A DNA stretch of 31,547 nt from a virus: positions 1 through 31,547 of IMG/VR virus record IMGVR_UViG_3300033146_001455, one strand, 5' to 3'. Numbering within the stretch: the first letter of the stretch is position 1; every line of letters starts with the position of its first letter. Shown piece after piece: positions 1-31,547 of the stretch. The notes under the pieces are model-generated. The model was not told the DNA's origin, did not search any database, and saw nothing but the letters and a program-made list of their open reading frames with translations. The position numbers were made by a program, and so were the translations under genes.

Positions 1-107
1 AAGGGGCCACAGCCAAGGTCAAGGCCACGACCACGGGTATATTCCACTACCTCATATTTTATCTTTGCCGCTTCGTTCCCCTGTGGGTCTTCCGGTCTCC
101 ATACCAT
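1..107 (-). CDS. SAM-dependent methyltransferase, N-terminal fragment (runs off left edge)
   Basis: Only the first 35 or so residues are inside the window. The reading frame opens with MVWRPEDPQGNE and ends at the edge with the glycine-rich string GLDLGCGP, which is motif I of class I (Rossmann) methyltransferases and forms the S-adenosylmethionine pocket. The start ATG at 107 shares one base with the TGA of the upstream gene (TGATG), a typical translational-coupling arrangement. Substrate cannot be judged: phage enzymes of this kind modify DNA, glycans or small molecules. It is the last gene of the head module that is visible. Family call is fairly safe because of motif I; the specific role is unknown. 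Confidence 0.7.
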   Translation of the reverse strand, partial: MVWRPEDPQGNEAAKIKYEVVEYTRGRGLDLGCGP

Positions 108-379
108 CAATGCCCCTCCGCATGAGATTCCAAAAGTTTTAATAGCGAAACTCGGCTGTTGTTCCTGGAATTATATTTAACCCCTGCATTGTCCAGAGCG
201 TTTTTGATTTCCGGGACGGATAAGGGTAAGCCGGATAAGGGCGCTGGCTCCACATGATGGGATAACTCGTTTCCCATTCCGTCAAACTTGCGCCCGTCTT
301 GCTCGTATCTGTGAGTTGTGCCGGGACCAGATACTGTTCCGTAGGGTCTTTTCTTGTCGAGTGCTTTTTTGTCAGACAT
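107..379 (-). CDS. Small HeH/LEM-like protein in head module
   Basis: 90 residues. The start at 379 (MSDKKALDK) is chosen over an upstream in-frame ATG at 406 because a GGAG box lies five bases before it. The N-terminal half is polar and probably disordered. The C-terminal part (about residues 51-86) reads as PLSVPEIKNALDNAGVKYN followed by a Leu-rich helix, resembling the HeH/LEM helix-extension-helix fold found in many phage head-tail proteins (pattern: hydrophobic-x-E-I/L-K-x-x-L-D-x-x-G-I-x-Y). Such modules are thought to bind DNA or act as connectors. It sits between the small virion-type protein and the methyltransferase and overlaps the latter by one base. The fold is inferred by eye only. 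Confidence 0.55.
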   Translation of the reverse strand: MSDKKALDKKRPYGTVSGPGTTHRYEQDGRKFDGMGNELSHHVEPAPLSGLPLSVPEIKNALDNAGVKYNSRNNSRVSLLKLLESHAEGH

Positions 380-420
380 GATTACTCCATATATAAACGG
401 GGGCACAAGGCCCCCGGTGA

Positions 421-810
421 TTAGGATTCTACGACGGCCCCGGGCACAAGTTCAAATTCAACGGCATACTGGCTGGCCATAGTCGCCCCGTTGGTAGCAG
501 ATCGCTTGAATTCCAGATACCCGCCCCTGTCCAGAGTGACAACATCCGTAAGCGGGGTAAGTTCGGTAAGGGCGGTCTGGGTGCCGTTCGCAAAGGCCCC
601 GACGGAAGTAGTACCGGCATAAACCGTGATAGCAGAGTCAGCGTGTGTACCTGCCGTTACGACATGCCCCCTGATTGATTTTATTTTCATTGCCGCGAAT
701 GCCTTGAATCTTGCGGCTACGGTGTTCACTGTGCCTGCCAAGCATTCTACTTGCGACGCCTGCCGTGTAATGTATGCAGGATGATCGTACCTTAAACTCA
801 TATCTCCCAT
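421..810 (-). CDS. Putative capsid decoration / small virion protein
   Basis: 129 residues. Start ATG at 810 (MGDMSLRYDHP) has a good AGGAGA box six bases upstream; the in-frame codon at 834 has none. The protein has no motif I recognise. It is rich in Ala, Thr, Val and Gly with alternating hydrophobic residues (for example the stretch around AITVYAGTTSVGAF), so a mainly beta fold is likely. Its place directly downstream of the major capsid gene, with a private hairpin leader (829-851), is where many phages keep a decoration or head-stabilising protein. Function is inferred from position and composition only. Confidence 0.45.
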   Translation of the reverse strand: MGDMSLRYDHPAYITRQASQVECLAGTVNTVAARFKAFAAMKIKSIRGHVVTAGTHADSAITVYAGTTSVGAFANGTQTALTELTPLTDVVTLDRGGYLEFKRSATNGATMASQYAVEFELVPGAVVES

Positions 811-828
811 GATCTTTCTCCTTAAATT

Positions 829-851
829 GGACACCCGCCTCCCGAGTGTCC
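829..851 (-). other. RNA hairpin between capsid gene and next gene
   Basis: In the minus-strand transcript GGACACUCG and CGGGUGUCC form a nine-pair stem (one U-G wobble) around a GGAGG loop. It lies in the 93-base gap between the capsid stop codon and the ribosome site of the 129-residue gene. There is no U tract after it, so it is not a standard terminator; protection of the capsid mRNA 3' end or tuning of downstream translation is more likely. Confidence 0.5.
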
Positions 852-903
852 GTTATATTCAAAAAGGGAAGGCCCTTCTTGTCATTTATTTTCACAGAAT
901 ACA

Positions 904-1848
904 TCAAGCCACGCTATCCCACATGAGGATACTGGCGTTATCCTCTGCTGTCCTGATTAATCCGTAACCTCCGCAATAGTACCAAGCCACGCCCTTTGAC
1001 CGCCCGAAATCCGTCGGAATTTTGCCCCTTATTTCTTCCGGGGTGACGATCCCTTCCGCTACCGTGTCATCACCAAAAAAGTACATCCAATCTGACTTCG
1101 CCTGACCCCATGTGCCATTTTGACCTTTGGCAATGTTGGTCTGTTCGGTGAACCTCATGTTCTGGTACCTGCCACGCTCACCAGACGCAATCTTTTTGTA
1201 CCCCTCAGTGGTGTACTGATTGATTGATTCAAGATCGGAATCAAGGGTTTCAAAAGTTGAAGGCCACGCGATGCACATGTAATCGTCTTCAACAAACGGA
1301 AGGATATTTCTCTCCTTCATTGTGTTGACAATCGCCTTTACATGCCCTTTCCGGAAAGCAACGGTATTCGTGGTGGTACATGCACCATTAGTGGTCAGAG
1401 TTACGGCGGTGGTGCTGGTGCCCCCGGTAGCTGCTACTCGCAACGGAGTTAACGCAAACTGAGCTTCTGCCAAGGTATCAAAGGCTTTTGCAGAGTCATG
1501 TTTCAGCGCCTTGTTGATAATCTTGGTCAAAGGGATTTCTGACATGTCGTTCAAAAAACCAGTGTACGGTACTGAATTTCCGGCCTCTCCAACAGTCAGG
1601 GTGCCCTGGGTGATTGTAAAATTCGTTTCGGGCATCGTGTTCGTTTCCACCAGCGCCCCGCCTTGCGAAGCAACGTTGGAAATGATGTCCCATGTGAATG
1701 TTTGGCCCGCATGCTTACCTATGGCGTTCTGAACTTCACAGAACTGCCGGAATTTCGCAAGCGGCTGATTTGCCGTTCTCAATTTTTTATCAAGATTCTT
1801 TGCGCTGAGATACCCGCCTAAAGAATTGACTGCCCAAAGTTGTCCCAT
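904..1848 (-). CDS. Major capsid protein (N4-gp56-like)
   Basis: 314 residues, the coat subunit of the icosahedral head. The start at 1848 (MGQLWAVNSLGG) has AGAGGGAA upstream; an in-frame codon at 1896 lacks a ribosome site. The sequence fits the N4-gp56-type coat family as I know it: an N-terminal arm, a GQTFTWDIISN strand, the ETNTMPETNFTITQGTLTV region, the helical SEIPLTKIINKALKHDSAKA segment (HK97-fold spine helix), and a C-terminal half with aromatic-rich strands such as DWMYFFGDDTV. It follows the scaffold gene directly (13-base gap), which is the standard position. Family recognition is from memory of the pattern; coat identity is well supported by gene order. Confidence 0.82.
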   Translation of the reverse strand: MGQLWAVNSLGGYLSAKNLDKKLRTANQPLAKFRQFCEVQNAIGKHAGQTFTWDIISNVASQGGALVETNTMPETNFTITQGTLTVGEAGNSVPYTGFLNDMSEIPLTKIINKALKHDSAKAFDTLAEAQFALTPLRVAATGGTSTTAVTLTTNGACTTTNTVAFRKGHVKAIVNTMKERNILPFVEDDYMCIAWPSTFETLDSDLESINQYTTEGYKKIASGERGRYQNMRFTEQTNIAKGQNGTWGQAKSDWMYFFGDDTVAEGIVTPEEIRGKIPTDFGRSKGVAWYYCGGYGLIRTAEDNASILMWDSVA

Positions 1849-1861
1849 ATTATTCCCTCTC

Positions 1862-2842
1862 TTAACGGCCCGGCCTGCTTGCTCCGAGTTCTGCAATTAT
1901 GTCGCTTGCAGACTGGCCCTTTGTTTTTGAATCCACATTGCCTTTGACGGCCCCCGCCGCCTGCACATTGTCGATGGTCTTCTTTTTGTTTTTTTTTCCT
2001 GCAAAGGGGTCTTCCGTTTTCCCGCCTGCAAGCCCCGTGACCCATTCCCGAACCTCGGACCCCGCTTTTTCGTAGGTTTCCCAAGTGTTCGGCTCTTTGG
2101 CTTTCAATCGCTCGTTTACCTTTTCTATGACCATGTTTCTTAGGTAGGGGTCATCGGTCAAATCATTGAACCCGCCTTTGTCAACTGGGCTGTTGAACTT
2201 ATGAGCAATCTTTTCAGAGTTATTGGTGTCCTCCACTGCTTTTTTGGCAATCTCCTGAATTTTCTCGGGGGTGACAGCATCTTCCCGGCTGCGTCCCTGG
2301 CTATTCAATTGTTCAATTGCCTGTGCTGCTTCTTCTGCTGTGCCGTACTGCATCGCCTCTGCCATCTCTTTTGGCGTCATCAGCTCAGGTGTTTCGTCTG
2401 GCAGGTCCGTCTCGGCCCCTGATTCGGAAGTGACGGCTTGCTCTTTGGCCTCTTTTAGCAGACGTGTTGCCTCTTCCAGGCGCTTATCCGCTGCTGACTC
2501 TTTCTGATATGTTCTTTTCCCCGCGTCCATTACATCAGATAGCAGGACCTCTTTTTCCTCCCCATCTACTATGACCTTGACCATCTCTGGTTCTTCTTCC
2601 GGGGGTTTTTCTTCCGGTTCTTCTTCCGGTTTTTCTCCGGCATCGTCCCCAGGGAGGTCGTCACCGTCCCCAGGATCGTCAACGCCCATGTCTTCTGCAT
2701 ATTTACCAGTGGCTTCGTCATTGTTTTCAATGATAGATTCCATCATGGCTGTGCGGTCCGTCAAAAGAGATGGCGCTTCTTCTTCGTGCTGTTTTCCGTC
2801 TTCTGATACGCCTGCTGTGGTGGCATCAAATTCTTTGTCCAT
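1862..2842 (-). CDS. Scaffolding protein
   Basis: 326 residues, strongly acidic N-terminal half with long Glu/Pro/Asp runs (residues roughly 50-95), a coiled-coil-prone middle (KRLEEATRLLKEAKEQAV), and a basic C-terminal tail (AGKKNKKKTIDN and PGR end). That profile, plus its place between the portal block and the coat gene, is typical of internal scaffolds that bind coat subunits through a basic helix and leave or are removed before packaging. Start ATG at 2842 has AAGGGG nine bases upstream; the codon before it at 2848 is a TTG and less likely. No protease gene is visible, so the scaffold probably exits intact, as in P22. Sequence family not identified; role inferred. Confidence 0.75.
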   Translation of the reverse strand: MDKEFDATTAGVSEDGKQHEEEAPSLLTDRTAMMESIIENNDEATGKYAEDMGVDDPGDGDDLPGDDAGEKPEEEPEEKPPEEEPEMVKVIVDGEEKEVLLSDVMDAGKRTYQKESAADKRLEEATRLLKEAKEQAVTSESGAETDLPDETPELMTPKEMAEAMQYGTAEEAAQAIEQLNSQGRSREDAVTPEKIQEIAKKAVEDTNNSEKIAHKFNSPVDKGGFNDLTDDPYLRNMVIEKVNERLKAKEPNTWETYEKAGSEVREWVTGLAGGKTEDPFAGKKNKKKTIDNVQAAGAVKGNVDSKTKGQSASDIIAELGASRPGR

Positions 2843-2844
2843 TT

Positions 2845-3147
2845 TCAAACCCCTTCATTATCTGACATTATTTCTAATTGCTGCATGGCTTGGCGTCCGT
2901 TCTGGATAGCCTCGTTTAGCCATTGCAACGCATTTTCCGCTGATTTTAATTCGAGCTGGATTTCTTCTATCCGCTCTTTGTTTCCGGCGCTGGTAACTTT
3001 TAAATTGTCAATGGACTGCATGACGACTTCCATTGCCCTGGCCTTTACATACCTGCCCGGGTCCGTATGAAAGAAGGCGTCGCATTTTTCACCGAGTATT
3101 ATTTCTGCCCGGATTGTTTCCAGGTCGTCTTGGTGTAGTGGGTTCAT
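2845..3147 (-). CDS. Small coiled-coil protein of head module
   Basis: 100 residues. The start overlaps the portal stop codon in an ATGA, so its translation is probably coupled to the portal. The N-terminal third carries the string MNPLHQDDLETIRAEIILGE and then FFHTDPGRYVK. From about residue 45 a heptad-like helix runs to the end (ERIEEIQLELKSAENALQWL), so a coiled coil is likely. Proteins of this size and shape sit between portal and scaffold in several podoviruses, but no function is established. Its stop overlaps the upstream side of the scaffold ribosome site. I do not recognise a family. Confidence 0.6.
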   Translation of the reverse strand: MNPLHQDDLETIRAEIILGEKCDAFFHTDPGRYVKARAMEVVMQSIDNLKVTSAGNKERIEEIQLELKSAENALQWLNEAIQNGRQAMQQLEIMSDNEGV

Positions 3148-6113
3148 TTTGGTTCCATAAGTCTAATCGCATTCTTGAGTTGTATTTCGTTATCGTCCAT
3201 ACCATCTCCCCAATGGTCTCCCCCAATCGTTATAATATCCCGTTTCCCGCCTTCGTCGTACATTTTCACATTTGAAAGGACGTCTTTAGCTGTCGAATCT
3301 TTAGTTATTTCTATGGCCGATGTAAAACCTAATTTTTTAAAATACTCTGGATCATCAGCGTACCATTCAAAAGACTCTGGAACGTTATCTCTTGGCGCGA
3401 CCTTTTCGTTTTGTGCCCGGATGCCAAAAGACTCAGAATCTTCTAAATATGAATATTTGTCTTGAAGGCTATCGGGCATATCATCGAAATCCCCATGCTT
3501 GTCCCTTGCTTTAAGATAATCTATTATTTTTTGGATGTCTTTTTCTGTGTTAGATGTCGAAACTCTTTTATCACTATTCCCCGGGAGCGACCGCAAAACA
3601 GAAGAATCAACCCCACGAGCCCCAGACCCAAAACCAGCACCAACGGCCCAATCCGCGAGAAGCATAGTAATATCAGCAGACTCTTTCGTAGTCAACGGCT
3701 GCCCGCTTATACCCTTGGCTCCTGCTTTCAACCCTGCTTTCGTGGGGTCAATAAACATCTCTCTCAGCCTACCACCCATAGCGCTCTGGATATTATCATA
3801 ATCAATGGGGGTTCCTGGCTTAGCCATCAAGCTCTCTATAAACCCAGGCTCCATCACAGACGTTTTAAACATCTTCTGGTACAGACCTTTCACATTCTCC
3901 ATCAAGGTAGGCGTGGGCTCCAGGGTGGGTGTGCTGGTATCTGTGTTAAAATTTGCAGTTGTATCGTGGGGGTCAGTGGTCGACCAATCAAAAGCGCTAC
4001 CCGGAGATGATAATTGATCATTCGGGATAACTGATCCGTCGCTCTGAGGCACTATTACTTCCGGCCCCTCTTCCCCGACAATATACGGCTGTCCGGCTTG
4101 TACTGGCCCACCGCCTGCCCTGCCTGGAATGCCTTGCCCCATGCCAAGCCCTTTGCCCTTCCCTGGCCCGGTCCCAAGATCATCTTGGATATCCATGTGT
4201 TTAATGATCAATTTATTCTCAAGCTCTTTATCCAACCGTTCGTCCTCGGCTTCCTGCTTGATCAATTCAAGCTCTTTTTTAGCTTCCCGATCCGCTTCGT
4301 TGTCTGCAAGCTCGGCCTGGAGCTTCTGAATAATCTGCCCCATTTCCTGCATTTTAGCCATGACCGGAGCCATTTTGGGGTCTTCCTGATCGATAAGAAA
4401 TCTTGCCCCGTCCTTATACCCCAACCTGCCGAATATTTCCTTGACGACTTCCTGCACATTCAAGCCCTGGGGCGGAGCTGCCATCAACTCCCGAACTTTT
4501 GTAATTGCCAGAGAAAAGCTGTTGAGTTTTTGCAGGGGGTCAGTGGCTCCCATGCCGACGTTGACTGTCAGTGTCAATTCCTGGTTGAGTAATTCGTCCG
4601 TAACCTCATCAATTCCGTATTTCTGCATGAGCTTTGCTTTCTGAGCTGCAATAGCCAGCACCACTGTATCCGTCTCATAATGCTGTTCCAGTTTTATGAG
4701 CTGGCGCATAACCGGCTCCACCCAGGTTTCCGCAAATGTTTTTATCAGATACTCGGTGAGGGCATTTACTCCGCCCTTGAACATCTGCATACCGCCAACC
4801 GTTTCGTTGAGTTTTCTGTTAGCCTGCACAGTGGCCTGGGAAAAGGTGCCTACCAGATCGTCAAAATCCATGTTGAGCCGGTCTTGTTCCATATAACTTG
4901 ACCCTGTAACGTCAGCAAACTGACGTTCCATGATGTCATCATGAGCATCAACAGTAGTGGCTCCGCCCGGCACGTTACGCATAAGATTCTGGATATCAAC
5001 GTTCCGGCCCCGGAGCACAGTGTACCTTTTGTTCATCACTAATTTTACATTGTCAGCCCGTTGGTTTGCGTTGTCGTTTAGCTCTGACTGTACGGGGATA
5101 CCCAGCCCAATTGGAGACGTCGGATATAATTTATGAGTCTCAATCACGGCAATGCCCATAACAAAAGGACGGTCTCCCGTGAAATATTGTTTTTCGATGG
5201 GTTCTGGGTCAGTCAATATATGCTCAGTCCCGAGCGTGAAATACACCATATCATTACCATCAATGCGGATAAAATTATGGTGCACCCAAACAACGTCAAA
5301 GGCGTTCAGAGGCTTAGCTTGATTGTCCTGCTCTGTTTTGTCCTCTCGGTTGCCCTCCCTGGTTGCTTTGGTTGTGTCGAAAACGAGTTTTGAAGCTGAT
5401 CTGATTGCCGAATCTTCAAGTTTTTTCCATTTTGGCTGGCCGGTTTTCGGGTCTGTCTGGACCATTTTAGCTTTGACGTCCTGGACGTACATGGGGATGA
5501 GTCTAATCACATACGGACTGGTGCCTATCGGGTCTGTCCAGCTCGCTGCTGGGTGTATGCGGAGTTGTTCCACGGGCATCAATTCAATGCACGGTTGATC
5601 TTTCAGAATCTTTGTTGCTGGGATCGTTTGCTCTTTCTGCTCGCCGGTGTCTTGATCAAGATATGGGATTTTATGATATTCGGTCTTTTCTTCATATTCC
5701 CAGGCTTGATAGCTGCACACCACGCCGATCACGTTCGAGTCTTGGAAAGCCCCGATACACGTAAGGAACCAAGGTATTGTCTTTGTGAGTCGGTATTGAA
5801 GCAACTCCTTCATCACATCCGCGCTGGCCTGTTGCTGTTCGTCTCCTGGGTTTTGAGCGTCGATTGAAACCACATCCATATTCGCAAAAAAGGCAGCGCT
5901 GGCGGCGGCTTCGTTGGCCCTGATAGCAGACCGGCTTTTCGGCCTGAATATTTTAGACCGGTACCGAAAAGACGCTTTATTATATTTTGAGCCTGCCCGG
6001 TGGGTGCTCTGAAAATGGTTGAGGCAATCTTCCCAGTTCCGGCGGTAATTGTTGTCTACAAAAGATGTCGACTGCTCATACGCCTGGGCTGCTAATTTTA
6101 GATAATCAGTCAT
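3144..6113 (-). CDS. Portal protein with long C-terminal extension
   Basis: 989 residues, against about 700-760 for podovirus portals. Residues 1 to about 650 form the portal: they hold the expected helical wing (NEAAASAAFFANMDVVSI), the region DSNVIGVVCSYQAWEYEE, and a coiled-coil end (ELELIKQEAEDERLDKELEN). Portals form a dodecameric ring at the packaging vertex. About residues 650-735 are a Gly/Pro-rich linker that contains a motif usually seen at the end of tape-measure proteins (GGPVQAGQPYIVGEEGPEV, near 667-685). Residues 735-989 are an extra globular region with no assignment, ending in a pattern SFEWYADDP, TSAIEI, TIGGDHWGDGMDDNEIQL. The gene overlaps its upstream neighbour by one base (TAATG). 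Portal identity is secure by order and size of the core; the tail domain is open. Confidence 0.85.
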   Translation of the reverse strand: MTDYLKLAAQAYEQSTSFVDNNYRRNWEDCLNHFQSTHRAGSKYNKASFRYRSKIFRPKSRSAIRANEAAASAAFFANMDVVSIDAQNPGDEQQQASADVMKELLQYRLTKTIPWFLTCIGAFQDSNVIGVVCSYQAWEYEEKTEYHKIPYLDQDTGEQKEQTIPATKILKDQPCIELMPVEQLRIHPAASWTDPIGTSPYVIRLIPMYVQDVKAKMVQTDPKTGQPKWKKLEDSAIRSASKLVFDTTKATREGNREDKTEQDNQAKPLNAFDVVWVHHNFIRIDGNDMVYFTLGTEHILTDPEPIEKQYFTGDRPFVMGIAVIETHKLYPTSPIGLGIPVQSELNDNANQRADNVKLVMNKRYTVLRGRNVDIQNLMRNVPGGATTVDAHDDIMERQFADVTGSSYMEQDRLNMDFDDLVGTFSQATVQANRKLNETVGGMQMFKGGVNALTEYLIKTFAETWVEPVMRQLIKLEQHYETDTVVLAIAAQKAKLMQKYGIDEVTDELLNQELTLTVNVGMGATDPLQKLNSFSLAITKVRELMAAPPQGLNVQEVVKEIFGRLGYKDGARFLIDQEDPKMAPVMAKMQEMGQIIQKLQAELADNEADREAKKELELIKQEAEDERLDKELENKLIIKHMDIQDDLGTGPGKGKGLGMGQGIPGRAGGGPVQAGQPYIVGEEGPEVIVPQSDGSVIPNDQLSSPGSAFDWSTTDPHDTTANFNTDTSTPTLEPTPTLMENVKGLYQKMFKTSVMEPGFIESLMAKPGTPIDYDNIQSAMGGRLREMFIDPTKAGLKAGAKGISGQPLTTKESADITMLLADWAVGAGFGSGARGVDSSVLRSLPGNSDKRVSTSNTEKDIQKIIDYLKARDKHGDFDDMPDSLQDKYSYLEDSESFGIRAQNEKVAPRDNVPESFEWYADDPEYFKKLGFTSAIEITKDSTAKDVLSNVKMYDEGGKRDIITIGGDHWGDGMDDNEIQLKNAIRLMEPK

Positions 6114-6490
6114 TATATTATAATCCCGTTGAATGGCTGTTCCCGGTCTGGGATGCCTTCAATATACGGCACATCTTCTCCGTCCCATTCCACGTGTCTG
6201 GGCTGGTTCGCACGCTCCAGCATCTCCCCGGCTGCTCGCATCACTTTTTTTAGACCTGGATCATGATGTAGTTTGTCTAAATGTAGGACGTAACCCCACC
6301 GGCTTGAATGTGCCAAATTCCGAATGATCAACACTCCCCCCGTCCGATCCGAATTGAGATGTGTAGCCCACAGGTGTCCAGGGTACAACTCATTGAGTTT
6401 GTAGGCGACACGTCCACACAACTCCAGGTCTTGAGCTGAGTAGCTGTGCCCGTCTACCATTTGCACTTGTATATTATTTTCAGTCGTCAT
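6113..6490 (-). CDS. Hypothetical protein between terminase and portal
   Basis: 125 residues, start at 6490 (MTTENNIQVQMVDG) with AGGGAG upstream; it overlaps the end of the preceding 54-residue gene by 11 bases and shares one base with the portal start. The middle (VAYKLNELYPGHLWATHLNSDRT and VLIIRNLAHSSRWGYVL) looks like an alpha/beta fold with strands VLIIRN and GYVLHL. The tail end is polar. Small genes of this type are common between terminase and portal in podoviruses; I know no function for it. Confidence 0.55.
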   Translation of the reverse strand: MTTENNIQVQMVDGHSYSAQDLELCGRVAYKLNELYPGHLWATHLNSDRTGGVLIIRNLAHSSRWGYVLHLDKLHHDPGLKKVMRAAGEMLERANQPRHVEWDGEDVPYIEGIPDREQPFNGIII

Positions 6491-6644
6491 AAATACCGCT
6501 CCCTGCCATGCCGTCTGTGTTTTTGAATTTGCGCCCATTGTGAAACTCGTATGCGGTCTCTGGCTCGTAACGCTCTGGGTCTGATGCTACCACCAGCGCT
6601 TTTAGACTGTACTCTCGCGTTGTTGGTGCTTTTGGCTCTGACAT
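6480..6644 (-). CDS. Small hypothetical protein after terminase
   Basis: 54 residues. Start ATG at 6644 (MSEPKAPTT) lies one base past the terminase stop and has GGAG nine bases upstream inside the terminase gene; another ATG at 6659 lacks such a site. The sequence is polar with a short motif YEFHNGRKFKNTDG near the end. No family recognised. Tight spacing on both sides and preserved frame suggest a real gene, and coupling to terminase translation is likely. Confidence 0.5.
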   Translation of the reverse strand: MSEPKAPTTREYSLKALVVASDPERYEPETAYEFHNGRKFKNTDGMAGSGIYDD

Positions 6645-6645
6645 A

Positions 6646-8298
6646 TCAATAATCTCCATCAAATTCAGGGGTTAAATCACGCTCATCAATTATTTGCGGT
6701 GGTGCCATGTCTAAATCATAAAACCGTGACATAGCGTCAAAGAAGTCTTTCTGCGTAGTCGCCGGGAAAAACATATACTCGTTGGACATGAACCAGTCTA
6801 CCAGATCATATACTCTGCCGTCCTGATTTTTCTGTTTTATTGGCTTGGCGATTAGATGCGCCTTGCCCTGTGCCCGGGCTTTGGCCTGCGCTGATGTTTC
6901 ATCGCCCCGGTATGGATAAAACCACCTCCAATTTTGATGATCTGGCACCAGCCGCCTGATGCGGTCATCTTTGGAAGTGGTATCGTCACGGGTCCAGGAA
7001 ACCTCTTGGATGTCAAAAGACCTCCTCTCAATGCGCATCATCTCTTTATAATGCTCAATGTCCGCTTGCATGCCATATTTTTCATACCCGACTTTTACCA
7101 CCTGGATGCCGGGTTGCCGAAGCCATTTATTCCTGAGTCCCTTCAACAGCTTCCACTTTTCAGGGAGAGCCATCTTGTGGCAGGCCCCATCCAGGAGATA
7201 TTTGTTTCTGGCTGCATCCAGACCCACGACCGCAAAGGCGGTATTTGATGTGCCTTTTTTTTTGGAGTTTGCCGGGTCAACGAGGATAGCAACATTAAGA
7301 GTCTGAGGCCGTAGTTCATACCGTCTGGCCCACTCTGGCTTAAATTCCTGCTCAGATCCAGCCAATGGGTTTTGAAGTTGTTGGCATGCAATAGTAAAAG
7401 CTGATGATTCTTTTTTTTTATGCGCCCATTTTGCCGGTGTAAGAAAGACCGACTCCCCGTCTGGGGTACCGTCGTCGGTGGCAGGGTGGATGCGGGGAGT
7501 CACAACGCCACGGTCAAGAATGGTACGGTAGGTATCAGCGAATGAATATCGGGTCCCGATATGCCATGTCCGAGCTGGCGTGTCCTCTCCCGGCCTGTTG
7601 GCTGCCAAATTCCTGGACATCTCCCAGGCTGCCGTGGTTTTTGCTATCATCTCACCGGTGGACACGCTTTCCACGGTCACTACATCATCATAGATCATTA
7701 ACTCAAAGTGCTTGCTCGTGGGCTGCCCATCCACGAGCCCCCAGGCTTCCACCGTCCTTTCTTTGGGATTATTGTCCCGCATACAAACGAGGCCCGTATC
7801 TAATGACCAGGAAGGAGAGTCTTTCTTAGGATTTTCAAAGAACGTATTCGGGTAGAGCTTGGGCAGGGAGGTGTTAAGTTCAAGCTCCTGTTTTATTTGG
7901 AATAAAAAGCCTTTGGCAATACCTTTTGTGTGGGAGAAAATACCGATTGTTATTTCTTTGTTTTTTGCAATTTCCTGAATGATTCCGGCGAATGTAATAA
8001 TTGTACTTTTATAATGCTCACGAGCCCATAGATCAATCATGCCATCCGGGCAGGCTTCGACCTCCCGACAGCGCTCATAGAGCCATGGGTGCATAGCGTC
8101 ATAGCGTTTTAGGATGACTGACAACATCACATATCTGTCACGAGCTCCCAGGTAGCCCCACTCCGCATCGCCCATGCCGGGGTCATTAAGCAATTGTCGG
8201 ATACACCTCTGCGCTTGGGCATAATTGCAAACCCGCAACCACTCCGCCACCTGGTTTATTGCCCCATCATTGATATGGACGGGTTGTGGCTTACTCAT
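6646..8298 (-). CDS. terL: Terminase large subunit
   Basis: 550 residues: the packaging motor ATPase plus nuclease. The Walker A site is a deviant form, WAREHYKST (about residues 91-99), known in a group of podovirus terminases in place of the usual G-x-G-K-S. Walker B is seen as ELMIYDDVV. The C-terminal RNase H-type nuclease starts at NVAILVDPANSKKKGTSN, whose Asp is the first metal ligand, and GYEKYGMQADIEHYKE follows. Start ATG at 8298 lies inside the end of terS (8-base overlap), with AAGAGG upstream; the TTG two codons earlier is less likely. Length matches the family. The enzyme docks on the portal ring and cuts concatemeric DNA. Confidence 0.92.
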   Translation of the reverse strand: MSKPQPVHINDGAINQVAEWLRVCNYAQAQRCIRQLLNDPGMGDAEWGYLGARDRYVMLSVILKRYDAMHPWLYERCREVEACPDGMIDLWAREHYKSTIITFAGIIQEIAKNKEITIGIFSHTKGIAKGFLFQIKQELELNTSLPKLYPNTFFENPKKDSPSWSLDTGLVCMRDNNPKERTVEAWGLVDGQPTSKHFELMIYDDVVTVESVSTGEMIAKTTAAWEMSRNLAANRPGEDTPARTWHIGTRYSFADTYRTILDRGVVTPRIHPATDDGTPDGESVFLTPAKWAHKKKESSAFTIACQQLQNPLAGSEQEFKPEWARRYELRPQTLNVAILVDPANSKKKGTSNTAFAVVGLDAARNKYLLDGACHKMALPEKWKLLKGLRNKWLRQPGIQVVKVGYEKYGMQADIEHYKEMMRIERRSFDIQEVSWTRDDTTSKDDRIRRLVPDHQNWRWFYPYRGDETSAQAKARAQGKAHLIAKPIKQKNQDGRVYDLVDWFMSNEYMFFPATTQKDFFDAMSRFYDLDMAPPQIIDERDLTPEFDGDY

Positions 8299-8758
8299 TG
8301 TCAATTGCCTCTTTTATCGCGTCCAGGTCAAGAGATACCTTTGCCTCAACAGAAATAGGGCCTTGATCTTTCCCGGTATGTTCAAACTTTTTAGGGGCGT
8401 ACAAGTCTTTCACTTTGAGCGCCATGTCCAGAGTTCTGCGCTGGGTCTCGATAGCTGCAACCTCACGCTGATCAGTGACCACCCCCTCATGCTGAAAAAA
8501 TTTGGTCTCTGTGGCTTCCATGAGCGAAAGTAACTTTTTCTTAAGCACAGCATCAGATAAACCAACCTCATCCATCCAGTCATTTAGCTTGTCGGAGAGC
8601 TTCTTAGAGTTCTGATAGCCTATCTGGGCAAGGGATAATTCATTTTTGGTTTTATAACCAGCAGCCCTGGCGGCCTCTATGTTAGACAAAAATGTCCTGG
8701 GGCAGGCATCGTTAGTGTAGTGATAAAACCACAAGCTTATTCTGGTTTGGTTACCCAC
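8291..8758 (-). CDS. terS: Terminase small subunit
   Basis: 155 residues, first gene of the packaging operon. It recognises the packaging site on phage DNA and recruits TerL. The start is a GTG at 8758 (reads GTGGGTAAC) with a G-rich box (TTGGGGG) just upstream; there is no nearby ATG. The N-terminal part has a helix-turn-helix-like stretch (CPRTFLSNIEAARAAGYK, then ELSLAQIGYQNSKKL), and the middle is helical (EVGLSDAVLKKKLLSLMEATE), as in the oligomerisation region of small terminases. Its overlap with terL is the classic arrangement. Family exact type not determined. Confidence 0.85.
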   Translation of the reverse strand: MGNQTRISLWFYHYTNDACPRTFLSNIEAARAAGYKTKNELSLAQIGYQNSKKLSDKLNDWMDEVGLSDAVLKKKLLSLMEATETKFFQHEGVVTDQREVAAIETQRRTLDMALKVKDLYAPKKFEHTGKDQGPISVEAKVSLDLDAIKEAIDNE

Positions 8759-8800
8759 AATACCCCCAAGAAGACTTTTAAAAAAATACAGAAATGTCCC

Positions 8801-8830
8801 ATTTTAAGCACATCTCTGCTCCCCTGTCAA
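8801..8830 (-). promoter_or_regulatory. Promoter of packaging/head operon
   Basis: Minus strand: TTGACA (8825-8830), 18-base spacer, TAAAAT (8801-8806, five of six matches to the -10 consensus). Predicted start near 8794 gives a leader of about 36 bases before the GTG of terS. A sigma70-type promoter directly upstream of late-type genes is unusual unless these are under repressor or terminator control. Confidence 0.65.
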
Positions 8831-8858
8831 AAAAAATAATCTTTTTTAAAACAATCGC

Positions 8859-8887
8859 TTGACATAATGATTATCATGATATACGTT
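8859..8887 (+). promoter_or_regulatory. Promoter of plus-strand early genes with Fur-box-like operator
   Basis: TTGACA (8859-8864) and a weak -10 after 17 bases (TACGTT, 8882-8887) or TATACG after 15 (8880-8885). The spacer holds a perfect 11-base palindrome ATGATTATCAT (8867-8877). Positions 8862-8876 (ACATAATGATTATCA) match 12 of 14 defined bases of the 7-1-7 Fur box consensus. Binding here would block polymerase. Confidence 0.55.
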
Positions 8888-8936
8888 AATGATCCGATCA
8901 GAGAAAAGGATTAACCCACAACCAAGGAGAAATAAA

Positions 8937-9158
8937 ATGGCTAAAATAAGTAAGGGCCAAGCGATAAAGCGATGTCAGGAATGGGCAGAAAAAAACTACA
9001 ACAACGGAGCTGACACCATAGTCGAATGCTGGGACGATGCAGACTGGGACAGGATATGGGAAGAAGAAGGATCGTACTCATCTATAATGTCAATGATAAA
9101 AGATCTCGCCGATGTATACAAAGATCAACAACAAGACGCAATTAATAGCGCATTCTAA
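8937..9158 (+). CDS. Small acidic hypothetical protein (early plus-strand gene 1)
   Basis: 73 residues. Start at 8937 (MAKISKGQAIKR) has a strong AAGGAG box eight bases upstream; an in-frame ATG at 8889 has none and overlaps the promoter. The sequence is helical and rich in Trp and acidic residues (ECWDDADWDRIWEEEG). This could be a small inhibitor or DNA-mimic type protein, but that is only a guess from charge. It is the first gene of the only plus-strand operon, transcribed from the Fur-box-like promoter, so an early host-takeover or regulatory role is plausible. Confidence 0.6.
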   Translation: MAKISKGQAIKRCQEWAEKNYNNGADTIVECWDDADWDRIWEEEGSYSSIMSMIKDLADVYKDQQQDAINSAF

Positions 9159-9172
9159 AACCAACTCAGCAT

Positions 9173-9186
9173 GGGGCTTCGGCCCC
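9173..9186 (+). other. GC-rich UUCG tetraloop hairpin upstream of a ribosome site
   Basis: GGGGC, loop TTCG, GCCCC: a very stable five-pair stem with a UUCG tetraloop, six bases before the AAGGAG box of the next gene. There is no T tract after it, so it is not a standard terminator. It may block RNA decay or stop structure forming over the ribosome site. Confidence 0.55.
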
Positions 9187-9202
9187 AATAAGGAGAATTA
9201 TC

Positions 9203-9460
9203 ATGAAAGCAGAACAGGTAATAGCTCAAATCAAATCAGAAACAATCGAGCTTTTTGGACAAAATCCCCTCAAAAATAACCACCCATGGGAAGTCAGAAA
9301 CGAGCTCCAAAAAATGGCAGAAACAAACCAATTGCCCCCGAAAGAATATTACAGGGCGCTCAAGCTCACCTGGCACGGACTATCGGACAGGACAAACGGA
9401 CAGGCTATTGAGCAAGCCATCATCAACAAGAAAAACTACATAGAGGAAATCCAAAAATGA
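9203..9460 (+). CDS. Small hypothetical protein (early plus-strand gene 2)
   Basis: 85 residues with AAGGAG seven bases before the ATG. It is mostly helical and charged: MKAEQVIAQIKSETIELFG, then PWEVRNELQKMAETNQLP and YYRALKLTWHGLSDRT. No motif recognised. Its stop overlaps the next start in ATGA, so the two are translated together. Likely an early accessory protein; function unknown. Confidence 0.6.
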   Translation: MKAEQVIAQIKSETIELFGQNPLKNNHPWEVRNELQKMAETNQLPPKEYYRALKLTWHGLSDRTNGQAIEQAIINKKNYIEEIQK

Positions 9461-9759
9461 AGAAATTATGTGATAGATGCGGGGGGGAGCTCCCCCTGAC
9501 CCAAACCGGCGGTGCCATGCTCTGCCGAATATGTTCCGTGGAAATTCAGCCGTATGTTTCCCGGCTGAGAAAACTCGGCAGGCCGGTAAACATCCTGCAT
9601 ATTGCCAGAAAACATTTCAAAGAACATCATTCAGCAGGCCCGTACATGCTCAGAGATATCCCAGAAGCCCTGTCAAAAAAGCTAAAGTTGTGTGCAGTAA
9701 AAGAGGGCTGCACACAGCGGGATATAATCCTCAACGCCCTGGCGGCGTATCTAAACTAA
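9457..9759 (+). CDS. Zinc-ribbon plus ribbon-helix-helix protein (putative regulator)
   Basis: 100 residues. N-terminal zinc ribbon: CDRCGG (Cys 5 and 8) pairs with CRIC (Cys 23 and 26). C-terminal part (about 63-100) reads YMLRDIPEALSKKLKLC, then EGCTQRDIILNALAAYL, which fits the CopG/Arc-type ribbon-helix-helix pattern: a short strand, then two helices. RHH proteins bind DNA as dimers, so this is a candidate transcription regulator of the divergent region at 8759-8936. It is the last gene before a strong terminator. A run of seven Gs lies at codons 9-11 (9481-9487). Fold call by pattern; target is inferred. Confidence 0.6.
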   Translation: MKKLCDRCGGELPLTQTGGAMLCRICSVEIQPYVSRLRKLGRPVNILHIARKHFKEHHSAGPYMLRDIPEALSKKLKLCAVKEGCTQRDIILNALAAYLN

Positions 9760-9798
9760 AAAAAGGCCAGTTCCTAAACTCGGAACTGGCCTTTTTTG
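9757..9798. terminator. Bidirectional rho-independent terminator
   Basis: GGCCAGTTCC (9765-9774), seven-base loop, GGAACTGGCC (9782-9791), flanked by A runs on the left and TTTTTT on the right, so it works on both strands. It closes the plus-strand early operon (ending 9759) and the convergent minus-strand replication operon (ending 9802). Confidence 0.9.
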
Positions 9799-9801
9799 CG
9801 T

Positions 9802-10011
9802 TTAGTCCTGCTGAATAAGCCACCCATGGCACAAAATATCATAAATATTTCTATTCTCGCCGGAAAACGCCTTCCAGTATCCATTTTCAAACGACACCCG
9901 CACCCGCAACGGCTTTTTATCGTCTAACAACCTAACGATGCCGTTACCATGTTCATTCGCACATTTAATTTTCGGAGAAAAAACCTTGTCGCCTATTTTG
10001 AATTCTTTCAT
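9802..10011 (-). CDS. Small SH3-like (KOW-type) hypothetical protein
   Basis: 69 residues; the last gene of the replication operon. Start ATG at 10011 (MKEFKIGDKVFSPK) has AGGAG upstream and overlaps the stop of the preceding gene in ATGA; the longer frame to 10080 is in another gene's coding sequence. The pattern GDKVFSP, NGIVRLLDD, RVRVSFENGYW is that of a small beta barrel with a charged surface, as in phage DUF-type SH3 proteins. No function known. Confidence 0.55.
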   Translation of the reverse strand: MKEFKIGDKVFSPKIKCANEHGNGIVRLLDDKKPLRVRVSFENGYWKAFSGENRNIYDILCHGWLIQQD

Positions 10012-10202
10012 TTTCTGAACTCCTTTTTTCGACATGGGCATGCCCGCCCGACATGAAACCGTTTGCACCAAACGCACCAATACGCCCTAAAAACATACTC
10101 GGGATGCTCGGCCTCCATTCTTTCCGCCTCCACCCTCGCTGATTTATGCGTCCGGTGGGTCCGTTTACGCTCACATGATGAATGTTTTCTTTTTTTAGCC
10201 AT
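10008..10202 (-). CDS. Small basic Cys-rich protein
   Basis: 64 residues. Start ATG at 10202 with GAGGGGG upstream, three bases after the RusA stop. Very basic N-terminus (MAKKRKHSSCERKRTHRTHK), then WCVWCKRFHVGRACPC: a C-x-x-C and C-x-C set that could bind zinc together with His residues. Likely nucleic-acid binding by charge. Recurs as a type among phage early genes next to RusA, but I know no function. Confidence 0.5.
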   Translation of the reverse strand: MAKKRKHSSCERKRTHRTHKSARVEAERMEAEHPEYVFRAYWCVWCKRFHVGRACPCRKKEFRK

Positions 10203-10203
10203 T

Positions 10204-10638
10204 TCACCCCCTCAAAAGCTCATGAATAAAAATCTCAGTTCTGGGATTTTCCGAAAATCTTTTTTCCGAGCTACAAGACACAATCTGTCTATCATCCACC
10301 CAAACGACGCCATTTAAGCAATCCCAGACAAATTTTTCATAATTATCCAGATCCGGTGCGGTGATTAAAAAACCTGGGGCAGACGCTTTTAATCTCTCGG
10401 CATTTTTTCCGGTGCCGTAATGGCTTTTTGGCCTGACCCGGTAAAAAACAGTTTTGATGCTCACCGGCCCTGCCCATGGTTGAAACATGTCCGGCAATTG
10501 GGCTAAAATATAAGCCCGGAACAAGGCTTGTTGTTTCTTTTGATCGCTATAAGCTATCGCCCGTTTTCCTCGGACCGCAAACCTTGGTCTATTCTTTGGA
10601 GTGGGATTTCCTTCAATCACAAGACTTAGTTTCGCCAA
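10204..10638 (-). CDS. rusA: RusA-family Holliday junction resolvase
   Basis: 144 residues. The motif PDLDNYEKFVWDCLNGVVW followed by VDDRQIV is the RusA active site: Asp in PDLDN and the DD of VWVDDRQ hold the metal, and nearby Lys and Arg take part in cutting four-way junctions. The N-terminal PTPKNRPRF is also typical. Family length is about 120-145. The start codon is TTG at 10638, supported by a perfect AGGAGG six bases upstream; no ATG is near. It resolves recombination or replication intermediates before packaging. Confidence 0.9.
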   Translation of the reverse strand: MAKLSLVIEGNPTPKNRPRFAVRGKRAIAYSDQKKQQALFRAYILAQLPDMFQPWAGPVSIKTVFYRVRPKSHYGTGKNAERLKASAPGFLITAPDLDNYEKFVWDCLNGVVWVDDRQIVSCSSEKRFSENPRTEIFIHELLRG

Positions 10639-10709
10639 AATACGTCCTCCTGTTTAGTTTCTTGCTATTAAAATCTAACGTTCTCCCCTTCCGCATACAC
10701 TCGCCTACC

Positions 10710-11195
10710 CTATTCCCTCAACGGCTCCGTTTGAAGTGTTTTTCCGCTTGCCCCAGATTTTTTACGGTTAGCCGGGTATGTGCTCAAAATGTTGGAATGC
10801 ACATACCTCTGACAGCACACACAGGCGTTTTTGTCTTTTTTTAAATCAAATTCAAGGCAATGCTCATAAAAAAGGCAATGCGACTTTACCAATCTCGATA
10901 CGGGAGGATCTGAGAAAGTCATTTTTTTCTTTACCATCGCCTTTTTATATTTTCTGTATCGTTCTTTTTCATAGATACGCCTACATTCCGCCCTGTATTC
11001 CTTCTGGTGTTTAGGGCACCTGCATGTTCTATTGTCATTCCCGTTCGACACAAATTCTACCCCGCAATCAACACATACAAACATTTTGCCGACTTTAGAC
11101 GCTCCGCATTTCGGACAAACATTTTTGCTCAGAACTCGTTTTGATGGCCCAACATGGCCACATTTGAATTTATAAACATGCACAGGCTTCTTCAT
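10710..11195 (-). CDS. Multi-zinc-ribbon protein
   Basis: 161 residues. Start at 11195 (MKKPVHVYKF) has AAGGAG eight bases upstream; ATG at 11201 is too close to it. Three Cys/His clusters are visible: CGHVG with CPKC; CVDC with CRCPKH; and HCLFYEHC with CVCC. The middle is a basic helix (YEKERYRKYKKAMVKKKM). Zinc ribbons in this pattern bind nucleic acid or proteins. The gene follows the 75-residue Cys-rich gene by overlapping stop and precedes RusA. Probably recombination or transcription related, but no family recognised. Confidence 0.6.
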   Translation of the reverse strand: MKKPVHVYKFKCGHVGPSKRVLSKNVCPKCGASKVGKMFVCVDCGVEFVSNGNDNRTCRCPKHQKEYRAECRRIYEKERYRKYKKAMVKKKMTFSDPPVSRLVKSHCLFYEHCLEFDLKKDKNACVCCQRYVHSNILSTYPANRKKSGASGKTLQTEPLRE

Positions 11196-11197
11196 TT

Positions 11198-11425
11198 TCA
11201 TGGCTCCTTCCAAAATTTTAAATTGCGTAAAAATTTTTCACTGTGAGGACATTCTCCGGGGGTAGGCGGGACAACATGCAGACACGGCAACCGTTCATAC
11301 TGACAGCCAAGAACACCCCAGACGGGATACCAGCATGTGCAGTGTGCCGTTCTCCCCGTATGACAATATCCACGGGCCAGGGCTTCTTTTTTGGTTATAG
11401 CTTTAAGCCTTCTTTGATTTGGCAT
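11198..11425 (-). CDS. Small Cys/His-rich hypothetical protein
   Basis: 75 residues. It overlaps the end of the helicase gene by 23 bases and its stop overlaps the next gene's possible ATG. N-terminus basic (MPNQRRLKAITKKEALARG), then Cys and His in HTGRTAHCTCW, CQYERLPCLH and CPHSEKF: enough ligands for one or two zinc sites. No clear Shine-Dalgarno box is seen, so it may depend on coupling to the helicase. Without this gene 200 bases would be empty, which supports it. Confidence 0.5.
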   Translation of the reverse strand: MPNQRRLKAITKKEALARGYCHTGRTAHCTCWYPVWGVLGCQYERLPCLHVVPPTPGECPHSEKFLRNLKFWKEP

Positions 11426-12917
11426 ATTCTATTGCAGAGGCCCTGATAAACTTTTGAACGTCAGGTGTGACAGGGCACACATACCCCCATGGAATCTGAT
11501 TCGATGGAACACACCCAAATTTTTCCTTAAATTTGTGGATACAGGCGCCATATACCCCCCTACCTCCCTGTTTCCACCCCTTATTTTGTGCATGCTGATT
11601 TAAACCTCCAAGAAATTCCATTTTATCTGCCAATGAATATTTTTTTCTATTTTTCCTTTGGAGTTTTTCTAATGTCCCCTCCCGAGTTTCAACGTCTTCC
11701 GCATACTCAGGTTTAAATCCACACTGTGGGCATTTTTGGACACCGGCTGCCTTTAAAAAATCACAAGATGAGCATTTTACAGGTTTCCGCTCTGGTTTAT
11801 CCTTAACTTTTGATTTGCCGTGTTGGTGCTTGCCATCATCCAGCGCCAGAAACTCAAACTCATCAGGGAAACCCAATCTTTCTGCATTGCCACCATGGTC
11901 TATAATCCTGCATAACTCTTTCCCGGGATGAACACGCAAACCCCGGCCCGAACCCTGTATCCACTTCATGACAGATTTTGTGGCAGTAGCCCAAATAACA
12001 CAATCAACAGATGTTAAATCAAATCCTTTTATCAAGATTTCAACAGAACAAATCACATCTGCCCCCCCCCCAATGAACAGGCGCATGTTCCCTTTCGATT
12101 CATCGGGAGACTGATAGGCGTTTACCTCCACAGCTTTTACCCCATGTTTATTAAATTCTCTGGCAAGATGGCGACCATGAGCGACGTTGGTGCAAAAACA
12201 TATTGATTTACGTCCCATCGCCAGCTTTTTATACGTCTGGACCACATCAGCAATTAACGGCTCCTGGTCTGTAGCCTCTCCTAATTGCTTTTGATTATAC
12301 TCCCCAGCAACCGTTTTTACTTTTGAAAGATCATAAATAGCAGGCCCAAAAATTTCAAAATCACATAAAAGTCTTTGCTGAATCAATTGCCGGACTGTAT
12401 AGGGCTCAATATGGACATCAAAATACTTGCCGAGCCCCTTTGAAAAAGGTGTTGCCGAGAGGCCCAACACATACGCGTCAGGATTTTTCTTTAATACTTT
12501 TTCATGGGCCTTGTATAAAGTGTGACATTCATCTATTATTATAAGATCGAAATTATCTATATCCCGATTTGCTAATGTTTGCACGCTGGCCACCTGGACG
12601 GCCCTATTCGGAAAATATTGGGGGTGGTCTGACATGATAATACCATGGTGAATTCCATACTCTGTAAAAACAGCAGACGTCTGATTTACCAAATTTATCC
12701 GGTCATTAATAAAAACACAGCGTTTCCCCTTGTCTTTTGCGGATTTAATAATATGCGTTGCTATAATTGTCTTGCCCAGACCGGTTCCCGCCATAAGAAC
12801 CACGCGTTTAGACTTTCTGAATGATTCTCTAAGCTGAATAACCATATCCTCTTGTATCGGTCTTAAAACGAGCTCCTTGGGTGGAGTGAATCCCTCAAAT
12901 AATCCATCGTACATCAT
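11403..12917 (-). CDS. Superfamily 2 DEAD/DEAH-type DNA helicase
   Basis: 504 residues. Motif I AGTGLGKT (43-50), motif II DECH (128-131), motif III SATPF (153-157), motif VI QGSGRGLR near 325: a complete SF2 helicase of the RecG/UvrB-like type often coded in phage replication blocks. After the motor there is a zinc ribbon (CSSC about residue 383, with CPQC). The end region (GGRGVYGACIHKFKEKFG) may be a specificity domain. Two in-frame ATGs at 12917 and 12914, both near GGAGGT. It overlaps the primase stop in ATGA. It likely works as replicative helicase beside the primase. A run of ten Gs sits in the coding strand at 12062-12071. Confidence 0.88.
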   Translation of the reverse strand: MMYDGLFEGFTPPKELVLRPIQEDMVIQLRESFRKSKRVVLMAGTGLGKTIIATHIIKSAKDKGKRCVFINDRINLVNQTSAVFTEYGIHHGIIMSDHPQYFPNRAVQVASVQTLANRDIDNFDLIIIDECHTLYKAHEKVLKKNPDAYVLGLSATPFSKGLGKYFDVHIEPYTVRQLIQQRLLCDFEIFGPAIYDLSKVKTVAGEYNQKQLGEATDQEPLIADVVQTYKKLAMGRKSICFCTNVAHGRHLAREFNKHGVKAVEVNAYQSPDESKGNMRLFIGGGADVICSVEILIKGFDLTSVDCVIWATATKSVMKWIQGSGRGLRVHPGKELCRIIDHGGNAERLGFPDEFEFLALDDGKHQHGKSKVKDKPERKPVKCSSCDFLKAAGVQKCPQCGFKPEYAEDVETREGTLEKLQRKNRKKYSLADKMEFLGGLNQHAQNKGWKQGGRGVYGACIHKFKEKFGCVPSNQIPWGYVCPVTPDVQKFIRASAIEYAKSKKA

Positions 12918-13732
12918 ATATACCTCCGCATTGACCGCAAAATTGTCTGAACCTCACGCTCTGGAAGCGGTGGACCACAAGATCCAGCCTCTTTATAAGC
13001 TTCTTGAACTATCACATCCCAAGAGAGATTCTTTTTAAGCATACCGCCTATTCTTTTTGTAATATGTGCGTTTCTGCCTCCTTGACAGCATCCATACTGT
13101 CCCTTAAACTCTCCATCATCATTCCGAACCGGTTTTTGATATTTTTCAGCAGACCATTTTTCCACCGGCTTGGGGGGGAACATCTCTTGTAATTCCCGGA
13201 AAGAATACACAGCATTAGGGTCATAATGGATTATATGCGAAAGGAAAGGCTCCCCTTTCATGTGATAAAATCCAGGTACCCTGAACACCCGGGGGAGATC
13301 ACACACCTTTTCATCGGACCCCAGATTGTAGGCAATTGATTTTTGAAGTTGAGAAAAGCCTTCAAGTGGTATGTCATCAGCGATCCACCACGCATGAAAC
13401 TTCCCGGGGGAAGTCTCTATCACCATGTTAGGGGCATACTTCCAAACAGGCTCCAATGGGCACCCATCAAGATCTGCTACCGCCGCCCGGACCTTTACAA
13501 TATTTTCTTTCTTCCTTCCCTTGCCGTCTGTCATGTTGCAGCAAACATAGACCCCCATCCCCGCGCTGTTGAGATCCTCAAGCTTCAAAACCCAAGAGAA
13601 GGGCATTGCATCAGTATCCAGATGAAAAAAACGTGGATACTCCGGGCAATCTTTTAAATCTTTAAAAATCTGAATAGTTTTTCTACCAGGGAGCATATTG
13701 AAAAATGTTTGCCGGTCATTATCAAAATTCAT
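12914..13732 (-). CDS. AEP-type DNA primase (RepB-like) with PriCT domain
   Basis: 272 residues. Start ATG at 13732 (MNFDNDRQTFF) has GGAGG nine bases upstream; the frame runs further upstream but overlaps the previous gene. Archaeo-eukaryotic primase signs: VRAAVADLDG (catalytic Asp-x-Asp), SPGKFHAWW (the s-x-H motif), and DLPRVFRVPGFYHMKG. The C-terminal part (CQGGRNAHITKR to PPLPEREVQTILRSM) matches PriCT, the primase C-terminal helical domain. It makes primers for phage replication. It sits between the replisome organizer and the helicase with coding overlaps to both, a standard phage replication trio. Confidence 0.82.
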   Translation of the reverse strand: MNFDNDRQTFFNMLPGRKTIQIFKDLKDCPEYPRFFHLDTDAMPFSWVLKLEDLNSAGMGVYVCCNMTDGKGRKKENIVKVRAAVADLDGCPLEPVWKYAPNMVIETSPGKFHAWWIADDIPLEGFSQLQKSIAYNLGSDEKVCDLPRVFRVPGFYHMKGEPFLSHIIHYDPNAVYSFRELQEMFPPKPVEKWSAEKYQKPVRNDDGEFKGQYGCCQGGRNAHITKRIGGMLKKNLSWDVIVQEAYKEAGSCGPPLPEREVQTILRSMRRYI

Positions 13733-14384
13733 CAAGTTGAGCCTCCAAGACTTCTCCACAATTTGGGCATTGAAAATCTTCACATGAAATTTTGTTTCCG
13801 CAAGCTGGACATTTTGAAATTTCGTCAACGCGCGCACCCGCCCGCGTCTTATATAGAGAGTTATTTGTTTGTTCCCGTTTTTCTGGTGTAGGCCCTTGCT
13901 TTTGCTGTTTCTTATCTTTTTCTTTTTCTTTTTCTGTTTTGTCACGATCGTGTACGTGACCCTTCCGTGACCCTTCCGTGACCGTCATGGATGCTAATTG
14001 TTTCGTTTTTTCACGATTGCGCCTCGATGTTAGCCTTGATTTTTCTTTTGCAATTCTGATTTTTTCAAGATTTTGATGTTTCTCAAAATTAACAATAAAA
14101 ATCTCTTCATTTTCCCAAACTTCAATCATCTTCAATTGTGAAAAAGTTTCAAGCCCGAGTTTTACAGTGTTCAAGGGAATATCCAACTCTATTGAAAGCA
14201 TCACACATGAAAAAGGTATTCCGTCCCCTATCTCAACGATACCCGGCGTTCCCGACTTCATACCAAGGCAAAGTATCCCAATCCAAAGGACCATGATTTT
14301 ATCCCCATCAGGCATCTTGCGGATAAACTTTATCTTTGAGTCATTCATGATATTGATATCAAGTTTTATAAAAGAGAGGTTCAT
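13722..14384 (-). CDS. Phage replisome organizer (origin-binding) protein
   Basis: 220 residues. The N-terminal 110 residues match the phage replisome organizer N-terminal domain: NLSFIKLDINIMNDSKIKF, then KMPDGDKIMVLWIGILC, and a winged-helix part through IPLNTVKLGLETFSQLKMI. The middle is charged and low complexity. The C-terminus is a zinc ribbon (CPACGN and CPNCGE). Such proteins bind iterons at the origin and load primase or helicase. The gene itself holds repeats that look like iterons (13941-13987). Start ATG at 14384 has GGGGAAA upstream. Its end overlaps the primase gene by 11 bases. Confidence 0.8.
   Translation of the reverse strand: MNLSFIKLDINIMNDSKIKFIRKMPDGDKIMVLWIGILCLGMKSGTPGIVEIGDGIPFSCVMLSIELDIPLNTVKLGLETFSQLKMIEVWENEEIFIVNFEKHQNLEKIRIAKEKSRLTSRRNREKTKQLASMTVTEGSRKGHVHDRDKTEKEKEKDKKQQKQGPTPEKREQTNNSLYKTRAGARVDEISKCPACGNKISCEDFQCPNCGEVLEAQLDEF
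13941..13987. repeat. Iteron-like repeats, candidate replication origin
   Basis: Three copies of GTGACC at 13956, 13967 and 13978, each 11 bases apart, as CGTGACCCTTC units (two full, third partial). GTCACG at 13941-13946 is an inverted copy of the CGTGAC at 13955-13960. An A/T-rich pure Py/Pu tract lies next to it at 13905-13935. Iterons plus an AT-rich stretch inside the initiator gene is the lambda O layout. Confidence 0.5.
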
Positions 14385-14387
14385 GGA

Positions 14388-14567
14388 TTATTTCCCCTTC
14401 TGGATTGCGACAACATGCCCCTTAACTGTTTTAAAAACAAACCCGGTGGCCCTAATGCAATCCGCTATTGTCGCCTCTGGGTTGTCCTTAAAAAAGGTTC
14501 TGACTACATCCCTGTTTTCTTTTGCAATTTCTTTCTTAAACTCTCCTCTGCCATCTTTAAGCTTCAT
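14388..14567 (-). CDS. Small winged-helix-like protein, first gene of replication operon
   Basis: 59 residues. Strong AGGAGG nine bases before the ATG at 14567, and the stop lies three bases before the replisome organizer start. Sequence begins MKLKDGRGEFKKEIAKENRD; residues about 21-53 contain TFFKDNPEATIADCIRATG and TVKGHVV, a helix-turn-helix pattern with the ...NPEATI...C...TG...KTVK... form of winged-helix proteins that belong to phage replication modules. It probably binds DNA, perhaps helping the organizer or controlling this operon. It is short, so easily missed. Confidence 0.7.
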   Translation of the reverse strand: MKLKDGRGEFKKEIAKENRDVVRTFFKDNPEATIADCIRATGFVFKTVKGHVVAIQKGK

Positions 14568-14605
14568 TTTTAATAGCCTCCTTTATGTTAATATTAATAT
14601 ACATA

Positions 14606-14635
14606 TCTATAAACCAAAAAATACCCCCCTGTCAA
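14606..14635 (-). promoter_or_regulatory. Promoter of replication operon
   Basis: Minus strand: TTGACA (14630-14635), 18-base spacer, TATAGA (14606-14611). It drives the 59-residue gene and the replication genes. The -35 box straddles the stem and loop of the terminator at 14625-14657. Confidence 0.5.
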
Positions 14636-14657
14636 TAAAAACCAGGGGGACTTTTTT
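14618..14657. terminator. Bidirectional terminator with a promoter -35 in its loop
   Basis: CCCCCTG (14625-14631), 11-base loop, CAGGGGG (14643-14649), with A/T tracts on both sides (TTTTTT at 14652-14657 on plus; A run before the stem gives T run on minus). It ends the 14656-17783 operon on the minus strand. Confidence 0.75.
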
Positions 14658-14904
14658 ATCCCTCCGTCCCTGAAATGTGTTCAATGCGCCCACAGGCCGT
14701 ACATTTTATCAGCCAACAACCACAACCACATGCTGTGCCGTAAAAACACTCGCCTTCCTGTTCTACTGTGTCTCTCTCAACGCCAATCGGTGGTTCTCCG
14801 TAATGATACCCGTCTTCATCCCGCCACCCATCGTATTCACATCCAGCACAGTCTTTGCGATGGTCAATTGTGAATGTATTTGTTTTGCATTTTTTACATT
14901 TCAT
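14656..14904 (-). CDS. Small zinc-ribbon protein
   Basis: 82 residues, last gene of its operon, ending at the terminator. Cysteine pairs: CKKC (3-6), CAGC (19-22), and later CGCGC and CTACG. So two possible zinc sites. The rest is acidic and Gly-rich (DGWRDEDGYHYGEPP). Start ATG at 14904 with GAGG upstream overlaps the previous stop in ATGA. No family named. Confidence 0.55.
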   Translation of the reverse strand: MKCKKCKTNTFTIDHRKDCAGCEYDGWRDEDGYHYGEPPIGVERDTVEQEGECFYGTACGCGCWLIKCTACGRIEHISGTEG

Positions 14905-15275
14905 TTTATTTCCTCATTCCGATTAGAAGATTCTGGAAGATCTGTAATCCTAAGAGCCCAATAACCATCCTCACGATCAATCCATTGACCGACATTTATT
15001 GATTTACCATTGTCGAGTTCTACCTCTACAAAACGCCCGGCTTCATGGGATGGCGGCCCGTCAAAAATAATATTGATTGCTTGTTTCATTTTTGTTCTCA
15101 CTGTAACTTTTTCATCAGGAGGCCGTCGACACCAAGCGTTTATGGCATCATCTTGGTTTGCGAACATATTAGACGAAGACTTACAGTCGGGACAGCACAC
15201 CCACCACTCTCCCATTGCATTTGTTATTTTTTGATTTGTCCCACCACAAAACGGACAATGTGATAATGGTCTCAT
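14901..15275 (-). CDS. Lar-like zinc-ribbon protein
   Basis: 124 residues. Start ATG at 15275 (MRPLSHCPFCGG) overlaps the helicase stop in ATGA. N-terminal half: CPFCGG, then EWWVCCPDC and the tail DDAINAWCRRP, the pattern of Lar-family restriction alleviation proteins and related phage zinc ribbons. The C-terminal half (AINIIFDGPPSHEAGRFVEV through DREDGYWALRITD) is a separate small domain I have seen beside phage zinc ribbons. Restriction alleviation in this phage would be inference: many Lar-like proteins are of unknown role. Confidence 0.6.
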   Translation of the reverse strand: MRPLSHCPFCGGTNQKITNAMGEWWVCCPDCKSSSNMFANQDDAINAWCRRPPDEKVTVRTKMKQAINIIFDGPPSHEAGRFVEVELDNGKSINVGQWIDREDGYWALRITDLPESSNRNEEIK

Positions 15276-17035
15276 ATCCTTCCCTCCCGCAAAAACCTTG
15301 AAACCGGATATTTGGCCCCGCCATCCCGGTCCATGTCTTCCGGCCTGCTGGTCAAAATAAGATAGTCCTCGGCCCGGGTAATAGCCACATAACAAAGTCT
15401 ACGTTCGCTCTCCATTTCGTCAAGATCACGCATTGCAGGTCTGCCAGGGAGGATGCCCTCATTTAAACCGGCGATGATGACTGTGGGCCATTCAAGGCCT
15501 TTAGCGGCATGTATTGTCATAAGTTGGAGCGTGGCAGGCTCTTTTCCGGAGATATCATCCTGAACGTCATATGTGGCCAGCCAGTTCAAATACTGATCTA
15601 CTGTGCCGTTGGGGTTCTCGATGACCCAGGTATAAACAAAATCAAATATGTGATCCACGGGAAAACCCCATGGCACTTCTTTCAGCCAATCCACGATGGT
15701 GGGGAAGTCATGAGGTTGAGACGCTTTGAACCATGATTCCCAGGTACATTCTTTGTCCATGGGCGTGAAACTTGCTGACCACGCCTGATAATGGCTTTTA
15801 TATTCCTTGACCGCCTTTATACGGATAGCTCCATATTCTTCCAAATCTAAACCCAAAAATTCTTTAATCAGAAGGAAAGAAAAGTTGTCAAACGGATTCA
15901 CCACCAGCTTCAGGAAAGCATGAAATTTCCTGAACTCTTCTGATTTTGTCAGGGCCGTTGTCTCTCCAATATATTCGTGGTCAATATGTGCTTCTTTCAA
16001 CAGCCTGGACAGCTTTTTTACCATGTAATGGTTCCGGGCAAGTACCGCTTTCTTACTCTCTATATTCGACAAAACCAAATGGGATAAAAGATTGACCAGG
16101 GCTCCGCTATCGGCATCATGGCACACGTCTATCAAGTTGAGAGATTGTTTTTTTGATACCATGTCTTTTTCAAGCCGGTTATCGTTATTTTTAATCAAGG
16201 CATTGGCGGTCTTTACGATATTCCCATCAGACCGATAATTCGCTTCCAAGCGGTAGATATCGAACTCTTTTTGATGTCTGATTAAATATTCAGGGTCAGC
16301 TCCCCGGAACGAATAAATAGACTGGTCCAGATCCCCCACGACAAACAAAGATGCGCCACATGCCTCACAAAGGCCATTAACTACAGACCATTGCAATTTG
16401 TCATTATCTTGCACCTCATCGACCATGATGTGTCTGAAATCTATCATGCTTTTAATGGTGGGGAGCAACTCCCAGAATTTTATCAAAATCAACCCGTATG
16501 TAAGGGCATTATTTTCCCGGCATCTCCCAAAAAAAACCTTCAATATATCGTTTTCCACCTCGTTACAGTCTGGCCTAATGATTCCAGTGGAATAAAAAAG
16601 ATTAAAGGCTGCGTCCAGGTTTTTCTTTTTTACGCCCCTCCATGCCTTACCGGTGTGGTAGCCCATTTCCAGAGCTATCTCTTTCAGGAGGTATTGCTCT
16701 TCCCACCCTGAATAGACCGTTATCTTTCCGGGCTTCAGACCGATCAATTCGCCGAACCGTTGGAGATGATCCAGGGCCACGCCGTGCATCGTGCCCATAG
16801 TTACCCGGTGGGCTTGTGTTCCAATCTCTTCTATCAGCCTGGATTTGATTTCTCCGGCCGCTTTTCTTGTAAATGTGAACGCTAAAATTTCCGATGGGCT
16901 TACTTTTTCGTTTTCAATGAGGTGCTGGATTCTGCTTATTAATACTCTTGTCTTCCCGCTACCCGGGCCAGCGAGTACCAGGGCTTTTTCTGATTTGGTT
17001 TCTACTGCTGATTTTTGTTCTTGGCTTAAATCCAT
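15272..17035 (-). CDS. UvrD/Rep/PcrA-type superfamily 1 DNA helicase
   Basis: 587 residues, full set of SF1A motifs: I AGPGSGKT (22-29), Ia TFTRKAAGEI, II VDEVQD, III VGDLDQSIYSFRG, IV LEANYRS, V TIHAAKGLEW, VI CYVAITRAEDY. A 3' to 5' translocase for replication restart, repair or recombination. It is about 100 residues shorter than bacterial UvrD, mainly in the accessory domains. Start ATG at 17035 (MDLSQEQKSAV) has a GGGG box upstream; the longer frame would overlap the regulator gene. It is second in an operon headed by a Rha-like regulator, unusual company for a helicase. Confidence 0.92.
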   Translation of the reverse strand: MDLSQEQKSAVETKSEKALVLAGPGSGKTRVLISRIQHLIENEKVSPSEILAFTFTRKAAGEIKSRLIEEIGTQAHRVTMGTMHGVALDHLQRFGELIGLKPGKITVYSGWEEQYLLKEIALEMGYHTGKAWRGVKKKNLDAAFNLFYSTGIIRPDCNEVENDILKVFFGRCRENNALTYGLILIKFWELLPTIKSMIDFRHIMVDEVQDNDKLQWSVVNGLCEACGASLFVVGDLDQSIYSFRGADPEYLIRHQKEFDIYRLEANYRSDGNIVKTANALIKNNDNRLEKDMVSKKQSLNLIDVCHDADSGALVNLLSHLVLSNIESKKAVLARNHYMVKKLSRLLKEAHIDHEYIGETTALTKSEEFRKFHAFLKLVVNPFDNFSFLLIKEFLGLDLEEYGAIRIKAVKEYKSHYQAWSASFTPMDKECTWESWFKASQPHDFPTIVDWLKEVPWGFPVDHIFDFVYTWVIENPNGTVDQYLNWLATYDVQDDISGKEPATLQLMTIHAAKGLEWPTVIIAGLNEGILPGRPAMRDLDEMESERRLCYVAITRAEDYLILTSRPEDMDRDGGAKYPVSRFLREGRI

Positions 17036-17036
17036 T

Positions 17037-17783
17037 TTACTTTTTCCCCTTTTGTGGTGATTTGCCGATTTCTTGGCGCTCGATCTTGAGACAATTGTCA
17101 ATAACGCTACTTTGACCGTGCAATTCTGCAAAGGTCATAACTCTTTTTTTGACATCTTTGTAAATGTTTTTGTAAAATTTATTTCGGCTCATACCATCTT
17201 TTAATCCGCGATCAATTATTTGCTCGGCAGATGAGACCGTCATTAATTGCTGAACCGTCATCATTTCCCGAAGGTTCTTAAACTTTCCCTCGACAATAAA
17301 CAGAAGGCCATTTGCCATCCTGGTGATATTCATGTAATACATTTCCGGCGATTTACTGCCCTGATATTTCGCGTATTCAACAAAATCCCTCATAGCGTCT
17401 GTGGTCTGTTTGCGAACAATTTTTCCGGCATCCCTGGTGATCTGGTATTTAGGCTTCTGTTTGTGTTTTTGAAGAGCCTCGTTCTCAATCCTACATTTTT
17501 TGAACTGTTTGATTATTGCTTTTTTAAAGGCGACCACTTTTTTGTTATTACGTAGCAGAGTACCAAGAAACATAAATTGGTACTCATCGAGCATGTATTC
17601 GTTTGCCGCCCGGCCACCTGTTGATCTTAACTTACGTCTTTTTAAATCCGAGAAGTCTTCAAAATCTTCTCGATATTTCTCTATCAATTTTCTTACATTA
17701 TCATGTTCACGATCAAGCCCTTGCGCTAATAGAAATGATCCAGCCCTTGCCACATTTTCCCACAATTCAACTTCATTTGTCAT
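17037..17783 (-). CDS. Rha-like phage regulatory protein
   Basis: 248 residues. Start ATG at 17783 (MTNEVELWENV) with AAAGGGGGAA upstream. Residues about 10-100 resemble the Rha/pRha domain: FLLAQGLDREHDNVRKLI (match to the H-x-x-V...I core), then GGRAANEYMLDEYQFMFLG and KKVVAFKKAIIKQFKKC, which fit the ...EY.L...G...L...KA..FK..I..F pattern. The C-terminal part (YYMNITRMANGLLFIVEG on) is not assigned. Rha-type proteins regulate phage development. A perfect 13-base inverted repeat lies across its own promoter, so autoregulation is likely. Confidence 0.6.
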   Translation of the reverse strand: MTNEVELWENVARAGSFLLAQGLDREHDNVRKLIEKYREDFEDFSDLKRRKLRSTGGRAANEYMLDEYQFMFLGTLLRNNKKVVAFKKAIIKQFKKCRIENEALQKHKQKPKYQITRDAGKIVRKQTTDAMRDFVEYAKYQGSKSPEMYYMNITRMANGLLFIVEGKFKNLREMMTVQQLMTVSSAEQIIDRGLKDGMSRNKFYKNIYKDVKKRVMTFAELHGQSSVIDNCLKIERQEIGKSPQKGKK

Positions 17784-17790
17784 ATATTCC

Positions 17791-17836
17791 CCCTTTTTGT
17801 AGTTAATACCTTTGGATAGATTAACTACAAAAGGGG
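17791..17836. repeat. Large inverted repeat (operator / RNA hairpin) before Rha-like gene
   Basis: TTTTGTAGTTAAT (17795-17807) and ATTAACTACAAAA (17820-17832) match perfectly around a 12-base spacer; with one mismatch the arms extend to 17 bases. It overlaps the -10 box (17818-17823) and the ribosome site of the gene. Confidence 0.85.
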
Positions 17837-17846
17837 AGCTTGTCAA
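17818..17846 (-). promoter_or_regulatory. Promoter of Rha-like/UvrD operon
   Basis: Minus strand: TTGACA (17841-17846), 17-base spacer, TAATCT (17818-17823). The -10 falls in the right arm of the inverted repeat, so any protein bound there would block the promoter. Confidence 0.65.
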
Positions 17847-17854
17847 GATTTCAT

Positions 17855-18409
17855 TTATCCAAGCACAATAGTCTGAAATGGTTTAGGAGCTATCTTGTCC
17901 AACGTGTGGCAGGTATTGACAATCACTTGGGGTGCCAGGAGAGACAATTCTTCCAAGGTGGCCTGGAGATGATTAGCATCCAGCTCCCCCGCCTCAACCA
18001 CCAAGATATTGGCGACCATGGCATAGGCCAGGGCAGAATTAAAAATTTGAGCCTGCCCGCCGGATAATCCATCATAAGGAATCACAATACCGGAATAATT
18101 CCACCCGAAAAACACACCATCTTCCAGACTCAGCACAGCCTCCCCCACCGGCAAGACCGTATTCATCTTTTCTGCTATTTCTGCAACCACGCCTTTTAAA
18201 GATTCATTTTTTTGGGCTTTCAGCGCCTTGATATCTGTTTTCAAGACTTCAATCTCCCCGGCTGCCTTATCCTTGTCTTGGACGGCCTGCTCAATCTCCT
18301 CATTAATGCCTTGGAGTTTTAGGTGTACGGCCTCCTCTTCTCGAAGCCCTTTCCCTTTTTCGATGAACCCGGCGATCTGATCTTTCATGATTTGTATGTC
18401 TGCAATCAT
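17855..18409 (-). CDS. Rad50/SbcC-like ATPase, C-terminal half (split gene)
   Basis: 184 residues. About 70 residues of coiled coil (INEEIEQAVQDKDKAAGEIE) are followed by the ABC-ATPase signature LSGGQ (115-119) and the end of the motor, ILVVEAGELD (about 134-143), where the usual Walker B Asp-Glu is changed to Val-Glu. A late IVNTCHTLD looks like the H-loop. No Walker A is present: it is in the gene just upstream, so both are needed for one ATP site. Start ATG at 18409 has a GGGAGGGGG region upstream; it lies four bases after the stop of the N-terminal half, in a different frame. Confidence 0.75.
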   Translation of the reverse strand: MIADIQIMKDQIAGFIEKGKGLREEEAVHLKLQGINEEIEQAVQDKDKAAGEIEVLKTDIKALKAQKNESLKGVVAEIAEKMNTVLPVGEAVLSLEDGVFFGWNYSGIVIPYDGLSGGQAQIFNSALAYAMVANILVVEAGELDANHLQATLEELSLLAPQVIVNTCHTLDKIAPKPFQTIVLG

Positions 18410-18413
18410 CCCT

Positions 18414-19421
18414 TTACCCCCTCCCCTCAATTCTGTTTCTTTCATTCGCGCCAGCTCTATTGATTGCCTTGAACTTCATCAATTCCCGTTTTGCCACAAG
18501 TTTTGCGGCACATGACGCACATCCGGCCATCTCTATCATGTCCAGAATGGCTTGTATTGACGTTGCAGGGTCTGGGATAGGCTTGCTCTGAGGTTGTGGC
18601 GAATCTTGCACAGGAGCATAAAAAGCGGGAGACTCTGCCTTTGTCTGTGGGGGTGGAGACGTTGCCGGAGTTTCAACTGGGGCCTTCCTTGCCGCTGCCT
18701 CTTTTTCTGCCTGAACACGGGCCAGGGTTTTTTCTTCTGCCTGCACCCTCGCGTTTGCTATCTCTGCCGTTTTTAATGCACTTTGTATGGTTTTAACCTG
18801 TTTTGTAGTGGTTTCAATCTCTGCTCTGATTTCCGGGAGTGACCCGGAGAGCATTCCCATTTCGCTTTTTCTGGCAGTCAGTCTTTGGATGACTCCGACA
18901 GTTACACCCATCGTTTTGTTTTTAAGGTTGAGTGTCCCCGTTTTTTTATCAATCTGAGAGTCAATATTTTTGACATCACCCTGGGGTGGGAACAGGCTAA
19001 AAATAAGATTCATCTTTTTTTGATCTGACAAATCCATAAAGGCCATAACATCAAATATATTCGGAGCCCCTGCCCTATCCAGCGCCACGGCAAAATCCGA
19101 TGCACTGAATTTTTGCTGGTCTACCCGCAACCGTTGAGATACCGAACCTTTGCTGGACATGGATAAACGGCGCTCAAAGGTGGTGTCGTTACAAGTTATT
19201 TCGACGGTCAGCACCTTATCCGCCCCGTAAGCAGCCAGGACGTCAGCAGGTTTCTTTTTTATCTTCGCGGCCCACGGAATATATCCCATGAGAACCAAGG
19301 CGATGGCATGAGCCCTGGAAGACTTGCCACACCCGTTCGGCCCTACAAATATAGTTTTTGGGAATAAGTCTTCATCAATATCTTGGCCTTTAAATCCTTT
19401 TGTCTTTACGTGGGTTATCAT
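18414..19421 (-). CDS. Rad50/SbcC-like ATPase, N-terminal half (split gene)
   Basis: 335 residues. Walker A GPNGCGKSS (27-35) after an N-terminal strand, as in SMC/Rad50/RecF ATPases. Then about 150 residues of motor and a coiled-coil part (KQVKTIQSALKTAEIANARV), a Pro-rich stretch (about 235-280, SPPPQ and PQPQSKPIPDP), and near the end C-A-S-C (301-304), the C-x-x-C of a Rad50 zinc hook. The other half of the motor (signature LSGGQ, Walker B) is in the next gene. Its start overlaps the upstream stop in ATGATAA. Rad50-type proteins act with a nuclease at DNA ends; no Mre11-like nuclease is seen here. Confidence 0.75.
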   Translation of the reverse strand: MITHVKTKGFKGQDIDEDLFPKTIFVGPNGCGKSSRAHAIALVLMGYIPWAAKIKKKPADVLAAYGADKVLTVEITCNDTTFERRLSMSSKGSVSQRLRVDQQKFSASDFAVALDRAGAPNIFDVMAFMDLSDQKKMNLIFSLFPPQGDVKNIDSQIDKKTGTLNLKNKTMGVTVGVIQRLTARKSEMGMLSGSLPEIRAEIETTTKQVKTIQSALKTAEIANARVQAEEKTLARVQAEKEAAARKAPVETPATSPPPQTKAESPAFYAPVQDSPQPQSKPIPDPATSIQAILDMIEMAGCASCAAKLVAKRELMKFKAINRAGANERNRIEGRG

Positions 19422-20698
19422 CTTTCACCCGCTTGCATATCGAGTATGCTGTTGACTCGGTTCACGACCTCCACTGCCTCTTCTGGCATAAGGTTCTCGG
19501 GATGCAAGCTCAAGCCTAATTTTTTGCAAGCAGCCTCGTATTCTGCCGGAAAGATTTTCTTTGTGGCTTCTGCCTGTTTTTGGTCTTTTGATAATACCGG
19601 TTTTTTATCCATGGGTACCGGTTTCGGTTCTGAGGGCACTGTCTTTACTGGTTCTTTGGGGGGCGGTACCGGTGAGGTTGCACCGCCCTGGACATCAATC
19701 ACATCTGCTTGGTCTTCGGGGTCTGTGGCGGCCTCAGTCTCTTTGTATCCTTGTTCGTCGGATACGTTTTCTTTGCCCTGCTTTGCTTCTATTTGGACAG
19801 GCACTCCGTTCTCTTCAAACATGGAATTATCCCCGGAAATCATACCACCAACTTTCTGTTGGAGTTGAGCATATTGGGTGCCGTCCCATTTTACGATACT
19901 GCCAGACGTAGGCCTCCAGCACAGCACCGGGATATCCCAATTTGCGGCTGGGGCTTTTTGAAGCCCGGACAAGTGTTTAAGGGCGTTTCTTTTCGCAAAA
20001 GTCTGGGCAAAGTCCATACTCTTCTTTTCTCGGTTCAGGATCTGGGCATACCAGCTCAGGGCTTCATCGTGTGACGTGTTCACCCACAACGATGTTGATT
20101 CATCAAAGGGGTATTTGGCCCATGTGCATTTTTGGCCTTTTATGGCTTCGGGGTCCATTCCGGTGGGAAGGAGTCTAAAGGCCTGGGGCAATTTCTTTGC
20201 CTTTGCCAGCAAATCAATCAGACGGTAGGAAGGGGTGTCAAAAATAGTAGTCCAGTCGGAGACTTGAGGGATGCCTTTTGAGGAAAATTTAAAAGCCACG
20301 GCCCGGGCATGGACGGCAAGAATGCGCCGATTTTCAGGGTCACGTTCTGCATAAGGGTTGGGCATCCACTCACGGCCTACAAGCACTTCCTTTGGGAAAA
20401 TAACACTGGCCCCGGTAGCCTCAGCCCATTTTTCATAGCCCTGGGCAGAAATAACATGAGGTCCCTTATAAACTGGTTGAATGAGCCCGCCGTTTTCAGC
20501 GGAGAGCGTGAGATTCTGCTTAAACGCCCGAATCTCCCCGGTACCGTCTGTCAATACAAAGGCCTCATCGCTCCCCAGGGTAACGACATTCTTTGATCTG
20601 ATATCGTCCAGGTACGACAATACCATGTTACCTTCTGGGGTATTTTCACTTCTTACGGTGGCCATTGCTGCGTTGATCGTTAATGCAGGTAAATTCAT
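19418..20698 (-). CDS. Hypothetical protein upstream of split ATPase (possible recombination partner)
   Basis: 426 residues; start ATG at 20698 (MNLPALTINAAMATVRSE) with GAGG upstream. No catalytic motif recognised. A folded N-terminal 300 residues (strings such as RAVAFKFSSKGIPQVSDW and SYRLIDLLAKAKKLPQAF) is followed by an acidic then Pro-rich linker (about 335-380) and a small C-terminal helical part. That layout, core plus flexible linker plus tail, is also that of ssDNA-annealing proteins, and the neighbour is a Rad50-like ATPase. But no RecT/Bet motif is seen, so I leave it as unknown. Confidence 0.45.
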   Translation of the reverse strand: MNLPALTINAAMATVRSENTPEGNMVLSYLDDIRSKNVVTLGSDEAFVLTDGTGEIRAFKQNLTLSAENGGLIQPVYKGPHVISAQGYEKWAEATGASVIFPKEVLVGREWMPNPYAERDPENRRILAVHARAVAFKFSSKGIPQVSDWTTIFDTPSYRLIDLLAKAKKLPQAFRLLPTGMDPEAIKGQKCTWAKYPFDESTSLWVNTSHDEALSWYAQILNREKKSMDFAQTFAKRNALKHLSGLQKAPAANWDIPVLCWRPTSGSIVKWDGTQYAQLQQKVGGMISGDNSMFEENGVPVQIEAKQGKENVSDEQGYKETEAATDPEDQADVIDVQGGATSPVPPPKEPVKTVPSEPKPVPMDKKPVLSKDQKQAEATKKIFPAEYEAACKKLGLSLHPENLMPEEAVEVVNRVNSILDMQAGER

Positions 20699-20706
20699 AA
20701 TATCCT

Positions 20707-20892
20707 CTACTTTATTTTTGGGTAAAGCTGTTTTCCACAAACGGAACATTCAAATTTTTCGTGGGTTTTGATCGGTGTCCAGCCTTCTTTTAAAGACTCC
20801 TCTTTCCAGGTCCTTAAAATATCTGCTTCTGGGTGTTCGGGACACCGGGCAGGGAGCCGCCTGATGATTTTGCACACATCACTATTTAGCAT
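20707..20892 (-). CDS. Small zinc-ribbon-like protein
   Basis: 61 residues. Start ATG at 20892 (MLNSDVCKII) lies inside the end of the previous gene (11-base overlap). Cys in ARCPEHPEADI and CSVCGKQLYP at the end could hold one zinc. Ribosome site weak, so coupling is assumed. No family. Confidence 0.5.
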   Translation of the reverse strand: MLNSDVCKIIRRLPARCPEHPEADILRTWKEESLKEGWTPIKTHEKFECSVCGKQLYPKIK

Positions 20893-21238
20893 CGTCGAAC
20901 CCAAAGTCCATTTGAAGTTCATCGGCGGTCATTGTGCGGCGCTTCACTACATCGCCAAGATCGGGGTGGTACCAGACCACCTCCCGGGAATCTGCCAAGA
21001 ATTCTTTTTGGCATTTCACGGACCGCATTTCAAAGCCGTTTTGGAGTTTCCTGGCGGTCGTCTTAATCTTGGCGTCTTCGCTGTCGATCTGACCCTTAAA
21101 GTCAGATTTCAAGACCTTGAAACTTTCGTCAAGGTTCTCTTTTTTAACAGATGCCGCCGCCATGTCCACCGCCAGCTCGCGTTTCTCCTTGTCTGTAAAT
21201 GTGTGCCGAATGGTAATGTTGTCATATTTAGTGCTCAT
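20882..21238 (-). CDS. Hypothetical coiled-coil early protein
   Basis: 118 residues. Start ATG at 21238 (MSTKYDNITIRHTFT) with AAGGAA upstream; the longer frame reaches back into the hairpin (21267-21315). N-terminal strand and a long charged helix (DKEKRELAVDMAAASVKKEN, SFKVLKSDFKGQIDSEDAKI), then a short C-terminal part with CQKEFLADSREVVWYHPD. No motif recognised. Similar helical proteins of about 110-120 residues sit near recombination genes in other phages, but function is unknown. Confidence 0.55.
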   Translation of the reverse strand: MSTKYDNITIRHTFTDKEKRELAVDMAAASVKKENLDESFKVLKSDFKGQIDSEDAKIKTTARKLQNGFEMRSVKCQKEFLADSREVVWYHPDLGDVVKRRTMTADELQMDFGFDDAK

Positions 21239-21266
21239 AATATTTTTCCTTTTTAAGTTTTTGAAG

Positions 21267-21315
21267 GAGCGCAACCAGGTGCAAGAAACCCAATACCGTT
21301 AAACTGGTTGCGCTC
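21267..21315. repeat. Perfect 12-base inverted repeat / hairpin between two early genes
   Basis: GAGCGCAACCAG (21267-21278) and CTGGTTGCGCTC (21304-21315) around a 25-base loop. It lies in the leader between the RHH gene and the 118-residue gene. No T tract on either side, so not a simple terminator. Could be an operator, RNase III site or attenuator. Confidence 0.75.
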
Positions 21316-21342
21316 TGAACCTCCAGATTCAATTTTTATTCT

Positions 21343-21516
21343 TTATTTTTCACTTGTACCTCCTTTTTTAGTTTGCGGAATTTTATAATTATCAATGAGC
21401 TTACGAAGAGCTCCAGAAAGAGTCTCCATCTCAATGGTTGCAATGGCTTGGAGTTTTGCCTCTTGGTCTTCTCTTAACCTAAAGGCAAAGCTTTTTTTCT
21501 TTTTATAAGTTTTCAT
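21343..21516 (-). CDS. Ribbon-helix-helix regulator, probably leaderless
   Basis: 57 residues. Sequence starts MKTYKKKKSFAFRLREDQE, then AKLQAIATIEMETLSGALRK and LIDNYKI: a basic arm, one strand (SFAFRLR) and two helices, the RHH (CopG/Arc) fold with the first strand giving the DNA-reading residues. The rest is a short basic tail. There is no ribosome site, and the -10 box of a strong promoter ends only five bases before the ATG, so the mRNA probably starts at or within one base of the A of the ATG. A palindromic operator overlaps the -35. Candidate repressor or autoregulator of the 17855-21516 module. Confidence 0.75.
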   Translation of the reverse strand: MKTYKKKKSFAFRLREDQEAKLQAIATIEMETLSGALRKLIDNYKIPQTKKGGTSEK

Positions 21517-21521
21517 ATCTA

Positions 21522-21552
21522 TGTATAACGTTTGTAGGTATGTTTGTCAAAC
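21522..21552 (-). promoter_or_regulatory. Strong promoter with palindromic operator for RHH gene
   Basis: Minus strand: TTGACA (21545-21550), 17-base spacer, TATACA (21522-21527). An 11-base palindrome GTTTGACAAAC (21542-21552) covers the -35 and a second ACAAAC half-site lies 12 bases on (21530-21535). Confidence 0.75.
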
Positions 21553-21562
21553 ATTAAATAAT

Positions 21563-21601
21563 AAAAAACGCCTACAGATTTTACTCCGTAGACGTTTTTT
21601 T
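21563..21601. terminator. Bidirectional terminator after tailspike gene
   Basis: AAAAAACG-C-CTAC (21563-21575), 12-base loop, GTAG-A-CGTTTTTTT (21588-21601), one mismatch in the stem. It ends the tail module on the minus strand, 82 bases past the tailspike stop, and isolates the RHH promoter from tail transcripts. The 21602-21683 stretch holds nothing else I can see. Confidence 0.75.
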
Positions 21602-21683
21602 GAATGCAAAATTTATTGTGAGAATAAAAGGGGAATGAGAATTGCGAAATCCGCTTTAAAAGTAATCACAAGATTCTCTTGGG

Positions 21684-23639
21684 TTATAAATAATCTAATT
21701 GGATTATGGGAGGGTAAATATATAAATAAGCCCCTGCCGATCTTTTAGCCTGCACAGTAATCCAAAAATGATAATTATTTTCAATCTCATAATTTATATC
21801 TGAGACAATATGAGTCCCCGCACCAGTAAAAACATGATCAATGCCAATTTGTGTTTCCGATGTAGTATTGAAAGTCCCTTTATAAAACTGTATTTTAGTA
21901 TTGGCCGCTGAATCATCAGTATACACATAAATAGTAAAGGTATGTATTACAGACCCAGCAGGTTGCTCTATTGGGAATTGCCAGATATCATAAAGACCGT
22001 CGGCAGATACATTGCTACTTCTGGTTATTCCATTCCATGTCATTGTACTATCGGGCGATCGGCCATAAAAAGCCCCTGATAATACAAGAGATTGTTTTAT
22101 AGATTTTATACCTCTAAAAAAACCTGTCCCTCTTATTATTCTGCTTACGCCTGACCCAAAGGAAGAACTTATTGCCCAGCCATTAGTGGTTCTGGTATTG
22201 AAGACATTCGATCGGGAATCGAAACTCTGAAAATTTATCCCGGTACCTCTATCAACTCCAGTGGGATGATTTTCAAGTACAAAATCATAAAATGAATTAT
22301 CATAATTATTCATTGATACGGTTTCTTTAATTCCGTAGGCATCTGCCAAGTCAGAATGTGTATCAATCATCCCTTTATAAAAAGCATTACGTCTGCACCC
22401 ATTATTCAGGATCAATCCATAATCGGTTGTTTTTATGCGCAAACCATAAAAGGCGTTATCATAGATATCATAAGTTGATACACCATCAAAAAAAACTCCA
22501 TCCCCAACACTCTCGTTTTCTATTCGGATATTATAAAAAAAACTTGCTACCATATTATTTATATGTAAAGACCAATTTTTTGCGCTTACTATATCTATAT
22601 TGCTACAGGTAAGTTTTTGTGCATAACCAATAAAAAGTCCGTCTGCTCTGGCATTACAATTAAGGGCTAAATCTATTATAATGTTGTTGTGTACATTATC
22701 GACAATATCGCCAGCAAAAGATAGGATGTTTTCCCCTAAAGGGAAGCCGCCTGATGCTTTTATTTCCGTAGCGCTCCCCATCCCGGATATTTTTTGATTA
22801 TCGCTATTAATAAGTAGAGGCAAATTTGTCATATATATCTTGGCATGCAAGAGCACAGATAAGCTGTTGTCAAGGGCTTTTTGTAATGCGTAACTATCAT
22901 CAGTATACCCGTCGCCTGTCGCCCCCCACATCTCTGGATAAGCTAACTGCAAGCCTGTTAAGGTGATAGACCCCCCCCATACCTGATACGGTACGGGTTG
23001 AAAAATAGAATCAATAGTCAAAGATCCAGCCCCGTCAATAATCGCCCCGCGATCAGTCTTCAGCGTGATATTGTCCGGTATTGTTTCGCTCGTAGTAAGC
23101 GTATAAGTGGTCGTAGTAGATCCACTATTATGCAATAAATGAATCGTTGCGGCCTTCCCAGCAGCTTGGTCAATGTAATATTTTATGGTGTTGTTATTGC
23201 CGGTTACTCCCTGGTCTACTGCCCGATAATCAGGATAAACATCCGTAGGGTCGGGGGGTTCTGCAAAGCCATTAATATAATCAATAGGGAAATGGTCTTG
23301 TTGTGCGCCGGTCGCAGATTTTAAATTTATTTTTGTCGTAGATAGCAGATAAATAATAGCCTGCCCGTTAGCGTCCAAAACCACGGGCCACGGGTTGGGG
23401 ATAGTACAGGCACGGTCTGTATAAGTATCTTTGGGGGTGGTGGTACCTGGCAGGTACGCGTACACCAGCCCCCCAGAAATGGGGATACCCTCAGCGTCTA
23501 CCGCTTGGAAGACTGGATTGTTTAGTATTAATCCGGTTGATGTGGCATGAGCCGAGGAAGCCATGAAAGCCATAGACGCGGCAATAACGATTATTATTGC
23601 CAGAATTGATATGAAATTTGATTTGTTTGTTTTTTTCAT
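21684..23639 (-). CDS. Tailspike / tail fibre, pectate-lyase-like beta helix, with signal peptide
   Basis: 651 residues. An N-terminal signal peptide-like segment (1-32): MKKTNKSNF, a hydrophobic run (IISILAIIIVIAA) and AHA at 30-32 before TST. Next a common phage spike N-domain (about 33-125: NNPVFQAVDAEG, then GTTTPKDTYTDRACT, VVLDANGQAI). From about 237 (WGATGDGYTDDSYALQKALD) the sequence fits a pectate lyase superfamily beta helix with repeated Asn/Asp-rich rungs to about 540; the end is a beta-rich C-terminal domain. Such spikes bind and often cut surface polysaccharide. Start shares ATGA with the upstream gene. The signal peptide is odd for a spike, and a lone C8 run lies at 22971-22978. 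Confidence 0.82.
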   Translation of the reverse strand: MKKTNKSNFISILAIIIVIAASMAFMASSAHATSTGLILNNPVFQAVDAEGIPISGGLVYAYLPGTTTPKDTYTDRACTIPNPWPVVLDANGQAIIYLLSTTKINLKSATGAQQDHFPIDYINGFAEPPDPTDVYPDYRAVDQGVTGNNNTIKYYIDQAAGKAATIHLLHNSGSTTTTYTLTTSETIPDNITLKTDRGAIIDGAGSLTIDSIFQPVPYQVWGGSITLTGLQLAYPEMWGATGDGYTDDSYALQKALDNSLSVLLHAKIYMTNLPLLINSDNQKISGMGSATEIKASGGFPLGENILSFAGDIVDNVHNNIIIDLALNCNARADGLFIGYAQKLTCSNIDIVSAKNWSLHINNMVASFFYNIRIENESVGDGVFFDGVSTYDIYDNAFYGLRIKTTDYGLILNNGCRRNAFYKGMIDTHSDLADAYGIKETVSMNNYDNSFYDFVLENHPTGVDRGTGINFQSFDSRSNVFNTRTTNGWAISSSFGSGVSRIIRGTGFFRGIKSIKQSLVLSGAFYGRSPDSTMTWNGITRSSNVSADGLYDIWQFPIEQPAGSVIHTFTIYVYTDDSAANTKIQFYKGTFNTTSETQIGIDHVFTGAGTHIVSDINYEIENNYHFWITVQAKRSAGAYLYIYPPIIQLDYL

Positions 23640-26600
23640 TTTCTTTGGTTTCTCCTGTCTATTGATTTTATTCTTGGAGTAGATTGCATGATCCCGAGAG
23701 CTGCCATGTGGCCTATCATTCTTTGTTTTACCAGATCCGGTTTTATGCCTTTGCTGGCCATGATCAAAGTTGTTGAAAAATTAGGATCAAGAAGTGCCCG
23801 GTTTATGATCATGTTTATTTGCTGATCGCTGTAATTTTTAATAGGGCTCATTGCTGCCTTGACCACGGCAGCTACCTTTCCTACACCCATAAAGCTTTTT
23901 TTGGCCAGATGGGTGATGATGTTTTCTGCTGTATCGCTTCCACCGCCAACCGGGGATCTGGTGTTCCGGTGCATAATCCGGAGAGCCCCACGGACATCGT
24001 TTAAGGCCTTCAGTTTTTCAGGAGAACCTTTATATAATACCCGCATTGCAGAAGCATATTTTTTTATGTTTTTATCCAGCCCAGCAAGCCCTATGATTTT
24101 TTCTCCAAATGCGTCCGTTGCCGTTGTTTCGGATGCCGTCAGAATATGATCTATCAGTGAATTTTGAAGCCCTGCTACCGCCGCCTTGTCACCCCTCATG
24201 GATTTGAGCATGTTCTCAACCGCTGCCCGTTGGGATGGCCCAGACAAGGCTTTGCCTATTGCTTTTTCTGGGTCAGTGCCAAGAAGTTTGGCCGTTGCTG
24301 ATTTTTCAAACTCTTTTTTAAACTCCGTGGCCTTTGTCAGCTCACCCCGGGCATTTTTAAGACTGGTAAACTTGCCGGTTATCCCATACTTATCAAGAGC
24401 TATTCGGTGTTTGTGCATCCACCGCCTTAACCCAGCCTCTGTTAATTCTCCAGTGGCTGGATTTGTTGCGGAATGGATAAGGTCTTGAGTGGCGTAATCA
24501 AGGATAGCTTGCCGGGCTTTTGGGTCTTTTCCAACAGCTTTTAGTAGGTAATCCGCGGCATCTGCGCCAGCTTTACCGGGACGAAAAAACTTTGAGGCAA
24601 TCTGAGCAGACTGTACTTTATCCGCTCCGTCTTTTCCTTTAGAAAGAATGCTTTTTACTTCGCCTTGTTTGAATTTTTCAATATATTCAGTTTTCCATAC
24701 TCCCCTTGCTTTTTTTAAATCAGCCGCTGCCTTTTTTTGCGCTTCTTTAAGCGTGACTTTCTCCGATGCGGCCTGAGCTTTAGATGACAAATAGCTCACA
24801 TCTTTTCCGGTTTTTATCCCGTCCACCGTTACCTCATCAAAAACAGACAATTCAAAATCAGTCCCAAATTTGTCAACAATAATGGCTCCACCGTCATTCA
24901 CGCCTTCAACTTTAAAATCTCCTTCAACTGTGCCTATTTTGCCTGTAAATTCGTCGCCTTCTTTGAAATCCCCAACAGATTTTTTTATCCCCCCCATAGG
25001 CTCATACCCATCGGCAATCATATCATCAGCCGCACCAGCTCCGATTTGCGACTGATCGGTGTTTTTGAATTCTTGGGAAGCATCATCAATGTATTTAAAC
25101 CGTCCCGCCTGTTTTTCGGTAAGCGGTTTACCCGCTGAGACTTTATCAATCAGCGTGTTTATTTCTTTCCTGGAAAATTGATCCCCACCAGCCTTCTTTA
25201 CTGCTTGCTGCATATTCCGCATCCATTGTGGAGAACTGGCAGAAAAATAAACCCTATCCCCTTCTTGGTCATAATTATATCCACGGGTTTCAGACCCGCT
25301 AACTTCAGCTTTCATACCTGCATAGGCTTCGGCCTTCGTGGCTTTCTCAGGACTCACAGTGGATGGCTCGGCTTTTTCAATAAAATCGTCAACCGCCCGT
25401 TGAGCTTTTTTTAGCCTGGAAGTGAAGCCAGCTTCCTTCTGGACACCACCACGAATCTGTTTTTTAATATTTGAACTTAGACTCTGTGCTTCTTTTAGGC
25501 TTATTTTGTTTCCGTCTGCCTCAATCAACTTTATCGCTCTTTCCAAAACGGGAGGAATAACGTCATCGCCGATGTCTTCATATCGGTCAAAGGGTTGCCT
25601 GATGTCGTCAAGCTGCTTCGATAAGCCCGCCGCCTCAAACTCCATTTCCGGTAATTCTTCAAACAGCTTGCCGCCTTTGGTTTGTGCCGCCTTTGATCCT
25701 GCTGTGAGGCTCTTTTTTATGGCTTTCCCGGCTTCCTGGACGTCCCCGGTGTCAATTCTACCAACTTCGGTGGATAGTTTTTCTTCGGCAGATAAAACTC
25801 TTTGGCTTACCGATTCAGATGTTTTTTGTGCAGACGTTAAAGCTCTGTCAATGCCCCCCGCACCCTGCTTGCCGTAAATATATTTTCTTAGGGCCTCGGA
25901 GTTCGCTGCTTTTTGCTCTAATTCGTCCCCGGCAAAGGTTCCAGGCTCCCGCATTTGTGCCCGCTCAAACTGAATTGTGGAGGGGTCACCGGTCTTTTGT
26001 CCCCTGGTGAATTTTAGCCCTGGGATTTCTTTTTCAAGTTTTGTTGCTTGGTCAATATTTTTTGCTATCAACGGGCCTTCTGACGTGTGCGCTGTGAGTA
26101 TTTCGCCAGCTCTGGTGGCTGCCCCTTTGGGTGTCAATGGTGGCAACAAATGAGATGCTGCCCTGCCAACACCCTTTATTGCGGGGATTGCCGCCGCAAT
26201 CGCACCCTGGCCACCGGCCTCAAACGCCGCACCCTCGACAAACCGCTTCCCGGCCTCTCCCAGTTCCCTAGGTAGAGATTTTTGTTTTTGCAAGCCCATC
26301 CATTGGTCCAGCAAATCAGCGGTTTCGCCACCGATCGCATATCCAAGACCACTGCCAGCCACGGACAACAACGGAGTTGCCAACCCCCCGGTTGTTGCCA
26401 CCCCTGCACCGGCCCCAATAACAGCCCCAGCCACAGAGCCCCCCATTTCGAGCAAGGGCCTACCGTATTCGCTTACTTTTTTCTTTAATATATCAGTAAT
26501 ATCGTCAACTGTCATTTGCCCAATATCCGTAGAATCATCTTCTACCGGGTCACCATAATCCAATGGATTGAAACCACCGGGTTCTGGCCGAGCAGGGGGG

Positions 26601-26680
26601 GTGGATGGTGCAAGAGCATTTATCCCAACAATTTCATCTTCTACCGGGTCACCATAATCAAGTGGATTAAAATCAACCAT
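23636..26680 (-). CDS. Large internal ejection protein (P22 gp16-like position)
   Basis: 1014 residues, the last of three ejection-type genes. N-terminus holds a duplicated peptide FNPLDYGDPVEDE (4-16) and FNPLDYGDPVEDD (37-49). Residues 80-118 are a Gly/Ala-rich glycine-zipper (GGSVAGAVIGAGAG, then SGLGYAIGGE) that could span a membrane. Then helical, Lys/Glu-rich sequence to the end, with an inserted beta-rich part near 580-640 (KIGTVEGDFKVEG, DKFGTDFELSVFD). In P22 gp16 and similar proteins leave the head with the DNA and form part of a channel through the cell envelope. Overlaps gp20-like stop (TAATG) and tailspike start (ATGA). Role by synteny and composition. Confidence 0.7.
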   Translation of the reverse strand: MVDFNPLDYGDPVEDEIVGINALAPSTPPARPEPGGFNPLDYGDPVEDDSTDIGQMTVDDITDILKKKVSEYGRPLLEMGGSVAGAVIGAGAGVATTGGLATPLLSVAGSGLGYAIGGETADLLDQWMGLQKQKSLPRELGEAGKRFVEGAAFEAGGQGAIAAAIPAIKGVGRAASHLLPPLTPKGAATRAGEILTAHTSEGPLIAKNIDQATKLEKEIPGLKFTRGQKTGDPSTIQFERAQMREPGTFAGDELEQKAANSEALRKYIYGKQGAGGIDRALTSAQKTSESVSQRVLSAEEKLSTEVGRIDTGDVQEAGKAIKKSLTAGSKAAQTKGGKLFEELPEMEFEAAGLSKQLDDIRQPFDRYEDIGDDVIPPVLERAIKLIEADGNKISLKEAQSLSSNIKKQIRGGVQKEAGFTSRLKKAQRAVDDFIEKAEPSTVSPEKATKAEAYAGMKAEVSGSETRGYNYDQEGDRVYFSASSPQWMRNMQQAVKKAGGDQFSRKEINTLIDKVSAGKPLTEKQAGRFKYIDDASQEFKNTDQSQIGAGAADDMIADGYEPMGGIKKSVGDFKEGDEFTGKIGTVEGDFKVEGVNDGGAIIVDKFGTDFELSVFDEVTVDGIKTGKDVSYLSSKAQAASEKVTLKEAQKKAAADLKKARGVWKTEYIEKFKQGEVKSILSKGKDGADKVQSAQIASKFFRPGKAGADAADYLLKAVGKDPKARQAILDYATQDLIHSATNPATGELTEAGLRRWMHKHRIALDKYGITGKFTSLKNARGELTKATEFKKEFEKSATAKLLGTDPEKAIGKALSGPSQRAAVENMLKSMRGDKAAVAGLQNSLIDHILTASETTATDAFGEKIIGLAGLDKNIKKYASAMRVLYKGSPEKLKALNDVRGALRIMHRNTRSPVGGGSDTAENIITHLAKKSFMGVGKVAAVVKAAMSPIKNYSDQQINMIINRALLDPNFSTTLIMASKGIKPDLVKQRMIGHMAALGIMQSTPRIKSIDRRNQRK

Positions 26681-28173
26681 TATTTTTTCCTATATTTTTT
26701 ACCATCAGGGCCAACGAAAATATCACCGGGTTGTAATGCCTCAATTTCACCAATCGGCGTGGGTTTTGTGCCTGCCCCGTATGCCCTTGTTTTCATCCTG
26801 GTTCTTGTCCTGTTTAATTGAGCCCTTACACTTTCAATTCGGTAATTGGCCGCATGTTTAGTCTCTTCCAGGAGCTGAAGCATATCTTTCACAGATAAAT
26901 TTTTATCATGAATTTTGGCCCATTTCTCTTGGGCTCCCTGGGAAAGCTCAGCCACGGACCCCGTGGCACCCGTGGCCAGCTTTCCAATCTCTGCTTCGAT
27001 TTCTGTAAGATACAGGTCGTATTTAGCCTGTAGCGGACTTCCAAGAATCTTTCCACGCAAAGTCCTGAGCGGGATATTGAAAAGCCGAGTGTCATAAGTT
27101 TTTAAATCTTTTGAAAGCTCCCTGACTTTATCAACTTGAGAGTTTAGGTTGGTCACAAAGCTACCCATCGAGCTTAATTGCTTGTCCAGGAAATTGAGAC
27201 TCCCCTGGATCGACTTTGTATCGGCCTGCTTTGAGACAGTATCCAGTGCAGCCTCGGCAGGTGTTTTCCCGGGGATATCAGGAACGCCGTCTTCGTCTGC
27301 ACCCATTGCCAGTCTTGCAGCACTTTTAGCAATCGACATTCTGACCTTTGCCGCCGCCTTCCCTCTACCAAGAATTGGGAATTTTCCGGTTAAATTATAA
27401 TTTTCTCCCCAAAAGTTCACCTCATCGCCGGTCATGTTTTCTGCGTCCACGTCCACGCCTGTTATTTTATTATTGTAAGCCTTTACGTCGGGGTGTTCTA
27501 TCGGATACCCCTGGTCAAGCAGTGACTGGCGTTCTTGCATTAATTTTCTAAGCGGTGATGGGGAATAGTTAGCACTTCCAATTCCTGTCCCTGGCTTATC
27601 CATGGCCCCGCTGGCCACCTGTTCCCATGTCTTTTTTTTGGGATTCCATTGCTTGGTAATCTTGTTTCGGCCCTCTTGGAACACTTTTGTTATCGGAGCC
27701 TTGGCCTCTTTTAGTTTGATCGATCCGCCCTTGGAAGCGAACCATTTCCATGTTTGCGGATTTTTCATATGCTGAGGGGCTTGAGATACTTGATCCACCA
27801 GTTCCGCGACAACAGAAGCTGGCCCGGTAAAAACAGAATCCTCATAATCGATTGACACATCTTTCCCGAGTATAGAAATACCAGCCTCTGATTTACCGCC
27901 CAATGATTTATAAATTTGGTTGGCCTGTTCTGTATTGCCAGCTTGTAGGGCTTTTCCGATAGCTCTGGCTTCCCTGACGTACCCGGCTTCCTCTGCCTGC
28001 CCTTCTCTTTGGTTTATCAAATAATTGCGGTCTTCTGTGTGCTCGGTGGCTGCCTGCTCACGGGTAGTGTCCAGATAATTTTGCTCCTTGGTCCGTTGTT
28101 GTTTTTGATCCATGGCCTGAGCGAAGCCCAAATAATTTGGTTGATATGTTTGTAAAGCCGGTAATTGTCGCAT
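26680..28173 (-). CDS. Internal ejection protein (P22 gp20-like position)
   Basis: 497 residues; GGGAG before the ATG at 28173. N-terminal 60 residues are polar with a Gln-rich tract (AMDQKQQRTKEQNYLDTTRE). Later parts are long charged helices (VDKVRELSKDLKTYDTRL, LYLTEIEAEIGKLATG, NYRIESVRAQLNRTRTRM). No enzymatic motif. P22 gp20 and its relatives have the same look: mid-size, coiled-coil, packaged with DNA. Placed between gp7-like and gp16-like genes, overlapping the latter by one base. Function assigned by position. Confidence 0.65.
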   Translation of the reverse strand: MRQLPALQTYQPNYLGFAQAMDQKQQRTKEQNYLDTTREQAATEHTEDRNYLINQREGQAEEAGYVREARAIGKALQAGNTEQANQIYKSLGGKSEAGISILGKDVSIDYEDSVFTGPASVVAELVDQVSQAPQHMKNPQTWKWFASKGGSIKLKEAKAPITKVFQEGRNKITKQWNPKKKTWEQVASGAMDKPGTGIGSANYSPSPLRKLMQERQSLLDQGYPIEHPDVKAYNNKITGVDVDAENMTGDEVNFWGENYNLTGKFPILGRGKAAAKVRMSIAKSAARLAMGADEDGVPDIPGKTPAEAALDTVSKQADTKSIQGSLNFLDKQLSSMGSFVTNLNSQVDKVRELSKDLKTYDTRLFNIPLRTLRGKILGSPLQAKYDLYLTEIEAEIGKLATGATGSVAELSQGAQEKWAKIHDKNLSVKDMLQLLEETKHAANYRIESVRAQLNRTRTRMKTRAYGAGTKPTPIGEIEALQPGDIFVGPDGKKYRKK

Positions 28174-28188
28174 TTGCGAATACTCCCA

Positions 28189-28848
28189 TTATTGATTATA
28201 TATGTATGCCCCGGTCATAAGCGCATTACTTATATTGTTAGCACCCCCAGCAAAGGCATTGGCTTGATTGATATAGCCACTGGCCCTGGCGTCCCCGGCG
28301 TTCTCCACCCCCATAGAAAGCGCATTCCCCACCCCTTGACCCGTAGCGATGGCATTTTGTGCGTTCTGACTGGCGGTTGTTTGCCCCACCCCAGAAAGCG
28401 ATTGTAAAGGAGTCAAACTCTGATAATACCTTGAAAGAAAATTATCATATTTAGTGCTGGCGTAATCTTGAGCATACCGAGACAAGGCCTTTTGCGTGGC
28501 CCCTGACCGTAACCTGCCAGTTGCGGAAGCCGCCGCCAACGTAGGACTTTCGACAAATTCTTTATATCCAAATTGATACCCAGGGTCTTGTTGCGGATCA
28601 AACTGCCCCGGCCCCGCCGATACTTTGCCTTGAAGCTGGGTTAAAGCATTCTCCCCGGCCTCACGCCAGGGGGCGGTATCCTCTCTGGACTGGTAATACA
28701 TTTCTTTCTGAGTATCTGCTGATATCTGTGCCGCTTCCAGGCTTGCGTCCGCTTGGGTGTCCGCTGCTTTGCTGGCTGCTTTGCTGCTTTTGCTTGACGC
28801 AACACTCCCGATCACCGCCCCCCCCACAACTGCTGCTCCCACTGCCAT
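28189..28848 (-). CDS. Internal ejection protein (P22 gp7-like / DNA transfer protein family)
   Basis: 219 residues; GAGGGG before the ATG at 28848. N-terminus hydrophobic Ala/Gly/Val (AVGAAVVGGAVIGSVASS), then APWREAGENALTQL, DPGYQFGYKEF, SGATQKALSRYAQDYAS, and NFLSRYYQSLTPLQSLSGVG. This string of motifs is very common in podoviral DNA transfer or ejection proteins (P22 gp7 class) annotated in many phages. The membrane-prone N-terminus fits a part that enters the host envelope. Best supported of the three ejection genes. Confidence 0.75.
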   Translation of the reverse strand: MAVGAAVVGGAVIGSVASSKSSKAASKAADTQADASLEAAQISADTQKEMYYQSREDTAPWREAGENALTQLQGKVSAGPGQFDPQQDPGYQFGYKEFVESPTLAAASATGRLRSGATQKALSRYAQDYASTKYDNFLSRYYQSLTPLQSLSGVGQTTASQNAQNAIATGQGVGNALSMGVENAGDARASGYINQANAFAGGANNISNALMTGAYIYNQ

Positions 28849-28865
28849 TTTTTACCCCTCCCCCA

Positions 28866-29309
28866 TTATTTTTTTGCGAGTCCTGTAATCACCTGATCGA
28901 ACAATTTTCCATTTTTAAAAAAACTTTTAGCCAAAATTCCCTCTATTTTAAAGCCGCATTTTATAGCAAGATTCACGGCTGAACCACAATATGACGGGGT
29001 TAACCCCATTATTTTTTTGCATTTAGTATTTTTAAACATCCAATCTATTGCCTCCCTCCCCGCGACCCATGATGGCTTTCTTTCAAGCCCCTTCCTGCAT
29101 TGCATGTGTCCTTGATACAGAATTGTAGTCATTGGGTGAAAGATAAATAGGCTACATGGATCTGGAGACAGGAAATAAACAGACTCGTTGTTTAGCAAAA
29201 TTTCGGAATTAATAATCCCATTATTAAAGTCATCAGTAATAAACGGATAAATAGACGGATCGTTTAAAAAATCGTTGGTAAATTTGAGGTCTGATATTGT
29301 CAATCTCAT
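28866..29309 (-). CDS. P22 gp14-like GNAT-fold protein (DUF2824 type)
   Basis: 147 residues, overlapping the previous stop in ATGA. The core (YFLSPDPCSLFIFHPMTTI, SWVAGREAIDWMFKNTKC, KIMGLTPSYCGSAVNLAIKC, GFKIEGILAKSFFKNG) follows the GNAT order of strands and helices, and the last block is like the acetyltransferase C-terminal strands. In P22 the gene before the ejection proteins, 14, is a small protein of this type (DUF2824) of unclear role. It could be an inactive GNAT that helps head assembly. Assigned by fold pattern and synteny. Confidence 0.65.
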   Translation of the reverse strand: MRLTISDLKFTNDFLNDPSIYPFITDDFNNGIINSEILLNNESVYFLSPDPCSLFIFHPMTTILYQGHMQCRKGLERKPSWVAGREAIDWMFKNTKCKKIMGLTPSYCGSAVNLAIKCGFKIEGILAKSFFKNGKLFDQVITGLAKK

Positions 29310-30061
29310 GTCATCAACCCCCCCGCTTGAAGTTTATCTATCAATGAGTTTATCACACTGACCGCTGAATTAAAGTCAGTTTTTGTCACGGCTGCTGTTA
29401 AATCCGCTGGATCACCGCTGGCTGTGGATGCGTCCCCCTGCGTTGCTGATTTTTTGTTATCAACATAACCCTTGGTCGCTGGATGAGTAGGAGCTGTTGG
29501 AGTGTAAGCGGCAATGCTGTTTTTGGCTATGTAAACCGTTGAATGATCATCATCCCCCAATCCAGTCAAAGCCCCATGGTCACTGACCCCACTATTATCA
29601 TCAACGTATTTTTTCGTTGCCGGGTTGTAATCATCGGCTGGCGTATATATTGTTAAATTCGCTTTGTTTAAGAACCTTGCATCGCCCCTGCTTTCTGTTA
29701 AATATTGCGTATGATCATCGTTTGAAAGATTTGTAAGGGAATCATGTCTGACCGTCCCGCCACCTTGGCTATCAGTGTGATCGTGTGTCGCGTTTGAGAA
29801 ATCAGCAATAGTAGGGATTGATAATGTTTTGTTTGATAAGGCTTGCGCATCGGAAGTGCCCACCACATCGCCAGACGGCAAACCCTTCCCTGAGTCTTGA
29901 ATCCCTCCTGAATTGTCAAACACAACTATGTGGCTTTCAATCGCTGTGGTTAATTCACTGATTTTGATGTTCATGACCCGTTGGACGTCATTTAGCCATG
30001 CTGCGAAAACTTTACCGACGGTTGACGTAACCCCTCTTGGAATTTTATTTAGACTGGTCAT
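29306..30061 (-). CDS. Tail needle / fibre-type protein
   Basis: 251 residues. Start ATG at 30061 (MTSLNKIPRGVT) has AAGGAG eight bases upstream; the GTG three codons before is less likely. Trimeric fibre motifs: two copies of an H-D-x-L-x-x-L-x-x-D-D-H element (HDSLTNLSNDDHTQYL and HGALTGLGDDDHSTVY) and two YTP...PATK(K/G)YVD repeats. P22 has the needle gp26 at this place; this one lacks a long coiled coil, so it may be a fibre rather than a needle. Stop overlaps the next gene in ATGA. Confidence 0.6.
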   Translation of the reverse strand: MTSLNKIPRGVTSTVGKVFAAWLNDVQRVMNIKISELTTAIESHIVVFDNSGGIQDSGKGLPSGDVVGTSDAQALSNKTLSIPTIADFSNATHDHTDSQGGGTVRHDSLTNLSNDDHTQYLTESRGDARFLNKANLTIYTPADDYNPATKKYVDDNSGVSDHGALTGLGDDDHSTVYIAKNSIAAYTPTAPTHPATKGYVDNKKSATQGDASTASGDPADLTAAVTKTDFNSAVSVINSLIDKLQAGGLMT

Positions 30062-31424
30062 CCATTTCACTCCTTACGGGATTCAGCGTGGCCCCAAGAA
30101 TCATTTTTCTGTAAGCCCCCGGCAAAATCAATTCGTATATTCTGTCTTCGCTGCTACCGAGTTTATTCCAAGATATTTTATTTTTATACTCCCCTCGCAA
30201 ACCCATTGACCGCCACAGCTCGCTTGACCACGTGTTTCCATTGTCATCCGAGTACTTGAGGATAGCCTGGGGCTCCTCATCAAGCGGAAAGGACCCAGTG
30301 TCAAACTCGACTTCCAGTTTGAAGTGAAAAAGCCTTTTGCGGTCTGGATGAAACACCCGTGCCCTGACGATAGCCCTGCCGTCATCGTATGTGTCAAAAT
30401 CAAACTCATACAATTTTCCGTTTTCGAAATCACCGGTGATCCTTTTATTCCGAAACATGGCGTAACAGTTGGGTTGATACCTCAAATCCATTATCCCACT
30501 TGCCCTGGTGTGCCATTGGCCTGTGGATACATCAAAAACAAAAACCTTGGCATCTGCACTAAAAACCAGCACATAAAAAGTATGACCTTCATGTGTGTAT
30601 GCAAATGCGTGGGAAGATTCAGGCGAAGCTAACAGGCTTATTTGATATTCTATATTCCGGTTTGAAACGATCTGTGGCGTATATCCGTTGGCCCTCACCA
30701 CCTGCCCCCCGTCATCCAGCCACAGCACCGAATTGTCCAGCTTTGCCGCCGTGTGACCCGACATACAACCCCGTTCGATGAATGCCCCGGGGATGCGCTC
30801 AAAAGGGAAATCAGCATTGCCGGTGTTTTGAAATACCTCTGTTGTTGTCTCCCCGAAAATCCATAATTCCCGGTGATCGGAGATGACAGCCAGCGCCTTG
30901 TCTGGCTGTGCTTCTGCACTGCCGTAGTCAAGGGCATCCCAGGTGGTCCCGTCGTTAATCCCGGAGATATAAAAAATATCCTCCCCGGACACAGGACAGA
31001 TAAAATATCCATCCTGAAAGGCCACATCCACCGGGGGGTATGGAACCCCGGCCCCAGAGATGGCGCTACCAGACACAATATATCCAGCAGACCCGTCGAC
31101 AATCATAAGCTGTGTTGGGTTGTGTGCCATGGAGACCACACCGCTTGAAGTTGATAGGCCCCCGGTTAATCCTGAGGCAACACCGCTGGGATCAATCTGG
31201 AAGACTTTGTTTCCGACAACAGCATAAATGCTCCCGCTAAACACATGCAGACCCCGCACTTCTGCAAACTCTCCAGGATCGCAAAAATCTTTTAGCCCTG
31301 GAATATTAACCAGTGCGAACGGCTTCTTGCCCTCGGCATCTAACACGGGGAAAAGATTTTGACATTTAGAAGCGCTGGTGCCCGCAACCCGCCCATGCAC
31401 TCCAGGCATAAAATCAACCTTCAT
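30045..31424 (-). CDS. Packaged DNA stabilization protein (P22 gp10-like)
   Basis: 459 residues (P22 gp10 is 472). Seen: MKVDFMPGVHGRVAGTSASK then NLFPVLDAEGKKPFALVNIP near the N-terminus, LHVFSGSIYAVVGNKVFQI, the beta-propeller-like middle (LWIFGETTTEVFQNTG, GAFIERGCMSG, VLWLDDGGQVVR), and DGRAIVRARVFHPDRKRLF. This string order is that of the phage stabilise family. It sits under the portal/connector in the head completion complex and helps keep DNA in. Start overlaps the upstream stop in TAATG. Confident by motifs and synteny. Confidence 0.85.
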   Translation of the reverse strand: MKVDFMPGVHGRVAGTSASKCQNLFPVLDAEGKKPFALVNIPGLKDFCDPGEFAEVRGLHVFSGSIYAVVGNKVFQIDPSGVASGLTGGLSTSSGVVSMAHNPTQLMIVDGSAGYIVSGSAISGAGVPYPPVDVAFQDGYFICPVSGEDIFYISGINDGTTWDALDYGSAEAQPDKALAVISDHRELWIFGETTTEVFQNTGNADFPFERIPGAFIERGCMSGHTAAKLDNSVLWLDDGGQVVRANGYTPQIVSNRNIEYQISLLASPESSHAFAYTHEGHTFYVLVFSADAKVFVFDVSTGQWHTRASGIMDLRYQPNCYAMFRNKRITGDFENGKLYEFDFDTYDDGRAIVRARVFHPDRKRLFHFKLEVEFDTGSFPLDEEPQAILKYSDDNGNTWSSELWRSMGLRGEYKNKISWNKLGSSEDRIYELILPGAYRKMILGATLNPVRSEMDDQSK

Positions 31425-31547
31425 TATTCTACTCCCGGCTGGAACGAGTAAAATGTTTCGTCCGTATTAAAAGTGTTTGCCAGTGCCACCGCTTCGTCTC
31501 TCAGAACTTTTAATTCCCCAATATTAGGAGCTTTGTACTCTGGTGCA
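31424..31547 (-). CDS. C-terminal end of upstream gene (runs off right edge)
   Basis: About 40 residues only: APEYKAPNIGELKVL and on to NTFNTDETFYSFQPGVE. The stop codon shares one base with the gp10-like start, so it belongs to the tail/head completion operon. In P22 a small tail accessory protein (gp4) precedes gp10, but the visible part is too short for a family call. Confidence 0.6.
   Translation of the reverse strand, partial: APEYKAPNIGELKVLRDEAVALANTFNTDETFYSFQPGVE

What the first reader, a model, noticed from the sequence alone, without database searches (positions are those of the whole stretch)
3144..4115. Portal fused to a tape-measure-like linker and an unassigned C-terminal domain
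The portal is 989 residues, about 250-300 more than related portals. After the coiled-coil end of the core, a motif normally at the end of tape-measure proteins appears (GGPVQAGQPYIVGEEGPEV), then a TPTLEPTPTL linker and a 250-residue domain ending in SFEWYADDP, TSAIEI and GGDHWGDGMDDNEIQL. From memory this tail resembles C-terminal regions of some polyvalent or MuF-like phage proteins, sometimes ADP-ribosyltransferase-like, but the R, STS, ExE triad is not seen. A domain inside the head on every portal subunit could be ejected or act on DNA entry.
Basis: partly seen in the sequence, partly recalled or inferred. Interest (0 to 1): 0.62.

Follow-up and report, generated by a model that had tools for sequence, protein, structure and literature searches.

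The report
Portal protein with swappable tail module
This phage's DNA-entry ring protein carries an extra tail, joined by a short motif known from tail 'tape-measure' proteins, and related phages show that this motif is a joint at which different tail pieces are exchanged; the piece on this phage has no known relative, so its job is unproven.

Summary
The portal (window 3144-6113, minus) is 989 aa: an SU10-type core with a long barrel helix (579-645), a disordered Gly-rich stretch, a tape-measure-type motif (668-699), a TP linker (728-737) and an orphan tail (738-989). Its nearest relatives stop at about 647-697 aa. Of 74 portals of this family with a complete end, 12 (the window included) carry a recognisable module after the barrel, in three separate gains; only the window has this motif there. 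The same motif, with other modules, sits at the same place on unrelated P22-type portals. In three P22 portals 74-80% identical to one another, similarity runs to the end of the motif and stops: one continues into an EISIG module (a stand-alone gene elsewhere), one into a different module, one into a short end. In other virion proteins the motif precedes Pesticin, Glucosaminidase, Peptidase_M23 or DUF7178 domains. So the motif is a recurrent joint for exchangeable C-terminal modules; the window is a new case with an orphan module. The toxin/ART idea is unsupported (no ExE, no match). Most likely the module is a head-interior accessory of DNA ejection. Portal-effector fusions are published; this motif as the joint appears new.

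The parts
4179..6113 (-). SU10-type portal core including the barrel, residues 1-645
   Evidence: PF23899 E 2e-34, residues 162-601; Foldseek to SU10, Pa223, A4 and N4 portals; 539 relatives in viral contigs
4179..4379 (-). predicted long barrel helix, residues 579-645
   Evidence: AlphaFold2 with 56-row alignment, helix 579-645
4113..4178 (-). Gly-rich flexible stretch, residues 646-667
   Evidence: predicted disordered, pLDDT about 30
4017..4112 (-). tape-measure-type joint motif GGPVQAGQPYIVGEEGPEVIVPQSDGSVIPND, residues 668-699
   Evidence: PHROG 1538 E 2e-9; same motif on P22-type portals
3903..4016 (-). low-complexity linker ending TPTLEPTPTL, residues 700-737
   Evidence: predicted disordered; sequence
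3147..3902 (-). orphan C-terminal module, residues 738-989; no recognised family
   Evidence: no match; absent from the nearest portals; only residues about 861-890 modelled confidently
2845..3147 (-). small gene after the portal, same position in relatives; start overlaps the portal stop
   Evidence: relatives
904..1896 (-). major capsid protein (context)
   Evidence: PHROG 1357 E 3e-13
6646..8304 (-). terminase large subunit (context)
   Evidence: PHROG 38 E 5e-37
28189..28848 (-). P22 gp7-like ejection protein candidate (context, weak)
   Evidence: PF25688 E 0.008, below cut-off

Best explanation
The extension is an exchangeable C-terminal module added to the portal barrel through a portable joint. 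Shown: (1) an SU10-type portal core, then a tape-measure-type motif, a linker and an orphan module; (2) the addition is lineage-specific; (3) the same motif holds different C-terminal modules on unrelated P22-type portals, and the modules swap at the end of the motif; (4) one of those modules also exists as a stand-alone gene; (5) in other virion proteins the motif is followed by peptidoglycan hydrolases. Inferred: the portal ring (12 subunits in SU10) presents the tail at the barrel mouth inside the head, on a flexible tether of about 90 residues, where it acts as a head-interior accessory of genome ejection, by holding or guiding ejection proteins or the leading DNA end, or as an envelope-penetration module. 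The modular-joint part is strong; the ejection role is the most likely reading, at about 0.5 on its own.
For: Core and fold. Extension absent in the nearest relatives and gained three separate times in the SU10-type family, a count that well-supported branches force. P22-type portals with the motif: L172/L173/L176 (= L159-161), L174, L232/L294, L178/L179 (PF16510 E 1e-144, 4e-174, 6e-179, and 6e-61 for the L179 fragment). L174, L232 and L178/L179 are 74-80% identical up to the end of the motif and then differ entirely. EISIG module stand-alone as MEP301 gp34, directly after the portal gene, and as Acibel007 gp49; these and the L161 and L232 copies align at E 1e-17 to 1e-32. Motif before Pesticin E 2e-38 and 6e-42, Glucosaminidase E 2e-15, Peptidase_M23 E 6e-28 and DUF7178 E 5e-11. 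The last 129 codons have lower GC (0.393) than any of 143 windows of the packaging genes (minimum 0.437). SU10 barrel inside the head with DNA-end or ejection-protein density: PMC9509320.
Against: The module has no detectable homologue, and most of it is modelled at low confidence, so it could be poorly folded. No direct evidence that it is in the virion, contacts ejection proteins or has activity. In most tape-measure proteins only 50-79 residues follow the motif, so the motif has a tail role that does not need a module. L178/L179 keep the motif with only 21 residues after it, so the motif may have its own function. Low GC also occurs elsewhere in this genome (45 of 517 windows).
Confidence: 0.6

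Rival explanations
1. The tail is a host-directed effector carried in the head, like published portal- or MuF-linked enzymes, cut from the portal and sent into the cell with the DNA.
For: Portal fusions to PBECR, 2H, InPase and Nudix domains, read as injected effectors, are published (PMC5512222, PMC9503650). The module is lineage-specific and differs in composition from the packaging genes, as effectors often do.
Against: No effector family, structure or sequence match. No ExE, HExxH, HxH or Cys. Portals stay in the capsid, so release needs a protease; no dedicated search for one was made in the window. Twelve tethered copies are an odd dose for an effector.
Confidence: 0.2
2. The tail is a structural or regulatory extension inside the head, acting in portal incorporation, scaffold contact or sensing of the packaged DNA, with no role in ejection.
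For: Every portal subunit would carry it; it follows the barrel; relatives have tails of many lengths.
Against: The nearest relatives manage without it, and the exchangeability of such modules in P22-type portals argues against an assembly function shared by all.
Confidence: 0.15
3. It is a neutral or decaying fusion left by loss of a stop codon between the portal and a former neighbouring gene.
For: Single sequence, no homologues, mostly low model confidence. The EISIG module shows that neighbours of the portal gene can be fused to it. The orphan part begins with Met738.
Against: About 250 codons stay open with codon usage typical of the genome; the ATGA overlap with the next gene is kept; independent phages fix similar fusions on the same motif.
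Confidence: 0.05

Closest known systems
SU10-type portal (PF23899; SU10 gp6, PDB 7z44)
   Same: core sequence and fold, barrel at the C-terminal side
   Different: SU10 and most relatives end after the barrel; here a motif, linker and orphan module follow
Siphovirus tape-measure C-terminal motif (PHROG 1538, 5062, 8892, 10574)
   Same: GGPVxAGxPYxVGExGPExxVPxxxGxVIPN
   Different: there usually 50-79 residues from the end of a tail protein; here on a portal and followed by 290 residues
P22-type portals with the same joint (L172, L174, L232, L178)
   Same: motif directly after the C-terminal coil, then a variable module or a short end
   Different: other portal family; modules are EISIG (L172, L232), YDY..PNHITFS (L174) or none (L178), not the window's
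Portal- and MuF-linked effectors of polyvalent type (PMC5512222, PMC9503650, PMC5576092)
   Same: variable C-terminal domain joined to a head protein
   Different: no recognised enzyme or toxin domain and no MuF domain here; the words 'tape' or 'tape measure' do not occur in those papers
Motif-muramidase gene of SU10-type relatives (L047/L048, gene before the portal)
   Same: motif, then a C-terminal module, in the same virion gene cluster
   Different: separate gene with a Pesticin domain; those portals have no extension

Membership tests
SU10-type portal (PF23899) | profile match above the curated cut-off | tested here: met
   119.2 bits against 30
SU10-type portal (PF23899) | gene order terminase, small gene, portal, small gene, scaffold, capsid | tested here: met
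SU10-type portal (PF23899) | portal fold | tested here: met
   Foldseek E 6e-20 to 7z44
SU10-type portal (PF23899) | dodecamer with the barrel inside the head | not testable with these tools
   by homology only
Tape-measure protein | C-terminal motif | tested here: met
Tape-measure protein | long coiled tail protein without a portal domain | tested here: not met
   the protein is the portal
MuF polymorphic toxin | MuF domain plus toxin domain | tested here: not met
   no such match
Portal-effector fusion (polyvalent type) | recognised effector domain after the portal | tested here: not met
   no Pfam, PHROG or PDB match
ADP-ribosyltransferase | R, STS, ExE residues | tested here: not met
   STS at 852 but no ExE in 738-989
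Joint motif plus exchangeable C-terminal module on portals | GExGPExIVPxxDGxVIPN after the portal coil, unrelated sequence after it | tested here: met
EISIG module | conserved EISIG...EIP..VP...GKSPF pattern | tested here: not met
   window tail lacks it by inspection

The most novel reading that the evidence does not exclude
The GPE motif is a general loading joint of virions: one short element used by tape-measure, portal and internal proteins of unrelated phages to hang exchangeable C-terminal tools, often cell-wall hydrolases, on the DNA-delivery axis, perhaps by a shared docking or cleavage step; the window's tail would be a new tool of this set.
Probability: 0.25. Interest if true: 0.72.

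Novelty: new variant of a known kind. Interest (0 to 1): 0.5.

Why it matters
Portals are usually treated as fixed rings. Here a portal carries a lineage-specific module on a joint shared with tape-measure proteins and with unrelated portals, and the swap point can be read to within a few residues. That makes a defined question testable: what does the GPE motif do, and does it mark parts delivered or exposed during DNA ejection? The motif also gives a search handle for unannotated head-interior modules.

Tried and rejected
Homologues of the 252-aa module: whole in viral contigs, phages (only two hits at E about 4) and plasmids; residues about 807-854 alone in viral contigs; whole and part in genome contigs; 45 genomes of relatives (motif only). 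All negative; the contig scans need exact 8-residue matches, so distant relatives could be missed. Pfam and PHROG at high E-value gave chance matches only. PDB by sequence: none for the module. Single-sequence AlphaFold2 of 644-989: pLDDT 36, unusable, so no fold search of the module alone; the search with the full model reflects the core. Rejected: ART (no ExE), MuF (no domain), assembly error (one open frame, overlapping next gene; not excluded by reads). L175 and L177 look like SU10-type portals with the motif, but L175 is just under the Pfam cut-off (29.0 against 30) and misplaced in the tree, and L177 is a C-terminal fragment; neither was counted. The paper search for VGEEGPE found nothing.

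Full report
What is there. The window is a whole 31,547-base virus record. ORF 3144-6113 (minus) encodes a 989-aa portal: PF23899 SU10_portal at E 2e-34 over residues 162-601, between terminase (PHROG 38, E 5e-37) and capsid (PHROG 1357, E 3e-13). With 56 aligned rows AlphaFold2 gives a confident core, one long helix 579-645, a disordered stretch 647-738 and a mostly low-confidence tail in which only about 861-890 is well modelled. Foldseek puts the core with solved portals of Pa223, SU10, cyanophage A4 and N4. In SU10 the barrel belongs to the portal complex embedded in the capsid, and density inside it is read as the DNA end or ejection proteins (PMC9509320).

The motif. Residues 668-699 match the C-terminal motif of tape-measure proteins (PHROG 1538 E 2e-9, PHROG 5062 E 3e-7). 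Among ORFs that carry it in the best viral hits, 68 of 71 with a closed end have 50-79 residues after it; the other three, with 158, are portals. In the window 290 residues follow.

The extension is a local gain. The best 80 relatives were fetched. Of 74 portals with a complete end, the window included, 62 have no recognisable module, ten carry a second tape-measure-type motif (GPGTGTSDS..GEYVIP; PHROG 3547 E 5e-11 in L064), one (L077) carries another module, and one, the window, carries the GPE motif. On a tree of the cores these are three separate gains, as many as well-supported branches force. The window lies in a supported set of 18 rows, 15 of which have no extension and two of which could not be scored.

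The same joint on unrelated portals. A DNA pattern for GPEVIVPxxDG, then a looser one, found the motif on P22-type portals (PF16510): L172/L173/L176, which are the contigs of L159-161 (E 1e-144), L174 (E 4e-174), L232/L294 (E 6e-179) and L178/L179 (E 6e-61 for the L179 fragment). L174, L232 and L178/L179 are 74-80% identical and the alignments end at or just past the end of the motif. After it come a YDY..PNHITFS module in L174, an EISIG module in L232, and 21 residues in L178/L179. L172, about 40% identical to L232, has the EISIG module too. That module is a stand-alone gene in Methylophilales phage MEP301 (gp34, directly after the head-tail connector gene) and in Acinetobacter phage Acibel007 (gp49); these and the L161 and L232 copies align at E 1e-17 to 1e-32, and the stand-alone start MDYGLR falls at the end of the motif (VIPN-YGLR in L232). 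This is gene fusion at a fixed point.

The joint on other virion proteins. In SU10-type relatives L047 and L048 a gene between terminase and portal carries the motif and then a Pesticin muramidase domain (PF16754, E 2e-38 and 6e-42). Elsewhere the motif precedes Glucosaminidase (L233, E 2e-15), Peptidase_M23 (L263, E 6e-28) or DUF7178 (L180, E 5e-11). Three of these four recognised modules act on peptidoglycan; that is a hint, not proof, for the window.

The window's own module. Residues 738-989 have no match in Pfam, PHROGs, PDB, phages, plasmids or the contig scans. The last 129 codons are poorer in GC than any of 143 windows of the packaging genes, though such values occur elsewhere in the genome. 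Codon usage is typical. An ADP-ribosyltransferase is not supported: there is no ExE.

Interpretation. The best account is an exchangeable module on a portal barrel, attached through a recurrent joint. Shown: the architecture, the local gain, the shared joint, the swap point in P22-type portals and the stand-alone relative of another module. Inferred: position inside the head, 12 copies, and a role in ejection. An effector is possible, since portal-effector fusions are published (PMC5512222, PMC9503650), but it would need release from the ring and has no sequence support. What seems new is the tape-measure-type joint on portals; I did not find it described, but only open-access papers were searched.

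Noticed in passing
L060, L064, L058, L081, L066, L065, L063, L043, L055, L036 (portal C-termini): SU10-type portals with C-terminal tails holding a GPGTGTSDSI..GEYVIPA motif of tape-measure type; in the longest ones a hydrophobic LDVLPGTG..GLIPG segment, by eye like pre-toxin linkers.
   Followed up: partly
L047 2050-3669, L048 1725-3656: Gene between terminase and portal with the GPE motif and a Pesticin-type muramidase domain; probable virion lysozyme.
   Followed up: partly
L172, L232, L175; MEP301 gp34; Acibel007 gp49: A conserved module of about 90 aa (EISIG...EIP..VP...GKSPF) of unknown function, stand-alone or fused to portals.
   Followed up: partly
L180 / L171 (minus-strand ORFs of 1176 and over 814 aa): Large head-interior-like protein with the GPE motif near the middle and, in L180, a DUF7178 domain after it.
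   Followed up: partly
21684-23639 (-): Tail-spike-like protein that begins with what looks by eye like a Sec signal peptide, unusual for a virion protein.
   Followed up: no
28866-29309 (-): Small gene inside the tail/ejection cluster that looks by eye like a GNAT acetyltransferase.
   Followed up: no
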